Part shown: piece after piece, positions 1 through 64,000 of the stretch
Layout of the letters: every line of letters starts with the position of its first letter
Position numbering within the stretch: the first letter of the stretch is position 1
NCBI RefSeq assembly: GCF_005876985.1
Contig: NZ_VAHD01000003.1
Span: 62,001 to 126,000, forward strand
DNA length: 64,000 bases
Direction: 5' to 3'
From: Rhodoferax bucti
GTDB lineage: Bacteria > Pseudomonadota > Gammaproteobacteria > Burkholderiales > Burkholderiaceae_C
Translations under genes and position numbers: made by a program
Notes under the pieces: model-generated
What the model was told of the DNA's origin: nothing
Databases searched by the model: none
Seen by the model: the letters and a program-made list of their open reading frames with translations, nothing else

Positions 1-180
1 ATTCCGCTGGAATCCATCCTGTCCTGCTTGCGCGAGCGCCCGTCGCATGTGCATGTGGTGCTGACGGGCCGCAACGCGCCGGCCGAGCTGATTGAGCTGG
101 CCGACACGGTGACCGAAATGACGCTCATCAAACACCACTTCAAAGCCGGTGTGCCCGCCCAACGCGGGATTGAAGACTGA
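1..180 (+). CDS. cobO: Cob(I)yrinic acid a,c-diamide adenosyltransferase, C-terminal part
   Basis: Only the last 59 codons are in the window; the gene runs in from the left edge. The visible residues include the stretch HVVLTGRNAP, then a short tail ending in QRGIED, which matches the C-terminal end of the CobO/BtuR family. The enzyme transfers the 5'-deoxyadenosyl group of ATP to Co(I) corrinoids in the cytoplasm, the step that makes adenosylcobalamin precursors. The stop codon overlaps the ATG of the next gene (TGATG), so the two are probably translationally coupled. The family call is firm from the C-terminal motif and from the surrounding cobalamin genes. The N-terminal P-loop lies outside the window and cannot be checked. 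Confidence 0.85.
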   Translation: MPLESILSCLRERPSHVHVVLTGRNAPAELIELADTVTEMTLIKHHFKAGVPAQRGIED

Positions 181-998
181 TGACCGAGCCCCGGGTCGCC
201 TCCGCCGAGCCTGCCTTGTCTCTCGCTGGCGTGTCGTACCAGCGGCAGGGGCGGGCGGTGCTGGCGCAGGTGTCGCTGGACATGCCGTTTGGCCAGCACA
301 TTGCACTGCTGGGGCCCAACGGGGCGGGCAAGTCCAGCCTGCTGCACCTGATGGCGGGACGCCTGCGGCCCGACTCCGGGCAGGTGGCGCTGGGCGGCAC
401 CGATTTGCAGCACATGCCCGGCCCGGAGCGGGCGCGGCAGATGGCCGTGGTGCACCAGCACGAATTCATTCACGCCCAGCTTCGGGTGCGCGACTACGTA
501 GCCCTGGGCCGTACCCCCCACACCGGCGCGAGCCGGGCTGAACACGCGCACGCCATCGACACGGCTTTGAGCCGCTGCCGCTTGCAAGGCCTGCAAGACA
601 GGGCCATGGGCACGCTCTCGGGCGGAGAGCAGCAGCGCAGCGCCATTGCCCGCGCCTTGGCCCAAGAGCCCCGCATTTTGTTGCTCGATGAGCCCACCAA
701 CCATTTGGACCTGCGCACCCGCGCTGATGTGCTGGACCTGCTGGCCAGCCTGGAGATCACGGTGGTCGCCGCATTGCACGAGCTGAGCCTGGTGCAGCGC
801 TTCGCCCACCGCGCCGTGTTGTTGGGTGAGGGCAGGGTGGTGGCTGACGATGTGCCCGCGCGGGTACTCACGCCCGAGCTGGTGCTTGGCAATTTTGGTA
901 TGGATGTGTTTTACCTGCCGCTGCCCCACCGCGACCAACCGGTCGCCGTGTTTGAATCCCCCGGGCTCCGCCACTCAATCCGTGAATATGAAAACTAA
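180..998 (+). CDS. btuD: ABC transporter ATP-binding protein, cobalamin/iron-siderophore type
   Basis: A 272-residue ATPase subunit of an importer of the FecCD/BtuCD class. The Walker A motif GPNGAGKSS lies near residues 43-51. The signature LSGGEQQR is near 144-151 and the Walker B LLLDEPTNHLD is near 162-172, followed by the switch histidine region ALHEL. Length and motif order are normal for the family. It is the first of three contiguous transporter genes (ATPase, binding protein, permease) lying between cobO and cobW-cobN. That context favours vitamin B12 or a cobinamide as substrate, although ferric siderophore or haem transport cannot be excluded from sequence alone. It overlaps cobO by one base and the next gene by 11 bases. 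Confidence 0.85.
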   Translation: MTEPRVASAEPALSLAGVSYQRQGRAVLAQVSLDMPFGQHIALLGPNGAGKSSLLHLMAGRLRPDSGQVALGGTDLQHMPGPERARQMAVVHQHEFIHAQLRVRDYVALGRTPHTGASRAEHAHAIDTALSRCRLQGLQDRAMGTLSGGEQQRSAIARALAQEPRILLLDEPTNHLDLRTRADVLDLLASLEITVVAALHELSLVQRFAHRAVLLGEGRVVADDVPARVLTPELVLGNFGMDVFYLPLPHRDQPVAVFESPGLRHSIREYEN

Positions 999-1959
999 AA
1001 CCAATCTCACTTTTTCCTGCCGCTCGTGGCTTACCGCTTGTGGCCTCTCGGTGCTCTCTTTGGCGGCACAGGCCCAAACCTTCCCGGTGACGGTGGACAG
1101 CTGCGGCGAAAAACTCACCTTTGCAGCGCCCCCCAAGGCCGCCTTGATTCACGACATCAACATGACGGATATGGCTCTGTCGCTGGGGCTGCAGAGCCAG
1201 ATGGCGGGTGTGAGCGGCATTACCGGCTGGTACAAGATGAGCCCCGAGTTCAAGCAGGCTCTGGGCAACATCCAAGAAATTGCGCCCAAGCAGCCCAGTC
1301 TGGAAAACATCTTGGCGCTCAAGCCCGACTTCTTTTTTGCAGGCTGGAACTACGGCATGGCGGTGGGTGGCGACGTGACCCCCACGACACTGAAAAAATA
1401 CAAAATCCCCACGCTGGTGCTGAGCGAAAGCTGCATCCATGTGGACAAGGCCCGCCCACCCGCCAGCATGGAGCTGCTGTATGCCGACTACCTCAAGCTC
1501 GGCACCATCTTCGGCAAAGAAGCCCAGGCCCGCGCGCAAATCGCCCAGTGGAAGCAGCGCCTGGCGGCTTTGCCCAAAGGCACCGGCAAAGAGCCGCTGC
1601 GCATGTTCTTGTTTGACTCGGGTGAAGACAAACCGTTTACCGCCGGCAAATACGCCATCCCCACCGCGATGATGGCCGCCGTGGGCGGCCGCAACATCAT
1701 GGACGATGTCGACGCCAGCTGGGGCACCGTGGCCTGGGAGGCGGTGGCCGCCCGCAACCCCGAGTTTCTGGTGCTGCTCGATTACCAGAACGACGGCGGC
1801 GCTGACAAGCTCCTCCAGTTCCTGCAAAAGCACCCGCTGATGCAGCACACCACAGCCGTCAAAAACAAGCGTTTTGTGGCCTTGCGTTACGAAGAGCTCA
1901 CCCCCGGCCCGGCCAACGTGGCAGCCATTGAAAAAATGGCCCGCGCCGTCAACCGCTGA
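988..1959 (+). CDS. btuF: Periplasmic substrate-binding protein of ABC importer, BtuF/FecB-like
   Basis: A 323-residue secreted binding protein. The start chosen is the ATG at 988, which gives an N-terminus MKTKTN followed by a hydrophobic stretch and a cleavage-like site AAQAQ, i.e. a Sec signal peptide. Upstream in-frame starts would remove this layout. The mature part shows the two-lobe pattern of class III binding proteins, including SLENILALKPDF near residue 110 and a later segment SWGTVAWEAV typical of FecB/BtuF-like proteins. It should deliver substrate to the permease encoded next. The start overlaps the ATPase gene by 11 bases and the stop overlaps the permease ATG by one base. The cobalamin assignment rests on context. 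Confidence 0.82.
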   Translation: MKTKTNLTFSCRSWLTACGLSVLSLAAQAQTFPVTVDSCGEKLTFAAPPKAALIHDINMTDMALSLGLQSQMAGVSGITGWYKMSPEFKQALGNIQEIAPKQPSLENILALKPDFFFAGWNYGMAVGGDVTPTTLKKYKIPTLVLSESCIHVDKARPPASMELLYADYLKLGTIFGKEAQARAQIAQWKQRLAALPKGTGKEPLRMFLFDSGEDKPFTAGKYAIPTAMMAAVGGRNIMDDVDASWGTVAWEAVAARNPEFLVLLDYQNDGGADKLLQFLQKHPLMQHTTAVKNKRFVALRYEELTPGPANVAAIEKMARAVNR

Positions 1960-3008
1960 TGTTTTGTACCGCCCGCATGCGCCTGGCTCCTGCCACCCGA
2001 TCCACTAGCCTGCTGACCGTGTGTCTGCTGCTGTTGCTGGCGTGCGTGAGCTTGCTGTCGGTGGTGTCGGGCGCCACTGAGGTGGCGTGGTCGCAAGTCG
2101 GGCATGGCCTGGGCCTGTGGTTGCGCGGCGCACCCGATGCGGACTACACCATGGTGGATCGCATCGTGGTGGACCTGCGCGTGCCCCGCATGTTGTTGGC
2201 CATTGTGGTGGGGGCCGGTCTGGCCTTGGTGGGCGCGCTGTTGCAAACCACCACCCGTAACGATTTATCAGACCCCTACCTTTTCGGCCTGTCGTCAGGT
2301 TCGGCGGCCGGAGCCGTGGCGGTGATCACGCTCACTGGCGAGGTGTTGGGCGTCTGGACGCTGCCGCTTGCCGCCTTTGTGGGCGGCATGGCGTCGGTGG
2401 TGGTTGTGTTGCTGCTGTTGCGCCGCTACCGCAGCCACACGCCGGAGCGCATGATTCTGGCGGGCCTGTCTGTTTCGTTCTTGTTCACTGCACTGACCTA
2501 CTACTTCACCTTTCTGGGCGATCAGCGTGCCGCCCAGTCGGTCATGTTCTGGACCATGGGTGGCCTGGGTTCCGCCCGCTGGGACAACCTGTTCATTCCC
2601 TTGACCGGTTTGCTGGTGCTGTCGGTCTTCTCGTGGCACAGGCGCCACGCGCTGGACGCCATGCTCAGCGGCGACCACACCGCGCATAGCTTGGGCATTG
2701 CGCCTGAGCGGCTGCGGGTGCAGGCCTTTGTGGTGTGCGCCTTTGCCACCGCGTGTTTTGTGGCAGTCTCCGGGGTGATTGGTTTTGTCGGCCTCATGGT
2801 TCCGCACCTCGCCCGCGCGCTGGCGGGCGCACTGCACCGCCACATGCTGCACATCGCTATGCTGATTGGTGCCTTGCTGTTGTTGCTCAGCGATGTGGTG
2901 AGCCGGTCCATACTGGCGCCCCAAGAGCTTCCGGTGGGTATCGTCACTGCCAGCGTGGGCGCCTTGTTTGTCATGTACACCTTGCTGCACCAGTCGGACG
3001 GCGCCTGA
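1959..3008 (+). CDS. btuC: ABC transporter permease, FecCD family
   Basis: A 349-residue inner-membrane permease with about nine or ten hydrophobic segments. It carries the conserved family features RVPRMLLAIVVGAGLALVGA near residue 70 and GFVGLMVPHLAR near residue 275; the latter is the coupling region that contacts the ATPase. Length is normal for BtuC/FecC-type subunits, which form homodimers in the membrane. It is the last gene of the transporter trio and starts inside the stop codon of the binding-protein gene (TGATG). A 42-base gap with a T-rich stretch separates it from cobW. Substrate is inferred from neighbours to be a corrinoid. Confidence 0.85.
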   Translation: MFCTARMRLAPATRSTSLLTVCLLLLLACVSLLSVVSGATEVAWSQVGHGLGLWLRGAPDADYTMVDRIVVDLRVPRMLLAIVVGAGLALVGALLQTTTRNDLSDPYLFGLSSGSAAGAVAVITLTGEVLGVWTLPLAAFVGGMASVVVVLLLLRRYRSHTPERMILAGLSVSFLFTALTYYFTFLGDQRAAQSVMFWTMGGLGSARWDNLFIPLTGLLVLSVFSWHRRHALDAMLSGDHTAHSLGIAPERLRVQAFVVCAFATACFVAVSGVIGFVGLMVPHLARALAGALHRHMLHIAMLIGALLLLLSDVVSRSILAPQELPVGIVTASVGALFVMYTLLHQSDGA

Positions 3009-3050
3009 GCGCTACCTTTTTTATTCATTTTTTACGTCCATTTCCACACC

Positions 3051-4097
3051 ATGCAAACCCGCAAAATCCCCGCCACCATCGTCACCGGTTTCCTCGGCAG
3101 CGGCAAAACCACGCTCCTGCGCAAGCTGCTCACCAACGCGCAAGGCCGCCGTATTGCGGTCATCGTCAACGAGTTTGGCGAGCTGGGCATTGACGGCGAA
3201 TTGCTGCGCGGCTGCGGCATCGGCTGTGATGAGAACGGTGAAGAAAACGGCCAACTGTTCGAGCTGGCCAACGGTTGCCTGTGCTGCACCGTGCAAGAGG
3301 AATTTGCCCCGGTCATGGAGCAACTGGCCGCCCGCCGCGACCAGATTGACTACCTCGTTATCGAAACCTCCGGCCTGGCCTTGCCCAAGCCCTTGGTGCA
3401 GGCCTTCCAGTGGCCCGCGCTGCGCAACGCTTTTACCGTGGACTCGGTGATTACGGTGGTGGACGCGCCGGCGGTCGCCGCCGGCACTTTTGCCGAAGAT
3501 CCGGTGGCGGTGGACGCCTTGCGCCGGTCCGACGATAACCTCGACCACGAATCCCCGCTGGCTGAGTTGTTTGAAGACCAGTTGGCCACGGCCGACCTGG
3601 TCATCGTGCACAAAGTGGATGGCATGGACGCCGCTTCGCTCGAAGCCGTGGAAGCCACCATCCGCGCCGAAGCCCCCGCCGGTGTGAAACTGGTGCGCGC
3701 CTCGCATGGGGAGGTGCCCATGGACGTGCTGCTGGGCCTGGAGCGCGCGGTGGAAGATGTGATCGACTCCCGCAAAACCCACCACGACGAGGAAGAAGAC
3801 CACGACCACGACGAGTTCGATTCCGTGTCCCTCACCTTGCAAGTGGCCGACCGCGCCAAGGTCATTCCGGCCCTGACCGCGCTGGTGCAGCGACACGAGA
3901 TTTATCGCGTCAAAGGCTTTGTGTCGCTGCCCGGTGCAGCCATGCGCCTGGTAGTGCAGGGTGTAGGCCAGCGCTTTGACAGCTACTTTGACCGCGCCTG
4001 GCGTGCCGACGAGCCGCGTGCGACCCGCCTGGTGTTCATTGGCGATCATTTGGATGCGGCCACGTTGCAAGCTGAGTTGCAAGCCGCGTTGGCCTAA
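3051..4097 (+). CDS. cobW: CobW-type GTP-binding metallochaperone
   Basis: A 348-residue G3E-family GTPase. The P-loop GFLGSGKT is at residues 13-20, the metal-binding CxCC motif (GCLCCT) is near residue 77, and a base-recognition HKVD motif is near 185. A histidine/acidic stretch (THHDEEEDHDHDEF) near residues 243-256 is typical of CobW proteins. The C-terminal CobW_C domain follows. The family loads metals into partner enzymes; being directly upstream of cobN, it most likely supplies Co(II) for chelation. The gap to cobN is 26 bases. Nothing is unusual in length or motifs. Confidence 0.9.
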   Translation: MQTRKIPATIVTGFLGSGKTTLLRKLLTNAQGRRIAVIVNEFGELGIDGELLRGCGIGCDENGEENGQLFELANGCLCCTVQEEFAPVMEQLAARRDQIDYLVIETSGLALPKPLVQAFQWPALRNAFTVDSVITVVDAPAVAAGTFAEDPVAVDALRRSDDNLDHESPLAELFEDQLATADLVIVHKVDGMDAASLEAVEATIRAEAPAGVKLVRASHGEVPMDVLLGLERAVEDVIDSRKTHHDEEEDHDHDEFDSVSLTLQVADRAKVIPALTALVQRHEIYRVKGFVSLPGAAMRLVVQGVGQRFDSYFDRAWRADEPRATRLVFIGDHLDAATLQAELQAALA

Positions 4098-4123
4098 GAG
4101 CAGCTCATTCAAGGCGGTTCACC

Positions 4124-7100
4124 ATGCATTTGCTTTCCACCCGCCCCGGCGGCCATGTCGAAGACGATGGCAACGGCATCGTGCGCGTGGAGCAAACGCC
4201 CGGTGACATCGTGGTGCTCACCGTGGCGGACACCACTTTGTCGCTCCTGGCCGAGGTGGCCAGCAATTTGCCTGCTGATTTTCCGACCGTGCGCCTGGCC
4301 AATCTGATGTGGCTGCGCCAGCCCGCGTCCACCGACCTGTACATGGACGATGTGCTGCGCCACGCCAAGGCCATCGTCATCGAACACCTGGGCGCCCCCA
4401 GCGACTGGGCCTATATCGTGGACCAGGTGTGCGAGTCGGCGGCAGCGCGCGGCCAATGGCTGGTGATGGTGTCGGGCGAATGCGTGGAAGACGCGCAGCT
4501 CCTGTTGCGCAGCACCGCCACTAACGCCGACTGCACCCACCTCTGGCGCTGCCTGCGCGAAGGCGGGCGCGACAACGCCAACAACTTCTTCCAGCTGATT
4601 GCCCACGCCGCTTTTGGCCGGGGCGAGCGGCCTGCGCCTGCGCAAGTGCTACCCGGTGCGGTGCGCTACGAGCCTTTGAGCCAAGTGGCGCCGTTGCGTG
4701 AAGGTGCGCCGGTAGCGCTGCTGGTGTTTTACAAAGCCCACTTGCAAGCCGGCAACACCGCCGCTTTTGATGCCATGCTGGCCGCGCTGGCAGAGCAGGG
4801 CCTCAACACCTTGGCGCTGGCGCTGGACTCCCTCAAAAACCCCGAGAGCATGGCCCTGCTGCAAACCATGGCGCACGAGCATCGGGTGGACGTGGTGCTT
4901 AACGCCACCAGCTTTGCCGTGGGCTCCATCGACGGCAACGATAGGGAAGGAGAGGGTGGCGCCGAAGTGCAGCCCGTGCTGCTGGCGGGCGATGCGCCGG
5001 TGCTGCAGCTCATTACCGCGGGTTGCTCGCAAGCGCAGTGGCAAGACGACCCGCACGGCCTCACCCCGCGCGACTTGGCCATGCAAATTGTGCTGCCCGA
5101 GGTGGATGGCCGCATCGGCACCCGGCCCATCAGCTTCAAGGGCCTGGCCTGGCGCTGCGAGCGTGCAGAGATTGATGTGGTGCGCTACCAGCCAGAGCTT
5201 GAGCGCATGGCCTATGTGGCCGCTCTCGCCCGCAGATGGTGCGCACTGCGCTATAAAAAGAGTAGCGAAAAGCGCATTGCACTGGTGCTGGCCAACTACC
5301 CGAACGACGACTCGCGGCTCGCCAACGGCGTGGGGCTGGACACACCTGCGTCCACGGTGGTCATCCTGCAAGCCTTGCAAGCCGCCGGTTATGCGACGGG
5401 CGATGTGCCACCTGACAGCGACGCCCTGATGGCCGACCTGACCCGCGGCATCACCAACAACCTCGACGCCAACGACGCCCGCCCCGCAGGCCAGAGCTTG
5501 GCTCTTGCCCACTACCTGCAAGACTTTGGCGCACTGCCTGCCGACAGCCAAGCCGCCATCAACGCGCTGTGGGGCCTGCCGGAGCAGGACCCGTTGGTGC
5601 GCCATGGCCGCTTCATGATTTCCGGCCAGCGCTACGGCAACGTGTTTGTGGGCAACCAGCCCGCCCGTGGGCGTGACCTCGACCTGGTCGCCACTTACCA
5701 CGATGCTGACCTGGTGCCCACGCACAACTACCTGGCGTTTTATTTTTGGATGCGCCGTGCCTACGCCGTGGATGCGGTGGTGCACGTGGGCAAGCACGGC
5801 AACCTGGAGTGGCTGCCCGGCAAAAGCGTGGCACTGGGCGCGGCCTGTTGGCCCGACGCCATCCTGGGCCCGCTGCCGCACCTGTACCCCTTCATCGTGA
5901 ACGACCCCGGCGAGGGCGCGCAGGCCAAGCGCCGCACGCAGGCCGTCATCATCGACCACCTGATGCCCGCTATGACGCGGGCCGAAACCTACGGGCCCCT
6001 GCAGCAGCTCGAAGGTCGCATGGACGAGTATTACGAAGCCCTGTCCCTGGACCCGCGCCGCGCCAAGCTGCTGCGCGCGGGCATTCTGGAGCAGGTGCTG
6101 GCCGATGGCTTGCATACCGAGCTGGGCTTTACCAAGCCTGCGGACGACACCGAGCGTGACGCCCTGTTGCGCCGGCTGGACGCCTACCTGTGTGAGATCA
6201 AAGAATCGCAAATCCGCGATGGCCTGCACACCTTCGGCCAGTCGCCCACCGGCCGCCAGCGGGTGGACACCCTGGTGGCCTTGGCTCGCTACCCCGGTGG
6301 CTCCGGTGCAGCCCAAGCCAGCCTCACGGTGGCCTTGGCGCAAGACTTGGGCCTGACGGACTTTGACGCCCTGAGCCCCGACTGGGCCGCGCCCTGGACC
6401 GGCCCACGCCCCGCCGTGCTGCAAGCCTTGAGCGATGACCCCTGGCGCCACGCCGGCCACACCCGCGAGCGCGTGGAACTGCTGGCCACCCGCGTGGTGC
6501 AAGACATGGCAGAGCAGGGCAGTGCGCTGCCCGGTGGCCCGGTGGATGCGCCTGAATCTTGGCCCCACACCACCCAGGTATTGCAGCGCCTGCAATCGGT
6601 GTTGGCCCCGCGCCTCGATGCCTGTGGCCCGAATGAGATCACCCAGCTGCTGCGCGGGCTCGATGGCCGCTTCATCCCGCCCGGCCCGAGCGGCGCACCG
6701 TCGCGTGGCCGGCCCGATGTGCTGCCCACCGGGCGCAACTTTTATTCGGTGGACACCCGCGCCATCCCCACCCAAACCGCTTACGCCATGGGCGCCAAGG
6801 GCGCAGATCGTGTGGTCGAGCGCCACCTGCAAGACCACGGCGCCTACCCCACGGCCATGGGCTTGTCGGTGTGGGGCACCAGCACCATGCGCACCGGCGG
6901 TGAGGACGTGGCCCAGGCCTTCTCGCTGCTGGGCGTGCGGCCCAAATGGGCAGCGGGCAGCAACCGCGTCACCGACATCGAAGTCATGCCCATGACCGTG
7001 CTGGGCCGCCCGCGCGTGGACGTGACGCTGCGCGTTTCCGGCTTCTTCCGCGATGCCTTCCCCAATGTGATCGATTTGTTTGACACCGCCGTGCGCGCTG

Positions 7101-7942
7101 TGGCCGCCATCTCGCCCGAGGACGAGGCGGACGACGTCAACCCCATCCGCGTGCGGGTGCAGGCCGAGGCAGCTCTTGCCCAGGCCGCCGGCCACAGCGA
7201 TGCAGACGCCGAGCGCGCCTCCACCTGGCGCGTGTTTGGCCCCCGGCCCGGCGGCTATGGCGCGGGCTTGCAAGCGTCGATTGCCAGTGGCAACTGGACC
7301 GAGCGCTCGGAGCTGGCCGAGGCTTACCTTCGCGCTGGTGCCTTTGCCTACGGCCAGGACAGCGATGGCGCTGCCGCACCCGAGGCCTTTGCCCAGCGCA
7401 TGGCCACTCTGGACGCCGTGCTGCACAACCAAGACAACCGCGAGCACGACATCCTCGACTCCGGCGACTACTACCAGTTCATGGGCGGCATGGCTGCTGC
7501 GGTGGAGCACCTGAACGGTAAGACCGCCGCTCTGTACCACGGCGACTTCAGCGTACCCGGCGCTCCGCAAATCCGTAGCTTGGGCGAAGAAGTGGCCCGC
7601 GTGGTGCGTTCACGCGCCGTCAACCCCAAGTGGATAGACGGCATCAAGCGCCACGGCTACAAGGGCGCGTTTGAGATGGCCGCCACGGTGGACTTTTTGT
7701 TTGCCTTTGACGCTACCACCGGCGTGGTGGCCGACCACCAGTACGCGCTGGTGGCCGACGCCTATGTGCACGACGACGACACCCGAGCCTTCCTGCAACA
7801 ACACAACCCCGGCGCCCTGCGCAGCATCGGCGAGCGGCTGCTCGAAGCTATGCAGCGCGGCCTGTGGGCCGAGCCCGGCGACCACCGCGAACGCATCCAG
7901 GACCATGTGCTGGCGCTCGACAACCAATTGGAAGCATCCTGA
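4124..7942 (+). CDS. cobN: Aerobic cobaltochelatase large subunit CobN
   Basis: A 1272-residue protein matching the CobN/BchH family over its length. It inserts Co(II) into hydrogenobyrinic acid a,c-diamide, using ATP hydrolysis by partner AAA subunits. Recognisable blocks include the N-terminal region with the strand IALVLANYPN near residue 383, the HVGKHGNLEWLPGK block near residues 553-566, and the C-terminal segment GYKGAFEMAATVDFLFAFDA near 1180. It forms an operon with cobW upstream and a ChlI-type ATPase and VWA gene downstream. It ends two bases before the ATG of the ATPase gene. The presence of CobN marks the oxygen-dependent pathway with late cobalt insertion. Confidence 0.95.
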   Translation: MHLLSTRPGGHVEDDGNGIVRVEQTPGDIVVLTVADTTLSLLAEVASNLPADFPTVRLANLMWLRQPASTDLYMDDVLRHAKAIVIEHLGAPSDWAYIVDQVCESAAARGQWLVMVSGECVEDAQLLLRSTATNADCTHLWRCLREGGRDNANNFFQLIAHAAFGRGERPAPAQVLPGAVRYEPLSQVAPLREGAPVALLVFYKAHLQAGNTAAFDAMLAALAEQGLNTLALALDSLKNPESMALLQTMAHEHRVDVVLNATSFAVGSIDGNDREGEGGAEVQPVLLAGDAPVLQLITAGCSQAQWQDDPHGLTPRDLAMQIVLPEVDGRIGTRPISFKGLAWRCERAEIDVVRYQPELERMAYVAALARRWCALRYKKSSEKRIALVLANYPNDDSRLANGVGLDTPASTVVILQALQAAGYATGDVPPDSDALMADLTRGITNNLDANDARPAGQSLALAHYLQDFGALPADSQAAINALWGLPEQDPLVRHGRFMISGQRYGNVFVGNQPARGRDLDLVATYHDADLVPTHNYLAFYFWMRRAYAVDAVVHVGKHGNLEWLPGKSVALGAACWPDAILGPLPHLYPFIVNDPGEGAQAKRRTQAVIIDHLMPAMTRAETYGPLQQLEGRMDEYYEALSLDPRRAKLLRAGILEQVLADGLHTELGFTKPADDTERDALLRRLDAYLCEIKESQIRDGLHTFGQSPTGRQRVDTLVALARYPGGSGAAQASLTVALAQDLGLTDFDALSPDWAAPWTGPRPAVLQALSDDPWRHAGHTRERVELLATRVVQDMAEQGSALPGGPVDAPESWPHTTQVLQRLQSVLAPRLDACGPNEITQLLRGLDGRFIPPGPSGAPSRGRPDVLPTGRNFYSVDTRAIPTQTAYAMGAKGADRVVERHLQDHGAYPTAMGLSVWGTSTMRTGGEDVAQAFSLLGVRPKWAAGSNRVTDIEVMPMTVLGRPRVDVTLRVSGFFRDAFPNVIDLFDTAVRAVAAISPEDEADDVNPIRVRVQAEAALAQAAGHSDADAERASTWRVFGPRPGGYGAGLQASIASGNWTERSELAEAYLRAGAFAYGQDSDGAAAPEAFAQRMATLDAVLHNQDNREHDILDSGDYYQFMGGMAAAVEHLNGKTAALYHGDFSVPGAPQIRSLGEEVARVVRSRAVNPKWIDGIKRHGYKGAFEMAATVDFLFAFDATTGVVADHQYALVADAYVHDDDTRAFLQQHNPGALRSIGERLLEAMQRGLWAEPGDHRERIQDHVLALDNQLEAS

Positions 7943-7944
7943 CC

Positions 7945-9045
7945 ATGCCCCTGAATCCTGACATGCGCTCCACCGAGCAGACCAGCGCCCCAGCATCCGC
8001 GAGCGCGCCCGAGCCAGTGCCTTTTCCCTTCACTGCGCTGGTAGGCCAGCAGGCTTTGCAGCGGGCTTTGCTGTTGGTGGCGGTAGACCCCGGCATTGGC
8101 GGGGTGCTCATTGGCGGGCCGCGTGGCACCGCCAAGTCCACCGCCGCACGCGCCTTGGCCGCCTTGTTGCCGCAGGCCCCGTTCGTCACGCTGCCGCTCG
8201 CTGCCAGCCTGGAGCAGCTGGTGGGCACACTCAGTATTGAAGACGCCTTGCAAAGCGGCGCCGTGCGCCTCTCGCCCGGCCTGGTGGCGCGCGCGCATGG
8301 CGGCGTGCTGTATGTGGACGAGGTGAATTTGCTGCCCGACGCGCTGGTCGACGCCTTACTGGACGTAGCAGCCAGCGGAGTGAACACGGTGGAGCGCGAC
8401 GGCATTTCGCAGCGCCACGCCGCGCGCTTTGTGCTGGTGGGCACCATGAACCCGGAGGAGGGCGAGCTGCGCCCTCAGCTGCTGGACCGCTTTGGCCTCT
8501 CGGTGTGGCTGCACAACCCCACCGACGCAGCGCAGCGCCAGCAGATCGTGCGCAGCCGCTTGCTGTTTGACGCCGACCCGGGCGCTGTGGCCGAAAGCCA
8601 TGCCGACGCATTGCAAAACCTGGCCGCCAGCGTGCTGGACGCGCAAGCTCTGTTGCCCCGCGTGCAGTGGCCGGACGATGCACTGACCCACGCAGGTGCA
8701 TTGGCCTTGACCGCCGGAGTGGACGGTGTGCGGGCCGATTTGGTGATGCTGCGCGCCGCCCGCGCCTCCGCCGCGCTGGATGGGCGCGATGCGGTGACGG
8801 TGGCCGATGTGGACGCCGTGGCCGAGCTGGCCTTGCACCACCGCAGGCAGGTGGGGGCGCAACAGCCAACGCCGCAAGCAGCTCAAAAGCCCCAATCCCC
8901 CGCCCAGGGCCAAGACGCAAGTAAAGCTCAGCCCGAATCGGCTGGTGCCGGCAGTGCCGATGGCGATTGGGGCGCCATGCCCCCCGTGCCTGTGGGCACC
9001 GTGCGGCCTGCGGCTGCAGGAGTGCTCCCGCCAAAAAAAGCCTGA
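7945..9045 (+). CDS. chlI: ChlI/BchI-type AAA+ ATPase subunit of cobaltochelatase
   Basis: A 366-residue AAA+ ATPase of the magnesium-chelatase I-subunit family. The start ATG at 7945 is chosen because it lies just after the cobN stop; the frame is open further upstream but would overlap cobN. The P-loop GGPRGTAKST is near residues 52-61, Walker B VLYVDEVNLL near 121-130, and GTMNPEEGELRPQLLDRF near 167-184 is a strong ChlI signature. The last ~60 residues are a Pro/Ala/Gln-rich tail like the linker of ChlD proteins. In this cluster it replaces CobS: with the VWA protein encoded next it should form the motor that drives CobN. Confidence 0.85.
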   Translation: MPLNPDMRSTEQTSAPASASAPEPVPFPFTALVGQQALQRALLLVAVDPGIGGVLIGGPRGTAKSTAARALAALLPQAPFVTLPLAASLEQLVGTLSIEDALQSGAVRLSPGLVARAHGGVLYVDEVNLLPDALVDALLDVAASGVNTVERDGISQRHAARFVLVGTMNPEEGELRPQLLDRFGLSVWLHNPTDAAQRQQIVRSRLLFDADPGAVAESHADALQNLAASVLDAQALLPRVQWPDDALTHAGALALTAGVDGVRADLVMLRAARASAALDGRDAVTVADVDAVAELALHHRRQVGAQQPTPQAAQKPQSPAQGQDASKAQPESAGAGSADGDWGAMPPVPVGTVRPAAAGVLPPKKA

Positions 9046-9059
9046 GCCACCCCGGCCCT

Positions 9060-9743
9060 GTGCCTCAGAGTGCGGCGCGCGGCGGGCGGTGGCGCACAGC
9101 AGCTCTACCAACGGGTGCCCACGCACCTGCGGTGGCTGTGCGCGTGCCATCCGGCTCGGCGACACGACGCGGCGCCATCGCTTGGCTACCCACCCTGCAA
9201 GCCAAAGGCCGCAATGCCCTGGCCGCGCAGCACCTGCGCTGGCGCGAGCCCCAAGCCAAGCCATCCACCTTGCACTTGCTGCTGCTGGACACGTCCGGTT
9301 CCATGCGTCAAGGCGGCCGTCTAGCGCGGGCCAAAGGCTATGCCGCCCAGGTCCTGGAGCAGGCCGCTCGCGCGGGCGACCATGTGGCGCTACTGTGTTT
9401 TGGCGGGCAGGGCGTGGAAGTGCTGGTGCCCCCCGGCCCCGCACGCCGCGCCGCCGCAGTGCGCGTGCAACAGCGCGGTGGCGGTGGCGGCACCCCCTTG
9501 GCACAGGCCATGGCCGCCGCTGATAACCTCATGGCCCAACACCGCCGCGTGCGCGGCACCAGTGCCAGCACCGTGTCTACCGTCCTGTGGCTGCTGACCG
9601 ATGGCCGCACGCTGGAGCAACCACGCGCGCCACTAGGCGCGGAGCAACTGGTGGTGGTGGACTTTGACGACGCCAAGGTCAAGGTCGGGCGCTGTGCCGA
9701 CTGGGCTGCACGCTGGGGCGCAGAGTACCGGCAGGGTGACTAG
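9060..9743 (+). CDS. VWA-domain protein, small ChlD/CobT-like chelatase subunit
   Basis: A 227-residue protein (from a GTG at 9060) dominated by a von Willebrand A domain. The MIDAS motif DTSGSMRQGGR is about 80 residues in, followed by a GGGGTPL block that supplies the conserved Thr, and by LLTDGR. It lacks the AAA module and acidic linker of full-length ChlD, so it is a minimal form. The start is uncertain: the frame stays open up to a TTG at 8967, which would overlap the chlI end. Position after cobN-chlI implies it bridges the ATPase ring and CobN, the role of CobT in the classical aerobic enzyme. The gene ends just before a dispersed repeat. Confidence 0.72.
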   Translation: MPQSAARGGRWRTAALPTGAHAPAVAVRVPSGSATRRGAIAWLPTLQAKGRNALAAQHLRWREPQAKPSTLHLLLLDTSGSMRQGGRLARAKGYAAQVLEQAARAGDHVALLCFGGQGVEVLVPPGPARRAAAVRVQQRGGGGGTPLAQAMAAADNLMAQHRRVRGTSASTVSTVLWLLTDGRTLEQPRAPLGAEQLVVVDFDDAKVKVGRCADWAARWGAEYRQGD

Positions 9744-9744
9744 G

Positions 9745-9798
9745 TACTATGAAATTAGGAGCTGCTTGCGCATACAGGATGTGCGCTAGCGGCTGATT
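9745..9798 (+). repeat. Dispersed ~55-base repeat, copy A
   Basis: A copy of the repeat with core AGCTGCTTGCGC, preceded by a CTATGAAATTAG segment and followed by GTGCGCTAGCGG. It starts right after the stop codon of the VWA gene and lies upstream of the small unknown gene. Confidence 0.8.
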
Positions 9799-9817
9799 GG
9801 ATGACAAGGAAAACAAC

Positions 9818-10231
9818 ATGCTGTTAACAGACATTGCCGTCGAGCACACCATCGCGCCACCCAAAGGCGGGCTGAGCGTGACGGTGTTGCTGCACCCATT
9901 TACCAACACCCAGCGCGATTCGCTCGGCAAGTTCGAGATCGTCCGCACCGTCCGCGAGCCCAGCGGCAAAGACGTGAAACGCTCCACTTTCGTGTCCTTC
10001 GCCCAACTGGCTGAGCTCTACGCCAAAGGCGTGCTCGACGAGTACGGCTTCTCGGTTCGCATGTGTGTGCCGGGCGGCAAGTACCCCGCTGTGACGCCCA
10101 TCAAGAAATTGCTCCCCACCCACATCAAGTCAGGCTCCCCGTTTGAGCTGGCGGTGAAGGGGGTGGATGTGGCGAAGGAGGCTACTCGGGAGTTGAGGAC
10201 TGCGTTGCTGCGGACTAGCGTCAAGCTTTAG
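9818..10231 (+). CDS. Hypothetical protein, 137 residues
   Basis: I do not recognise this protein. The ATG at 9818 is preferred because AAGGAAA lies a short distance upstream; a TTG at 9797 is the alternative. The predicted product is soluble, with no signal peptide or membrane segment, and is rich in Lys and Val. It begins MLLTDIAVEH and contains PPKGGLSVTVLLHPF and a C-terminal KGVDVAKEATREL. Codon use is GC-biased at third positions, which supports real coding. It is bracketed by two copies of the dispersed repeat (copies A and B) and sits at the edge of the lower-GC segment with the ATPase/methylase pair, on the opposite strand from them. Function unknown. Confidence 0.6.
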   Translation: MLLTDIAVEHTIAPPKGGLSVTVLLHPFTNTQRDSLGKFEIVRTVREPSGKDVKRSTFVSFAQLAELYAKGVLDEYGFSVRMCVPGGKYPAVTPIKKLLPTHIKSGSPFELAVKGVDVAKEATRELRTALLRTSVKL

Positions 10232-10290
10232 ATTGCTATGGAGTTAGGAGCTGCTTGCGCATGTTCCATAGGCGCTACAGCCTGTTTTTA
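10232..10290 (+). repeat. Dispersed ~55-base repeat, copy B
   Basis: Begins immediately after the stop codon of the 137-residue gene. It shows GCTATGGAGTTAGGAGCTGC, then TTGCGC, a spacer, and GGCGCTACAGCC. It has the same orientation as copy A, so the small gene lies between two direct copies about 440 bases apart. Confidence 0.8.
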
Positions 10291-10497
10291 ACCACAATTT
10301 TTCGTCGCAAAGTAGCGCTAAGTCCCACTCTTTGGGCTACAGATCTAATCGTTAGAGCAGGGCTAATTTGGTAAGCATGTTATTTCAATCGCCAAACATG
10401 AGCAGACGATTTCGCATGAGTTGCCGACCAAGGCTTGGGTGTGAGCCGCGTTGCGACCCTAGGCTGTTGTAGTCAATAAAATTTCCGTGCCGGATAT
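10291..10497. other. Non-coding stretch of lower GC between unknown gene and methylase
   Basis: About 200 bases with no convincing open frame on either strand. Composition is clearly more AT-rich than the surrounding cobalamin genes. I see no tRNA, integrase remnant or clear promoter here. Confidence 0.5.
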
Positions 10498-10527
10498 GAA
10501 CTATTTGTAGCTAGCTTCAAATAGTTC
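10498..10527 (-). terminator. Hairpin at the end of the methylase gene
   Basis: A perfect 10-base inverted repeat, GAACTATTTG and CAAATAGTTC, separated by a 10-base loop. It overlaps the stop codon of the minus-strand methyltransferase gene. No T-run follows on the minus strand, so it may be an mRNA 3'-end stabilising hairpin rather than an intrinsic terminator. Confidence 0.45.
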
Positions 10528-11395
10528 AAGCTGCCATTTTCTCTATAGACATCAGTGGAGCTGCGATACGCTTGCTGAAAAACATCACTTCTGAACCGGT
10601 GTAGCGCCGTTGGGCCGTGTAGTTCAGGCCATACGCATACGGTGTGGCGTACGCATACATTTCTTTGATCTCGTCCGCATTGTCATATGAGACGACCCAA
10701 GGCCGCCTAAAACGATCACTTCCTAACAGCTTCGCTATTCGGACATGGTCTTCATGTTTGTAAAAATTACGATAAAGACCTGCACCTTTAACGTAGTAGG
10801 GCGGGTCCAAATACACAAGAGATTTGGCAGGCAAAAACTGATGGCACCGCAATAGCAGTTGGTGCGCGTCTTCTTCATACACATGTATGCCACCGGCATG
10901 GGCACCGATGCGATCCAAGCGCAAACACAACTCATCGCGCATGAAACGCGCATTGATCTTGTAATCGCCTGACTGCGCTTTCCCGCCGATTACGCCGCCC
11001 TTGAGAATGCCGGACCGATTCGTCCGGTTCATGAACAGCGTGGCAAACCCGCGCTCCAAATCAGACCCAGGCACATTACCAAGCATCACGCCGCGCCAGT
11101 GGTGCCATGCATCCATGTCGATGGGCTCCGATGCGACCATGGCCACGAGCTGATCCGACTGTTGCGTGGCGGCCCGCCAAAAATCGGCAATTGCCGGATC
11201 TGCATCGTTGATGTGGACATGCTCAACGATACCGTCCACCAGCAGACACAAAGCAACGCCAGCACCGCCAGCGTACGGCTCAAGGTAGTGGCCACCCGTG
11301 AGGTCATTGTCCGCAATCACCCCGGCTATCAAGGGCGCAAAGCGCGCTTTGCCTCCTGGGTAGCGCAGTGGGGTGTATAGCTTGTTGGAGTACAT
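10526..11395 (-). CDS. DNA adenine methyltransferase, D12 (Dam) class
   Basis: A 289-residue N6-adenine methyltransferase of the MethyltransfD12/Dam class. The N-terminal LRYPGGK is at residues 10-16, the SAM-binding block YLEPYAGGAG at 37-46, and the catalytic DPPYY near 195-199. This order fits the alpha group that includes Dam and DpnIIA. Target sequence cannot be read from the gene. It starts 28 bases after the end of the ATPase gene on the same strand, so the two are probably one transcript with the methylase second. Base composition is near 50% GC by eye, below the neighbouring cob genes, consistent with acquisition. No mismatch-repair partner is adjacent, so an orphan housekeeping Dam is less likely than a role with the ATPase. 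Confidence 0.88.
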   Translation of the reverse strand: MYSNKLYTPLRYPGGKARFAPLIAGVIADNDLTGGHYLEPYAGGAGVALCLLVDGIVEHVHINDADPAIADFWRAATQQSDQLVAMVASEPIDMDAWHHWRGVMLGNVPGSDLERGFATLFMNRTNRSGILKGGVIGGKAQSGDYKINARFMRDELCLRLDRIGAHAGGIHVYEEDAHQLLLRCHQFLPAKSLVYLDPPYYVKGAGLYRNFYKHEDHVRIAKLLGSDRFRRPWVVSYDNADEIKEMYAYATPYAYGLNYTAQRRYTGSEVMFFSKRIAAPLMSIEKMAA

Positions 11396-11423
11396 AAAAA
11401 CGGGTAGCTGTTCCGAGCTTACC

Positions 11424-13085
11424 TCATGGACTTTTCGTCAATCGGGCAACAGTGCGCGATATCGCGAGCTCGAAGGCCGCTTCGAACTCTCCCGCCTCTG
11501 TTTGGTAGACCTCGGCCCACCGCTCGACCACTCCCCATTTCTTTAATTTGGGCCAGTTCTTTGTCCACCAGTTCTTGGTGCTGTCCCGTTTGGTGCTTTT
11601 GCCAGCACCATCTTCAAAAAAGACGGATTGAATCCTGTCGCTGGTCGGATTTGTGATGTTGAGATTCAGCAACGCCTCGTGGAGGGCGCCATCGCCTGAC
11701 TCTGAAATGTCTCGCAAAAATTTCTTCACGGTGTTTTCCGATGATCTGGCGGTCCCGGCAGAGCCCGCAACGCATGGCAATTTGACGGCATTGCCTCGCG
11801 CTGCAGCCTCATTCGGAATGGTCGTATCCGCATCGACGACCAAAACCCGATTCAAGAAAAGTGGGTCTTTGGCAGGGAAGCCCAGCAAATTCGACCCACC
11901 AACGCCCAGCGGAATCCAATTGATCCGCACGCCATATTTCTTGGCCAGCGCCAATTTCTTGGCTGCTGGAATCAGTCCACTGCAAAATTCCGTAGCTTCT
12001 TCGTCCTCGAAGTAGATTGCCAACGTAGGCTTTGCCTTCCGAGACGGCTTGTCATCGTCGGGAAGCAAGGCCATATCGTTGAGGATGGCGCGAAGCGACT
12101 GATCTTTGGCAATGCGGGGGTGCTTCGTATCCAGCAGATAGACCACGCTGTCGGGAGCTTTTGCGTTCCCGTCGCCATCGGGATGCACCGCCTCGATCAG
12201 CCGTGGCGAGTGGGTAGTCGCGATGATTTGCAGATCGAGGCGATTCGCGCAAGATTTCAATGACTTGACAAGCCGCTCAATGGCATGCGGATGAAATCCG
12301 ACATCCATTTCGTCGACGACCAGCAATCCGCCTGGATAGTCGTCGCCCATATCCCTCTTCAACTTGCTGAACGATGCTAGCGCGGTGGCGATGCTGCCCA
12401 GACTGTCTTGACCCATGGAGACCGCAAACGGCCCATGCTTTTCGTAGCCGGGCTGGGCCGACTTCTTTTTCGCCCCTTTGATGGATTGGTGATTCACGTC
12501 GTTGGTCAACTCCGCCCCAAGAATCACGGCGCTGACAAACTCCCGCATAAGGGCGCTGTCATCCGCGTGCATAGCCAACTTGACGCTGCTGACATCCTTC
12601 TCCTCTGCTTCCCCCACGGAGGCAAGGCGCTTCATCCCAAGATAAATCGTTGGCAACGGTACTTTCGCGTCTTGACCAACGGTATCGCCTTCTACTTTGT
12701 CCACCGTACGGGGCACAACCCTGGCCCGCTGCCATTGAGTGCGCTGGGTCATGGAGCATCGCTTCTTGACTTCCACACCGCCGACATTTGCTATGACTAC
12801 TGGTGCGGACGCAGTGTTCTTCTGCGCTTCCACCACTTCGTCCAAAGCCAAGAAAACAATTTGCTCAATGTTTGCGTAGAAAGGATCGCCCAAGTATGTC
12901 TTAGGTCCACTGCGCTCGGTAATGCCGAATGTGTTGGCCACTAAACCCAATATGGTCGACTTGCCAATGCCGTTATGACCGGCGATAAGCGTTAGCCTGT
13001 CGGCGAACTGGATGTCGAAACTCCCGAGCTTGCGGAAAGGCGGCTTTCCGAACGTCAGTGATTTGACTTTGACTTTGTTTGACAT
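11424..13085 (-). CDS. OLD-like AAA ATPase with C-terminal TOPRIM-like region
   Basis: A 553-residue protein with an ABC/SMC-type ATPase. Walker A GHNGIGKS is at residues 36-43, a signature-like SMGQDS precedes Walker B LLVVDEMD (about 252-259), and the H-loop region ATTHSPR is near 290. The C-terminal half has an acidic strand IYFEDEEATEF near 358 and RVLVVDADT near 415. These are spaced like the Glu and DxD motifs of a TOPRIM nuclease, as in OLD and Gabija GajA proteins. The ATG at 13085 is preceded by a strong GGGAGG; an in-frame TTG at 13097 is ignored. It is the first gene of a two-gene operon with a Dam-class methylase. The TOPRIM assignment is inferred from motifs only. Confidence 0.75.
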   Translation of the reverse strand: MSNKVKVKSLTFGKPPFRKLGSFDIQFADRLTLIAGHNGIGKSTILGLVANTFGITERSGPKTYLGDPFYANIEQIVFLALDEVVEAQKNTASAPVVIANVGGVEVKKRCSMTQRTQWQRARVVPRTVDKVEGDTVGQDAKVPLPTIYLGMKRLASVGEAEEKDVSSVKLAMHADDSALMREFVSAVILGAELTNDVNHQSIKGAKKKSAQPGYEKHGPFAVSMGQDSLGSIATALASFSKLKRDMGDDYPGGLLVVDEMDVGFHPHAIERLVKSLKSCANRLDLQIIATTHSPRLIEAVHPDGDGNAKAPDSVVYLLDTKHPRIAKDQSLRAILNDMALLPDDDKPSRKAKPTLAIYFEDEEATEFCSGLIPAAKKLALAKKYGVRINWIPLGVGGSNLLGFPAKDPLFLNRVLVVDADTTIPNEAAARGNAVKLPCVAGSAGTARSSENTVKKFLRDISESGDGALHEALLNLNITNPTSDRIQSVFFEDGAGKSTKRDSTKNWWTKNWPKLKKWGVVERWAEVYQTEAGEFEAAFELAISRTVARLTKSP

Positions 13086-13290
13086 TGAACCTCCCAATTT
13101 TTTTCTAATAGTTGATCTTTGTGCAGAGCCGCCTAGGCAACCCTACGCTTCAATGTTATCGAAACTCGCCGGCCACCCGTAAGCACCACGACAACTCAAT
13201 GCTTAGACCGGTAGGTGAAAACAGCGGGGTACGGACATATGAAAATCGAATAAAGAATTCCCTGCCGCGTGGCTTCCTCGGGTCATTCCG

Positions 13291-14064
13291 TCAGCCAACC
13301 ACCCGCCTCATCAAATAAATATCCATCACCCACCCATGCGCTGCGCGCGCGGCTTGGCGCTCTGCCTGAATCCGCTCGCTCACTTCGGCCAGCGGCCCGG
13401 CGATGTAGATTTGTTGGGGCATGCCCAGGTAAGCGCCCCACCAGATGGTGATGCCTTCGGGCGTCAGGTGTTGGAAGGCGCAGTGGCCGTCCAGCATCAC
13501 GGCGATGGTGTCGGCGCTCCCGGGCCAGCCGTGGTCGCGCAGTTGGCGGCCGGTGGTGATGGTGACCGGGGCGTTGATGTCGTTGAGCGCAATGGCGTGA
13601 GCGGCGGTCAGCGCTTGCAGGGCGGTGATGCCGGGCACCACCGATATCGCCAGCGGCAGTTGCAGCGCCAGCCGGTCTGCAATGCGCAGGGTGCTGTCAT
13701 ACAAAGACGGGTCGCCCCACACCAGCAGGGCCACGCGGCCCCCCTCGGGCAGATGGGCGCGGATTTTTGCCAGCCACACCTCGGCAATGGCGTCGTGCCA
13801 GCGGTTCACTGCGCCGGGGTAGTCCGGGTCTTGCGCGTCGCGCACTGGCATGTCGAACTGCACCACTTGCGTGCCAGGGTTGGTGACCAGCTCTTGGCAC
13901 AACGCCAGCCGCAGCTCGGCCAGGTCGGCTTTGCCGTCGCCTTTGTGCGGCACGAGGATGAGGTCCGCCGCGTTCAGCGCTTTCACGCCCTGTCGGGTGA
14001 CGTGGTCGGGGTTGCCGGTGCCAATGCCGACCAGGTAAAGTTCAACTCTCATGCCGGCATTCAT
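13291..14064 (-). CDS. cobF: Precorrin-6A synthase (deacetylating)
   Basis: A 257-residue tetrapyrrole methylase. CobF methylates C1 of precorrin-5 and removes the acetyl group, giving precorrin-6A; the enzyme is specific to the aerobic pathway. The N-terminal [18 protein letters not shown] and the middle [20 protein letters not shown] are typical of the family. The ATG at 14064 overlaps the cobM stop as ATGA; a second ATG at 14052 (MRVELYL) is also possible. It is the last gene of a minus-strand operon cobL-cobE-cobM-cobF and is followed by the lower-GC segment. Confidence 0.93.
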
Positions 14065-14858
14065 TCTGTGCCTGTCGGGAAGCGGGGCGCGGTGCCCAGC
14101 GGTCGGTAGCGGCGGTCGTAGTCGCCGGCGTAGAGGCGGCTGTGGGCAAAGTCTGCTTCGCCCAAGTTTTGGCCGAGCGTGTGGCCCACCAGAATCAGCG
14201 CCGTCCGCTCCATGCCTTCGCCGATAGCTGCTTCGATGGTGGCCAGCGTGGCCCGCACCACGCGTTCGTCCGGCCAGCTGGCGCGCCAGACCACGGCCAC
14301 TGGGCAGTCTGCGCCGTAGTGGGGCGACAGCTCGGCCACCACGCGCGGCAGCACATGGATGGACAGGTGAATCGCCAGCACCGCCTGCGTGGCCGCAAAG
14401 TTGGCCAGCGACTCGGTGTCGGGCATGGCCGATGCGCGGCCCGAGGTGCGGGTGAGCACTACCGATTGGCTCAGGCCCGGCAGCGTCAGCTCAGCTTCCA
14501 GAGTGGCGGCGGCGGCAGCAAACGAGGGCACGCCCGGCGTCACGGTGTAGGGGATGCCCAGCGCGCGCAAGCCGCGCAGCTGCTCGCCCATGGCTGACCA
14601 CACCGACAAGTCGCCCGAATGCAGGCGGGCCACGTCGTGCCCGGCAGCGTGCGCGGAGCTGATTTCCTCCAAGATTTGCTCCAGCGATAGGGGCGCGGTG
14701 TTGACGATGCGCGCACCGGGTGGGCAGTGGGCCAACACGCCCTCGGGCACTAGCGAGCCGGCATACAGGCAGACAGGGCTGGCAGCAATCAGGTCGCGCC
14801 CGCGCAGGGTCAAAAGGTCGGGTGCGCCGGGGCCGGCGCCAATGAAGTGAACAGTCAT
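14061..14858 (-). CDS. cobM: Precorrin-4 C11-methyltransferase
   Basis: A 265-residue SAM-dependent tetrapyrrole methylase that methylates C11 of precorrin-4 to precorrin-5. The N-terminal [18 protein letters not shown] and the [12 protein letters not shown] block near residue 33 are characteristic of CobM/Cbi[17 protein letters not shown] near residue 80 and [14 protein letters not shown] near 133 follow in the usual order. It overlaps cobE upstream by ATGA (14855-14858) and cobF downstream by ATGA, so the three are translationally coupled. Confidence 0.95.
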
Positions 14859-15265
14859 GGGGAGGTATTTTCAGTGAAAGCCAGTGCCGCAGTGGCCATG
14901 CGGTCGGGGCTGATGCTGCGGCGGCCCAAGAGCGTTGCGCTGGGGCCTGCCGCTGCGAGTGCAGCCGCCTCGGCCACGCTGTGCGCACCGTAGCGTTCAG
15001 GCACATGGGCGCTGGGGGCAGCAGAGGGTTGGTCGGCCAGCGCGGGCAGGGGGATGAAGTGGATGGGGAGTTGTAGCTCGGCGGCCAGTTGCAGCAGGGC
15101 GGGGTGGTGGGCTTTGTCGGCGGCGGTGGCAAACGCGCTTAAGTTGGCGAGTGTGATGGGCTGACCGTGCGCTGTGGACGCGGCATCCAGAGCGGCCTGC
15201 AAGGCATTGCGCAGCGAGGCCGCATCGCCCCCGGCTCTAAAGCCCAAGCCCGCCACCAGCGTCAT
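14855..15265 (-). CDS. cobE: Cobalamin biosynthesis protein CobE (CbiG C-terminal domain type)
   Basis: A 136-residue protein of the CobE/GbiG_C family, starting [18 protein letters not shown]. That N-terminus, with GLGFR, and the later [17 protein letters not shown] are typical of CbiG C-terminal domains. In aerobic producers the exact role of stand-alone CobE is unresolved; it is genetically tied to corrin-ring synthesis. The ATG at 15265 is chosen over a TTG at 15277. It lies between cobL and cobM on the same strand and overlaps cobM by four bases. Confidence 0.85.
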
Positions 15266-15308
15266 GCGGGCAAGCAATGTAAGTGGCGGGCCGCCAAGCG
15301 AGCGCAGT

Positions 15309-16517
15309 TCACAGCGTCACGCTCCACTGCATCACCGGGCGGCTGGGCTGCCAGCCACGCATACGGCCCAGGGGCGCAGCCTGCGCCAACTCGATGCGCA
15401 GCAGCTCGCCGCCGTGCTGGGCGTGCAGTTGCAGCAGGGCCGATTCGGTCTCCAGCGTGACTGCGTTCACCACCAAGCGCGTGTCCTGTGGTGCGGCGGC
15501 TTGAAGCCGGGCAAACAGCGCTAGGTCAAACCCGCCACCTACAAAAATGGCGTGGGGTGGGGGCAGGCTGGCTAGCAAATCCGACGTGTGGCCGTGGTGT
15601 ACGGTCAGGCGGTGGTCGATGCCGAAATGGGCCGCATTGCTGCGGATATTGCTCACGCGCTCGGCGTGCTGCTCCACCGCGCTGGAGCTGCCGCCTGCCA
15701 AACACCACTCCACCGACACCGAACCCGAGCCTGCGCCCAGGTCCCACAGGTGTTCGCCAGGGCGGGGCGCGAGTGCGGCCAGCGTTAAGGCGCGTATGGG
15801 CGATTTGGTGATTTGGCCGTCGCTGGCGAAGCCCGCGTCCGGCAGGCCGGTGCTGCGGGACAAGCCTTTGAAAGTGGTGTCGGTGCTTGCCACTTGCACG
15901 GCTACCGCGACCGGGTTTTGGATGTCTACAAAGTCGAGTGCAGTTGCTGTGGTCTGGCGGATACGTTCACGCGGGCCGCCCAATGCCTCCAGCACCCACA
16001 CGTTGGAAGCGCCGCAGCCTTGAGCGGTAAGCCACTGGGAAAATTCGCTAACGGCTGCCGTATCACGCAGCAGGCAGAGCAACTGCGCGCCGGGGTGCAG
16101 GCTGCTTCGAGTGCGCTCAAACGGCGCGGCGTGCAGGCCGAAGCAGTGCACCGTCTCCAGCCGCCAGGCCAGGCGTGAGGCTGCCAGTGCAAAGGTGGAC
16201 GGCGCGGGGTGGGCCACCCATTCGCCGGGCTGTAAATGCGCCGCCAAGCTGCCACCCGCCCCGAACCAAAATGGGTCGCCCGAGGCCAGCACCACGACCG
16301 GCTGACCGCGCAGGGCCAGCACAGGCGCCACGTCAAAAGGCACGGGCCATTCAATGCCCCGGCTGCCCACGTCTGCCAGCGCCAAGTGGCGTGGCCCGCC
16401 GAATACATGCTGCGCGCGGGCCAGTGCCGAGCGGCTACCATCGCCCAGACCATGCAAACCCTCTTCACCGATACCAATGACCGTTAGCCAAGGGTTAGAT
16501 AACCACGGTTCAGACAT
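15309..16517 (-). CDS. cobL: Precorrin-6Y C5,15-methyltransferase (decarboxylating)
   Basis: A 402-residue fusion of two methyltransferase domains. The N-terminal half (VIGIGEEGLHGLGDGSR near residue 12) is the CbiE-like tetrapyrrole methylase. The C-terminal half, with LWDLGAGSGSVSVEWCLAGG near residue 240, is the CbiT-like decarboxylating methyltransferase. Together they methylate C5 and C15 and remove the C12 acetate carboxyl. The start at 16517 has AAGGAG about ten bases upstream. The start codon shares a CATG palindrome with the divergent cobK start. First gene of the operon that continues through cobE, cobM and cobF. Confidence 0.95.
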   Translation of the reverse strand: MSEPWLSNPWLTVIGIGEEGLHGLGDGSRSALARAQHVFGGPRHLALADVGSRGIEWPVPFDVAPVLALRGQPVVVLASGDPFWFGAGGSLAAHLQPGEWVAHPAPSTFALAASRLAWRLETVHCFGLHAAPFERTRSSLHPGAQLLCLLRDTAAVSEFSQWLTAQGCGASNVWVLEALGGPRERIRQTTATALDFVDIQNPVAVAVQVASTDTTFKGLSRSTGLPDAGFASDGQITKSPIRALTLAALAPRPGEHLWDLGAGSGSVSVEWCLAGGSSSAVEQHAERVSNIRSNAAHFGIDHRLTVHHGHTSDLLASLPPPHAIFVGGGFDLALFARLQAAAPQDTRLVVNAVTLETESALLQLHAQHGGELLRIELAQAAPLGRMRGWQPSRPVMQWSVTL

Positions 16518-17265
16518 GGCGCACGGCTCCTTGCGAGTGTTGTTGCTGGGCGGCACCACCGAGGCCAGCCGCCTGGCGCAGGCCTTGGCGCAGGCCGGGG
16601 TGGATGCAGTGTTTTCTTACGCAGGCCGTACCGATGCGCCCATCGCCCAGCCGCTGCCCACGCGTGTGGGCGGCTTTGGCAGGGTGGCGGGTTTGCAGGC
16701 CTATCTGCAGGCTGAGCGCATCACCCATGTGGCGGACGCCACCCACCCCTTCGCCGCGCAGATGAGCAGCAACGCGGCGCAGGCCTGTGCAGCCGCAGGC
16801 GTGCCCCTGCTGGCGCTGGAGCGGCCCGCCTGGCAGGCGCAGCGTGGTGATGTGTGGACGCATGTGGCGGACATGGCAGCCGCCGTGCAAGCCTTGCCCA
16901 GCCAGCCAGCCCGTGTGTTTTTGGCCATCGGCAAGCAGAACCTCGCGCCGTTTTTGGCCTGCGGTCAGCACTGGTACCTGTTGCGCTTGGTGGACCCGGT
17001 GCTGGAGCTGCCCGCAGCGCGAGGCCATGTGGTGCTGGACCGCGGCCCCTTCACATTGCAGGGCGACCGTGCCTTGCTGCAGGCGCATGGAATCACGCAT
17101 ATCGTTTCCAAAAACTCGGGCGGCACGGGGGCTGAGGCTAAGCTGGTGGCCGCCCGTGAGTTGGGGCTGCCCGTCATTCTGATAGACCGGCCGCACATCC
17201 CCAGCCGCCGCACCGTGGGCAGCGTGCCCGAGGTGCTGCGTTGGCTGGGCGTGGCAGGCCATTGA
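16516..17265 (+). CDS. cobK: Precorrin-6A reductase
   Basis: A 249-residue NADPH-dependent reductase that reduces precorrin-6A to precorrin-6B. The N-terminal VLLLGGTTEASRLAQAL is the dinucleotide-binding segment. DATHPFAAQMSSNAAQAC near residue 75 and the C-terminal KNSGGTGAEAKLVAAREL are family signatures. The ATG at 16516 fits the usual start of the family; an earlier in-frame ATG near 16477 would overlap cobL. It is the only plus-strand gene among the corrin-ring genes. It is divergent from cobL, sharing two bases of start codon, and convergent with cobJ, five bases away. Confidence 0.92.
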   Translation: MAHGSLRVLLLGGTTEASRLAQALAQAGVDAVFSYAGRTDAPIAQPLPTRVGGFGRVAGLQAYLQAERITHVADATHPFAAQMSSNAAQACAAAGVPLLALERPAWQAQRGDVWTHVADMAAAVQALPSQPARVFLAIGKQNLAPFLACGQHWYLLRLVDPVLELPAARGHVVLDRGPFTLQGDRALLQAHGITHIVSKNSGGTGAEAKLVAARELGLPVILIDRPHIPSRRTVGSVPEVLRWLGVAGH

Positions 17266-17270
17266 ATCTT

Positions 17271-18020
17271 TCATAGCGCCGAGCGCGGGGTGTAGACGAA
17301 GCGGCCCACGTGGCGGGTGGCGCTGTTGCCCACGATGACCACCGTGCGCATGTCCGCCATCTCAGGGGTGGCGTCACCCAGGCGCACGGTGAGCAGCTTT
17401 TCTTCCGGGGTGCTCACGGCGCGGGCAAAGGTGATCAGGCGGTCCGGGCCGCAGGCTTCCAGCAGCACCTGCAGCACGCGGCCGAAGGTGTGCGGACGGC
17501 TGGCGGAGCGGGGGTTGTAAAACGCCATCGCAAAGTCGGCCCCGGCGGCGGCGCGTACCCGGGCTTCAATCAGCTCGGCAGGTTTGAGGTTGTCGCTCAG
17601 GTTGATGGCGCAAAAGTCGTGGCCCAGGGGCGCACCGGCTTTGGCTGCCGCCGCCAGCATGGCGGTGATGCCGGGCAGCACGCGAATGTCCAGCGCCTGC
17701 CAGTCGGGCCGGCCTTCCAGCGCTTCAAACACGGCAGCGGCCATGGCAAACACGCCGGGGTCGCCGGACGACACGATCACCACTTGCTTGCCCTCGGCCG
17801 CCATCTGCAAGGCAGCGCGGGCGCGGTCCATCTCGACGCGGTTGTCGGAGGCGTGCAGCGTCAGGCCGGGGCGCGGCGCAATGCGCGCCACGTAGGGGAT
17901 GTAACCCACGATGTCGGTGGCAGCCTCGATGGCGGCGGTCACTTCGGGCGTGACCAGCTGCGCGTCGCCCGGGCCCAGGCCGGCGATGCACAGCGTGCCT
18001 GCGGTCTGGGGCGCAGTCAT
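17271..18020 (-). CDS. cobJ: Precorrin-3B C17-methyltransferase
   Basis: A 249-residue ring-contracting methylase that converts precorrin-3B to precorrin-4. The N-terminal LCIAGLGPGDAQLVTPE, the DIVGYIPYV block near residue 37 and VVIVSSGDPGVFAMA near 80 match CobJ/CbiH. NPRSASRP near 168 is also conserved. The protein is the simple form, without a CbiG fusion. It is the last gene of the cobG-cobH-cobI-cobJ operon and overlaps cobI by four bases (ATGA). Confidence 0.95.
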   Translation of the reverse strand: MTAPQTAGTLCIAGLGPGDAQLVTPEVTAAIEAATDIVGYIPYVARIAPRPGLTLHASDNRVEMDRARAALQMAAEGKQVVIVSSGDPGVFAMAAAVFEALEGRPDWQALDIRVLPGITAMLAAAAKAGAPLGHDFCAINLSDNLKPAELIEARVRAAAGADFAMAFYNPRSASRPHTFGRVLQVLLEACGPDRLITFARAVSTPEEKLLTVRLGDATPEMADMRTVVIVGNSATRHVGRFVYTPRSAL

Positions 18021-18748
18021 TCCTGCACCTCGGGGCGGCGGCCGCTGCCGTGCACCAGCACGATGGCGAAGTAGGGGCAGTCGGTGCCGTCCACGTCGGC
18101 CAGTTTCATGACGCGCTCACCGGGCATGGTGCCGCGCTCCACCAGCCAGGCCTGCTCCAAGCGGCCGGCTTTTGCGAGTGCGCTGCGCACGCGGGGCAGG
18201 TTGCGGCCGGTTTTCATGACGACGAGTGCGTCGGCGGTTTGCATGTGGCGCACCAGCTCGTCTTCGGGCAGGGTGCCCATGAGCACGGTCATCACATCGT
18301 CGCCCCAGGTGATGGGCACGCCGGTAGCGGACCAGCAGCCCACCATGCCGGGGATGCCGGGGATCACCTCCACCGTGACGCGGCCTTGCAGCCGGGTGTA
18401 GAGGTGCATGAAGGAGCCGTAGAAGAATGGGTCGCCTTCGCAGAGCACCAGCACGTCTTCCGTTTGGGCGAGTGTGGCCAGGCGGTCGGCCCAGTCGTCG
18501 TAAAACGTGGCGAGGCAGTGGATGTATTCGGGGCTGTCAAAGGGCAGCTCGGTGGTCACCGGGTATTCCATCGGGTACTCGGTGGCGCCGGGTAGCAACA
18601 TGCCTTCCACGATGCGGCGCGCCTGGCCGGGGCGGCCTTTTTTGCGGAAGTAGGCCACTTGGGTGGCCGCGCGTATGGCGCGGTCGGAGCGCACGCTCAT
18701 CAAATCCGGGTCACCGGGCCCCAGGCCCGCGCAGAGGATGCGTCCCAT
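18017..18748 (-). CDS. cobI: Precorrin-2 C20-methyltransferase
   Basis: A 243-residue methylase that acts on precorrin-2 at C20 to form precorrin-3A. It starts MGRILCAGLGPGDPDLMS and shows VLVLCEGDPFFYGSFMHL near residue 108 and EVIPGIPGMVGCW near 129, all typical for CobI/CbiL. The start overlaps the cobH stop by one base and the end overlaps cobJ by four. Length is normal. Confidence 0.95.
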   Translation of the reverse strand: MGRILCAGLGPGDPDLMSVRSDRAIRAATQVAYFRKKGRPGQARRIVEGMLLPGATEYPMEYPVTTELPFDSPEYIHCLATFYDDWADRLATLAQTEDVLVLCEGDPFFYGSFMHLYTRLQGRVTVEVIPGIPGMVGCWSATGVPITWGDDVMTVLMGTLPEDELVRHMQTADALVVMKTGRNLPRVRSALAKAGRLEQAWLVERGTMPGERVMKLADVDGTDCPYFAIVLVHGSGRRPEVQE

Positions 18749-19380
18749 CAGATTTCCCTCCGGCTGGCGAGTGCGTTCACTGCCGCCACGGTGATGGCGC
18801 TGCCGCCCAGGCGCCCGTGCACCACCATGCTGGGGGCGGGCAGGTCAGCCATGAGGGCGACTTTGGATTCAGCCGCACCCACAAAGCCCACGGGGCAGCC
18901 GATGATGGCGGCAGGGCGCGGGCAGGCGGGGTCTTGCAACATATTGAGCAAATGAAAAAGTGCGGTCGGCGCATTGCCAATGGCCACCACGGCACCGGCT
19001 AGGTGCGGGCGCCACAGCTCCAGCGCAGAGGCGCTGCGGGTAGTGCCCATGGATTGGGCGAGTTCGCGCACCGACGGGTCTTGCAGGGTTGAGATCACCT
19101 GGTTGTCGGCCGGCAGGCGGGTGCGGGTAATGCCTTCGCTCACCATGCGCACGTCGCACAAAATGGGGGCACCGGCTTCCAGCGCCGTGCGGGCGGCCTC
19201 GGCCATGCCCTCGGAAAAGCGCACATGGGTTTCCAGCCCGACCATGCCGGCGGCGTGGATCATGCGAACCACCGCCATTTCCTCGATGGGGTTGAAGCGG
19301 GCCAGATCCGCCTCTGAGCGGATGATGGCAAAAGACTGTCGGTAGATGGCGTCGCCATCGGTTTCATACGTATGGCGCAT
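18748..19380 (-). CDS. cobH: Precorrin-8X methylmutase
   Basis: A 210-residue enzyme that moves the methyl group from C11 to C12 to give hydrogenobyrinic acid. It contains SFAIIRSEADLARF near residue 16, RMIHAAGMVGLETHVRFSEG near 39 (with the catalytic His after RMI), and PAAIIGCPVGFVGAAESK near the end. It overlaps cobG upstream by 17 bases and cobI downstream by one base, so the operon is tightly coupled. Confidence 0.95.
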   Translation of the reverse strand: MRHTYETDGDAIYRQSFAIIRSEADLARFNPIEEMAVVRMIHAAGMVGLETHVRFSEGMAEAARTALEAGAPILCDVRMVSEGITRTRLPADNQVISTLQDPSVRELAQSMGTTRSASALELWRPHLAGAVVAIGNAPTALFHLLNMLQDPACPRPAAIIGCPVGFVGAAESKVALMADLPAPSMVVHGRLGGSAITVAAVNALASRREI

Positions 19381-20593
19381 GCAATTGTTGTTGTTCTAGG
19401 TAGGCGGCAATGCCTGCTGCGTCGAGGCTGGTGGCGTCGGGCGTGCTCTGGGCAGTGCCGTGGTCAATCAGGTGGTAGCCCGCTTCACTAGCCAACAGGG
19501 TCAGGGTGGCGCCGTGGTGAGCGCAACCTTTGGTGCAGCCCGATACATGGGCTGTGCGGCCGGCGGGCAACAAGGGGGCAAGAAAACGGGCCAGTGCGCG
19601 GGTGGGGCCCAGCGCCTGGGTGCAGCCTGGGGCGCCGGTGCAGGCCATGACGCGCAGGCGCGCATCGCCGGGGTGGGTGATTAGCTCGGACAATTCGGGC
19701 GCAGTGTGCAAGCCTTCGAGCACCAGACCGCGCCAGGGCGTGATGCGTAGCGGGGCCAAGGCCGCCAGCTGGTGCAAGGTGTCGGCGGGTAACTGGCCGA
19801 ATTCCAGGCCGATCACCATGCCGGTGGCAGAGTTGCCCACAGTGGCGGTGTGTGCAGGGACCTCGGGTACCGGCGTGGTGGTGAATGGTGCGGGCAAGGC
19901 GTGCCGCTGAATCAGACTGGCCATGCGGCCACGGCCATTGATCACGCCGCCGGAGGCCACAAACCAGTGCGCCAGCTCTATGGCGATGTGGGCAGCTTGT
20001 GCCTCAGGCACGCAGGCGCCGGTGGTTGCGCCATCGGCATAGACCAGCACCTGATCGCCCAAGCGCTCCAGGCGGATGTCGGCCGAGCCTTCTCGCAGCA
20101 CCGGCTGTGCGCCCAAGTCGATGGCGAAGCCGAATTTGCCGGGCAGGGCGGGCGCGTCTGGGGCGCCCAGGGCGCGATTCAGCGCATCGCAGATGGCCGG
20201 CGTGCTGTCGGATTCGGTCCAAAAAGGGCTGAGCAAGAGGTTGCGGCGGGCTTCCACATCGGCGCGCTCGTCGAGCAGACCCAATGCGCGCAGGCCGTTG
20301 ATCAAAGCGGGGTAGCTGTCGGGGCAGACGCCACGCAGCTGCAAATTGGCCCGGCTGGTGAGTTCCAGCACGGGCGACGCGTATTGCTGGGCCAAGCCCG
20401 CCAGCCCTTGCGCCTGCAAAGGCGTGAGGCGCCCCAAGGTCGGGCGGACCCGCACCACCAGCCCGTCGCCGGACGGCATGGGCCGCAGCGCGCCGGGGCA
20501 CCAGCCCTGAATGCGGGGCTCGCTGGCAGTGGAGGGGGAAAGATGGCTTTGCACGGGGGGATGCGCGTCGGTAACTCTCAAGTATCTCACCAT
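19364..20593 (-). CDS. cobG: Precorrin-3B synthase, oxygen-dependent
   Basis: A 409-residue sulfite/nitrite-reductase-like protein. CobG uses O2 to hydroxylate C20 of precorrin-3A and form a gamma-lactone, the defining step of the aerobic pathway. The iron-sulfur cysteines appear as ACTGAPGCTQ (C-x5-C) and SGCTKGCAHHG (C-x3-C) in the C-terminal half. LTSRANLQLRGV near residue 73 is the N-terminal substrate/sirohaem-fold motif. The ATG at 20593 has GAGGGG directly upstream; the frame is open for another 149 codons but those residues do not look like CobG. It is first in the operon and divergent from cobD. Confidence 0.9.
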   Translation of the reverse strand: MVRYLRVTDAHPPVQSHLSPSTASEPRIQGWCPGALRPMPSGDGLVVRVRPTLGRLTPLQAQGLAGLAQQYASPVLELTSRANLQLRGVCPDSYPALINGLRALGLLDERADVEARRNLLLSPFWTESDSTPAICDALNRALGAPDAPALPGKFGFAIDLGAQPVLREGSADIRLERLGDQVLVYADGATTGACVPEAQAAHIAIELAHWFVASGGVINGRGRMASLIQRHALPAPFTTTPVPEVPAHTATVGNSATGMVIGLEFGQLPADTLHQLAALAPLRITPWRGLVLEGLHTAPELSELITHPGDARLRVMACTGAPGCTQALGPTRALARFLAPLLPAGRTAHVSGCTKGCAHHGATLTLLASEAGYHLIDHGTAQSTPDATSLDAAGIAAYLEQQQLHAPYV

Positions 20594-20683
20594 CCCCTCT
20601 GTAAAAACGCCACTGTGCCCGACCAACCTTGATACGGCCTGACACACGTATGATGGCGCGCCCATGACAGACTCCCACCCCGT

Positions 20684-21670
20684 ATGACCACCGATTTCAC
20701 CCCCCAGCATTGGGCCGGCGCCGTGGGCGTGGCTGTGCTCGTCGCCCTGTGGGTGGACCGCCGCTGGGGCGAGCCACCGGTGCGCCTGCACCCGGTGGTG
20801 TGGATGGGCAACTTCCTTGGCCGGGCGGGCGACCGGGTGCAGCAGCGCGCTGCGCAAGACCCTGAAGTGCCCGATTACCAGGCTTTTGGGCTTGCAGCGC
20901 TTATGTGGTGTGCGGGAGTTGCTCTGTTTTTGATAGCGGCATTGCTGCTGCAAGGCGCTGCGCTGGAGCTGCCCTGGTGGGCTGCAGGTGGGGTTATGGG
21001 CCTGCTGCTCAAGCCCATGCTGGCCATGGCCATGTTGCAAAGCGAAGTGCGTGCGGTGGAGGCCGCGCTGGCCGTGTCGCTGGACGCCGGGCGGGAGCGC
21101 CTGCGCTGGCTGGTAAGCCGGGATGTGACGCAGCTCACTGCCGTGCAGGTGCGTGAAAGCGCCATCGAGACGCTGGCCGAGAACCTCAATGACTCGGTGG
21201 TGGCGCCCATCTTCTGGTTTTTGCTGCTGGGCTTGCCGGGCGCGGTGCTCTACCGCTTTGCCAATACGGCCGACGCCATGTGGGGCTACCCCGGCATCTA
21301 CAAAGGCCGCAACTGGGCCTGGGCCGGTAAATGGGCGGCGCGTGCCGACGACCTACTGAGCTGGGTGCCCGCCCGCATCACTGCCGTGCTGCTTTTGCTG
21401 GCAGCCGGCCGGCGCGGCTGGGCGCTGCGCAGCCAGCTGCGCGCTGAAGCCCGCAAAACCCCGTCCCCCAACAGCGGCTGGCCCATGGCCGCCATGGCGC
21501 TGGTGCTGGGCGTGGGCCTGCGCAAACCGGCGGTGTATGTGCTGAACCCCCATGGCCGCGAGGCGCAGGCAGCGGACACAGAAGCGGCGCAGCTCTATGC
21601 ATCAAAAGCGGTGCTAGCGCTCGTGAAATGTGCGCTGCTAGCTCTTCTTTTGATAGCAATCGGAGTTTGA
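20684..21670 (+). CDS. cobD: Adenosylcobinamide-phosphate synthase
   Basis: A 328-residue inner-membrane protein of the CobD/CbiB family, which attaches the aminopropanol side chain to adenosylcobyric acid. Conserved blocks are HPVVWMGNFLGRAGD near residue 32, QVRESAIETLAENLNDSVVAP near 152-172 (read in two parts) and ANTADAMWGYPGIYKGRNWAWAGKW (read in parts) near 195-219. Two segments correspond at DNA level to the dispersed repeat: one near residues 70-88 in a membrane stretch, and the last ~23 residues (from YASKAVLALV). The C-terminus is therefore probably repeat-derived. It is the first gene of the plus-strand operon and lies three bases from the next gene. Confidence 0.92.
   Translation: MTTDFTPQHWAGAVGVAVLVALWVDRRWGEPPVRLHPVVWMGNFLGRAGDRVQQRAAQDPEVPDYQAFGLAALMWCAGVALFLIAALLLQGAALELPWWAAGGVMGLLLKPMLAMAMLQSEVRAVEAALAVSLDAGRERLRWLVSRDVTQLTAVQVRESAIETLAENLNDSVVAPIFWFLLLGLPGAVLYRFANTADAMWGYPGIYKGRNWAWAGKWAARADDLLSWVPARITAVLLLLAAGRRGWALRSQLRAEARKTPSPNSGWPMAAMALVLGVGLRKPAVYVLNPHGREAQAADTEAAQLYASKAVLALVKCALLALLLIAIGV
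20893..20945 (-). repeat. Eroded copy of the dispersed repeat inside cobD
   Basis: Read on the minus strand this segment runs GCTATCAAAAACAGAGCAAC, then CCCGCACACCACATAAGCGC, parallel to intergenic copies such as that at 59531. It is in frame and encodes a hydrophobic stretch. Several core positions differ, so the relationship is likely but not certain. Confidence 0.45.
21598..21664 (-). repeat. Copy of the dispersed repeat forming the 3' end of cobD
   Basis: On the minus strand it reads GCTATCAAAAGAAGAGCTAG, then CAGCGCACATTTCACGAGCG, then CTAGCACCGC, closely matching the consensus. It encodes the last ~23 residues of CobD and lies six bases before the stop codon. Confidence 0.7.
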
Positions 21671-21673
21671 AAA

Positions 21674-22651
21674 GTGAACGCCGTTACCCGAATCCACGGC
21701 GGTCCCGATGCGGCGGGGGCGGCGCGCTTTGACTTTTCCACCAACAGCAACGCCTGCGGGCCGTGCCCCATGGCCTTGGCTGCCGTGCAGGCTGCCGACG
21801 CAACCCGCTACCCGGACCCGCAGTACACCGCACTGAAAGTCCCCCTGGCTGCGCACCACGCGGTGGAGCCCTGGCGGGTGGTGCTGGCGGGCAGTGCCAG
21901 CGAATTCATCTTCCGCATCAGTGCCTGGGTGCGCCAAGCCGGCGGGAGCCGGGTGCATCTGCCGCAGCACGCTTATGGCGACTACGCCCATGCGGCACAG
22001 GCGTGGGGTTTGGTGCAGATGGGCGACGTGGACGCTGCAGACCTGGTCTGGGCCTGCGACCCCGCGAGCCCCACCGGCCAGAACCACACCGGCTGGCTCC
22101 GGGCGCTGGAGCGCAGCACCGTGGTGCTGGACGGGGCCTATGCCCCTCTGCGCCTCAGCGGTGAGCCGGCACTGACCGCACCGCAGCGCGATGCCGTGTG
22201 GCAACTGTTTTCCCCCAACAAGGCCCTGGGCCTGACCGGCGTGCGCGCGGCCTATGCGATTGCACCGCTGCATGCGCAGGCGGCTGCCACTGCGCTGGAC
22301 GCCATGGCGCCCTCGTGGGTGCTGGGCGCGCATGGTGTGGCGATGCTGCACAGCTGGGCTGCGCCCGAGACACAGGGCTGGGTAACGCAAAGCCTGGACA
22401 CCTTGCGCGCGTGGAAGGTGTACCAAATCAAAGCTTTGGAGCAGGCTGGCTGGACGGTGATGCCCGGCCATGCCAACTTTTTCTGTGCCCGCCCGCCCAA
22501 GCACCATGACTTGCAGAGCTTGTTGGCCACCTTGCGCGCTCGCGGCATCAAGCTGCGTGACACGACATCGTTTGGCCTACCCGGCTGGGCCCGGCTTGGC
22601 GTGTTGCCGCCGGGCGCGGTAGATGCACTGATGGCCGCCCTCGCGGCCTGA
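21674..22651 (+). CDS. cobC: Threonine-phosphate decarboxylase-like aminotransferase
   Basis: A 325-residue PLP enzyme of the class I/II aminotransferase fold. The lysine in LFSPNKALGLTGVRAAY near residue 185 is the expected Schiff-base residue. DFSTNSNACGPCP near residue 20 replaces the DFSxNINPLGPP typical of the family, and RYPDPQYTAL near 38 is conserved. In this setting the enzyme makes (R)-1-amino-2-propanol phosphate from threonine phosphate, the substrate joined by CobD encoded just before it. It is named cobC in the aerobic nomenclature and cobD in Salmonella. Confidence 0.87.
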   Translation: MNAVTRIHGGPDAAGAARFDFSTNSNACGPCPMALAAVQAADATRYPDPQYTALKVPLAAHHAVEPWRVVLAGSASEFIFRISAWVRQAGGSRVHLPQHAYGDYAHAAQAWGLVQMGDVDAADLVWACDPASPTGQNHTGWLRALERSTVVLDGAYAPLRLSGEPALTAPQRDAVWQLFSPNKALGLTGVRAAYAIAPLHAQAAATALDAMAPSWVLGAHGVAMLHSWAAPETQGWVTQSLDTLRAWKVYQIKALEQAGWTVMPGHANFFCARPPKHHDLQSLLATLRARGIKLRDTTSFGLPGWARLGVLPPGAVDALMAALAA

Positions 22652-22668
22652 CAGGGCGCTGCCCGCTT

Positions 22669-24039
22669 ATGGTCTTGTTGCTGCTCCTTTTGCCGCTGGT
22701 GCTCACCGCGCTGATACCCCGGCGCTGGCTGGGGCCGTGGTTTGCGACCCTGCTGCTGGGGTTCGCTTTGTGCTGGCTGGACTTCAGCCGGGTGAACGCG
22801 CGGGCGGGCGATATGCTGGGCATGGGCTTTTTGATGCTGATGCTCTCCGCCGTGCTGGCCGTGGGGGCTGTGCGCTGGGCGCTGACTGCTATTTTCCGCA
22901 AAACGCCGGAACCCGTAGCCGATCTGCATGCGGTGCATCTGTATTACGTAGCCTTGGGCGGCCCGGTCGTGGCTGCGGCGCTGTTGGTTGCCACGCTGCA
23001 AGTGGTGGATGTGTGGTGGCCCGGCGCCCTGGCATTGCATTTGGGCGCCGTAGTGGCGGGTGTGGGGTGGTGGTTCGCTATCCCCAAGGTGTGGCCTGCG
23101 GTGTGGCCGCTGTCCGCGGTGCCCTACCGCGTGCAGGCGCGCACCGTGTTCCGCATGGCGGGTCTGGTGGCGATCGTGGGTGCCATTGCGTGGTCCCTCG
23201 CCTCGTCGTATTCCAAGGCAGATGCAGCACAGCAGGCGGCACAGGGGCAGCCTTATTGCTTGTTGTCCGGCAGTCCGCATGGCATGCAACCGGTGTTGAG
23301 TCGGCTGGATTTATCAGGTTTTGCTGCCCGGGCAAGCCGGGGCGGCGACCGGCATGCCCGCATGGTGGCAGGTACGGTGGAGCAGCCTGTGTGGCGCTAT
23401 TGGTCCTACCGGCAATCTGCATGGCAACAAGACCCGTTGCCGGGTGTGTTGACCTGTCCGCTGGTGCCAAATCGTGCAAGTGCATTGCCCTGGTGGGCGC
23501 CAGCTCCTGTGGGGGGCGACCCCATGCGCTTTTGGATGGCAGGCGTGGCCTGGAGCATTCCTAGGGCGCATCTTCCAACCACTGACTGCGCCATGCCGGC
23601 CTTTCAGTACCTGCCTGCTTCTGCCAATGGCTTGAGTCCGTCCCGGGCGGCGTTGGCGCGGGTGCATGTGCGGCCGTGTGGTCGCGGGCCGATTCACCCG
23701 TGGTATCTCGCACCCAGCCCGGGCGACCAGGTACGCACCTTGCACCAGGCGTATGGCCTGGAACAGCAAGAGATCGTGACCTCGCGCCGCGCCGTGCCCC
23801 ATGTGCAATGGATTCTGCGGGACGCTGCCGGCGAGGTCACTGCGTGGATGCAGTGCCATGCCGCCAGTGGTTCCTGCCACCATGCCTTCAAGCGGGAGGG
23901 CATTGCGGTTGAATTTACCCACCCCGAAGCCGCTTTGCCGGCATGGCAGCAGCTGGAAGATGAACAATGGGCGCAACTGCGCAGTTTCGCGCCCGACGGC
24001 TTGCCGGCCTGCAACCGGACCACCGCGCCGGCCGGCTGA
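22669..24039 (+). CDS. Unrecognised membrane protein within the cobalamin operon
   Basis: I do not recognise this 456-residue protein. The first ~190 residues contain about five or six hydrophobic segments (starting MVLLLLLLPLVLTALIP, then near 22-38, 45-67, 94-112, 119-135 and 163-180). The rest is a hydrophilic domain with scattered cysteines, for example PYCLLSGSPHG, TDCAMPAF and QCHAASGSCHHAF. Codon usage is as in the neighbours. It lies 17 bases after cobC and 24 bases before the hydrolase gene, all in the same direction, so it is probably co-transcribed with cobD-cobC-cobQ. An export or envelope role is possible but there is no direct evidence. Confidence 0.7.
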   Translation: MVLLLLLLPLVLTALIPRRWLGPWFATLLLGFALCWLDFSRVNARAGDMLGMGFLMLMLSAVLAVGAVRWALTAIFRKTPEPVADLHAVHLYYVALGGPVVAAALLVATLQVVDVWWPGALALHLGAVVAGVGWWFAIPKVWPAVWPLSAVPYRVQARTVFRMAGLVAIVGAIAWSLASSYSKADAAQQAAQGQPYCLLSGSPHGMQPVLSRLDLSGFAARASRGGDRHARMVAGTVEQPVWRYWSYRQSAWQQDPLPGVLTCPLVPNRASALPWWAPAPVGGDPMRFWMAGVAWSIPRAHLPTTDCAMPAFQYLPASANGLSPSRAALARVHVRPCGRGPIHPWYLAPSPGDQVRTLHQAYGLEQQEIVTSRRAVPHVQWILRDAAGEVTAWMQCHAASGSCHHAFKREGIAVEFTHPEAALPAWQQLEDEQWAQLRSFAPDGLPACNRTTAPAG

Positions 24040-24063
24040 GCCCCCATCACGGAGAAACGCACC

Positions 24064-24855
24064 ATGAAAATCCATTTACAGCGGCGCTGGCTTGTGGCGG
24101 GCCTCGCCAGCCTTTTGGTCGGCTGCCTTGCACCCGCCTGGGCCCAGCCCAAGCCCTGCGCCATGCTGCTGATGCACGGCAAATGGGGCCATCCCAACAA
24201 CCTTGCGGCATTCGACCGGCAGATGGAGCCTGCGTGTGACACGCAGAGCATCGAAATGCCCTGGTCCCGCCGCCGCAATTACGACCAGCCCTACCCGGTG
24301 GCGATTGCCGAGATCGCTGCCCACGTGAAGGCGCTGCACGACAAGGGCTACGCCCGCGTGCTGCTGGCAGGGCACAGCTTTGGCGCGAATGCGGCCTTGG
24401 CCTACATGGCAACCCATGCGGATGCGGATGGCGTGATTGCCCTGGCGCCTGGGCACTCGCCCGCGTTCACCTACGGCAAGGGTATCGGCAAAGCGGCGGT
24501 GGACCAGGCGCGCCAGATGGTGGCCGAGGGCAAAGGCACCGACATGCTGGACATGGAAGACTTCAACCAAGGCAAATCGCGCCCCGTGCGCATGCGGGCC
24601 GATGTGCTGCTGAGTTACTTCGACCCCGAAGGCCTGGGGCACATGCCCCAGAGCGCGTCCATGTTCAAGAAAGCCGTGCCCTTCTTGTGGGTGATCGGTA
24701 CCAAGGACCCCTTGTACCCGGCCGGTCCGTCTTACGCATTCGAGAAAGCCCCCGCGCACCCTGCCAGCCAATACCTTGTGGTGGAGGCCGACCACCTGGG
24801 CACACCGGAAGTCGCGGCGCCGCAGGTGCTGGCGTGGGTGAGGGCACTGCCATGA
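24064..24855 (+). CDS. Exported alpha/beta-hydrolase of unknown substrate
   Basis: A 263-residue alpha/beta-hydrolase-fold protein. The nucleophile elbow GHSFGAN is near residue 103-109, the oxyanion-region strand MLLMHGKWG is near 35, and a late EADHLG (near 245) supplies a plausible catalytic His. The N-terminus is a signal sequence. LVGC near residue 18-21 could be a lipobox, while AWAQ a few residues later could be a type I cleavage site, so anchoring is ambiguous. An SD-like GGAGAAA precedes the ATG. The stop overlaps the cobQ start (ATGA), so it is translationally coupled to a cobalamin gene. Substrate unknown. Confidence 0.75.
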   Translation: MKIHLQRRWLVAGLASLLVGCLAPAWAQPKPCAMLLMHGKWGHPNNLAAFDRQMEPACDTQSIEMPWSRRRNYDQPYPVAIAEIAAHVKALHDKGYARVLLAGHSFGANAALAYMATHADADGVIALAPGHSPAFTYGKGIGKAAVDQARQMVAEGKGTDMLDMEDFNQGKSRPVRMRADVLLSYFDPEGLGHMPQSASMFKKAVPFLWVIGTKDPLYPAGPSYAFEKAPAHPASQYLVVEADHLGTPEVAAPQVLAWVRALP

Positions 24856-26456
24856 CCGCCAAATGCATCATGGTGCTGGGCACCACCAGTGGCGCCGGCA
24901 AAAGCTGGGTCACCACGGCGCTGTGCCGTTACTACGCACGGCAAGGGCTCAAAGTGGTGCCTTTCAAGGCGCAAAACATGAGCAACAACGCCCGCGTCGT
25001 GTCCTCGGCCAGCGGGCAAGGGGAAATCGGCAGCGCGCAGTACTTTCAGGCACTGGCGGCCCGCACCGTGCCGGAAGTGCGCATGAACCCTCTGCTGCTC
25101 AAGCCCGAGCGCGACACCCACAGCCAAGTGGTGCTGATGGGGCAGGTGAGCCCCGAGCTGAGCGCCTTGCCCTGGCGCGGCCGCAGCCTGAAGGTGTGGC
25201 CGCAGATTGCCGCCGCCTTGGACGAGCTGCGTTCGGAAAACGATGTGGTGGTGATTGAAGGCGCCGGCTCGCCCGCCGAAATCAACCTCTCCAGCAGCGA
25301 CGTGGTCAATATGCGCGTGGCCAAGCACGCCGACGCCGCCTGCCTGCTGGTGAGCGACATCGACAAGGGTGGCGCCTTTGCCCACCTCTATGGCACCTGG
25401 GCCTTGCTGCCGGAGGATGAGCGCCGCCTGATCAAAGGCTTTGTGCTCAACAAGTTCCGGGGGGATGCTTCTCTGCTGTCCCCCGCGCCGGAGCGCTTGC
25501 AGGAGCTGACCGGCGTGCCCACGGTAGCGGTGTTGCCCATGTGGTGGCAGCACGGGCTGCCCGAGGAAGACGGCGTGTTTGACGACCGCAGCGTGGCGCG
25601 CGGTTCGGTGGACCTGACGGTAGCGGTGATTGCCTACCCGCGTATGAGCAACTTGGATGAGTTTCAGCCGCTCAAGAACATTCCCGGTCTCAAGCTGCAG
25701 TGGGTGCGCAGCCCCTCCGAATTGGCGGGGCTGAAGGCTTCGGACTGGATCATCTTGCCGGGCTCCAAGCACACCAGTGGGGATTTGGCGTGGCTACGCA
25801 CCCAAGGGCTGGATGCGGCGGTGGCGCGGCATGCAGGGCAGGGTGGGGCGGTGTTGGGGGTGTGTGGCGGGTTGCAGATGCTGGGCGAGGCCTTGATTGA
25901 TCCGCATGGGATTGATGGCAATGCACCGGGGCTGGGGTTGTTGCCGCTGGTGACGGTGTTTGCGCAGGACAAGACGGTTCGGCACACATCCACCGCTTTT
26001 ACCGAGGCGTTTTGCTCGCCCGCGCGGGGAGGCAAAGCCGGGGGGCTCATACTGCCAAACGCGCAGAAATCGCCCCCCGACTTCGCCTCCCCACGCTTGG
26101 TGGGTAGTTCTGACGATGCCTTGCAGCCCTCTTCTCCTTGGGCCGCGCTCGCTGGCGTAACTGTCTCCGGCTACGAGATTCACCATGGGCAAACGGCGCA
26201 GCATGCGGCTATGGCGGCGGCGGGCAACTTGGCGCAGGCGGTGTTGCCCGATGACTTGGGCTGGTGCAACGCGGCGGGCAATGTCATGGGGGTGTATTTG
26301 CACGGCATGTTGGAGGACGCGGCGGTGTTGCAGGCCTTGTTTGGCGCACGTTTGCAGGGCCGTGTGCCTACCTTGGACAGTGTGTTTGACGGCTTGGCCG
26401 ATTACCTGGGCCAGCACTTTGCGCCCGGGGTGTTGGATGGCTTTTTGAAGCGCTGA
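24852..26456 (+). CDS. cobQ: Adenosylcobyric acid synthase (glutamine-hydrolysing)
   Basis: A 534-residue amidotransferase that amidates four carboxylates of adenosylcobyrinic a,c-diamide. The N-terminal synthetase domain has VLGTTSGAGKSWVTTALCR near residue 7 and KAQNMSNNARVV near 38. The class I glutaminase domain has the nucleophile in VLGVCGGLQMLGEAL near 335, and GYEIHHGQT near 440 supplies the His region. Between about residues 385 and 432 there is an insert of atypical composition that coincides with a DNA hairpin element (26026-26092). It is in frame and should be tolerated as a surface loop. The start at 24852 overlaps the preceding stop. Confidence 0.95.
   Translation: MTAKCIMVLGTTSGAGKSWVTTALCRYYARQGLKVVPFKAQNMSNNARVVSSASGQGEIGSAQYFQALAARTVPEVRMNPLLLKPERDTHSQVVLMGQVSPELSALPWRGRSLKVWPQIAAALDELRSENDVVVIEGAGSPAEINLSSSDVVNMRVAKHADAACLLVSDIDKGGAFAHLYGTWALLPEDERRLIKGFVLNKFRGDASLLSPAPERLQELTGVPTVAVLPMWWQHGLPEEDGVFDDRSVARGSVDLTVAVIAYPRMSNLDEFQPLKNIPGLKLQWVRSPSELAGLKASDWIILPGSKHTSGDLAWLRTQGLDAAVARHAGQGGAVLGVCGGLQMLGEALIDPHGIDGNAPGLGLLPLVTVFAQDKTVRHTSTAFTEAFCSPARGGKAGGLILPNAQKSPPDFASPRLVGSSDDALQPSSPWAALAGVTVSGYEIHHGQTAQHAAMAAAGNLAQAVLPDDLGWCNAAGNVMGVYLHGMLEDAAVLQALFGARLQGRVPTLDSVFDGLADYLGQHFAPGVLDGFLKR
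26026..26092. repeat. Palindromic element inserted in frame in cobQ
   Basis: Two 20-base arms, GGGGAGGCAAAGCCGGGGGG at 26026-26045 and CCCCCCGACTTCGCCTCCCC at 26073-26092, are complementary at 18 of 20 positions with a 27-base loop. The whole element is read through in the cobQ frame. Confidence 0.8.
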
Positions 26457-26518
26457 GCCGGTTCTGTACCGGTGTGCTGGCATGCCCGGTGGGGCTTGTG
26501 GGCGCTGCTATGATGCGG

Positions 26519-26692
26519 CGCTTCAGGTGCCCCTTGCTACGGCTTGGGGAGAATCGGGAAGACGGTGTGAATCCGTCGCGTGCCCAACGCTGTAAGGATG
26601 ATGACCCGCGCTCTATGCCACTGGCCGCCAAGGCCGGGAAGGCGCGCCGGGTCAGGTGATTCCGAGCCAGAAGACCGGCCTGATGTTTTTTT
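26519..26692 (+). ncRNA. Cobalamin riboswitch upstream of cobT
   Basis: The segment shows the ordered conserved pieces of a B12 riboswitch. CTTCAGGTGCC comes near the 5' end, then GGGAAGACGGTGTGAATCC, then CAACGCTGTAA. The B12-box-like GCCACTGGCC follows, then GGCCGGGAAGGCG and finally GAGCCAGAAGACCGGCCTGA. The 5' TTCAGG can pair with the 3' CCTGA as P1. Seven T residues at 26686-26692 follow directly, so control may be by transcription termination. It lies between cobQ and cobT and should repress cobT-cobS-phosphatase when adenosylcobalamin is abundant. Confidence 0.93.
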
Positions 26693-26742
26693 AGCGCAGC
26701 AAGGCCGGGCTGCGTTCCATTGATTCAGCACAGGGGAATGCC

Positions 26743-27915
26743 ATGAATACATCGCCGGCGCACGCCGCATCGGGCTCGCACGCCCAAACTTCCGAAATTC
26801 AAAATGACATTGCAGCCGCTTGGGGCCTCGCTCTCGGGCGGACTGCCTTAGCCGATATTGCCGATCCGGCATTGACGCAAGCCTTGCAAGACACGCTCAA
26901 CAACAAAACCAAGCCGCTGGGCTCGCTCGGGCGCCTGGAAGATGTGGCGCTGAAGATCGGGCAGATTTTGGGCACCACCACACCAGTGTTGGAGCAGCCG
27001 CAAATGGTGGTGTTCGCCGGGGACCATGGGCTCACGGCCCGCGGCATTTCGGCCTTTCCGAGTGACGTGACCTGGCAGATGGTGGAGAACTTTCTGGCCG
27101 GTGGCGCGGCGGTGAGCGTGCTCTCCAAGCAAAACGGCATCGCCTTGACGGTGGTGGACTGCGGCGTAAAACACGACTTTCTGGCGGGCTTGCCTGTAGG
27201 CGCCACGCGGCCCGGTCTGCAGGTGCGCAAGGCCCAGGGGGCCGAGCAGGGCACTGCGGATTCGTCTGCGCAGCCTGCGATGACTTCTGCCCAGCGCGAC
27301 CAAGCGCTGCAGCACGGCATGGCACTGGTGAAGGGGCTGCCCGGCAATGCGCTTTTGCTGGGTGAAATGGGCATTGGCAACACATCTGCCGCGTCCATGC
27401 TGCTGGCGCGCCTGGGCGGGCTGGACATTGCGGTGTGCACCGGCGCCGGCACCGGCCTGGACGCGCCTGCGGTGCAGCGCAAAACCGGGGTGCTGCGCGA
27501 GGTGCTGGCCTTGCATGCCGGGGCAACCGCGCCGCTGGATGCGCTAGCGGCTTTTGGGGGCTTTGAGATCGCGACCATGGTGGGCGCGGTGTTGCAGGCG
27601 GCCCAGGAGCGGCGGGTGATTGTGGTGGATGGCTTCATCGCCACCAGCGCCATCGTGGTGGCGCATGCCTTGCAGCCGCATGTGTTGCAGCGCTGTGTGT
27701 TTGCCCACCGCTCGGGCGAGCGGGGCCATGAATTCATGCTGCAGCACCTGGGCGTGCAGGCGCTGCTGGACCTTGGCTTGCGCTTGGGCGAAGGCTCGGG
27801 CGCGGCGCTGGCCTGGCCGTTGCTGCAGTCAGCCTGCACCGTCCTGCGGGATATGGCGAGCTTTGCGTCTGCCGGTGTGTCTGAAAAAGCAGACGCTCCG
27901 GTGGCGGTGGGCTGA
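26743..27915 (+). CDS. cobT: Nicotinate-nucleotide--dimethylbenzimidazole phosphoribosyltransferase
   Basis: A 390-residue enzyme that makes alpha-ribazole phosphate from nicotinate mononucleotide and dimethylbenzimidazole for the lower ligand of B12. The N-terminal KTKPLGSLGRLEDVALKIGQ, VVFAGDHGLTARGISAFPSDV (read in parts) near 88, LLGEMGIGNTSAAS near 205 and the C-terminal LGLRLGEGSGAALAWPL are all conserved. The catalytic glutamate in the latter (GEGSGA) is present. AGGGGAAT precedes the ATG. It is the first gene behind the cobalamin riboswitch. An N-terminal extension of about 30 residues is slightly longer than usual. Confidence 0.96.
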   Translation: MNTSPAHAASGSHAQTSEIQNDIAAAWGLALGRTALADIADPALTQALQDTLNNKTKPLGSLGRLEDVALKIGQILGTTTPVLEQPQMVVFAGDHGLTARGISAFPSDVTWQMVENFLAGGAAVSVLSKQNGIALTVVDCGVKHDFLAGLPVGATRPGLQVRKAQGAEQGTADSSAQPAMTSAQRDQALQHGMALVKGLPGNALLLGEMGIGNTSAASMLLARLGGLDIAVCTGAGTGLDAPAVQRKTGVLREVLALHAGATAPLDALAAFGGFEIATMVGAVLQAAQERRVIVVDGFIATSAIVVAHALQPHVLQRCVFAHRSGERGHEFMLQHLGVQALLDLGLRLGEGSGAALAWPLLQSACTVLRDMASFASAGVSEKADAPVAVG

Positions 27916-27933
27916 GCCCGGCGTACGCTCGCT

Positions 27934-28815
27934 ATGCGCAGTTTCATTCGCCACTACCTGCTGGCCCTGCAGTTTTTCAGCCGCGTGCCGGTTACTGGGC
28001 GGCTAGCGGACTGGGTGGGCTTCAGCCCGGTCATGCTGCGCGCCAGTGCGGCGCACTTTCCCGGGGTCGGCTGGCTGGTGGGGGGCTCGGTGGCGTTCCT
28101 CACGTGGGGCTTGCTGGTGCTGTTACCCCCAGGGCCGTTCGCGCCCCTGGTGGCGGCCGCTTTGGGCACCGCCTGGAGCGTGGTGATGACCGGCGCCTTC
28201 CATGAAGACGGTTTGGCCGATGTGGCCGACGGCCTGGGCGGCAGCCTGAACCGCGAGCGCGCCTTGGAGATCATGAAGGACTCGCGCGTCGGCGCCTTCG
28301 GGGCCATTGCGGTCATGCTGGCGCTGCTGTGCAAAGTGGCACTTCTTGCCCTGCTGGGCTCGATCAGCACAGGCTTGATGGTGGCAGGCGCGTTTGCCGC
28401 CCATGTGGTGTCGCGCACCTGGCCGCTGCTGACCATCCGGCTGCTGCCGCATGTGGGGGAGGCTGCCCAGTCCAAGTCCAAGCCCTTGGCGGGCCAGATC
28501 AGCGGGGCTGCGCTAGCGGTCGCGCTTTTATGGTGTTTGGGGGCACTAGTGCTCGTGATATCTGCGCAAGCAGCTATGCTTTTAATAGCGAATAGCCCCT
28601 CCGGGGTGATGGCTTGTGCAGCTCTGTGGCTGGTTGCCGTGGTGTGCAGCGTGCTCGCTTGGGGCTGGATGCACCGCTGGTTTGCGCGGCGGCTGCAGGG
28701 CTTTACCGGCGATTGCCTGGGCGCGGCACAGCAGGTGTGCGAAATCGCGTTTTACCTGGGGCTGGCCCTGGCGAGCGGCCCCTTGATGCGTGTACTCCAG
28801 GGAGCTACTTTGTGA
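27934..28815 (+). CDS. cobS: Adenosylcobinamide-GDP ribazoletransferase (cobalamin synthase)
   Basis: A 293-residue inner-membrane enzyme that joins adenosylcobinamide-GDP with alpha-ribazole (phosphate), the last assembly step. QFFSRVPV near residue 13, FHEDGLADVADGLGG near 90 and MKDSRVGAFGA near 112 are the family hallmarks, with aspartates for Mg binding. About six hydrophobic segments follow. The region near residues 203-220 (GALVLVISAQAAMLLIA) corresponds to a copy of the dispersed repeat. It overlaps the phosphatase gene downstream (GTGA). It is controlled, with cobT, by the upstream riboswitch. Confidence 0.94.
   Translation: MRSFIRHYLLALQFFSRVPVTGRLADWVGFSPVMLRASAAHFPGVGWLVGGSVAFLTWGLLVLLPPGPFAPLVAAALGTAWSVVMTGAFHEDGLADVADGLGGSLNRERALEIMKDSRVGAFGAIAVMLALLCKVALLALLGSISTGLMVAGAFAAHVVSRTWPLLTIRLLPHVGEAAQSKSKPLAGQISGAALAVALLWCLGALVLVISAQAAMLLIANSPSGVMACAALWLVAVVCSVLAWGWMHRWFARRLQGFTGDCLGAAQQVCEIAFYLGLALASGPLMRVLQGATL
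28541..28592 (-). repeat. Copy of the dispersed repeat inside cobS
   Basis: On the minus strand it reads GCTATTAAAAGCATAGCTGC, then TTGCGCAGATATCACGAGCA, then CTAG. This is close to the consensus core AGCTGCTTGCGC with flanking GCTAT and CTAG boxes. It is read in frame through a membrane segment. Confidence 0.75.
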
Positions 28816-29372
28816 GCCTGTGGGTGGTGCGCCATGCGCGCCCTCTGGTGGCCGAGGGCACGTGCTACGGCCGGCTGGACATGCCCGCTGACTCGCAAGA
28901 CACCGCGCGCGCGGCCACCGCCTTGGCCGCCGCGCTGCCACCGCAGGGCACAATTTTTTACTCTCCGCTACAAAGATGTGAGCAGCTTGCGCACGCGCTG
29001 TGTGCGCTACGGCCCGATTTGGCTTCAAATTGCATGCCCGACGCCCGCCTGATAGAGATGGATTTCGGCACCCACGAAGGGCAGGCCTGGGCCGCCATTC
29101 CCCACGCGCTGATGCAGGCCTGGACGGACGATTTTGCCCACCACCGGTTTGGTGGCGGCGAGTCGGTGCAGCAGTTCATGGCGCGTGTGGGTGCTGCGTG
29201 GGACGATTACCAGCAGCGCCTGCGCGATAGCCCTGGCTACGATGTGGTGTGGATCAGTCACGCCGGCGTGGCGCGTGCGGTGCAGCTGCTGTCCCAAGGG
29301 CAGCGGCAGGTGCTACAGGCAAAAAATTGGCCCCAAGAGGGGCCGGCGTTCGGGGAATGGCGCTGCTTTTGA
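28812..29372 (+). CDS. cobC: Alpha-ribazole phosphatase / histidine phosphatase family protein
   Basis: A 186-residue histidine phosphatase. The phosphohistidine motif VVRHARPL is at residues 4-11 (the usual RHG is RHA here) and the second catalytic His is in WISHAGVAR near 149. FYSPLQRCEQLA near 52 and EMDFGTHEGQAW near 81 fit the alpha-ribazole-5'-phosphate phosphatase group. It starts with GTG at 28812, overlapping the cobS stop as GTGA. Being last in the riboswitch operon with cobT and cobS supports removal of the phosphate from alpha-ribazole phosphate or cobalamin phosphate. It shares its symbol with the aminotransferase by convention. The 3' end is convergent with an HDOD gene. Confidence 0.85.
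   Translation: MSLWVVRHARPLVAEGTCYGRLDMPADSQDTARAATALAAALPPQGTIFYSPLQRCEQLAHALCALRPDLASNCMPDARLIEMDFGTHEGQAWAAIPHALMQAWTDDFAHHRFGGGESVQQFMARVGAAWDDYQQRLRDSPGYDVVWISHAGVARAVQLLSQGQRQVLQAKNWPQEGPAFGEWRCF
28965..29031 (+). repeat. Repeat-like segment inside the ribazole phosphatase gene
   Basis: Contains GCTACAAAGATGTGAGCAGC, then TTGCGCACGCGCTGTGTGCG, then CTACGGCCCGATTTGGCTTC. The tail GCCCGATTTG plus CTT and AAATT closely matches the copy at 50467-50530. The encoded LQRCEQLAHAL is also expected in the protein family, so part of the similarity could be coincidental. Confidence 0.45.
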
Positions 29373-29395
29373 CCGCAGGCTACGCCAGCAACGAA

Positions 29396-30214
29396 TCAGG
29401 TGAGTGAAGAAATGTCGCTGAAGGTTTCAGGGTCCGGCACGCTGGCGGCCAGAGCTTCGGCATCCAGCCCCAGGTAGTTGAGCACGGTGGGGGACGACGC
29501 CCGCACGGTAGCTTGCACCTGGGCCAGGTCGCTGCAGCGGTCGGCCCACAGGGCGGCCAGGTGCACCACCGCGCACAGGCGCGATTCGCTCACTGCGGCC
29601 AGCGCGTCGGCGCAGTTGCCCAAGGCTTGCACCACTTCTTCTGGGAAATCCCATCGGCGGGTCACTTCGCCGGTGATCTGGCCTTCGTCGTAGCCAATTT
29701 GGTCCCGCTCGCGCTGCCAGCGCTCACCGGGGGCGCAGGGGGCTCTTTCAATGGCGGGCATCACATCGGGGCTGTGCAGGGCAATCACCAGCTCGCCCAG
29801 GCGCAGCATCATGGCGGTGAGCCAGGCCTGCTGCTCGTCGACCTTGCACTGGCCGGCCAAAAATTTGGCGTAACCCGCGCACACCATGCTGTAGCGCCAG
29901 AACTCCAGGCGGTTCACGCTGTCGGGCAGCTTGAACACCTGCGCCATGCAAATGCCCAGCGCCCGCGCGCGGATTTGCGCCATGCCGACCACGCTCACGG
30001 CGTTGTCCAGCGTGGTCACCGAGCGCGACAAACCAAACAAGGCGCTGTTGGCCATGCGCAGCAGCGTGGTCGTCAGGGCGGGGTCTTTGGCGATGATGTC
30101 CCGCACCGTCACGACATCGGCATCCTCGTCATTGAGGGTGCGGATCAGCGCGTGGGCCGCTTCCGGCATCACGGGCAATTTGACGGTCTGGATAAAAGTG
30201 GTGATTTCCGGCAT
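29396..30214 (-). CDS. HDOD-domain signalling protein
   Basis: A 272-residue protein consisting mainly of an HDOD domain, a degenerate HD-related domain used in bacterial regulation. KLPVMPEAAHALIRTL near residue 12, DIIAKDPALTTTLLRMANSALF near 38 (read in parts) and TLDNAVSVVGMAQIRA near 68 are typical. The ATG at 30214 is chosen because the homologous start of the paralogue at 30881-31687 aligns there. The stretch before it would overlap nth. The output is unknown; such proteins often act in motility or c-di-GMP-linked control. It is a clear paralogue of the HDOD gene on the other side of nth. Confidence 0.85.
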   Translation of the reverse strand: MPEITTFIQTVKLPVMPEAAHALIRTLNDEDADVVTVRDIIAKDPALTTTLLRMANSALFGLSRSVTTLDNAVSVVGMAQIRARALGICMAQVFKLPDSVNRLEFWRYSMVCAGYAKFLAGQCKVDEQQAWLTAMMLRLGELVIALHSPDVMPAIERAPCAPGERWQRERDQIGYDEGQITGEVTRRWDFPEEVVQALGNCADALAAVSESRLCAVVHLAALWADRCSDLAQVQATVRASSPTVLNYLGLDAEALAASVPDPETFSDISSLT

Positions 30215-30239
30215 GAAGCTTTGCTGGTTACGGTGTCTG

Positions 30240-30884
30240 TCAGCCTGCGGGTGCAGGCGTCTTGAGTTTATATCCACACGCTTGATTTACGCTGCATTGC
30301 CAGCACAAAGGTTTGCGTGCCTGGCACACATAGCGGCCATGCAGGATCAGCCAGTGGTGGGCATCCACCAAAAACCGTTCGGGAATGCGTTTGAGCAGTT
30401 TTTGCTCTACCTCCAAAGGCGTTTTGCCCGGTGCCATGCCGGTGCGGTTGCCCAGGCGAAACAGGTGGGTGTCCACCGCCATGGTGGGCTGGCCAAAGGC
30501 CACGTTAAGCACCACATTGGCGGTTTTGCGCCCCACGCCAGGCAGGGCTTCGAGGGCCTCGCGCTCTGCGGGCACACGGCCGCCATGCAACTCCACCAGC
30601 ATGCGGCAGGCCTCCATCAAATGTTTGGCTTTGCTGCGGTACAGGCCGATGGTTTTGATGTGGGCTTCCAGGCCTTCCTGTCCAAGATCGAGAATTTTTT
30701 GCGGCGTATTGACCACGGCGAACAGCTTGCGGGTGGCCTTGTTGACGCCCACATCGGTGGCCTGGGCGGACAACAACACGGCCGCCAACAACTCAAATAC
30801 CGAGCTGAATTCCAGCTCGGTTTGGGGGTGAGGGTTGGCGGCCTGCAGGGTGGCGAAAAACTGGTCGATCTGGGCAGGTTTCAC
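30240..30884 (-). CDS. nth: Endonuclease III
   Basis: A 214-residue DNA glycosylase/AP lyase that removes oxidised pyrimidines. The helix-hairpin-helix LPGVGRKTANVVLN (with catalytic Lys) is near residue 114, and VDTHLFRLGNR near 137 supplies the catalytic Asp. The C-terminal 4Fe-4S cluster ligands have the standard spacing C-x6-C-x2-C-x5-C (CQARKPLCWQCSVNQAC). Length is normal. The ATG overlaps the stop of the upstream HDOD gene (ATGA), so the two are co-translated. A second HDOD gene follows 25 bases downstream. Confidence 0.96.
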   Translation of the reverse strand: MKPAQIDQFFATLQAANPHPQTELEFSSVFELLAAVLLSAQATDVGVNKATRKLFAVVNTPQKILDLGQEGLEAHIKTIGLYRSKAKHLMEACRMLVELHGGRVPAEREALEALPGVGRKTANVVLNVAFGQPTMAVDTHLFRLGNRTGMAPGKTPLEVEQKLLKRIPERFLVDAHHWLILHGRYVCQARKPLCWQCSVNQACGYKLKTPAPAG

Positions 30885-31687
30885 AGGTGGGTGATATTTA
30901 CAAAACTGTCTTCTTTGGGAAATTTGGCGTGCAGCCAGTCGATGTCCAGCATGAGCGCGCCCAAAACGTCTGCGGGCAGTGTATCAATCACTTCGGGGCC
31001 GTTGTGGTCGGTTTCAGCCATCAGGCCGGCGAGATGCAATATGCCCGCCAGACGTGAGAAGCCGTGGGTGGTGACCGGCTCTGCCGACTGGGCCAAGGCC
31101 TGCACCATTTGCGGCGGAAAGTTCCAGCGCCGTGCCAGCTCGGAGGTGATTTGCCCTTCGGTAAAGCCCGTCAGGCGGGCTTCGCGCTGCCAGCGCACAC
31201 CCGGGATGTGGGGCAGCTTTTCAATCTCTTGCAACACCTCCGGCTCGGCCTGCACGATCAGCAGCTCGCCCAAGCGCAGCATCATGCCGGTGAGCCAGGC
31301 TTGCTGGCCGTCCATGCCCAGGCCCGTGGCCAGCCACTGCGCGTAGCCGGCGCAGGCCATGCTGGTGCGCCAGAATTCCTGGCGGTCCAGGCCCGGAATG
31401 TCGGGAAACGCCTCACTCAGGCAGGCCCCCAGCGCTAAAGTACGCACCTTGCTCATGCCCACCATGCTGATGGCATCATCCAAGCTGCTGACGCCGCGCG
31501 GCAGCCCGAACTGGGCGCTGTTGGCCAGGCGCAGCAGCTTGGCGGACAGGGCCGGGTCTTTGGCGATGAGATCGCGAATGTGCGGGACGCTGGTGCTGTC
31601 ATCATTCAGGGACTGAATGAGCGCATGCGCCACCTCGGACATGGAGGGCAATTTGACTGTTTCAAAGAACGCTGCGAGCTGGGTCAT
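30881..31687 (-). CDS. HDOD-domain signalling protein, paralogue
   Basis: A 268-residue HDOD protein. It shows KLPSMSEVAHALIQSL near residue 12, RDLIAKDPALSAKLLRLANSAQF near 38 (read in parts) and SLDDAISMVGMSKVRTLALG near 68. It is similar along its length to the protein at 29396-30214, including a shared GERW/GVRWQRE-like segment and the LGELVI/LGELLIV helix. It is the first gene of the HDOD-nth-HDOD run and divergent from an aminotransferase gene. The start is preceded by GGAGAC. Function unknown beyond regulation. Confidence 0.85.
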   Translation of the reverse strand: MTQLAAFFETVKLPSMSEVAHALIQSLNDDSTSVPHIRDLIAKDPALSAKLLRLANSAQFGLPRGVSSLDDAISMVGMSKVRTLALGACLSEAFPDIPGLDRQEFWRTSMACAGYAQWLATGLGMDGQQAWLTGMMLRLGELLIVQAEPEVLQEIEKLPHIPGVRWQREARLTGFTEGQITSELARRWNFPPQMVQALAQSAEPVTTHGFSRLAGILHLAGLMAETDHNGPEVIDTLPADVLGALMLDIDWLHAKFPKEDSFVNITHL

Positions 31688-31748
31688 GGTGTCTCCTGGT
31701 TCGTCTGTCGGGCCGTTGTCGGAGACAATTTACTCCTACTTTTGCTGC

Positions 31749-31778
31749 TTGTGAATCTTGTTTTGTACTGACTATTAA
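31749..31778 (+). promoter_or_regulatory. Possible sigma-70 promoter of the aminotransferase gene
   Basis: TTGTGA at 31749-31754 and TATTAA at 31773-31778 are separated by 18 bases in a markedly AT-rich 120-base divergent spacer. The ATG follows 31 bases further on. Confidence 0.35.
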
Positions 31779-31809
31779 TAATTTTTTGTTTGAATTGTGA
31801 AATAAGAAT

Positions 31810-32997
31810 ATGCAATTTGCCGACCGTCTGAACAACGTAGAAACCTCCGCCATCCGTGAACTTTTCAAGCTGCTGGGCAAGCCCGGCATCATCAGCTTTG
31901 CCGGTGGTTTTCCTGACCCTGCCTTGTTTGATGTGGAGGGCATCCGCCAGGCAACCGACGCCGTGCTCACCGCCAACCCGGGCCCGGTACTGCAATACGG
32001 TGCCACCGAAGGCTGGCAACCCCTGCGCGAAGGCATTAGCCTGCACATGGCCGGCAAAGGCGCCACGGTGGCGCCGGACGGGCTGATCGTCACCACCGGC
32101 AGCCAGCAGGCGCTGGACCTGATCGGCAAAACCATGATTTCCCCTGGCGACAAAGTCATCATGGAGGCGCCTACCTTCTTGGCCACCATCCAGTGCTTCC
32201 GCCTTTATGGTGCGCAGGTGATTGGCGCCCCCATCGATGCGCATGGCGTGGATGTGGACAAGCTCGAAGCCTTGATCGAAGAACACAAACCCAAGCTGGT
32301 GTACCTGATTCCGTCCTTCGGCAACCCCAGCGGGGCGATGCTGAGCCTGGAACGCCGCAAGCGCATTCTGGAAATCGCCGCCCGTACCCAAACCCTGGTG
32401 GTGGAAGACGACCCCTACGGCGAGCTGTTTTTTGACCAAGCGCCTCCGCCCAGCCTGTTGGCCTTGAGTGACGAGGTGCCCGGCAGCCGCGAGTGGTTGG
32501 CGCATTGCGGCAGCTTCAGCAAAGTGCTGAGCCCCGGTTTGCGCGTGGGCTGGCTGATCGCGCCGCCTGCTTTGCTCAGCCGCGCCACCATGTGCAAGCA
32601 GTTCAGCGATGCCCATACCAGCAACCTGACCCAGGCCACCGCCGCCCATTACCTCACCCTGAACCGCTTGCCCACGGCGCTTGCAGCCGTGCGCACCACC
32701 TATGCAGAGCGGGCCCGTGTGATGGCGGCGTGCTTGCAATCGGAGTTGGGCGATGCGATTGCGTTTGACGCTCCGCAGGGCGGCATGTTCTTCTGGGCCC
32801 GTTTGACGGGCGCACACGGCAAGCCCACCCACGCGGGCGACTTTGCCAAGCGGGCTATCGACAAGCTGGTGGCGTTTGTGCCGGGCGCGCCGTTCTATGC
32901 CCATGACCCGGACCAGACGACCCTGCGCCTGAGCTTTGCCACGGCGGACGTGGCCAAGATTCAAGAGGGTATTGCCCGCCTGGGGCAGGCGCTGTAA
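31810..32997 (+). CDS. PLP-dependent aminotransferase, class I/II (2-aminoadipate-like)
   Basis: A 395-residue fold-type I PLP enzyme. GIISFAGGFPDPALFD near residue 26 and LQYGATEGWQPLRE near 61 are typical of the LysN/MocR-type subgroup. YLIPSFGNPSGAMLS near 171 holds the conserved Asn. CGSFSKVLSPGLRVGW near 234 includes the Schiff-base Lys and the phosphate-binding Arg. No DNA-binding domain is present, so it is an enzyme, not a MocR regulator. Substrate is not determinable; 2-aminoadipate or aromatic/branched amino acids are options. The stop codon lies inside a perfect hairpin. Confidence 0.85.
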   Translation: MQFADRLNNVETSAIRELFKLLGKPGIISFAGGFPDPALFDVEGIRQATDAVLTANPGPVLQYGATEGWQPLREGISLHMAGKGATVAPDGLIVTTGSQQALDLIGKTMISPGDKVIMEAPTFLATIQCFRLYGAQVIGAPIDAHGVDVDKLEALIEEHKPKLVYLIPSFGNPSGAMLSLERRKRILEIAARTQTLVVEDDPYGELFFDQAPPPSLLALSDEVPGSREWLAHCGSFSKVLSPGLRVGWLIAPPALLSRATMCKQFSDAHTSNLTQATAAHYLTLNRLPTALAAVRTTYAERARVMAACLQSELGDAIAFDAPQGGMFFWARLTGAHGKPTHAGDFAKRAIDKLVAFVPGAPFYAHDPDQTTLRLSFATADVAKIQEGIARLGQAL

Positions 32998-33005
32998 GCG
33001 CCTGC
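32985..33005. terminator. Hairpin spanning the stop codon between convergent genes
   Basis: GCAGGCGCT (32985-32993) and AGCGCCTGC (32997-33005) form a perfect 9-base stem with a three-base loop that includes part of the TAA stop. A short TTTT run follows ten bases later on the plus strand. It lies between convergent genes only ten bases apart and probably serves as a terminator. Confidence 0.5.
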
Positions 33006-33007
33006 TG

Positions 33008-33616
33008 CTACAGTTTTCGGAGCTTGGTGGCCGGCAGCATGCCCGGCGTGCTGTCGAGCTGCACCAGCAGCTCGACACGCCGGAAGATCACGTAGCGCAC
33101 CCGGTCGCGGGTGCCTTGGTAGTCCACCAGATCGCCTGCCTTGAGCGTGGGGGTGTCAGGCACCAGAGGCGCGGTGGGGGCCATGCGGGGGCGGCGGTAG
33201 CCAGGCATGCGCCGGCCGACCTCGTGGTTGTCCCGGCCCCATTGCTCCAGGGCTTTGCCCATGGCGGATTGCATGTCGTGCACGCCAAAAGGCTTTTCCA
33301 ACTGAAACATCGCGCCCTGGTGACGTGCGGTGTCGTTCAATTCGGGGTGGAGTTGGGTGCTCATCAGCGCCCAGCGAAGATCGGGGTTGAGGGCTTTGAG
33401 TTCTTGCACCAGGGCCACTGCGTTTAAGGCACTTTTGGCAAAACAGTCGGTCAGCAAAAAGTGCGGTGCCTGCTCCTTGGCCGCAGCCAAGGCAGACTGC
33501 GGATCGCGGCTGGTGTGCACCCACGCCGCCTCAAAGCCGTAGCTCACGAGCAGGTTTTTGACAAAGGTTTGTAATGCAGGGCTGCTGTCGGCAACCAAAA
33601 AACGCACAGCGGACAT
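33008..33616 (-). CDS. Response-regulator receiver protein with unclassified C-terminal region
   Basis: A 202-residue protein. The first ~120 residues resemble a receiver domain: VADSS at 8-12 gives one of the usual two acidic residues, D57 in LLTDCF is a plausible phosphoacceptor, and LEKPFG near 108 contains the conserved Lys-Pro. The second metal-binding acid is replaced by Ser, so phosphorylation may be impaired. The C-terminal ~80 residues (after GRRMPGYRRPR) have a segment LKAGDLVDYQG and RVELLVQLDSTPGMLPATKL that I cannot assign. It is convergent with the aminotransferase and divergent from the DsbA-like gene. Confidence 0.7.
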   Translation of the reverse strand: MSAVRFLVADSSPALQTFVKNLLVSYGFEAAWVHTSRDPQSALAAAKEQAPHFLLTDCFAKSALNAVALVQELKALNPDLRWALMSTQLHPELNDTARHQGAMFQLEKPFGVHDMQSAMGKALEQWGRDNHEVGRRMPGYRRPRMAPTAPLVPDTPTLKAGDLVDYQGTRDRVRYVIFRRVELLVQLDSTPGMLPATKLRKL

Positions 33617-33703
33617 GATTTGGTGATTTAAGTGGCAAAAACGTTGTAATTGTAAACTTTGTTTTATGCCGCTTGCGCAAGTTTTTTAACTATTTAAATA
33701 TTT

Positions 33704-34348
33704 ATGACCCAGCGATTGAAAATCGATTTTGTTTCCGATGTCTCCTGCCCTTGGTGTGCCATCGGCCTGCAGTCGCTGGAAACCGCGCTGAGCCGCCTGG
33801 GTGGCGAGGTGGAGGTGGATTTGCAGTTCCAACCCTTTGAGTTGAATCCGCAAATGGTGCCCGAGGGCGAAGACGTCACCGAGCACCTGAGCAAAAAATA
33901 CGGCTCCACGCCCGAGCAGGCCGCTGCTGCCCGCGAAAACATCCGCGCGCGGGGTGAGGCCTTGGGCTTCACCTTCAACATGGACAAGCGCGCCCGCATC
34001 TACAACACGTTTGACGCGCACCGCCTGCTGCACTGGGCCGAAGACACCGGCCTGCAAACCGCGCTCAAAAAAGCGCTGTTCAAGGCCTATTTCACCGATG
34101 GCAAGGACCCGAGCCAGCATACGGTGCTGGTGGAGGCGGCTGAATCGGTGGGTTTGTCGGGTGACGAGGCACGCGCCGTGCTGGCAGGCGATGAGTTTGC
34201 CGACGCGGTGCGGGAGCAAGAGCAGTTTTACCTGAATGCCGGCATTCACTCGGTGCCGGCCGTGGTCATCAACGACCGGCATTTGATCTCCGGTGGGCAG
34301 CCGCCGGAAGTGTTTGAGCAGGCATTGCGCCAGATCGCTGCGGAGTAG
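33704..34348 (+). CDS. DsbA-family oxidoreductase, FrnE-like
   Basis: A 214-residue cytoplasmic thioredoxin-fold protein with an inserted helical domain. The redox motif is CPWC near residues 16-19 (VSDVSCPWCAIGLQSLE). The cis-Pro loop is GIHSVPAVVIN near 183-193. No signal peptide is present, in keeping with FrnE-type polyketide-synthesis homologues and 2-hydroxychromene-2-carboxylate isomerase-like proteins. Physiological partner unknown. It is followed 18 bases later by the phoD gene in the same direction. Confidence 0.87.
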   Translation: MTQRLKIDFVSDVSCPWCAIGLQSLETALSRLGGEVEVDLQFQPFELNPQMVPEGEDVTEHLSKKYGSTPEQAAAARENIRARGEALGFTFNMDKRARIYNTFDAHRLLHWAEDTGLQTALKKALFKAYFTDGKDPSQHTVLVEAAESVGLSGDEARAVLAGDEFADAVREQEQFYLNAGIHSVPAVVINDRHLISGGQPPEVFEQALRQIAAE

Positions 34349-34366
34349 GCGAACCGCATATTCACC

Positions 34367-35962
34367 ATGGCGGCGGACACCCCATCGTTCCTCGACCGGC
34401 GCCGTGTGCTGGCGATGGCAGGTGCCATTGCCGGGGGCTTGTGGCTGCCGGATCGTTCCCGCGCCCAGCCCCGTTTCGCGAGTGACCCGTTTGCATTGGG
34501 CGTAGCCAGTGGCTCGCCGCGGCACGATTCGGTGGTGCTGTGGACACGGTTGGTACAGGCGCAAGCCGCTGATTCCGCCCCGTGGGGCTCGGCCCCGGTG
34601 GCCGTGCGCTGGGAGGTGGCGCATGACGAAGGCTTCCAGCGCATGGTGCAAGCCGGCTCGGTGGATGCCGTGCCGGAACTGGCGCACTCAGTACACGTAG
34701 AAGTGCAGGGCCTGGAGCCGGACCGCTGGTATTTCTACCGCTTTCAGGTCGGGCATGCCGTGAGTGCTACCGGGCGCACCCGCACCTTTCCTGCGCCGGG
34801 TGCGGTGGCGCAGAAGCTGCGCTTGGCCTATGCGTCCTGCCAGCATTGGGAGCACGGCTTTTACAGCGCTTACCGGCACATGCGCGCTGAAAACCTCGAT
34901 GCGGTGATGTTCCTGGGCGACTACATCTACGAGTACGGTGGCAGCAGCAAGTCTGTGCGGCGCGTGCCCACCAACGCCACTATCTCTTTGGATGACTACC
35001 GCGCCCGCTATGCGCTGTACAAAAGTGACGTTGATCTGCAGGCCATGCACGCTGCCTGCCCGTGGATCATGACTTGGGACGACCACGAGGTGCAGAACGA
35101 TTACGCCGGCGGAGTGCAAGGCACCTTCGGGCCGGAGGTGCCGGACTTTGCCGCACGTCGTCTGGCGGCTTACCAGGCCTATTACGAACACATGCCCTTG
35201 CGGGCTTCGGTGTTGCAAAAGGCGATGGCGGGTGTGATGCAAACCGGCAGCGAGTTGCGCTTGTATGACCGCGTGGCTTTTGGCCGGTTGGCGGTGCTGC
35301 ACACCCTGGACGATCGCCAATACCGCGACCGGCAGGCCTGTACCAAAGGCGGGGCATTCGGCTCCAGCGGGGTGAATCCTGTGGCCTGCGCCAGCTGGAA
35401 TGATCCCGCCCGTACCTTGCTCGGAATGGAGCAGGAGCGCTGGCTGGATCAGTGTTTGGCCACCGGCGGCGCCACCTGGAGTGTGATCGCCCAGCAAACC
35501 GTGTTCGGGCAGCGGGACTTCAAGTCCGGTGACGGCCTGGTGCTGCACAACGACGGGTGGGACGGCTACGCGCCCGCACGCACCCGTCTTACCCAGGCCT
35601 TGCAGCGCTACAAGGTCAGCAACCCGGTGTTTCTGGGCGGCGATGTGCACTCCAATTGGGTGGGGCACGTCAAAGCCGATTACGCGCGGCCGGACAGCCA
35701 AGCGGTGGGGGTGGAGTTCTGCGGTACCAGCATCACCTCCCGCGGTGGGGACAACAAGGGTTTGGCGGAGGTGTTGGCCGAGAACCCGCACTTCGTCATG
35801 GCCGACCGTGAGCGGCGCGGTTATGGGGTGGCGGAGTTCACCCCGCAACAGCTCAGCGTGCGCTTGCGGGTGGTGGATGACGCAACCCGCGCAGACAGCG
35901 GAATCAGCACGCTGGCCGCTTTTGTGGTGGAGCAGGGGCAGCCCACGGTCCACAGCGCCTGA
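34367..35962 (+). CDS. phoD: Alkaline phosphatase D family protein, Tat-exported
   Basis: A 531-residue PhoD-like metallophosphatase/phosphodiesterase. The N-terminus has a twin-arginine signal DRRRVLAMAGAIAGG with cleavage expected after the SRAQ region near residue 35. FALGVASGSPRHDSVVLWTRL near 42 (read in parts) is the PhoD N-terminal domain. MFLGDYIYEYGG near 180 and TWDDHEVQNDYAGG near 232 hold metal ligands, and FLGGDVHSNWVG near 421 is the C-terminal metal site. It should release phosphate from phosphoesters in the periplasm or outside. No Pho box was recognised upstream. Confidence 0.92.
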   Translation: MAADTPSFLDRRRVLAMAGAIAGGLWLPDRSRAQPRFASDPFALGVASGSPRHDSVVLWTRLVQAQAADSAPWGSAPVAVRWEVAHDEGFQRMVQAGSVDAVPELAHSVHVEVQGLEPDRWYFYRFQVGHAVSATGRTRTFPAPGAVAQKLRLAYASCQHWEHGFYSAYRHMRAENLDAVMFLGDYIYEYGGSSKSVRRVPTNATISLDDYRARYALYKSDVDLQAMHAACPWIMTWDDHEVQNDYAGGVQGTFGPEVPDFAARRLAAYQAYYEHMPLRASVLQKAMAGVMQTGSELRLYDRVAFGRLAVLHTLDDRQYRDRQACTKGGAFGSSGVNPVACASWNDPARTLLGMEQERWLDQCLATGGATWSVIAQQTVFGQRDFKSGDGLVLHNDGWDGYAPARTRLTQALQRYKVSNPVFLGGDVHSNWVGHVKADYARPDSQAVGVEFCGTSITSRGGDNKGLAEVLAENPHFVMADRERRGYGVAEFTPQQLSVRLRVVDDATRADSGISTLAAFVVEQGQPTVHSA

Positions 35963-36013
35963 GGGACTTCGGCCAAGCGTCCCAACCGCCTCCTCAAGGT
36001 CTTTAGCAGACCA

Positions 36014-36727
36014 TCAGGCCTTTAGAACTTCCAACAGGCGGTCCAAGCCGCCCTCGTTGATCGCTACCTGCGCTTGCTCGCGCACGGCAGGCTTGGCGTG
36101 GTAGGCCACCGACAGGCCCGCAGCGCCCATCATGGGCAGGTCGTTGGCGCCGTCACCCATGGCGATGCACTGATCGGGGCGGATGTTCATCAGCGACGCG
36201 ACTTCCAGTAATGTGCGGCGTTTTTCGGCGCCGTCGCAAATATCGCCCCAGGCCTGCTGCACCAAAGCCCCGGTGAGCGCGCCGTTTTCGATTTGCAGGG
36301 CGTTGGAGCGCATGAAGTCAATGCCCAGCAGCTCGCACACATGCGAGGCAAAGTAGGTGAAGCCGCCGCTTACCAGCAGCACCTTCAGCCCCGATTGTTT
36401 GCAGGCAGCGACCAGCGCAGCCGCACCGGGGTTCAGCCGCAGTCGCTCGGTCTTGACGGCGTGCAGGTCGGCCTCGGTCACGCCCTGCAGCAGGGCCAGA
36501 CGGCGGCGCAGGCTGTCTTTAAAGTCGGTGATCTCGCCGCGCATGGCGGCTTCGGTGATGGCGGCCACCTGGGCTTTGCGGCCCACGGCATCGGCAATCT
36601 CGTCGATGCACTCGATGTTGATGAGGGTCGAGTCCATGTCAAACGCGATGAGCTTGTAGTCGCTCAAACGCAGCGAGGCAGGCAGGTTTTGGACGACGAG
36701 GCCGGGGGAGAGTTCGGTACTGGGCAT
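36014..36727 (-). CDS. serB: Phosphoserine phosphatase
   Basis: A 237-residue HAD-family phosphatase that makes serine from phosphoserine. The nucleophile motif FDMDSTLINIECIDEIA is near residue 29, motif II LVSGGFTYFA near 117, and motif III/IV GDGANDLPMMGAAGLSVAYH (20 residues) near 189. There is no ACT domain, as is usual in the shorter SerB type. It is separated from mfd upstream by a copy of the dispersed repeat and is convergent with phoD. Confidence 0.95.
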   Translation of the reverse strand: MPSTELSPGLVVQNLPASLRLSDYKLIAFDMDSTLINIECIDEIADAVGRKAQVAAITEAAMRGEITDFKDSLRRRLALLQGVTEADLHAVKTERLRLNPGAAALVAACKQSGLKVLLVSGGFTYFASHVCELLGIDFMRSNALQIENGALTGALVQQAWGDICDGAEKRRTLLEVASLMNIRPDQCIAMGDGANDLPMMGAAGLSVAYHAKPAVREQAQVAINEGGLDRLLEVLKA

Positions 36728-36737
36728 AAAGTTATTT

Positions 36738-36790
36738 GCTATAAATTTAATAGCTGCTGGCGCAGATAGGATGTGCGCTAGAGCCTGATT
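36738..36790 (+). repeat. Dispersed ~55-base repeat, between serB and mfd
   Basis: Reads GCTATAAATTTAATAGCTGC, then TGGCGCAGATAGGATGTGCG, then CTAGAGCCTGATT. It ends five bases before the mfd stop codon. Confidence 0.85.
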
Positions 36791-36794
36791 CGGT

Positions 36795-39700
36795 CTATGC
36801 GGAGGCCTTCTCCGCGACGGGTTGCCCCAGAGAGCGCAGGATGTCGCGCACCATCTGCGCCCGGTCTTTGACTTCGGGCAGCTCGCGCTCGATGCGCAGC
36901 TTCTCGTTGCCGGCCAGCTTGATGTGCTTGTTCTTCTGGATCAGTTCGATAAGCTTGATCATCTCCACCGGCGGGTTCTTTTTGAAGGTGATGTTCATCA
37001 CGCCGGGTGCCGCATCGACCTTGATTACGCCGTAGGGCTTGGCGATCACACGTAGGCGGTGCACGTCGATCAGCGTCTGCGCCTGGGGCGGCAGCTTGCC
37101 GAAGCGGTCCACAATTTCTTCCAGCAGCCCGTCCACCTGATCGGTGGTTTTGGCGGTGGCCAGCTTTTTGTAGAAGGACAGGCGCAAGTGCACGTCGCCG
37201 CAATAGTCGTCGGGCAGCAGGGCGGGGGCGTGCAGGTTGATCTCGGTGGTGACGTTGAGCGGACTGAGTAAGTCGGGCTCCTGGCCGTTTTTGAGGCAGC
37301 GCACGGCTTCCGACAGCATTTCGTTGTACAGCTGAAAGCCCACTTCCAGCATGTTGCCGCTCTGGTTTTCGCCCAGCACTTCGCCGGCCCCCCGGATTTC
37401 CAGGTCGTGCATGGCCAGGTAAAAGCCGCTGCCCAGCTCTTCCATCTGCTGGATGGCGTCCAAGCGTTGTTGGGCGTGTTTGGTCAGGCCCTCGATGTCG
37501 GGCACCATCAGGTAGGCATAGGCTTGGTGGTGGCTTCGCCCCACGCGGCCGCGCAGCTGGTGCAGCTGGGCGAGGCCGAACTTGTCGGCTCGGCTCATGA
37601 CAATGGTGTTGGCGCTCGGCACGTCAATGCCGGTCTCGATGATGGTGGAGCACAGCAGCAGGTTGTAGCGCTGGGCCACAAAGTCGCGCATCACGGCCTC
37701 TAACTGGCGCTCGGGCATCTGGCCATGGGCCACGGCTATACGGGCCTCCGGCAGCAGCTCTTCGAGTTTCTGGCGGCGGTTCTCGATGGTCTCCACCTCG
37801 TTGTGCAGGAAGTAGACCTGCCCGCCGCGCTTGAGCTCGCGCAGCACTGCTTCGCGGATCACGCCATTGCCCTCGGTGCGCACAAAGGTTTTGATGGCGA
37901 GGCGGCGCTGCGGGGCGGTGGCAATTACGCTCAGGTCGCGCAGGCCTTCGAGTGCCATGCCCAGCGTACGCGGGATAGGGGTGGCGGTGAGCGTCAGTAC
38001 ATCCACCTCAGCGCGCAGCGCCTTCATCTGCTCTTTGTGGCGCACGCCGAAACGGTGCTCTTCGTCGATGATCAAAAGCCCCAGGTTTTTGAACTGGGTG
38101 GACTCAGACAAGAGCTTGTGCGTGCCCACCACGATGTCAACCGTGCCATCGGCCACGCCTTTGAGCGCGGCGGTAATTTCCTTGCCACTGCGAAAGCGGC
38201 TCATCTCCGCAATCTTCACCGGCCATTTGCTGAAGCGGTCTACCAAGGTCTGAAAATGCTGCTCAGCCAAGAGGGTCGTAGGCGCCAGAAACGCCACCTG
38301 CTTGCCCCCGGTGACCGCGATGAATGCGGCGCGCAAGGCCACTTCGGTTTTGCCGAAACCCACATCGCCACAGACCAGGCGGTCCATGGGGCGGGGCGAA
38401 ATCATGTCCTGGATCACGCAGTGGATGGCGGCCTTCTGGTCAGCGGTTTCATCGAACCCGAAGTCGTTGGCAAAGGTCTCGTAGTCGCCTGGGCTGTAGC
38501 GGAAGGGGTGGCCTTCGCGCGCCGCGCGGCGCGCGTAGATGTTGAGCAGCTCGGCCGCACTGTCGCGCACCTGCTCAGCCGCCTTGCGCTTGGCTTTTTC
38601 CCACTGGCCGCTGCCCAGGCGGTGCAAGGGCGCCTCATCGGCGCTCACGCCGGTGTAGCGGGAAATCAGCTGCAGCTGGCTGACCGGCACATAGAGCGTG
38701 GCTTTGTCGGCGTATTCCAGGTGCAAAAATTCTTGCAACTCAGGCTCTCCCGCCGCGTTCTTGTTGCCCATGTCCATGTGCATCAGGCCCCGGTAGCGGC
38801 CGATGCCGTGCGAGCTGTGCACCACCGGGTCACCCACGTTCAGCTCGGAGAGGTCTTTGATCAGCGCTTCCACATCGCTGACCTGTTCCTGTTTTTTGCG
38901 GCGGCGGGTGGTGGGGCCTGCGGCAAACAGCTCTGTCTCGGTGATCAGGTCGATGCCGGTTTCCAGCCAGCTGAAGCCTTTGGTCAGGCCCGAGGTGGCA
39001 ATGCCGATGGGCTCTTTGCTGTCCAGAAACTCCTGCAGGCTGTCAAAGGCGGGCGGGCTGAACTGCGAGGCACGCAAAAAGTCCAGCAGGCTCTCCCGCC
39101 GGCCATCGCTTTCGGCCAGCACCAGCAGGCGCTGCTGGGTGTTGCGGGCGTGCTGCTTGAGCAAGGCCAGCGGTTCTTCGGTGCCGCGCACCACGCCCAG
39201 CTCGGGCAGGGGGCTGACCTCGGTGAACTCGGTGCCTTCGGACTGAGCACGCACGGCGAGTTGGGCATGTTCGTTCGCCTTGCCATAAAACTGCTCCGTG
39301 CCCAAAAACAGGCTCTCGGGCGGCAGCACCGGGCGGTCCGGGTCGCCCTGCACCAGGCGGTACCGGTCTTTGGTGTCTTGCCAGAAACGCTGGAAGGCCG
39401 GCTCCAAATCGCCATGCAGCACCACGGTGGCGTCTGCGCCCACGTAGTCGAACACCGTGGCGGTTTCTTCAAAGAACAGCGGCAGGTAGTACTCAATACC
39501 CGCGGTGGCCACACCGTTGCCGATGTCTTTGTAAATCCGGCTCTTGGTCGGGTCGCCGTCCAGCAGTTCGCGCCAGCGGCTGCGGAACTTGGCGCGGGCG
39601 TCGTCGTCCATGGGGAACTCGCGGCCGGGCAAGAGGCGCACTTCGGGCACCGGATACAAGCTGCGTTGGCTGTCGGGGTCGAAGGTGCGGATGCTGTCGA

Positions 39701-40274
39701 TCTCGTCGTCAAACAAATCCACCCGGTAGGGCACCAGGCTGCCCATGGGGAACAGGTCGATCAGCCCGCCTCGCACCGCGTATTCGCCGGGACTCACCAC
39801 CTGCGTGACATGGCTGTAGCCCGCCAATGTGAGCTGGCTCTTGAGGCGCGCCTCGTCCAGCTTTTGTTTGACCTTGAATTCAAAGGTGTAGCCCGCCAGA
39901 AAGCTGGGGGGCGCCAAGCGGTACAGCGCGGTGGTGGCGGGCACGATGACCACGTCGGCCCCGTTTTCCTTGTCGCGCTGGCTGATGCGCCACAGCGTGG
40001 CCAGACGTTCGCTGATCAGATCCTGGTGCGGCGAAAAGGTGTCGTAAGGCAGGGTTTCCCAGTCGGGGAAGAGGGCGCAGCGCAAGTCGGGCGCGAAAAA
40101 GGCGATTTCGTCCAGCAAGCGCTGGGCATCGCTGGCGTCTGCCGTGACCACCGTCATGGGCTTGCCGGCTGCTTTTTCCCGGGCGCCCAGGCGCGCCAGC
40201 AACATGGCGTCGGCGGAGCCAACGGGGCGGGGCAGGGTGAAACGTTTGCCGGGGGAGAGCTTGGGGAGGTCCAT
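36795..40274 (-). CDS. mfd: Transcription-repair coupling factor
   Basis: A 1159-residue SF2 translocase that removes stalled RNA polymerase and recruits UvrA. The UvrB-like N-terminal part has FFAPDLRCALFPDWETLPYD (20 residues) near 61. The RNAP-interaction domain has GDPVVHSSHGIGRYRGL near 479. The helicase motor has VCGDVGFGKTEVALRAAF near 637, LIIDEEHRFGVRHKE near 737 and LTATPIPRTLGMAL near 766. Motifs V-VI include TIIETGIDVPSANTI and RGRVGRS. A TRCF domain ends the protein. The ATG at 40274 is preferred over one ten codons upstream because GGGGAGG-like sequence context and the family start MDLPKL fit. Length is standard. Confidence 0.96.
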   Translation of the reverse strand: MDLPKLSPGKRFTLPRPVGSADAMLLARLGAREKAAGKPMTVVTADASDAQRLLDEIAFFAPDLRCALFPDWETLPYDTFSPHQDLISERLATLWRISQRDKENGADVVIVPATTALYRLAPPSFLAGYTFEFKVKQKLDEARLKSQLTLAGYSHVTQVVSPGEYAVRGGLIDLFPMGSLVPYRVDLFDDEIDSIRTFDPDSQRSLYPVPEVRLLPGREFPMDDDARAKFRSRWRELLDGDPTKSRIYKDIGNGVATAGIEYYLPLFFEETATVFDYVGADATVVLHGDLEPAFQRFWQDTKDRYRLVQGDPDRPVLPPESLFLGTEQFYGKANEHAQLAVRAQSEGTEFTEVSPLPELGVVRGTEEPLALLKQHARNTQQRLLVLAESDGRRESLLDFLRASQFSPPAFDSLQEFLDSKEPIGIATSGLTKGFSWLETGIDLITETELFAAGPTTRRRKKQEQVSDVEALIKDLSELNVGDPVVHSSHGIGRYRGLMHMDMGNKNAAGEPELQEFLHLEYADKATLYVPVSQLQLISRYTGVSADEAPLHRLGSGQWEKAKRKAAEQVRDSAAELLNIYARRAAREGHPFRYSPGDYETFANDFGFDETADQKAAIHCVIQDMISPRPMDRLVCGDVGFGKTEVALRAAFIAVTGGKQVAFLAPTTLLAEQHFQTLVDRFSKWPVKIAEMSRFRSGKEITAALKGVADGTVDIVVGTHKLLSESTQFKNLGLLIIDEEHRFGVRHKEQMKALRAEVDVLTLTATPIPRTLGMALEGLRDLSVIATAPQRRLAIKTFVRTEGNGVIREAVLRELKRGGQVYFLHNEVETIENRRQKLEELLPEARIAVAHGQMPERQLEAVMRDFVAQRYNLLLCSTIIETGIDVPSANTIVMSRADKFGLAQLHQLRGRVGRSHHQAYAYLMVPDIEGLTKHAQQRLDAIQQMEELGSGFYLAMHDLEIRGAGEVLGENQSGNMLEVGFQLYNEMLSEAVRCLKNGQEPDLLSPLNVTTEINLHAPALLPDDYCGDVHLRLSFYKKLATAKTTDQVDGLLEEIVDRFGKLPPQAQTLIDVHRLRVIAKPYGVIKVDAAPGVMNITFKKNPPVEMIKLIELIQKNKHIKLAGNEKLRIERELPEVKDRAQMVRDILRSLGQPVAEKASA

Positions 40275-40400
40275 GAATCGGTGTGGTGCAGTCAGGGCGG
40301 CCAAAATAGGTGCAGCCGCCTGAAAGGGCGGCTGGCGTGCAATAAGCCCCGCGCCAGAAAAATCCGGCGTGGGGCGTCAGTGCGCTGGGGTGATTTTAGA

Positions 40401-41174
40401 ATGGCCGCTCGCACTATGACCCAGATACCGTCCATATCCCCTTCGTCGCCTGCTGACGCACGCACGGCCCCCTCGCTTCCCGCCGCACCAGCCCGCCTGT
40501 GGGGCTTGGTGCCCTGCGCTGGCAACGGCAGCCGGTCTGGCGCAGCGGGCCCCAAGCAATACGCGGTGTTGGGAGGCCGCGCCATGGTGCTGCACACTTT
40601 GCAGGCGCTGGCGGCGGTAGAGCGGCTGGCGGGCATTCAGGTGGTGGTGTCTGCGGGGGACACGTTTTTTGAGTCAGCCCCCAAGCTCGTGGGCGCTCCT
40701 GTTTTTGTAGCTGCTTGCGGAGGCGCTACGCGCGCCAGCAGCGTTTTTAACGGTATTTCTGCCTTGATGGCCCAAGGTGCGCAGCTGCACGACTGGGTGC
40801 TGGTGCACGACGCCGCGCGCTGCTTGATCACCCCCGCTGACGTGAACCGGCTCATAGATGCCTGCCAACACGACGCTGTGGGTGGCCTGCTGGCCCTGAA
40901 ACTGCCCGACACCTTGAAGCAAGAGCACGGCGGCCGTGTAGCGGCTACCGTGGACCGCAGCGACAAATGGCTGGCCCAAACGCCGCAGATGTTCCGCCTT
41001 GGAGCCCTGCAAGCCGCCTTGCAAGCGGCCGGTGATGCGGTGACGGATGAGGCTAGCGCGCTGGAGTTTGTGGGCCAAAGCCCCAAACTGGTCGAAGGCA
41101 GTGCCCAGAACTTCAAGGTCACTTACCCGCAGGACTTCGCTTTGGCGGCGGCGGTGCTGGCGGCGCGTGCTTGA
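40401..41174 (+). CDS. ispD: 2-C-methyl-D-erythritol 4-phosphate cytidylyltransferase
   Basis: A 257-residue enzyme of the MEP isoprenoid pathway that makes CDP-methylerythritol. LVPCAGNGSRSGAAGPKQY near residue 33-51 is the nucleotide-binding loop with the Lys before QY. CGGATRASSVFNG near 112, VLVHDAARCLI near 134 and TVDRSDKWLAQTPQMFR near 184 are conserved. The start at 40401 has GGGGTGA upstream; 40416 is an alternative. It is divergent from mfd and followed, after a dispersed repeat, by ispF, the usual pair. Confidence 0.94.
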   Translation: MAARTMTQIPSISPSSPADARTAPSLPAAPARLWGLVPCAGNGSRSGAAGPKQYAVLGGRAMVLHTLQALAAVERLAGIQVVVSAGDTFFESAPKLVGAPVFVAACGGATRASSVFNGISALMAQGAQLHDWVLVHDAARCLITPADVNRLIDACQHDAVGGLLALKLPDTLKQEHGGRVAATVDRSDKWLAQTPQMFRLGALQAALQAAGDAVTDEASALEFVGQSPKLVEGSAQNFKVTYPQDFALAAAVLAARA

Positions 41175-41185
41175 GGTCGCGTTTA

Positions 41186-41241
41186 TTACTATCTTTTTTA
41201 TAGCTGTTCGCGCATATTCCACCTGCGCTAGAGGTCTATTT
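41186..41241 (+). repeat. Dispersed ~55-base repeat, between ispD and ispF
   Basis: Reads CTATCTTTTTTATAGCTGTT, then CGCGCATATTCCACCTGCGC, then TAGAGGTCTATTT. It fills most of the 89-base gap between the two genes and would be transcribed with them. Confidence 0.85.
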
Positions 41242-41263
41242 CAACCCCAACAGGTAACGCACT

Positions 41264-41743
41264 ATGAACATCCGTATCGGTGAAGGCTGGGACACCCACC
41301 AACTGGTCGAGGGCCGCAAGCTCATTCTGGGCGGCGTCGAGATTCCGCACACCAAGGGTTTGCTGGGCCACTCGGATGCCGACGCCTTGCTGCACGCCAT
41401 CACCGACGCGCTGCTGGGTGCCGCAGCACTGGGCGATATCGGCAAGCACTTCCCGGACACCGATGCGCAGTACAAGGGCGCCGATTCCACCGTGTTACTC
41501 GCCAAAGTGGCGGCGGACGTGCGGGCGCTGGGCTACCACATCATCAACCTGGACAGCACCGTGATCGCCCAAGCGCCCAAGCTGGCACCGCATATTCAGG
41601 CCATGCGGGAGCGCATTGCGTTTGTGCTGGATCTGGATATCGGCTGTGTGAACGTCAAGGCCAAAACGGCCGAGAAAATGGGCCCGGTGGGCGAGGGCCG
41701 CGCCATGGAGGCGCGGGCTGTAGTCTTGCTCAGCAAGAGCTGA
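41264..41743 (+). CDS. ispF: 2-C-methyl-D-erythritol 2,4-cyclodiphosphate synthase
   Basis: A 159-residue enzyme that cyclises CDP-methylerythritol phosphate in the MEP pathway. It starts [20 protein letters not shown]; the Asp and His in GWDTH are zinc ligands (the usual order is G-x-D-x-H). [20 protein letters not shown] near residue 30-49 and [20 protein letters not shown] near 130 are signatures. AACAGG precedes the start. It lies downstream of ispD, convergent with the envZ gene 18 bases away. Confidence 0.95.
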
Positions 41744-41761
41744 GTTACCTGCAAAACAAGA

Positions 41762-43174
41762 TCAAAGCCGGGTCGCCCGCTGCAACCGCAGGTGGGCGGT
41801 GAGCCCGCCCCGGCTGGAGTTGGCCAGGTGGAAGGTGCCGCCCATGCGTTGCATGGTTTTTTCCACAATCGCCAGCCCCAGGCCGGCGCCATTGGCCGCG
41901 GTGCGAGCTGCCTCGCCCCGGAAAAAGGGCTGGGTGAGCTGGTACAGCTGCTCGGGCGCCACGCCGATGCCGTGGTCGCGCACCTTGATCAGCACCCATT
42001 TCTCTTTGGCCACTGCGCGGATGTGGATGTCGGCAATGCCGGTGTGCACCGATTTGCCGTAGCGCCGGGCATTTTCCAGCAGGTTGGTCAGCACGCGGCC
42101 CAGCTCGACCTCGTCGGCGTAGACCAGCAAGTCGTCTTCCAGCTCTACCTGAATCTGCACATCGTGCAGCTTGCGCATGCTGTAGATGCAGGTGTCCACC
42201 ACATCGCCCAGCACCACCGGGGTGAGGCTCACCCGGTCAGGACGGGCGTAGTCCAGAAACTTGTCGATGATGGCGTCGAGCTGGCTGATGTCGGCCGCCA
42301 TGTGGGCACGGGCCTCTTCGTTGCTCACGCTCATCTCGGTTTCCAGTCGCAGGCGGGCCAGAGGCGTGCGCAAGTCGTGCGAGATGCCGGCCAGCATCAG
42401 CGCGCGGTCTTGCTCCACCTTGGCCAGCTTTTGGGCCATGCGGTTGAAGCCGATGTTGACCTCGCGGATTTCGCTGGTGTTCACGTGTTCGTCCAACTGG
42501 CTGGCGGTGAAATTGCCTTCGCGCATGCGGCTGGCGGCAAAAGACAGCTCCTTCAGCGGGCGGTTGATCAGACCCGCAATCAGCGCAGCACCTGCAAGAG
42601 AGAGCACCGCCGCCACCAGCAGCCAGATCAGCCAGGTGGTGCCGCCTGCGGGGTTGAACTTGGTCTGGTCGGTTTGCAGCCAGTAGTCGTCCTTGTCGAT
42701 CTGGAAGCTCACCCACAGGCCGGGTTGGCCGTTCATGCTGCTGGCGACCACTGTGCCCTGGCCCAGGCGGGTGCCGAGCTCTTCGATCACCTGGCGGCTG
42801 AAAGCATCGTTGTTTTTGGAGGCAAAGGTGTCCGTAGGCTCACGCGGCACGATGCGCAGGCCTTCCTCGTCCTTCATGGTTTTGATGAGCGAAATGCGGG
42901 CAATGCCGTCCGCATACACCAGCGCGGCCCGGCTCAGGTTGACTTGGGAGGCCAGCAGCTGCGCTGTTTGCACCGCACGCGGCTCAAACTCCAGGGCGCG
43001 CAGGGTTTGCAGCCACGCCAGGATGCTGCCGATGAGCAGCACTGCCAGCAGAAAAAAAGTACGCCAAAACAGGCTGACGCGGGAAAACGGCTTGCGCCAG
43101 CCGCTGGCGGTGATCTCCTCGGCCAGCTCGGCGGGGGTGCTGGCGTCAAAGTCGGGAATCTGGGTCTGTTGCAA
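41762..43174 (-). CDS. envZ: Sensor histidine kinase, EnvZ-like
   Basis: A 470-residue inner-membrane kinase. TM1 (LFWRTFFLLAVLLIGSIL) is near residue 35, followed by a ~125-residue periplasmic domain. TM2 (WLIWLLVAAVLSLAGAALIA) is near 184, followed by HAMP with RMREGNFTAS. The H-box AGISHDLRTPLARLRLETEM (phospho-His) is near 267, and the N, G1 and G2 boxes include LLENARRYG, VRDHGIGV and GAGLGLAIVEK. It lies 16 bases after ompR on the same strand, with which it should form a two-component pair for envelope or osmotic signals. Confidence 0.9.
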   Translation of the reverse strand: MQQTQIPDFDASTPAELAEEITASGWRKPFSRVSLFWRTFFLLAVLLIGSILAWLQTLRALEFEPRAVQTAQLLASQVNLSRAALVYADGIARISLIKTMKDEEGLRIVPREPTDTFASKNNDAFSRQVIEELGTRLGQGTVVASSMNGQPGLWVSFQIDKDDYWLQTDQTKFNPAGGTTWLIWLLVAAVLSLAGAALIAGLINRPLKELSFAASRMREGNFTASQLDEHVNTSEIREVNIGFNRMAQKLAKVEQDRALMLAGISHDLRTPLARLRLETEMSVSNEEARAHMAADISQLDAIIDKFLDYARPDRVSLTPVVLGDVVDTCIYSMRKLHDVQIQVELEDDLLVYADEVELGRVLTNLLENARRYGKSVHTGIADIHIRAVAKEKWVLIKVRDHGIGVAPEQLYQLTQPFFRGEAARTAANGAGLGLAIVEKTMQRMGGTFHLANSSRGGLTAHLRLQRATRL

Positions 43175-43190
43175 ACGCGTCTACCGGTAG

Positions 43191-43928
43191 TTAGCTGGCG
43201 GCCGCTTCATCTGGCACAAAGACATAGCCCACGCCCCATACCGTCTGGATAAAGCGGGGGGTGGTGGGATCGGTCTCCAGCATTTTGCGCAACCGGGAGA
43301 CTTGCACATCCAGACTGCGGTCAAACGGCTCGAACTCCCGCCCGCGCGAGAGCTGGGCCAGCTTTTCGCGCGACAGGGGAATACGCGGGTGCCGGACCAG
43401 GGCCTTGAGCATGGCAAATTCACCGGTGGTGAGGGTGATTTCCTGGTCAGCTTTTTTGAGGGTGCGCAGCCCGAGGTCAAACACAAAGGTGCCGAATTTG
43501 ACCACTTCGTTGTCGCTGGAAGGAGCGCCGGGGGCCTCCTGTGCAGGCCGGCGGCGCAGCACCGCATGGATGCGGGCCAGCAGCTCGCGGGGGTTGAAAG
43601 GCTTGCCCAGGTAATCGTCGGCGCCGACTTCCAGACCCACGATGCGGTCAATGTCTTCGCCTTTGGCGGTGAGCATGATGACCGGCGTGAGATCGTTGGC
43701 GGCACGCAGGCGGCGGCAGATGGAGAGGCCGTCTTCGCCCGGCATCATCAGGTCCAGCACGATCAGGTCTGCCGTTTCCCGCAGCATGATGCGGGTGAGC
43801 GACTTGCCGTCTTCGGCCAGCAGCACCTCAAACCCTTCCTGGGTGAGGTAGCGGCGCAGCAGGTCGCGGATGCGCGCATCGTCATCCACCACCAGGATTT
43901 TGTTGGGTCGGTTGGCTTGGGGCTGCAT
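43191..43928 (-). CDS. ompR: Response regulator, OmpR family
   Basis: A 245-residue two-domain regulator. The receiver has ILVVDDDARIRDLLRRYL near residue 11, the phosphoacceptor in LIVLDLMMPGEDGLSI near 53-63, and MLTAKGEDIDRIVGLEVGAD (20 residues) near 88. The winged-helix DNA-binding domain ends with VQVSRLRKMLETDP and TVWGVGYVFVPD. It is the first gene of the ompR-envZ operon. GTAACA/TGTTAC half-sites occur upstream (43945-44017 region) and could be regulator-binding sites. Confidence 0.93.
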   Translation of the reverse strand: MQPQANRPNKILVVDDDARIRDLLRRYLTQEGFEVLLAEDGKSLTRIMLRETADLIVLDLMMPGEDGLSICRRLRAANDLTPVIMLTAKGEDIDRIVGLEVGADDYLGKPFNPRELLARIHAVLRRRPAQEAPGAPSSDNEVVKFGTFVFDLGLRTLKKADQEITLTTGEFAMLKALVRHPRIPLSREKLAQLSRGREFEPFDRSLDVQVSRLRKMLETDPTTPRFIQTVWGVGYVFVPDEAAAS

Positions 43929-44021
43929 GGCGTCCTCGAAATATGTAACAAGGCAGATTTTGCGCGGCTGGCGAGCGGAGTCGCCCCCGCCGGGCCCGAG
44001 TTTGACACTATGTTACAAATC

Positions 44022-44051
44022 TTGGGAAGATGACAACGGGCGCGCCATAAT
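44022..44051 (+). promoter_or_regulatory. Possible sigma-70 promoter of the PAS-GGDEF-EAL gene
   Basis: TTGGGA (44022-44027) and CATAAT (44046-44051) are 18 bases apart, followed by the GGGGAGG ribosome site about 20 bases later. Confidence 0.4.
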
Positions 44052-44080
44052 GACCCGAACAGGTATTCGGGGAGGATTAC

Positions 44081-46624
44081 TTGGATACACCCTACGCATT
44101 TGGAGACGGTTTGCTTCGCTGGCTGCTGACGCTGGCGTTGGGGCTGTGCGTGGCGGGTTTGCTGGGCTGCCTGTGGGTGCAACAGCGCAGCGTGCGCGCC
44201 CTGCGCCGGCAAGTAGGCCGGTTGCAGTTGACCATGCAGGCCCTGCCGGACGTGCTGTGCCTGATGGATGCACAGGGCCGCTGTGTGGAGGCGTTGAGCG
44301 CCTCTGGCGCCTGTGCAAATCCGGTGCCTGAATCTCAGAGAGGGGCCCTGCTGGAGCACATTCGCGCCACCTTGCACACCGGGGACGTGCGCACGGTGGA
44401 GTGCGCTTGGGCAACAGACCAGGGCCTGCGCCAGTTTGAAGTCCGCCTGCACGCGGTGGCGCCGTTGCACAGCGCGGCAGCTGCTGATACCCCCGCAGTG
44501 CTGTTGCTGGTGCGCGATGTGACCGAACACCACGCCGCTCAGGAGCGCCTGCGCGCGTCGGAGGCGCGCTTTCGTGGGCTGCTGCAAAACATCAGTTCCG
44601 TGGCGGTGCAGGGCTACCGGGCAGACGGCACTATTACCTACTGGAACCGCGCGTCGGAAAAGCTGTACGGCTACCCCGAGGCAGAGGTGCTGGGCCGCGA
44701 CGGGTTGCAAGCGCTGGTTTCCTTGCCCTACCAGGCGCAGGCGCTGGAGGCCTTGCGCACCATGCACGACACCGGCGAGGCGCTGGCGCCCCAAGAGCTG
44801 GTGATGCTGCACAACCACGGCCACGAGGTGCCGGTGCTCTCCAGCTACGCCGCTGTGGAAGGGGCGACGGACCATGCCGAGTTTTTCCGCTTTGATATTG
44901 ACCTGACCGAGCGCAAGCGCACCGAAGCGGAGTTGCGGGTGGCCGCCACTGCCTTTGAAGCCCAAGAGGGCATGATGGTGACCAACGCCCAGCGGGAAAT
45001 TTTGCGGGTCAACCAGGCCTTCACCCGAATTTCCGGCTACGAGGATTACGAGGTGCTGGGCCGCCAGCCCACCATGTTCAGCTCAGGCTGGCACGACAAC
45101 GCGTTCTACAAGGAAATGAATGACACCCTGGTCGAGAAAGGCACTTGGGAGGGCGAAATCTGGAACCGGCGCAAAAACGGCGAGGTGTATCCGCAGTGGC
45201 TGCATGTGACGGCGGTGGCGGATGACACCGGTGCTGTGAGCCACTATGTGGCCACCGTGACCGACATCACCCAGCGCAAGGCGGCGGAAGACCAGATCCG
45301 GCAACTGGCGTTTTACGACCCGCTCACCGGCCTGCCCAACCGGCGCATGCTGCTGGACCGGCTGCGCCACGCCCTGGCCAGCAGTGCCCGCAGCGGTGCC
45401 TGCGGCGCCTTGCTGTTCATTGATCTGGACCACTTCAAAACCCTGAACGACACCCTGGGCCATGACAAAGGCGATTTATTGTTGCAGCAAGTGGCCCAGC
45501 GCCTGCTCGACACAGTGCGGGAGGAAGACACCGTGGCCCGCCTAGGCGGCGATGAATACGTGGTGATGCTCGAAGGGCTGGACGCCGCCCACGATGCGGC
45601 GGCGTCGCAGGCCACTTTGGTGGGAGAAAAAATCATTACCACCCTGAACCGCCCCTACAACCTGGCGGGCCACGAATTTCATAGCACCCCGAGTGTGGGC
45701 TTGACGCTGTACAGCGGGCACGAGGTCGGGGTGGACGAGCTGCTCAAGCAGGCTGACTTGGCCATGTACCAAGCCAAAAACGCCGGCCGCAATGGCATGC
45801 AGTTTTTTGACCCGCAGATGCAGGCGGCGGTAAGCCGGCGTGCGGAGTTGGAGGCCGACATCCGCCAAGGCATTTTGCAAGGCCAGTTTGCACTGCACTA
45901 CCAGCCGCAGGTGGATGTGAACGGCACGGTGCTGGGTGCAGAGGCCCTGCTGCGCTGGCAACACCCGGTGCGCGGTGCCGTGTCCCCGGCCGAGTTCATT
46001 CCGGTGGCCGAGGAGTCGGGCCATATTTTGAACCTGGGCAGCTGGGTGCTCGACACCGCCTGCGCCCAGTTGGTGGAATGGGCACGGCACCCCGCCACGG
46101 AGGCACTCACGCTGGCGGTGAATGTGAGTTCGCGGCAGTTCCGCCAGCAGGATTTTGCCGACTACATCCTCGGCCTGCTGGACTACACCGGTGCCAACCC
46201 CAAGCGCCTCAAGCTGGAGCTGACCGAGAGCCTGCTGGCCGATAACCTGGACGACGTGATCACCAAAATGTCTGCCCTGCGGGCGCGGGGTGTGGGCTTC
46301 TCGCTGGATGACTTTGGCACCGGCTATTCCTCGCTGTCCTACCTCAAGCGCCTGCCGCTGGACCAGCTCAAGATCGACCAGAGCTTTGTGCAGGATGTGC
46401 TCACCGACCCCAACGACGCGGCGATAGTGCAAACCATTGTGGCCCTGGGCCGCACCCTGGGCATGGCGGTGATTGCCGAAGGCGTGGAAACCCAGCCACA
46501 GCAGCGCTTTCTGTTTGACAATGGCTGCACCATGTACCAAGGCTATTTGTTCAGTCGCCCCTTGCCGGCAGAGGCGTTTGCCGGGTTTGTGGTGGCGTCG
46601 GCATCCCGGCTGGAGCCCGCATGA
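44081..46624 (+). CDS. PAS-PAS-GGDEF-EAL c-di-GMP signalling protein
   Basis: An 847-residue protein. The TTG start at 44081 is decided by a strong GGGGAGG seven bases upstream; no in-frame ATG lies nearby. One transmembrane segment (LLTLALGLCVAGLLGCLW) is near residue 15. PAS-like domains follow near 50-150, 160-280 and 290-405, the last with ITQRKAAEDQIRQL. The GGDEF domain has FYDPLTGLPNRR and an RLGGDEYVVML active site (GGDEY). The EAL domain has GAEALLRWQHP, DDFGTGYSSLSYLKRLPLDQ (20 residues) and AEGVE. Both catalytic centres look largely intact, so it could make or break c-di-GMP. It overlaps the next EAL gene by four bases. Confidence 0.92.
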   Translation: MDTPYAFGDGLLRWLLTLALGLCVAGLLGCLWVQQRSVRALRRQVGRLQLTMQALPDVLCLMDAQGRCVEALSASGACANPVPESQRGALLEHIRATLHTGDVRTVECAWATDQGLRQFEVRLHAVAPLHSAAAADTPAVLLLVRDVTEHHAAQERLRASEARFRGLLQNISSVAVQGYRADGTITYWNRASEKLYGYPEAEVLGRDGLQALVSLPYQAQALEALRTMHDTGEALAPQELVMLHNHGHEVPVLSSYAAVEGATDHAEFFRFDIDLTERKRTEAELRVAATAFEAQEGMMVTNAQREILRVNQAFTRISGYEDYEVLGRQPTMFSSGWHDNAFYKEMNDTLVEKGTWEGEIWNRRKNGEVYPQWLHVTAVADDTGAVSHYVATVTDITQRKAAEDQIRQLAFYDPLTGLPNRRMLLDRLRHALASSARSGACGALLFIDLDHFKTLNDTLGHDKGDLLLQQVAQRLLDTVREEDTVARLGGDEYVVMLEGLDAAHDAAASQATLVGEKIITTLNRPYNLAGHEFHSTPSVGLTLYSGHEVGVDELLKQADLAMYQAKNAGRNGMQFFDPQMQAAVSRRAELEADIRQGILQGQFALHYQPQVDVNGTVLGAEALLRWQHPVRGAVSPAEFIPVAEESGHILNLGSWVLDTACAQLVEWARHPATEALTLAVNVSSRQFRQQDFADYILGLLDYTGANPKRLKLELTESLLADNLDDVITKMSALRARGVGFSLDDFGTGYSSLSYLKRLPLDQLKIDQSFVQDVLTDPNDAAIVQTIVALGRTLGMAVIAEGVETQPQQRFLFDNGCTMYQGYLFSRPLPAEAFAGFVVASASRLEPA

Positions 46625-47937
46625 GTTCGCCAGACCTCGCCGAGAACATCCACATCCGCCGCATCCGCTTGCTGTTGTGGTTTGCTGCGGGGTTGACGGC
46701 GCTGCTCGGAGGCAGCTGGGCCGTGTTTTTTGCGTGGCGGGGTGACGTCAATATTTTTCTGGTGGATTTGTCGCTGCTGGTGCTAGGCGGCTTGGTGGGC
46801 TGGCTCACCCACAAGCGGCGGACCCGGTTGGCTTTTCTGGTGACGCTGGGGGTTGCGTATCTGGTAATCGTGGGCATGTCCTTGTTTTTTGATGTGCCCC
46901 GCGAGGATGCGCCGCGCACCTCCCACCTGTACCTGCTGGTGATGATGATGGCGTGCACCCTGGTCTTGCGGGGGGAGTCGCGGTGGTTGCGTTGGGGCGC
47001 GCCCGCGGTGCTGGGCGTGACGTTTATTGTTTTCGCCAGTACTACCTGGGGCTTTGAGTCGGAGTACCTGATTGCCACCTCCATCCGCCGCTACGGGGGC
47101 TGGGTGCATGGCGGTATTGCGGTGATTGGTTTGATGGCGCTGGTACACATCATGCTCGCCGATGTGGCTGAGGCCAACTGGCTGGAGCTGGAGTTGCGCA
47201 AGGGGCTGACGCGCAAAGAGTTCTTTTTGGTCTATCAGCCGCAGGTGCGTGCGGATGGTGTTGTGGTGGGGGCTGAGGCCCTGATCCGCTGGAAGCACCC
47301 CAAGCTGGGGCTGGTGCCGCCGGGCCAATTTATTACCGCCGCGGAAGACACGGGTTTGATTTTGCCCATTGGCGAGTGGGTGCTGCAAACCGCCTGTGCC
47401 ACCTTGTCCACCTGGGCAAAAACGCCTGCACTGGCCGGCTTGACGCTGTCGGTCAACGTCAGCGCCAAGCAGTTTTTACAGCCCAGTTTTGTGCAGCAAG
47501 TGGCCGATGTGCTGGCGGCCAACGGCGTGCCGCCGGACCGCCTCAAGGTGGAGCTCACCGAGAGCATGCTGGTGCATGACATGAATGACATCGTCCAAAA
47601 AATGCACCTGCTGCACAGCCTGGGCGTGGGCTGCTCGCTGGATGATTTTGGTACCGGCTTTTCCTCGCTCAGCTACCTCAAAAAATTACCGCTCGACCAG
47701 CTCAAGATCGACCAGTCTTTTGTGCGCGATGTGCTCACCGACCCGAGCGATGCTGCCATCGCCCGCACGGTACTGCAGCTGGGGGAGAGTTTGGGTTTCT
47801 CGGTGATTGCCGAGGGCGTGGAAACCGCCGGGCAGCGCGACTTTTTGCTTGCCCACCGCTGTGAGTTGTTTCAGGGCTATTTGTTCAGCCGTCCGCTGTC
47901 GTTGGCTGATTTTGAGACCTATGTCTCTCATCTGTAA
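46621..47937 (+). CDS. Membrane-bound EAL-domain c-di-GMP phosphodiesterase
   Basis: A 438-residue protein. About five or six hydrophobic segments fill the first ~185 residues (for example LLLWFAAGLTALLGGSWAVF near 18). They are followed directly by an EAL domain without GGDEF. VVGAEALIRWKHP near 217, VNVSAKQFLQP near 280 and DDFGTGFSSLSYLKKLPLDQ (20 residues) near 340 are intact. IAEGVE near 398 completes the catalytic set. The EAL half is closely similar to that of the preceding protein, indicating duplication. The ATG overlaps the previous stop (ATGA). Confidence 0.9.
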   Translation: MSSPDLAENIHIRRIRLLLWFAAGLTALLGGSWAVFFAWRGDVNIFLVDLSLLVLGGLVGWLTHKRRTRLAFLVTLGVAYLVIVGMSLFFDVPREDAPRTSHLYLLVMMMACTLVLRGESRWLRWGAPAVLGVTFIVFASTTWGFESEYLIATSIRRYGGWVHGGIAVIGLMALVHIMLADVAEANWLELELRKGLTRKEFFLVYQPQVRADGVVVGAEALIRWKHPKLGLVPPGQFITAAEDTGLILPIGEWVLQTACATLSTWAKTPALAGLTLSVNVSAKQFLQPSFVQQVADVLAANGVPPDRLKVELTESMLVHDMNDIVQKMHLLHSLGVGCSLDDFGTGFSSLSYLKKLPLDQLKIDQSFVRDVLTDPSDAAIARTVLQLGESLGFSVIAEGVETAGQRDFLLAHRCELFQGYLFSRPLSLADFETYVSHL

Positions 47938-47951
47938 TTTGTAGTTGTCTC

Positions 47952-50405
47952 ATGCCCGATTTATTGAATGCCAGTGCCGCCCCTGATGTGCTGGCCCACC
48001 CCGATGCCAGCGCACAGTTGGGCCGGTTTGAGTTGATTCGCATGCTGGGCCAAGGGGCGCAGAGCACCGTGTGGCTGGCGTTTGACCCCCGCATGGAGCG
48101 CGAAGTCGCCATCAAGGTGTTGCGCACCTCGGTAGGGGCGGACGAGCAGGCGGTGGCCAAGTGGTTGCAGGAAGCCCGCAGTGTGGGCCGGGTCACGCAC
48201 CCCAACATCGTGCCGGTGTACGAGGCCGATATTCACGGCATCCAGCCCTACCTGGTGTTTGAGTACATCGCAGGCCACACGCTGGACCACATGGTGCGGC
48301 AGCAGGGCGCCTTGCCCGCCACCCAGGCCGTGGCCTTGATGCTGGATGTGCTGGATGCGGTGGGTGTCGCCCACGCCGCCGGCGTGGTGCACCGGGATTT
48401 GAAGCCTTCCAACATCCTGATCGATACGGCGGGCCGGGCGCGCATTATGGATTTTGGGATCGCCGCCCGCATCCGTCAGGCCGGCCATGCCGGTGAGGAT
48501 GCCAGCCATGCGGGCACCATTGGCTACCTGTCGCCCGAAGTCGCCCATGGTGTGGCGCCTGCGCCGGCCATGGATATTTTTTCTGCCGGGCTGGTGCTGG
48601 CCGAAATGCTGATGGGCCGGCAACTGCTGCAAGAGTCAGACCCTTACCGCGCGCTTTACCGCGTCACCCACGAGCAGCTGACGCTGCCGCAGGTGATGCC
48701 GGCGGGGGTGGATGACCAGCTGCGCGCCATTGTGCACAGGGCCTTGGCGCTGGACAGCACCCAGCGCTTCGCCCGCGCAAGCGATTTCTTTGCCGCTCTG
48801 GAAGCGTGGATGCAAGCCTTGCAGGGTGCATCCACGCAAAGCGATGCGGCCCACAACGCCACGCTGGAGTTTTTACTGCGCCGCATGCGGCACAAGAGTG
48901 ACTTTCCGGCGCTCTCCGACTCGGTGAGCCGCATCCAAAGCATGGCCAGCTCGGACAAAGAGAGCGTGGGCAGTGTTACCAACGAAATTCTCAAGGACGT
49001 GGCCCTCACCAACAAGCTATTGCGGCTGGTGAACAGCGCCCACTTTGCCCGGGGTGGCAGCATCAGCACCGTGTCGCGCGCGGTGCAGTTGGTGGGGTTC
49101 AACGGCATACGCAACATGGCCTTGAGCCTGGTGCTGCTGGAGCACATGCAGGATAAAATCCATGCCGCCATGCTCAAAGAGGAGTTTTTACGCTCCCTGA
49201 TGGCCGGCTCCATTGGCGGCGAGTTGTGCCCGGTGCTGCGAGAGAGCGAGGAGGCGTTTATCGGCTCCATGTTTCAGAACCTCGGGCGCTTGCTGGCCAA
49301 GTTTTACTTTCCGGAAGAGGCCGCCCGCGTGCGCAGCCTGATGCAGTCCGCCCGCGACCCGATGACCGAGCTTGCTGCCGCCACCAGCGTGCTGGGCCTG
49401 ACCTACGAGGACCTGGGTGTGGGCATTGCCAAAACCTGGGGCTTGCCCACAGGCATCCAGCGCTGCATGCGCAAGCCGGCGGGGGCGCCACCGTCGGCCG
49501 CGCCGCAAGACACGGCGGAGCGCATCCGCTGGATTGCGCTGGCCTCCAACGAAATTGCGGATGTGCTGCTCCACAGCGAAGCCCGCGAGGTGGATGCCCG
49601 CATTGCCAGCGTGGTGAAGAAATACGCCCAAGCCATGGGCAGCAGCGGCAAGGCGGTCACCGAGGCCACTTTGCGGGCCCGCCAGAAACTGGTGGAGCTG
49701 GCGCAGGCCATGGAGTTGACGATTGCTCCCGGCTCTGCGGCTGCCAAACTGCTGCAATTACCGGCGGATACCGCCAACGCACCTGCCAGCCCGCCTCACG
49801 AGACCGATGGCAACCTGGGCAGCTTCGCCTTGCACGCTACCCAGGCAGCACCGCTGGACGAGCCGGGAGACCCGGTGGTGCGCAGCTCGCGGGTGGCCGA
49901 AACCTTGTCGGCCGGCATTCAGGACATCACCAACGCCATGGTGGAGGACTTCAAGCTCACCGACGTGCTGCGCATGATTCTGGAAACCATGCTGCGTGCG
50001 CTGGAGTTCGACCGCATCATTTTTTGCATGCGCGATGCCAAAACCGAGATGATGACCGGCCGCTTCGGGCTGGGGCAGGGCGTGGAGCTGCACACCAAGG
50101 GCTTCAAAACCCACTTGAAGGCGACCACGCCGGACTTGTTTGGCGTGGTGTGCATCCGCGGGGCAGACACCATGATTAGCGATGCCACCGAGCCTCGCAT
50201 CGTGCAGCGCTTGCCGGGCTGGTACCGCACCGGCTTGAATGCGCCCGCGTTTTTGCTGCTGCCCTTGCACATCAAGGGGGCCCCCTTCGGCTTGATTTAT
50301 GCCGACAAGCTGCAGCACGGCACGCTGGACCTGGATGAGAAAGAGCTGGCCTTGCTGCGCACCCTGCGCAACCAGGCGGTGATGGCCTTCAAGCAATCCA
50401 GCTAA
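47952..50405 (+). CDS. Ser/Thr protein kinase fused to HDOD and GAF domains
   Basis: An 817-residue multidomain protein. The Hanks-type kinase domain (about residues 18-290) has the glycine loop LGQGAQSTVW, catalytic Lys in VAIKVL, HRDLKPSNILI and DFGIAARI, and HAGTIGYLSPE in the activation region. An HDOD domain follows (about 310-510) with LLRLVNSAHFARGGSISTVS (20 residues). The C-terminal third (about 645-815) resembles a GAF domain, with FDRIIFCMRDAKTEMMTG. It lies 14 bases after the EAL gene, so may share its transcript. No transmembrane segment is seen. Substrates unknown. Confidence 0.88.
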   Translation: MPDLLNASAAPDVLAHPDASAQLGRFELIRMLGQGAQSTVWLAFDPRMEREVAIKVLRTSVGADEQAVAKWLQEARSVGRVTHPNIVPVYEADIHGIQPYLVFEYIAGHTLDHMVRQQGALPATQAVALMLDVLDAVGVAHAAGVVHRDLKPSNILIDTAGRARIMDFGIAARIRQAGHAGEDASHAGTIGYLSPEVAHGVAPAPAMDIFSAGLVLAEMLMGRQLLQESDPYRALYRVTHEQLTLPQVMPAGVDDQLRAIVHRALALDSTQRFARASDFFAALEAWMQALQGASTQSDAAHNATLEFLLRRMRHKSDFPALSDSVSRIQSMASSDKESVGSVTNEILKDVALTNKLLRLVNSAHFARGGSISTVSRAVQLVGFNGIRNMALSLVLLEHMQDKIHAAMLKEEFLRSLMAGSIGGELCPVLRESEEAFIGSMFQNLGRLLAKFYFPEEAARVRSLMQSARDPMTELAAATSVLGLTYEDLGVGIAKTWGLPTGIQRCMRKPAGAPPSAAPQDTAERIRWIALASNEIADVLLHSEAREVDARIASVVKKYAQAMGSSGKAVTEATLRARQKLVELAQAMELTIAPGSAAAKLLQLPADTANAPASPPHETDGNLGSFALHATQAAPLDEPGDPVVRSSRVAETLSAGIQDITNAMVEDFKLTDVLRMILETMLRALEFDRIIFCMRDAKTEMMTGRFGLGQGVELHTKGFKTHLKATTPDLFGVVCIRGADTMISDATEPRIVQRLPGWYRTGLNAPAFLLLPLHIKGAPFGLIYADKLQHGTLDLDEKELALLRTLRNQAVMAFKQSS

Positions 50406-50420
50406 GCATTCGCGGCACGT

Positions 50421-50456
50421 AAAAAAAGCCTCTGCAAACTTTTGCAGAGCATTTTG
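50421..50456. terminator. Bidirectional intrinsic terminator
   Basis: CTCTGCAAA (50430-50438) and TTTGCAGAG (50441-50449) form a strong stem. On the minus strand it is followed by GCTTTTTTT, and on the plus strand by ATTTTGCTTT. It separates the kinase gene from the convergent bdhA gene. Confidence 0.85.
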
Positions 50457-50466
50457 CTTTCAATTT

Positions 50467-50530
50467 GCTATTTATTTGATAGCTGCTTGCGCTTACTTAT
50501 CGGGCGCTAGAGCCCGATTTGACTTGAAAT
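50467..50530 (+). repeat. Dispersed ~55-base repeat, between kinase gene and bdhA
   Basis: A full copy: GCTATTTATTTGATAGCTGC, then TTGCGCTTACTTATCGGGCG, then CTAGAGCCCGATTTGACTTG and AAAT. It reaches the bdhA stop codon. Confidence 0.9.
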
Positions 50531-51300
50531 TACTGCGCTGTCCAGCCACCGTCCATATTCCACGCCACACCGCGCACGTTGTCGCCAGCGGGAGAGCAGA
50601 AGAACACCGCCAAGGCGCCCAGCTCCTCGGGCGTGGTGAATTGCATGGAGGGTTCTTTCTCGCCCAGCAGTTGTTTGGTGGCGTCCCCGTTGCTGATGCC
50701 TTGCGCGGCAGCTTTGGCGTCCACCTGCTTTTGCACCAGCGGGGTCAGCACCCAGCCGGGGCAGATGGCGTTGCAGGTCACGCCGGTGGTGGCGTTTTCC
50801 AGAGCCGTCACCTTGGTCAGGCCCACCACACCGTGTTTGGCCGCCACATAGGCCGATTTTTCGGCGGAGCCCACCAGCCCGTGGACCGACGCCACGTTGA
50901 TGATGCGGCCCCAGTTCTTCGCCTGCATGCCGGGCAGGGCCAGGCGCGTGGCGTGGAAGGCGCTGCTCATGTTGATGGCGATGATGGCGTCCCACTTTTC
51001 GATGGGGAAGTTTTCGACCCGCGCCACATGCTGGATGCCGGCGTTGTTGACCAGAATGTCCACGCCGCCAAAGGTGGCCTTGGCGTGTTCGATCATGGCT
51101 TCGATCTCGGCGGGCTTGCTCATGTCCGCGCCGTGGTAGGTCACTTGCACGCCCAGGGCGGCCACTTCGGCCTTGGGGCCCTCCACATCACCAAAGCCGT
51201 TGAGCACGATGTTGGCGCCTTGGGCGGCCAGTGCCTTGGCGATACCCAAACCGATGCCGCTGGTGGAGCCGGTAACGAGGGCGGTTTTACCTTTCAACAT
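50530..51300 (-). CDS. bdhA: 3-hydroxybutyrate dehydrogenase
   Basis: A 256-residue short-chain dehydrogenase. TGSTSGIGLGIAKAL near residue 10 binds NAD, NNAGIQHVARVENFP near 86 and SVHGLVGSAEKSAYVAAKHG (20 residues) near 138 contain the catalytic Ser/Tyr/Lys. NAICPGWVLTPLVQKQ near 180 is characteristic of D-beta-hydroxybutyrate dehydrogenases, which oxidise 3-hydroxybutyrate to acetoacetate in PHB use. It is divergent from an alpha/beta-hydrolase gene. AAGGAAG lies upstream of the ATG. Confidence 0.92.
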   Translation of the reverse strand: MLKGKTALVTGSTSGIGLGIAKALAAQGANIVLNGFGDVEGPKAEVAALGVQVTYHGADMSKPAEIEAMIEHAKATFGGVDILVNNAGIQHVARVENFPIEKWDAIIAINMSSAFHATRLALPGMQAKNWGRIINVASVHGLVGSAEKSAYVAAKHGVVGLTKVTALENATTGVTCNAICPGWVLTPLVQKQVDAKAAAQGISNGDATKQLLGEKEPSMQFTTPEELGALAVFFCSPAGDNVRGVAWNMDGGWTAQ

Positions 51301-51370
51301 GCTGCTTCCTTCTCAAAGTGATGGGGGGATTCCATTAGGATGTGGTCATTATCAAACGAGTGATTGCACC

Positions 51371-52258
51371 ATGGCTGAACCTACGCTGAACTACGTACCC
51401 TGCGCTGATGCCAACGGCCCGCGCCGCATGGCGTATTGGCAGTGGGGCGAGGCGGATGCCACCCACACGGTGGTGTGTGTGCATGGTCTCTCGCGCCAGG
51501 GCCGCGACTTTGATGTGCTGGCCCAAGCGCTGGTGGCCCGCTCTCCACAGCCCATTCGCGTGGTGTGCCCCGATGTGGCCGGCCGTGGCCAGAGTGATTG
51601 GCTCCAAGACCCCGCAGGCTATGGCGTGCCAACCTATGCCGGCGACATGCTCGGGCTGCTGGCCCACCTCAAGCCCACCACCCTGGATTGGGTCGGCACC
51701 AGCATGGGCGGGTTGATAGGGCTCGCCGTGTGTGCGCATGCCGCGTCGGTCGGTGTGCCGGTGCGCAAGCTGGTGCTCAACGATGTGGGGCCGGTCATCC
51801 AGTGGTCATCCTTGCAGCGCATCGGCACCTACCTGGGGCGTGCGGGCACCTTCGGTTCCGTACAACAAGCCGCTGATGCGATGTGGGCGATCTCCAGCAG
51901 TTTCGGGCCGCACACACCGGCGCAGTGGCTGGAGTTGTCGCGCCACATGGTCAAGTCCTTGCCTGATGGCACGGTGGGCCTGCATTACGACCCGGCGATT
52001 GCCATCCCTTTCCGCGCGGTGACCGAAGAGTTGGCCGCAGCCGGGCAAGCCCAGCTCTGGCAGCTGTATGACAGCCTGAGCACCGACACGCTGCTGCTGC
52101 GCGGTGCAGATTCCGATCTTTTGTCACCCGAGACGGCACAAGCCATGACCCAGCGTGGCCCGAAAGCCCGCCTGGTGGAGTTTGCGGGTGTGGGCCATGC
52201 CCCGACCCTGATTGCGCAGGACCAACTGGACGCTGTGACTTCTTTTTTGCTGGGGTAG
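51371..52258 (+). CDS. Alpha/beta-fold hydrolase
   Basis: A 295-residue cytoplasmic hydrolase. VVCVHGLSRQGRDFD near residue 36 forms the oxyanion region, and VGTSMGGLIGL near 112 holds the nucleophile Ser. LLLRGADSDLLSP near 240 gives an acid and GVGHAPTL near 270 the His. The triad is complete. The ATG at 51371 is preferred over upstream in-frame starts, which would overlap bdhA. Divergence from bdhA suggests a link with polyhydroxybutyrate or oligomer breakdown, but this is only inference from position. It is followed 24 bases later by relA. Confidence 0.83.
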   Translation: MAEPTLNYVPCADANGPRRMAYWQWGEADATHTVVCVHGLSRQGRDFDVLAQALVARSPQPIRVVCPDVAGRGQSDWLQDPAGYGVPTYAGDMLGLLAHLKPTTLDWVGTSMGGLIGLAVCAHAASVGVPVRKLVLNDVGPVIQWSSLQRIGTYLGRAGTFGSVQQAADAMWAISSSFGPHTPAQWLELSRHMVKSLPDGTVGLHYDPAIAIPFRAVTEELAAAGQAQLWQLYDSLSTDTLLLRGADSDLLSPETAQAMTQRGPKARLVEFAGVGHAPTLIAQDQLDAVTSFLLG

Positions 52259-52282
52259 CTACCCCGGCGTTGTGAGCCTTTC

Positions 52283-54598
52283 ATGAAAAGTTTGTACGCC
52301 GGGGACATTCCCTTGGCCCCCCCGCAAGTGATTGCGGCCACCGCAGACAGCCTGCCCGAGCAGGCCGGTGCCTTGCAGCGCGCCCGCGCTTTTGCCGAGC
52401 CCTTGCTGGCGACCGAGTCGGTGGATACCGGCGAAAACGTGTTGCAGCACGCGGATGCCGTGGCCGCCATCTTGCGCACCATTGGCGGCTCCGAGGCCAT
52501 GCAGGCCGCCAGCTACCTGGTGTATGCCTGTGACCACCTCAACAAGCCGCACGAAGTGATTGCCAAAGCGTTTGGCGACAACTTTGCCGACCTCGCAATG
52601 GAGACCACCAAGCTGGTGCGCCTGCAGCGTATGGCGCGCCTGGCGCAGCAGTCGGCCAGCCACAGCAGCAGTGCGGCACCCATGGCGCAGACGGCCGGTC
52701 CCGCCGGGCCGTCCCAAGGGGCCGATAGCCCCCTTGGGGGGCAGCGACTCGCGCAGCGATGGAGCGTGGGGGCACCTGGTCTGCAGACCGAGAGCGTACG
52801 CAAGATGCTGCTGGCCTTCAGCAAGGACCTGCGCGTGGTCATGCTCCGCTTGGCCTCGCGCCTGCAGACCTTGCGCCACTTTGCGGCTACCAAACTGCCG
52901 GTGCCACCGGGGCTGGCCTCCGAGGCTCTGCAAGTGTTCGCACCTTTGGCCAACCGGCTGGGCATCTGGGAAATCAAGTGGGAGATGGAAGACTTGTCTT
53001 TCCGTTTTATGGAGCCCGACACCTACAAGCAGGTTGCCAAGCTGCTGGACGAAAAGCGGGCCGAGCGCGAAGCCTCGGTCGAGCGTCTGCGCCTGCAACT
53101 GGCCGACGAGCTGGCCGCCCAAGGCGTGCACGCCACCGTGCAGGGCCGGCCCAAGCACATCTATAGCATCGTCAAGAAGATGCGAGGCAAATCGCTGGGT
53201 TTCGATCAGGTGTACGACATCCGCGCGCTGCGCATCGTAGTGCCCACGGTGCCGGATTGCTACGCGGCGCTCAGCCTGGTGCACACCCGCTTTACGCCCA
53301 TTACCGAAGAATTTGACGACTACATCGCCCGGCCCAAGCCCAATGGCTACCAGTCGCTGCACACCGTGGTGCGCGATGCGGGCAGCCAACCCATTGAGGT
53401 GCAAATCCGCACCCAGGCCATGCACGACCATGCCGAGCATGGCGTGGCCGCCCACTGGGCCTACAAAGAGGCGGGCGCCAAAGGCTATGGCGGTAGCGTG
53501 ACGGCAGCGGGTGCGTATGACGCCAAGATTGCCGTGCTGCGCCAGTTGCTGGCCTGGGAGCGTGATCTCTCTGGCGCGCACGCATCTGATGGGCAAGGCA
53601 TGTTTGACGACCGCATCTACGTGCTCACGCCGGATGCCGCCATCGTGGAACTGCCCCAGGGCGCGACCGCTGTGGACTTTGCCTACAGCGTGCACACCAA
53701 CCTGGGCCACCGTTGCCGCGGCGCCAAGGTGGATGGCGCCATGGTGCCGTTGAATACGCCCCTCAAAAACGGCCAGACCGTGGAAGTGACCGCGGTGAAA
53801 GAGGGCGGCCCCTCGCGCGACTGGCTCAACCCTGAACTGGGCTACCTGGTCAGCCACCGCGCGCGCGCCAAGGTGCGCGCCTGGTTCAATGCGCTGGCCA
53901 TGGGCGAAACCATGGCCAAGGGCCGCGAGGCGGTGGAAAAGCTGCTGCAGCGTGAGGGCAAAACCGCCATCAAGCTCGACGATCTGGCCAACCAGCTGGG
54001 CTTCAACCATGCCGACGCCCTGTTTGAGGTGGTGGGCAAAGACGAGTTTTCGTTGCGCAACATCGAACTGCTGCTGCGCCCGCCCGAGCCTGTGGGCGCA
54101 CAAGACGACTACATGCCGCTCAAAAAGCCGCGCGGTGTGTCCGGCGGCAAGGGCGGGGTGCTGGTGGTAGGTATCGACTCGCTGATGACCCAGTTGGCCA
54201 AGTGCTGCAAACCGGCGCCACCCGATTTGATCAGCGGTTTTGTGACACGCGGTAAAGGCGTGAGCGTGCACCGGTCGGACTGCTCCAACCTGCGCAACAT
54301 GGTGCAACGCAGTGGCGACCGTTTGATTGAAGTGGAGTGGGGCGCACCCGGTGGCAAAGATGGCAACGTCTACCCAGTGGACGTGGCGGTCGAGGCCATG
54401 GACCGCCAGGGGCTGCTGCGCGATATCTCAGAGGTGTTTGCCAAGGAAAAGATGAACGTCATCGGCGTGCAGACCCAGTCTGTCAAAGGCACGGCGTGGA
54501 TGACGTTTACCGTGGAAGTGGCCGAGTCCGGCCGCTTGGCGCGGGTGCTCAAAATCGTGAACGAGCTCTCCGGCGTGCGCTCGGCGCGGCGACGCTAG
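52283..54598 (+). CDS. relA: GTP pyrophosphokinase (RelA type)
   Basis: A 771-residue long RSH protein that makes (p)ppGpp during amino-acid starvation. The HD domain is degenerate (YLVYACDHLNKPHEVI replaces the catalytic HD), and the synthetase has the acidic EFDD motif (ITEEFDDYIARPKPNGYQSL, 20 residues), as in monofunctional RelA rather than SpoT. The TGS domain (VLTPDAAIVELPQGATAVDF, 20 residues) is near residue 450, and an ACT domain is at the C-terminus. Residues about 129-172 form a low-complexity insert that matches a DNA repeat with a strong hairpin (see 52714-52737). The insert lies between the HD core and the helix ESVRKMLLAF. Confidence 0.93.
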   Translation: MKSLYAGDIPLAPPQVIAATADSLPEQAGALQRARAFAEPLLATESVDTGENVLQHADAVAAILRTIGGSEAMQAASYLVYACDHLNKPHEVIAKAFGDNFADLAMETTKLVRLQRMARLAQQSASHSSSAAPMAQTAGPAGPSQGADSPLGGQRLAQRWSVGAPGLQTESVRKMLLAFSKDLRVVMLRLASRLQTLRHFAATKLPVPPGLASEALQVFAPLANRLGIWEIKWEMEDLSFRFMEPDTYKQVAKLLDEKRAEREASVERLRLQLADELAAQGVHATVQGRPKHIYSIVKKMRGKSLGFDQVYDIRALRIVVPTVPDCYAALSLVHTRFTPITEEFDDYIARPKPNGYQSLHTVVRDAGSQPIEVQIRTQAMHDHAEHGVAAHWAYKEAGAKGYGGSVTAAGAYDAKIAVLRQLLAWERDLSGAHASDGQGMFDDRIYVLTPDAAIVELPQGATAVDFAYSVHTNLGHRCRGAKVDGAMVPLNTPLKNGQTVEVTAVKEGGPSRDWLNPELGYLVSHRARAKVRAWFNALAMGETMAKGREAVEKLLQREGKTAIKLDDLANQLGFNHADALFEVVGKDEFSLRNIELLLRPPEPVGAQDDYMPLKKPRGVSGGKGGVLVVGIDSLMTQLAKCCKPAPPDLISGFVTRGKGVSVHRSDCSNLRNMVQRSGDRLIEVEWGAPGGKDGNVYPVDVAVEAMDRQGLLRDISEVFAKEKMNVIGVQTQSVKGTAWMTFTVEVAESGRLARVLKIVNELSGVRSARRR
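52690..52790. repeat. Palindromic element inserted in frame in relA
   Basis: A GC-rich block with the perfect inverted repeat CCAAGGGG (52714-52721) and CCCCTTGG (52730-52737), followed by GGGGGCAGCGACTCGCGCAG and a GATGGAGCGTGGGGGCACC-like end. I recall very similar blocks between genes in Comamonadaceae. Here it is translated. Confidence 0.7.
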
Positions 54599-54624
54599 TT
54601 CGTGAGGGGCCAGTCCGCTACGAA

Positions 54625-55116
54625 TCAGTCCAGCGCGACGTCTGACAAGGGTACCCCGCACAACTCGGCCAGTGCGCGGATGACCATGCCGTGGTCATCC
54701 CGCTGCGGGATGCCTGAGACGGTAACCACCCCCACCACCCCCACGCCGCGCACCCGCAGGGGCACGCTGCCGCCATGCGCTGTGAAGTCCCGCAAGGGCA
54801 AGCCCAGCTTGGCCTCCAGGGTGGTGCCTTCTTTGTCCAACTTGAGGTTGAGCGCGTAAGAGCTGGTGTGCAGCAGCTCGACCGCGTTGCGCTTGCGCCG
54901 CGCCCAATCGGCGTTGGTGGGGCCGGTGCCGGGCATGCTGTAGAAAAACACGGTCTCTTTGCCCAAGCGGATTTCAATCGCCAAGGCCACGCCAGCCTCC
55001 TCGCTGAAGGTTTTGATGCGGGTGCCCAGGGTCCAGGCGGTGCCCTGGTCAAAGGCATCGAATATCAGGCGCTCTTCTTGCAGTGCGAGGCGAGCAATGT
55101 CGGTGTCGTGGGGCAT
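54625..55116 (-). CDS. UPF0303 / haem-degrading-domain family protein
   Basis: A 163-residue protein of the GlcG/HbpS-like (DUF336-related) UPF0303 family. RKRNAVELLHTSSYALNLKL (20 residues) near residue 73 and PLRDFTAHGGSVPLRVRG near 107 are typical, as is VVGVVTVSGIPQRDDHGMV near 127. Biochemical role is not established. It is convergent with relA, 26 bases apart, and separated from the AraC-type gene upstream by a dispersed repeat. Confidence 0.82.
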   Translation of the reverse strand: MPHDTDIARLALQEERLIFDAFDQGTAWTLGTRIKTFSEEAGVALAIEIRLGKETVFFYSMPGTGPTNADWARRKRNAVELLHTSSYALNLKLDKEGTTLEAKLGLPLRDFTAHGGSVPLRVRGVGVVGVVTVSGIPQRDDHGMVIRALAELCGVPLSDVALD

Positions 55117-55122
55117 GGTTTT

Positions 55123-55168
55123 GCTATGAATTTGGTAGCTGGTTGCGCATATTCTATGGGCGCTAGGT
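55123..55168 (+). repeat. Dispersed ~55-base repeat, between UPF0303 and araC-type genes
   Basis: Reads GCTATGAATTTGGTAGCTGG, then TTGCGCATATTCTATGGGCG, then CTAGGT. Confidence 0.85.
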
Positions 55169-55177
55169 ACGTTTTTG

Positions 55178-56194
55178 TTATGGGTTCATCGCACTCTGGC
55201 GCGGCATGTTGCTGCGGAACTGGCCGGGCGTACTGCCCGTCCAGCCCTTGAAGGCGCGGATGAACGAGTTGCCATCCTGAAAACCCAATAGCCAAGATAC
55301 CTCGCCCGGCGTAATGGCCTCTTGCCGCAGGTAGTGCTCTGCCAGTTCGCGGCGGGTACGGTTGAGCACATCCTGAAAGCTCAGGCCCTCGGCGAGCAGC
55401 TGCCGCTGCAGAGTGCGCCGGCTGGTAAGTAGCTTGGTGGCTACATCGTCGATGCCGCTGCGCCCGCCGGGCAGCAACTCCAGCAGGGCGCTGTGCACCC
55501 GCTCAGAGGCTTTGGCGGTGTGGTCGAGGTCCGTGATGCGCTTCATCAAGGCCGGCTCAAAGCTCTCCCACATGGCGTTGTCTTCCGTCAAAAACGGGTG
55601 CGCGGCGTCTTGCGGGCTGAAGGTGATGCGGTTGCATGCTGCCGCTTGCAAGGGGCAGCCGAAATACGCCTCCAGCGGAGCGCAGTGTTTCGGCAGCTGC
55701 ACCAGCTCCACGCGCAGGGGCACCACCTTTTTGCGGGTGGCCAGTCGCGCCAGCTGGGTGAAAAATACCATTTCAGTAGCGGCGAGACTGCGGGGCAGGG
55801 GCCCCTCGTAGCCGTAGCAACTCAAATCTGCCGAGGTGCCGTGGGGAGTGACCTCCACCTCCAGAATCATGGGCCCGATAAGGCGCTTGAAGCTGGAGAG
55901 TCGCTTCAGCGCTACCTGCAGGTTGGGCGCACACAGGCTGGCGAAGATGGGCGGGTCAAACGCCTCCACCGATAGGGCCCGGCTGATGCGCAGGGGCAGG
56001 TCGTCACCGCCGGCCACATGCTCCATGCCATTCCAGAAATTGAAGAAATCTGCCGGGCTCAGGCTGGCATCCGGCCGCGCAAACAAATCACCCGGCAAGC
56101 CGGCCCAGGCCAAGACCTCGCTGGCTGGAAGCCCCATGTCGGCCAGCAGCAGCTTCCAGCCGCGCTGAATGGCGAATTTGCTGGCGTGTTTCAC
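55178..56194 (-). CDS. AraC-family transcriptional regulator (OruR-like)
   Basis: A 338-residue regulator with an N-terminal ligand-sensing domain of the Arabinose_bd type (SLSPADFFNFWNGMEHVAGG, 20 residues, near 45). The C-terminal double helix-turn-helix includes TSRRTLQRQLLAEGLSFQDV (20 residues) near 257 and SWLLGFQDGNSFIRAFKGWT (20 residues) near 300. It lies 27 bases downstream of an SDR gene on the same strand; such pairs often form regulator-enzyme units. Effector unknown. Confidence 0.9.
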   Translation of the reverse strand: MKHASKFAIQRGWKLLLADMGLPASEVLAWAGLPGDLFARPDASLSPADFFNFWNGMEHVAGGDDLPLRISRALSVEAFDPPIFASLCAPNLQVALKRLSSFKRLIGPMILEVEVTPHGTSADLSCYGYEGPLPRSLAATEMVFFTQLARLATRKKVVPLRVELVQLPKHCAPLEAYFGCPLQAAACNRITFSPQDAAHPFLTEDNAMWESFEPALMKRITDLDHTAKASERVHSALLELLPGGRSGIDDVATKLLTSRRTLQRQLLAEGLSFQDVLNRTRRELAEHYLRQEAITPGEVSWLLGFQDGNSFIRAFKGWTGSTPGQFRSNMPRQSAMNP

Positions 56195-56221
56195 CGGCGG
56201 TCTCCTAGGGAGTGGACATGC

Positions 56222-57058
56222 TTATTTCACCTGGCTCATGACCGCCATGTCAAAGAAGCGGTCGCCGAACCACTTGCGGATGAACATCAGCGGTTTGGCC
56301 ATTTTGCCCGCCACGTAGCGGGTGTTGGGGCGGCGGGCGCTGATGGCTTGTGCGATCACCTCGGCAATGACGGAGGGCGGGGATGATGCATTCGGTTTGC
56401 TGTACGCATCCCGCGTGGCCTTGGCCATGCTGTGGGCCAGCTTGGCGTACGGGCCCGTGCCGGAGCGCTCCAGCAGCGGGCCGGCGGCCACATCTCCGAA
56501 CTCGGTGGCGATGATGCCGGGCTCCACAATGACTACCTGGATGCCCAAGGGCGCCAGCTCCAGGCGCAGGCAATCACTCCAGCCTTCCAGGGCGTGTTTG
56601 GTGGCGTGGTACCAGCTGCCCAATGGGGTGTACATCTTGCCGCCCATGGACGAGATGTTGATGATGCGCCCGCGCTGTTGGCTGCGCATGTGGGGCAGCA
56701 CCAGCTGGGTCAGACGCGCCAAGCCGAAGAAGTTCACCTCAAACTGGTAGCGCGCATCGGCCATCGTGGTGTCTTCCATGGCACCGTAGATGCCGAAGCC
56801 GGCGTTGTTCACCAGCACGTCCACGCCGCCATGGGCTGCGGTGATTTGCGCGATACCGGCTTGCATTTGGGCTTCATCAGTGACATCCATTTTGAGCGGA
56901 TGGGCGCCCAGTGCCTGCAGGTCTTGCATCAGCTCGATGCGGCGGGCAGCGGTGTAAACCACATGGCCCTGGCGGAGCAGCAGCTTGGCCGCCTCTTTCC
57001 CCATGCCGGACGAGGCACCGGTGATCAGAACGACTTGGGGGCGGGAGGGTGTGGGCAT
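56222..57058 (-). CDS. Short-chain dehydrogenase/reductase
   Basis: A 278-residue SDR oxidoreductase. The nucleotide-binding TGASSGMGKEAAKLLL is near residue 14, NNAGFGIYGAMEDT near 86, and the catalytic Ser/Tyr/Lys region ISSMGGKMYTPLGSWYHATK (20 residues) near 136. The C-terminal extension resembles classical SDRs acting on lipids or steroids, but substrate cannot be assigned. The ATG at 57058 fits the start MPTPSRPQVVLITG; an upstream frame extension is not conserved-looking. It is followed by the AraC-type gene and is divergent from a STAS-like gene. Confidence 0.87.
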   Translation of the reverse strand: MPTPSRPQVVLITGASSGMGKEAAKLLLRQGHVVYTAARRIELMQDLQALGAHPLKMDVTDEAQMQAGIAQITAAHGGVDVLVNNAGFGIYGAMEDTTMADARYQFEVNFFGLARLTQLVLPHMRSQQRGRIINISSMGGKMYTPLGSWYHATKHALEGWSDCLRLELAPLGIQVVIVEPGIIATEFGDVAAGPLLERSGTGPYAKLAHSMAKATRDAYSKPNASSPPSVIAEVIAQAISARRPNTRYVAGKMAKPLMFIRKWFGDRFFDMAVMSQVK

Positions 57059-57199
57059 GGCGGTTTCCTGTGAATGCAATGTGGGGTGTGGATCGGATGT
57101 TGGAATCGTAGGCAGCAACACGTGCCACGTCACTCGCCATTCGCGCCAAGGCGCATGCAAATTGCGCCGTCGCGCGGTTTTTAGGTGCTAAAAGATGTT

Positions 57200-57228
57200 T
57201 TGTCTAATTTTGTTTAAAGCAATAAAAT
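57200..57228 (+). promoter_or_regulatory. Likely sigma-70 promoter of the STAS-like gene
   Basis: TTGTCT (57200-57205) and TAAAAT (57223-57228) are 17 bases apart in a strikingly AT-rich spacer of this GC-rich genome. The ATG lies 38 bases downstream. Confidence 0.5.
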
Positions 57229-57265
57229 TGTTATTTATTTATTTAATTAATTTATTGAGGCCAGT

Positions 57266-57664
57266 ATGTGGAATGTATCGACCCAATCGTTTGGTTTTGT
57301 GCTGACTTTTGCCGGCAGCCCCACCGCCATTGAGCTGGAAGAGTGGATTGAGGAATCCAAAAACCGTCTGGCGGGCCCCTTGCCTGCGGGCTGGGGCTTG
57401 GTGGTGGACATGCGCGACCTCAAACCCCTGGCCGCCGACGCCCAAGCCGTGATGGCCAAGGGCCAACTGGAGTACAAAAGCAAGGGCATGACACGCGTGG
57501 CCGTGGTGATGACCGATGCGATTGCCATCATGCAGTTCCGCCGCCTCGGACGGGGCACCGGCGTTGACAAGGTGGAGCGCTTTGTGAATTCGCAAACCAC
57601 GCCGAATTGGCAATCGGTGGCCAAGGCCTGGGTGGTCTCCGGCACCGAGCCACCCGCCGCCTGA
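57266..57664 (+). CDS. Hypothetical protein, STAS/SpoIIAA-like
   Basis: A 132-residue soluble protein I recognise only by general pattern. WGLVVDMRDLKPLAADAQAV (20 residues) near 42 and TRVAVVMTDAIAIMQFRRLG (20 residues) near 75 resemble the strands of SpoIIAA-like STAS proteins. GAGGCC lies before the ATG. It stands alone in a plus-strand position, with a promoter-like AT-rich region upstream, convergent with the EVE gene. Possible role in signalling or lipid binding; not proven. Confidence 0.65.
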   Translation: MWNVSTQSFGFVLTFAGSPTAIELEEWIEESKNRLAGPLPAGWGLVVDMRDLKPLAADAQAVMAKGQLEYKSKGMTRVAVVMTDAIAIMQFRRLGRGTGVDKVERFVNSQTTPNWQSVAKAWVVSGTEPPAA

Positions 57665-57683
57665 TCCGCTGGCCACCACAGCC

Positions 57684-58157
57684 CTAGTCGGCTGCCACTC
57701 CCAGCGTTTGCAAAATATGCCGCCAGTGCCGCGCCTCTACCGAGGTGATGGACAGGCGGTTTCCTTTTTTGAGCACCAGCAATTCCGCCAGCTCGGCATC
57801 GGCCCGGAGCTGGGGCAGGGTGAAGTTGCGTGTTTTGTGGAGCACCTGCACATCCACCAGCAGCCAGCGCGGTGCTTCTGGTTTGCTGGCGGCATCGAAA
57901 TAGGGCGAGGCGGGGTCGAACTGCGTCGGGTCCACCTTGCTGCCGGACGCCACCCGCGCAATGCCAACGATGCCCGGCTCCGCACAGCTGGAGTGGTAGA
58001 ACAACACGCCGTCGCCCACCTGCATGCCGTCGCGCATGAAGTTGCGTGCCTGGTAGTTGCGCACGCCGGTCCAGCCCACGGTGGCATTCGGCATGGCCAG
58101 CACGTCGTCAATCGAGGCCTCGGCGGGTTCGGCTTTCATGAGCCAGTAGTTTTTCAT
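57684..58157 (-). CDS. EVE-domain protein
   Basis: A 157-residue EVE (PUA/YTH-related) domain protein. MKNYWLMKAEPAEASIDDVL (20 residues) at the N-terminus, WTGVRNYQARNFMRDGMQVG (20 residues) near 29 and GVLFYHSSCAEPGIVGIARV (20 residues) near 50 are highly typical. Members are thought to bind modified bases in nucleic acids; the exact ligand is unknown here. A copy of the dispersed repeat separates it from codA. Confidence 0.92.
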   Translation of the reverse strand: MKNYWLMKAEPAEASIDDVLAMPNATVGWTGVRNYQARNFMRDGMQVGDGVLFYHSSCAEPGIVGIARVASGSKVDPTQFDPASPYFDAASKPEAPRWLLVDVQVLHKTRNFTLPQLRADAELAELLVLKKGNRLSITSVEARHWRHILQTLGVAAD

Positions 58158-58163
58158 GGGCGT

Positions 58164-58217
58164 GCTATGAAGTTGATAGCTAATCGCGCAGGTTGGTCGG
58201 GCGCTAGCGGTCTATTT
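58164..58217 (+). repeat. Dispersed ~55-base repeat, between EVE gene and codA
   Basis: Reads GCTATGAAGTTGATAGCTAA, then TCGCGCAGGTTGGTCGGGCG, then CTAGCGGTCTATTT. The minus-strand stop codon of codA (bases 58212-58214) lies inside it. Confidence 0.85.
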
Positions 58218-59498
58218 GATGTGTAAGAAGGATGTGGTCGCCGGCCGGCCTGGCAGAGTCAACGTCACTGTCCGCGCCGGCGTTTGCGCCACCAGAGCAC
58301 CCCGCCGCCAGACCTTGAGGCGGGTGGCTTTGAGGCGGATAGCCTCAATGGGGTTTTGCGCTTGCAGCAGCACCAGGTCGGCCTGGCAGCCTTTTTCGAG
58401 GCCATAGCCCTCCAGGTGCAGGATGCGTGCGGGGTTGGTGGTGACGGCGTCAAAGCACTGCTGCATGGCTGGCTGGCTGGTCATTTGCGCCACGTGCAGG
58501 CCCATGCTGGCTACCTCCAACATGTCGCCGCTTCCCATGCTGTACCAGGGGTCCATGCAACAGTCCTGCCCGAAGGCCACTGCCATGCCGGCTGCCATGA
58601 TTTCGGGCACGCGGGTCATGCCGCGGCGCTTGGGGTAGGTGTCGTGGCGGCCTTGCAGGGTGATGTTGATGAGCGGGTTGCTCACCACGCTCAGTTGCGC
58701 CTCCGCCATGAGCGGCAGCAGTTTGCTGACGTAGTAGTTGTCCATGCTGTGCATGGAGGTGAGGTGGGAGCCGGTCACGCGGCCGTGCAGTCCCAGGCGG
58801 TTGGTCTCAAAAGCCAGGGTTTCGACGTGCCGTGAGAGCGGGTCGTCCGATTCGTCGCAGTGCATGTCGACCAGCTTGCCTTGCTCAGCAGCCAGCTCAC
58901 ACAGCAGTTTGACGCTGGCAGCGCCGTCCGCCATGGTCCGCTCGAAGTGGGGGATGCCGCCTACCACGTCTACGCCCAGGCTCAGCGCTTTCTTGAGGTT
59001 ATCTACGCCGCCCTTGCTTCTCAAGACGCCGTCTTGCGGAAACGCGACCAGCTGCAGGTCGATATAGGGTGCCACTTTCTTTTTGACAGCCAAAAGGGCT
59101 TCCACCGCCAGCATGCTCGGGTCGCTGGTGTCCACATGGCTGCGGATGGCCAACAGACCGTTGGCGACTGCCCAGTCGCAATAGGCCAGCGCGCGATTCA
59201 CCAGCGCGTCAAAAGTGAGGTGGGGCTTGAGCTCGCCCCACAGCGCAATGCCTTCCAGCAAAGTGCCGCTCTGGTTCAGACGCGGCAGGCCGAGGCTGAG
59301 CGTGGCGTCCATGTGGAAGTGCGCGTCTACAAATGGGCTGCTCAGCAGCATGCCGCCGGCGTCCACCACCTCCGCCGCCTGAGCGGCTTCGGGCGTGAGC
59401 CCTTGTGTCACCTCGGTGATGCGGCCGCCTTGCACCGCCACCGACATGTGGCTGCGCCCATCGGGCAAGGTGGCGTTGTGGATGAGCAGGTCGAGCAT
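58212..59498 (-). CDS. codA: Cytosine deaminase family amidohydrolase
   Basis: A 428-residue metal-dependent hydrolase. The metal ligands appear as DAHFHMD near residue 60, MHCDESDDP near 213 and GSHLTSMHSM near 246. FGQDCCMDPWYSMGSGDMLE (20 residues) near 313 matches the CodA site. It should deaminate cytosine (or a related pyrimidine or creatinine-like substrate) to uracil. It lies downstream of upp on the same strand, a classic cytosine-to-UMP salvage pairing, with a dispersed repeat in the 99-base gap. Confidence 0.85.
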   Translation of the reverse strand: MLDLLIHNATLPDGRSHMSVAVQGGRITEVTQGLTPEAAQAAEVVDAGGMLLSSPFVDAHFHMDATLSLGLPRLNQSGTLLEGIALWGELKPHLTFDALVNRALAYCDWAVANGLLAIRSHVDTSDPSMLAVEALLAVKKKVAPYIDLQLVAFPQDGVLRSKGGVDNLKKALSLGVDVVGGIPHFERTMADGAASVKLLCELAAEQGKLVDMHCDESDDPLSRHVETLAFETNRLGLHGRVTGSHLTSMHSMDNYYVSKLLPLMAEAQLSVVSNPLINITLQGRHDTYPKRRGMTRVPEIMAAGMAVAFGQDCCMDPWYSMGSGDMLEVASMGLHVAQMTSQPAMQQCFDAVTTNPARILHLEGYGLEKGCQADLVLLQAQNPIEAIRLKATRLKVWRRGALVAQTPARTVTLTLPGRPATTSFLHIK

Positions 59499-59530
59499 GG
59501 TGAAAACTCCCGCACCCTATGAGGCAGGGC

Positions 59531-59586
59531 GCTATCAAAAACCTAGCTGCCTGCGCTTATTGCACGGGCGCTAACGGCCATTTTTA
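59531..59586 (+). repeat. Dispersed ~55-base repeat, between codA and upp
   Basis: Reads GCTATCAAAAACCTAGCTGC, then CTGCGCTTATTGCACGGGCG, then CTAACGGCCATTT. It sits eleven bases beyond the upp stop. Confidence 0.85.
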
Positions 59587-59597
59587 TGGTTTGCAGC

Positions 59598-60251
59598 TTA
59601 CTGCGTGCCGAAGATGCGATCGCCCGCATCCCCCAGGCCCGGCATGATGTAGCCATGGTCGTTCAGGCCACGGTCGATGGCAGCGGTGAAGATGCGCACA
59701 TCGGGGTGCTCTTTGTACATGGTGTTGATGCCTTCAGGGCAGGTCAGCAGGCACAGGAACTTGATGGATTTGGGGTTGCAAGCCTTCAGGCGCGTCACGG
59801 CCGCAGCCGCAGAGTTGCCGGTGGCCAGCATGGGGTCCACGACGACCACATCGCGCTCTTCCATATTGCTGGGCATCTTGAAGTAGTACTCCACCGCCTG
59901 AAGGGTTTTGGGGTCGCGGTACAGGCCCACGTGGCCCACGCGGGCGCCGGGCACCACGCTTAAGACTCCGTCCAGGATGCCGTTGCCGGCACGCAGCACG
60001 CTGGCGAACACCAGCTTTTTGCCGTCAATGACCTTGCCGGTGGTGGTTTCCAGCGGGGTTTCAATCTCCAGGTCTTGCAGCGGCATGTCGCGGCAGACTT
60101 CGTAAATCATCAGGCCGGCCAGCTCGTTGAGCAGGCGGCGGAAGCTGCTGGTGCTGGCTTCCTTTTTGCGCATCAGGGTGAGCTTGTGCTGCACCAGCGG
60201 GTGGTCGATGAGGGTGACGTTGGCACGTGCTGCGGGATCAATGGTGACCAT
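59598..60251 (-). CDS. upp: Uracil phosphoribosyltransferase
   Basis: A 217-residue salvage enzyme making UMP from uracil and [24 protein letters not shown] (20 residues) near 14, [13 protein letters not shown] near 84 and the PRPP loop [14 protein letters not shown] near 133 are conserved. The C-terminal [16 protein letters not shown] is the uracil-binding end. The ATG at 60251 follows AAGGAACAAG. An open frame extends further upstream but runs through the preceding gene. It lies between a HerA-like gene and codA. Confidence 0.96.
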
Positions 60252-60270
60252 GTTCTTGTTCCTTGTATGT

Positions 60271-61851
60271 TTATCGCTTGCTGCCGCCCAGGATGCTGCC
60301 CAGCACCCCGCGGATGATCTGGCGGCCGACTTCGCGGCCGATGGAGCTGGCCGCACTCTTGATGAGCTGCTCGCCCACGCTGGCGCGTGAACGGCGGGCA
60401 CCGCCGCCCAGCATGTCACCAATGCTGTCCAGGATGCCACCGCCGGCGGGCGCCGCCTCCGGCTCGGGGGCAGGCGCTGCGCGGCCAGCGCGGGTGCGCG
60501 GAGCGGCAGGGGCTGCATCGCCTTCGGCCTCAGCAGCCGGTGCACGGTTTTGCGTGCGGCCCTTGAGTGCTTCGAATGCAGATTCGCGGTCCACCGCTTT
60601 TTCGTACACGCCGGCCACGATGGATTCGGTGATCAGCGTCTTGCGTTGCTCGGGGGTGATGGGGCCGATCTGGCTGGCCGGAGGAATGACGAACACGCGC
60701 TCGGTGAGAGAAGGGCGGCCTTTTTCATCCATCAGGCTCACCAAGGCCTCGCCCACGCCCAGCTCAGTGATGGCGGTCGCCACGTCCAGGCCGGGGTTGG
60801 CGCGCATGGTGTCTGCAGCGCTCTTGACGGCCTTCTGGTCGCGCGGGGTGAAGGCGCGCAAGGCGTGTTGCACGCGGTTGCCCAGCTGTGCCAGCACGCT
60901 GTCCGGAATATCGAGCGGGTTTTGGGTCACGAAGAACACACCCACGCCCTTGGACCGAACCAGTCGCACCACCAATTCAATGCGCTCAATCAGCACCTTG
61001 GGCGCGTCGGCAAACAGCAGGTGGGCCTCGTCAAAGAAGAACACCAGCTTGGGTTTGTCCAGGTCGCCCACCTCAGGCAATGCCTCGAAAAGTTCGCTCA
61101 GCATCCACAGCAAAAAGGTCGCATACAGGCGGGGCGACTGCATCAGCTTGTCTGCCGCAAGGATGTTGACCACGCCTTTGCCCGAGCTGTCGGTCTGCAT
61201 GAAGTCTTCGATATTGAGCATGGGCTCGCCAAAGAACTTGTCGCCACCTTGCTCCTCGATCTGCATCAGGCCGCGCTGAATGGCGCCAATGCTGGCGGCG
61301 CTGATGTTGCCGTATTCGGTGGTGTAGCTGGCGGCGTTGTCGCCCACGTCCTGGCACATCGCGCGCAGGTCTTTCATGTCGAGCAGCAGCAGGCCGTCGT
61401 CATCCGCGATCTTGAACACCAGTTGCAGCACGCCGGCCTGGGTTTCGTTCAGGTTGAGCATGCGGGCCAGCAGCAAGGGGCCCAAGTCGCTCACGGTGGC
61501 GCGCACCGGGTGGCCTTGTTGGCCGAATACGTCCCACAGCGTGGTGGGGAAGGCGGAGAACGCGGGTTCTTCAAAGCCACGCTCTTTGATGACTTTCGCC
61601 AGCTTCTCGCTCAACGCACCTTTTTGAGAGATGCCGGTCAGGTCGCCTTTGACGTCGGCCATGAACACCGGCACGCCCAGGGCAGAAAAGCCTTCAGCCA
61701 GGCTTTGCAGGGTGATGGTTTTGCCGGTGCCGGTGGCGCCGGTGATAAGGCCGTGGCGGTTGGCCTTGTCGGGCCGGAGGAAACATCGCACTGCAGACTT
61801 GCCTGCGGCGTGCTGGGCAATCAGGATGCCTTCGTCTTGAATGGAAGCCAT
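60271..61851 (-). CDS. HerA-like ATPase (DUF853 family)
   Basis: A 526-residue FtsK/HerA-fold ATPase. Walker A is in [20 protein letters not shown] (20 residues) near residue 34, Walker [14 protein letters not shown] near 250, and [20 protein letters not shown] (20 residues) near 292. The last ~90 residues are Ala/Pro-rich and then basic, with [15 protein letters not shown] at the end. Members are widespread in proteobacteria, with unproven roles (DNA translocation or competence-like). The ATG at 61851 is chosen from the family start MASIQDEGI. It is divergent from yebC with 58 bases between starts. Confidence 0.88.
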
Positions 61852-61909
61852 AGAGATCTCAAAAAGTACAATCGTGGGAGTAGCGTAACGAATTTTTAAA
61901 GGGTTTCGT

Positions 61910-62629
61910 GTGGCAGGACATAGCAAATGGGCCAATATTCAGCACCGCAAGGGGCGTCAGGACGAGAAGCGAGGCAAGATTTGGACCCGTATCGTCCGTG
62001 AAATCACGGTAGCGGCCCGACAAGGCGGGGGCGACCCGGCCATGAACCCGCGTTTGCGTCTGGCCATCGAAAAGGCCAAAGCCGCCAACATGCCTGCAGA
62101 CCGGGTGAAATACAACGTTGACAAGGCCACCGGCTCACTGGACGGCATCAGCTACGAGGAAATCCGCTACGAGGGTTACGGCATCGGTGGCGCGGCCATC
62201 ATCGTGGACACCATGACGGACAACAAGGTGCGCACCGTGGCCGAAGTGCGCCACGCATTCAGCAAGCACGGCGGCAACATGGGCACCGAAGGCTCGGTGG
62301 CCTTCCAGTTCAAGCACGTGGGCCAGCTGATTTTTGCTCCTGGCACCAGCGAAGACAAGGTCATGGAAGTGGCTCTGGAAGCCGGTGCGGAGGACGTGAT
62401 TACCGACGACGAAGGCGCGATTGAGGTGTTAACCGCGCCCGCTGACTTTGAGGCGGTCAAGGCCGCCCTGGAGGCCGCAGGCCTCAATGCCGAGGTCGCC
62501 ACGGTGACCATGCGCGCAGAAAACACGATTGAGCTCTCGGGCGATGATGCCGAGCGCATGCAAAAACTTTTGGACGTTCTGGAAGACCTGGACGACACCC
62601 AAGACATCTTCCACAACGCTGCTCTGTAA
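61910..62629 (+). CDS. yebC: YebC/PmpR-family protein
   Basis: A 239-residue protein. It starts with GTG: (V)[17 protein letters not shown] is the nearly invariant N-terminus. [20 protein letters not shown] (20 residues) near 46 and [19 protein letters not shown] near 84 are signatures. YebC proteins bind the ribosome or DNA and affect translation of difficult sequences or transcription. It is followed seven bases later by purD in the same direction. Confidence 0.96.
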
Positions 62630-62636
62630 GACTGAT

Positions 62637-63929
62637 ATGAACGTACTCGTAATTGGCGGCGGTGGCCGTGAACATGCCCTGGCCTGGAAACTGGCCCAGT
62701 CCCCCAAGGTGCAAATGGTGTATGTGGCGCCCGGCAACGGCGGCACGGCCACTGACCCGCGCCTCAAAAATGTGCCTATTACCGATGTGGTGCAACTGCG
62801 CCAGTGGGCGCAGGACAACAAGATCACCCTGACCCTGGTTGGTCCTGAAGTGCCTTTGGCCGCCGGTGTGGTGGATGAGTTCCGCGCCCACAACATGCGC
62901 ATCTTCGGCCCAACCAAGGCCGCCGCCCAGTTGGAAAGTTCCAAGGCATTCAGCAAGGCTTTCATGCGCCGCCATGGCATTCCGACGGCCGAGTACGCCA
63001 CTTTCTCGGACCCCGTGGCTGCACATGCTTATGTGGACAAGATGGGCGCGCCTACCGTGGTCAAGGCCGACGGTTTAGCTGCCGGCAAGGGCGTGGTGGT
63101 AGCCATGACCGTGGCAGAAGCCCACGAAGCCATTGACTTCATGCTGGTGGATAACACCTTGGGCGTGGCGCACAACGACGGCGGTGCCCGTGTGGTGATC
63201 GAAGAGTTTCTGGAAGGCGAAGAGGCCAGCTTCATCGTCATGGTGGATGGCAAAAACGTGCTGCCCCTGGCTACGAGCCAGGATCACAAGCGCTTGCAGG
63301 ATGGCGACCAGGGCCCCAACACGGGTGGTATGGGGGCCTATTCGCCCGCACCGGTGGTCACCCCGGATGTGCATGCCAAGGCGATGCGCGAAATCATTCT
63401 GCCCACGGTCAAGGGTATGGAAGCAGACGGCATTCCTTTCAGCGGCTTTTTGTACGCCGGGCTGATGATCGACAAGAACGGCCAGCCCAAGACGCTGGAG
63501 TTCAACTGCCGCATGGGTGACCCTGAGACCCAGCCCATCATGATGCGCCTCAAGACCGATCTGGTGGACGTGCTGATGGCCGCCACCGAGCCCGGCCCGC
63601 ACGGCAAGCTCGATGAAGTCGAGTTGCAGTGGGACCGCCGCACAGCGCTGGGCGTGGTGCTGGCTGCCCATGGTTACCCCATGAACCCGCGCAAGGGTGA
63701 TGCCATTACCGGTATCCCCAAGGAGAGCGAAGACGCGGCGGTGTTCCATGCAGGCACCACCCTGCAAGACGGCACGGTGTTGACTTCCGGCGGCCGCGTG
63801 CTGTGCGTGACAGCCTTGGCCGATAGCGTCAAGCAGGCGCAACAACGCGCTTACCAAGTCATTGACGAAATTCAGTTTGACGGCATGCAATTCCGCCGTG
63901 ACATCGGGTACCGCGCCGTCAAAGGCTGA
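62637..63929 (+). CDS. purD: Phosphoribosylamine--glycine ligase
   Basis: A 430-residue ATP-grasp enzyme of purine synthesis. The N-terminal VLVIGGGGREHALAWKL, FGPTKAAAQLESSKAFSKAF (20 residues) near 95, VVKADGLAAGKGVVVA near 142 and EFNCRMGDPETQPIMMRL near 288 are all conserved. The ATG at 62637 gives the standard N-terminus. It is complete in the window, with stop at 63929. Confidence 0.97.
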   Translation: MNVLVIGGGGREHALAWKLAQSPKVQMVYVAPGNGGTATDPRLKNVPITDVVQLRQWAQDNKITLTLVGPEVPLAAGVVDEFRAHNMRIFGPTKAAAQLESSKAFSKAFMRRHGIPTAEYATFSDPVAAHAYVDKMGAPTVVKADGLAAGKGVVVAMTVAEAHEAIDFMLVDNTLGVAHNDGGARVVIEEFLEGEEASFIVMVDGKNVLPLATSQDHKRLQDGDQGPNTGGMGAYSPAPVVTPDVHAKAMREIILPTVKGMEADGIPFSGFLYAGLMIDKNGQPKTLEFNCRMGDPETQPIMMRLKTDLVDVLMAATEPGPHGKLDEVELQWDRRTALGVVLAAHGYPMNPRKGDAITGIPKESEDAAVFHAGTTLQDGTVLTSGGRVLCVTALADSVKQAQQRAYQVIDEIQFDGMQFRRDIGYRAVKG

Positions 63930-64000
63930 TCCGGTGGCATCCGGGGGGCGGGTCATGCATCCGGTGCAGTTCCGGGGCCAGGGTTGGGCCCGGCGGTTGC

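What the first reader, a model, noticed from the sequence alone, without database searches (positions are those of the whole stretch)
10526..13085. Two-gene cassette: OLD-like ATPase/TOPRIM protein with a Dam-class methyltransferase
The upstream gene has a complete ABC-type ATPase (GHNGIGKS, LLVVDEMD, ATTHSPR) and a C-terminal EDEE / VVDADT pair that looks like a TOPRIM nuclease. The downstream gene, 28 bases away, is a D12 adenine methyltransferase. Known OLD classes pair with nothing, a UvrD-like helicase (Gabija), a reverse transcriptase, or a split arrangement as in PARIS. A Dam partner would give a restriction-modification-like logic: methylation marks self DNA and the nuclease is licensed by ATP. 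The segment is lower in GC and interrupts the cobalamin cluster, as a mobile defence island would.
Basis: partly seen in the sequence, partly recalled or inferred. Interest (0 to 1): 0.72.

Follow-up and report, generated by a model that had tools for sequence, protein, structure and literature searches.

The report
Dam methyltransferase paired with OLD-like ATPase
Two neighbouring bacterial genes, one likely marking DNA with methyl groups and the other looking like an ATP-driven nuclease, form a pair that recurs in prophages and mobile DNA of several bacterial phyla and probably protects cells against viruses.

Summary
Window 11424-13085(-) encodes a 553-aa ABC-type ATPase whose C-terminal domain carries invariant E, DxD and K residues; 28 bases downstream, 10526-11395(-) encodes a D12 adenine methyltransferase. 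The pair recurs: of 74 viral-contig loci with room to see the neighbour, 72 have this Dam subfamily adjacent; so do 6 of 6 phage and 7 of 7 plasmid-collection records (some near-duplicates), from Pseudomonadota, Bacillota and Fusobacteriota. A pair-length query is at least 80% covered in 85 of 5,426 complete E. coli genomes. The Dam belongs to the B family of the validated system PD-lambda-5, whose A protein is unrelated to this ATPase. Of 30 Dam loci sampled, 19 have the ATPase, 9 a PD-lambda-5_A-like partner, 2 neither, none both within the stretch held. The insertion site is a hotspot: four congeners carry other cargo there, including candidate defence genes. Most likely this is a two-gene, restriction-like prophage defence system; methylation-licensed cleavage is inferred. 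TOPRIM rests on invariant residues and partly matching spacing; fold and sequence comparisons are not decisive. No description was found in the papers searched. New variant of a known kind.

The parts
11424..13085 (-). ABC/OLD-like ATPase with probable C-terminal TOPRIM nuclease, 553 aa
   Evidence: (PHROG_3940, residues 16-545, 2.6e-74)
10526..11395 (-). D12-class (Dam-type) N6-adenine DNA methyltransferase, PD-Lambda-5_B family, 289 aa
   Evidence: PDLC04018 4.7e-107, 355.6 bits
12957..12980 (-). Walker A (residues 36-43, GHNGIGKS)
   Evidence: K42 in 72 of 72 aligned sequences
11427..12062 (-). C-terminal domain (residues 342-553), probable TOPRIM plus helical tail
12006..12008 (-). E360, candidate metal ligand (D361 and E363 follow)
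   Evidence: E360 and D361 72/72, E363 64/72
11826..11834 (-). D418-x-D420, candidate metal ligands
   Evidence: 72/72 each
11574..11576 (-). K504, candidate catalytic lysine
   Evidence: 72/72
10796..10807 (-). DPPY motif of the methyltransferase (residues 197-200)
   Evidence: read
10208..13298 (.). inserted cassette; edges from synteny with G217 (10207 and 13299) and, nearly, G703 (10207 and 13302)
10497..10528 (.). near-perfect palindrome overlapping the 3' end of the Dam gene, possible terminator

Best explanation
It is a mobile two-gene anti-phage system of restriction-modification logic. The Dam-type enzyme methylates adenine at a specific site in the resident DNA. The OLD-like protein, an ABC ATPase joined to a TOPRIM nuclease, cleaves DNA that lacks the mark, with its nuclease controlled by nucleotide binding. 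Shown here: two intact genes, conserved pairing, invariant ATPase residues and a candidate nuclease site, membership of the Dam in the PD-lambda-5_B family, and location in mobile elements and in a variable insertion site. Inferred: nuclease activity, DNA as target, and methylation as the self mark.
For: Pairing: 72 of 74 assessable viral loci, 69 of them with Dam at most 100 bp downstream on the same strand; 6 of 6 phage records; 7 of 7 plasmid-collection records. Pairwise distances of the two proteins correlate, r = 0.53 over 55 non-redundant pairs, 0 of 2000 permutations as high. The Dam is PD-Lambda-5_B; [quoted passage not shown] Candidate site: E360, D418, D420, K504 in 72 of 72 and an acid at 450 in 72 of 72 (47 E, 25 D), resembling Bp OLD E400, D455, D457, K562 and E508 (PMC7049728 passages). 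E to first D is 58 here against 55 and 54 in Bp and Ts OLD; acid to lysine is 54 here and 54 in Bp OLD. Hotspot cargo in congeners includes the PADLOC candidate pair PDC-M02 and a C5-methyltransferase cassette.
Against: TOPRIM is not detectable by sequence: no TOPRIM family among the 25 most matched Pfam families over 72 members (38 matched, 25 shown); none in the PDB profile search of the domain; hhalign to GajA aligns the DxD strand at only about 1% probability and to P2 Old not at all. Foldseek of the domain alone has no match at E <= 0.001. The middle spacing differs: last D of DxD to the acid is 30 here against 51 (Bp) and 47 (Ts), and the S/T two before the acid is S or T in only 34 of 72. 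Two related loci, L056 and L071, keep the ATPase without this Dam subfamily, though another D12-like ORF lies 1096 and 59 bp away on the opposite strand. A weak partial relative (G426, L046, 62.9 bits) has no Dam in its 3.5-kb stretch. In Vibrio phage ValB1MD-2 the genes are convergent. Related effectors can target tRNA (PARIS AriB, PMC12409363 title; Septu, PMC13096335 abstract start).
Confidence: 0.53

Rival explanations
1. Abortive-infection guard system. The ATPase-TOPRIM effector is a dormant toxin that cleaves RNA (for example tRNA) or host DNA. The Dam restrains it or acts as bait, and phage interference with methylation or DNA-mimic proteins release it.
For: PtuA chains of retrons head the structure list for the ATPase (Z 17-18), tied with SMC heads (5xei, Z 17.9) and followed by Septu PtuA (Z 16.7-17.0). 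AriB TOPRIM of PARIS and Septu cleave tRNA (PMC12409363 title, PMC13096335 abstract start). PD-lambda-5 is called RM+Abi (PMC9519451).
Against: A DNA methyltransferase partner suggests a DNA-marking role; nothing here points to RNA.
Confidence: 0.28
2. Two separate prophage cargo genes: the Dam protects phage DNA from host restriction, and the OLD-like protein independently excludes superinfecting phages.
For: Prophage genomes carry both, in annotated phages beside repressor and integrase genes. In viral loci two recurrent neighbour families look, by my reading only, like a repressor and an integrase.
Against: Tight adjacency in Pseudomonadota, Bacillota and Fusobacteriota, correlated divergence, and the same Dam family beside an unrelated PD-lambda-5_A protein.
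Confidence: 0.1
3. Not a nuclease system: an ABC ATPase and Dam that act in prophage DNA maintenance or gene regulation.
For: The ATPase half resembles SMC/Rad50 heads; the C-terminal fold comparison is not decisive; no activity was tested.
Against: Invariant candidate nuclease residues, hotspot location, PD-lambda-5 kinship of the Dam.
Confidence: 0.06

Closest known systems
PD-lambda-5 (Vassallo et al. 2022, PMC9519451)
   Same: Same Dam family (PD-Lambda-5_B, 355.6 bits); two-gene layout; found in prophages.
   Different: The A protein (501 aa in E. coli locus L143, 556 bits to its model) shows no relation to this ATPase (hhalign probability 0.1%). A relative in L145 is annotated ParB/Srx-like.
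OLD family nucleases, classes 1-5 (PMC10568477, PMC12796447, PMC7049728; passages)
   Same: N-terminal ABC ATPase; C-terminal domain with an OLD-like catalytic set.
   Different: The partner is a Dam methyltransferase. Described classes are standalone, with a UvrD-like helicase (Gabija), with a retron, split (PARIS), or the archaeal class 5. TOPRIM is not proven here.
Type II restriction-modification
   Same: Methyltransferase beside a putative nuclease.
   Different: The putative nuclease is an ABC ATPase-TOPRIM protein; shared recognition of a site is untested.
Septu / retron PtuA
   Same: Among the closest ATPase structures (Z 16.7-18.0; tied with SMC heads).
   Different: PtuA works with an HNH protein PtuB (partly from titles of the listed structures, partly recalled); here the second domain is fused at the C-terminus and the partner is a Dam.

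Membership tests
PD-lambda-5 | B component: Dam-type methyltransferase | tested here: met
   PDLC04018 4.7e-107
PD-lambda-5 | A component | tested here: not met
   Model PDLC04017 absent from the genome at E <= 10 (1 of the 25 A models); no A model among the 25 best of 139 PADLOC families for P0001 (the other 114 were not shown); hhalign of the A2 profile to a true A protein 0.1%
OLD family | N-terminal ABC ATPase with Walker A, Walker B and H-loop | tested here: met
OLD family | C-terminal TOPRIM nuclease domain | tested here: inconclusive
   Invariant residues and two of three spacings fit. OLD, PARIS and retron-Eco2 entries are 7 of the best 50 rows at Z 5.5-6.2 but tie with unrelated folds up to 6.5. 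No sequence match
OLD class 1 | standalone gene | tested here: not met
   Dam neighbour here and in 72 of 74 assessable loci
OLD class 2 (Gabija) | UvrD-like helicase gene adjacent | tested here: not met
   No helicase gene lies directly beside the pair in the window (ORFs by reading; TP_methylase by Pfam), nor among annotated genes directly beside the ATPase
OLD class 3 (retron) | reverse transcriptase and ncRNA | not tested
   No family search of the other window ORFs for a reverse transcriptase and no Rfam search were run
OLD class 4 (PARIS) | ATPase and TOPRIM in separate genes | tested here: not met
   Single 553-aa ORF
Type II restriction-modification | nuclease and methyltransferase recognise the same site | not testable with these tools
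   needs methylome and cleavage assays

The most novel reading that the evidence does not exclude
A further OLD class: a methylation-licensed ATPase-TOPRIM restriction system in which one Dam family serves as a common hub for two unrelated, exchangeable effectors (OLD-TOPRIM, or the ParB-like PD-lambda-5_A). It is carried by temperate phages and integrative elements of at least three phyla.
Probability: 0.42. Interest if true: 0.74.

Novelty: new variant of a known kind. Interest (0 to 1): 0.58.

Why it matters
OLD enzymes are known with helicase, retron or split partners, and how they tell self from foreign DNA is still debated. A tightly conserved Dam partner offers a directly testable self mark. 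Related pairs occur naturally in E. coli, so the question can be settled by ordinary cloning and plating in K-12. The pair also suggests that PD-lambda-5 is one of two effector arrangements around a common methyltransferase family.

Tried and rejected
TOPRIM by sequence: Pfam over 72 members, PDB profile search of the domain, and hhalign to GajA and P2 Old gave nothing significant. With GajA the DxD strand aligned in register, but at about 1% probability. Whole-model Foldseek ranks TsOLD and GajA 2nd and 3rd (E 1.6e-9) behind an SMC head, with TM-scores of about 0.27; I take this to be driven by the ATPase. The domain alone gave sugar-binding and other folds first, none at E <= 0.001.

The S/T-x-E metal-B signature of OLD nucleases, which the window protein seems to have at 448-450, is not conserved in its relatives: S or T in 34 of 72.

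Straight membership in PD-lambda-5 was considered because of the Dam hit and rejected because the A protein is unrelated.

Repeated partner swapping on the Dam tree: the quick tree needs 5 label changes, but starred branches force only 1. After I left out four rows, chosen after seeing the tree (L098, L171, L172, L173), the AU test against a single PD-lambda-5_A clade gave p = 0.048. Suggestive only.

P0003 (9797-10231) as a third component was rejected: blastp found it only in the window's own loci among those held, and it belongs to the syntenic flank in G217. Direct repeats flanking the insert: none reported.

Rows dropped before counts; 5 of 79 viral loci where the contig ends at the ATPase gene (L043, L067, L090, L091, L093); 72 pairs (window included) collapsed to 55; 105 Dams collapsed to 83. 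Alignment A2: short and duplicate ATPases left out by the script. The first neighbour table labelled four overlapping downstream Dams as upstream; one search corrects this. Loci L187-L189 were fetched and not analysed.

On re-checking I lowered the best explanation from a drafted 0.55 to 0.53 and raised two rivals by 0.01 each, because of the S/T count and the middle spacing.

Full report
WHAT IS THERE. On the minus strand, 13085-11424 encodes a 553-aa protein and 11395-10526 a 289-aa protein, 28 bases apart, both intact. The first matches AAA_21 and AAA_15 and, over residues 16-545, PHROG_3940 of unknown function (2.6e-74). Its best PADLOC models are ATPase matches of about 60 bits or less (25 best of 139 shown). 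The second is a D12 adenine methyltransferase with DPPY; its best PADLOC model is PD-Lambda-5_B (355.6 bits), ahead of a type II methyltransferase model at 291.4 bits.

THE PAIR RECURS. A profile scan of viral contigs gave 79 loci (149 candidates, best 80 kept). In 5 the contig ends at the ATPase gene. Of the other 74, 69 have this Dam subfamily within 100 bp downstream on the same strand, 2 within 1000 bp downstream and 1 just upstream. Two (L056, L071, one cluster) have none but carry another D12-like ORF nearby on the opposite strand. The loci fall into 50 clusters at 70% identity; 47 hold a paired Dam, and of the other 3 two are cut at the contig end. All 6 phage records matched by the ATPase are also matched by the Dam, close by; two of them carry the same phage name and two Streptococcus records have the same length, so about four phages. 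Four of the 6 neighbourhoods were viewed; in phiNP the Dam is not annotated and was found by tblastn. All 7 matching plasmid-collection records hold the Dam beside the ATPase. Two Acinetobacter records are alike and two Psychrobacter records share a Dam accession, so about five kinds, and several records are chromosome-sized. In L011 the ATPase ORF is shorter than in relatives (404 aa) and the gap is 587 bp.

Among 299 genomes of the same family, 35 match at 1e-3. The 6 with E below 1e-25 all have the Dam downstream; the weaker ones are other ATPases, and the 24 of them held as loci show no Dam. In a phylum sample 3 of 398 genomes match at 1e-15: the window's own, one with a Dam (L045) and one partial match without (L046). 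So it is sparse. Six close relatives from genome contigs all have the Dam downstream; in one (L006) the ATPase ORF is only 343 aa. A pair-length query from Citrobacter phage phiNP is covered at least 80% in 85 of 5,426 complete E. coli genomes, and 135 have some match; strain 042, for example, has it beside integrase genes. A more distant relative sits in an integrative element, and one with the order reversed sits in a P2-like prophage between replication endonuclease and portal genes.

TWO PARTNERS, ONE DAM FAMILY. Searching viral contigs with the Dam instead, 16 of 16 loci have a partner: 13 the OLD-like ATPase and 3 a PD-lambda-5_A relative. By contig name 7 of the 16 were already in the set. 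Among 14 family genomes with the Dam, 6 have the ATPase, 6 a PD-lambda-5_A-like match (five weak, 57-99 bits; one 428 bits) and 2 neither in the stretch held. Together: 19 ATPase, 9 PD-lambda-5_A-like, 2 neither, 0 both, of 30. Twelve loci found with the E. coli PD-lambda-5_A protein all hold the Dam and none the ATPase within 3 kb. This does not exclude both partners elsewhere in one genome. PD-lambda-5_A in E. coli locus L143 matches its PADLOC model at 556 bits and shows no relation to P0001. The Dam tree is compatible with several partner changes but does not force them.

THE EFFECTOR. AlphaFold2 on 72 aligned sequences (the window's and 71 relatives) gives mean pLDDT 90.2 for the whole protein and 92.8 for residues 342-553 alone. 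The ATPase half matches retron PtuA, SMC and Rad50 heads (best Z 18.0, rmsd 4.2, 280 aligned; SMC head 5xei Z 17.9). In the C-terminal half E360, D361, D418, D420 and K504 are in 72 of 72, E363 in 64, and position 450 is E in 47 and D in 25. PMC7049728 (passages) gives the Bp OLD ligands as E400, D455, D457 (metal A) and E404, T506, E508 (metal B) with K562, and for Ts OLD E377, D431, D433, D381, S478, E480 with R487. What fits: E to first D is 58 here against 55 and 54; acid to lysine is 54 here and in Bp OLD; the second acidic residue is at +3 as in Cran1 E338/E341 (PMC12796447 passage), but +4 in Bp and Ts. What does not fit: DxD to the next acid is 30 here against 51 and 47, and the S/T of S/T-x-E is kept in 34 of 72. 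The equivalence of position 450 and K504 is my inference from order and spacing. The fold comparison is not decisive. OLD C-terminal structures (6njx Z 6.2, rmsd 5.2, 157 aligned; 6nk8 Z 5.9, 6.9, 165; 6p74 Z 5.8, 3.8, 126), PARIS (8ux9 Z 5.7, 5.4, 154) and retron-Eco2 (9i2f Z 5.5, 4.9, 164) tie with unrelated folds (1yio Z 6.5, 4.7, 103; 4irx Z 6.0, 7.2, 159). No sequence search of the domain, and no Foldseek search of it alone, finds TOPRIM.

THE PLACE. Of 41 genomes searched in the genus, 5 including the window's own hold the flanking tetrapyrrole methylase gene. Synteny with the window stops at 10207 in G217 and G703 and at about 9775 in G685 and G713, and resumes at 13299-13306 in all four. 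All four have different cargo there. G217 has an IS30-like transposase (by eye), a protein with a sub-threshold HEPN match and one with an N-terminus like CBASS endonuclease effectors. G685 has both proteins of PADLOC candidate PDC-M02. G703 has a protein with weak PDC-M38A and PD-Lambda-5_A matches (67 and 63 bits), an unmatched protein and a C5 methyltransferase. G713 has one unmatched 295-aa ORF; G713 also has a second copy of the flanking gene on another contig, not examined. The insert is 53.3% GC. In viral loci one neighbour family, nearly always upstream, recurs in 30 of 51 clusters and a second, mostly downstream, in 13 of 51. By reading they look like a phage repressor and an integrase, consistent with annotated phages.

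HOW IT PROBABLY WORKS. Conserved adjacency, correlated divergence, a Dam family already part of a validated defence system that was tested in a host lacking mrr (PMC9519451, passages and section 7), and a probable TOPRIM effector point to a compact restriction-like module. Methylation marks self and the ATPase-TOPRIM protein attacks unmarked DNA. The main rival is an abortive guard system. Neither was tested.

NOVELTY. The pair is not a named system among the 25 best PADLOC-DB 2.0.0 (2023) hits of P0001 or of eight relatives. Searches of the held library gave no description of it in the listed titles and abstract starts or in the passages read. The listings were short (one search listed 20 of 250,041; 15 of 23), and preprints and most subscription papers are not searched, so an existing description is possible. 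The OLD review PMC10568477 (passages) and PMC12796447 (passages and section 7) list other partners; in the main text of PMC12796447 the word methyltransferase does not occur. PAPI-1 hotspot 3 is reported as enriched in PD-lambda-5 and type II RM (PMC12629846 passages), so some related pairs may be hidden under those names; this was not checked.

Noticed in passing
L180 2282-6129, L181 7630-9464, L182 4240-8384, L183 3785-4826: The same cobalamin-cluster site in four congeners holds different cargo, including the PDC-M02 candidate defence pair and a weakly PD-Lambda-5_A-like protein followed by an unknown protein and a C5 methyltransferase.
   Followed up: partly
L183 3904-4791 (-): Unmatched 295-aa ORF alone at the hotspot; no Pfam match at 0.01 or PADLOC match at 0.001.
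   Followed up: no
9797-10231: Small ORF of 144 aa without a family match at E 0.05; syntenic and open in G217, only partly aligned in G703, not aligned in G685 and G713.
   Followed up: partly
9747-9798 and 10236-10287: Two 52-nt direct repeat copies (75% identical) flank the 9797-10231 ORF; part of the sequence also matches congener loci.
   Followed up: partly
L145 4663-6066 (-): A PD-Lambda-5_A relative is annotated ParB/Srx-like in RefSeq, which suggests a fold for the PD-lambda-5 effector, which has no Pfam match in L143.
   Followed up: partly
L056 7777-8568 (-), L071 3546-4337 (-): A different 263-aa D12-like ORF near the only two assessable viral ATPase loci that lack the usual Dam.
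   Followed up: no
L144 3650-6210: P2-like prophage with the order reversed: Dam first, then the OLD-like ATPase, between replication endonuclease and portal genes.
   Followed up: no
10497-10528: Palindrome (16-nt arms, 94% complementary) overlapping the Dam stop codon, a possible terminator.
   Followed up: no
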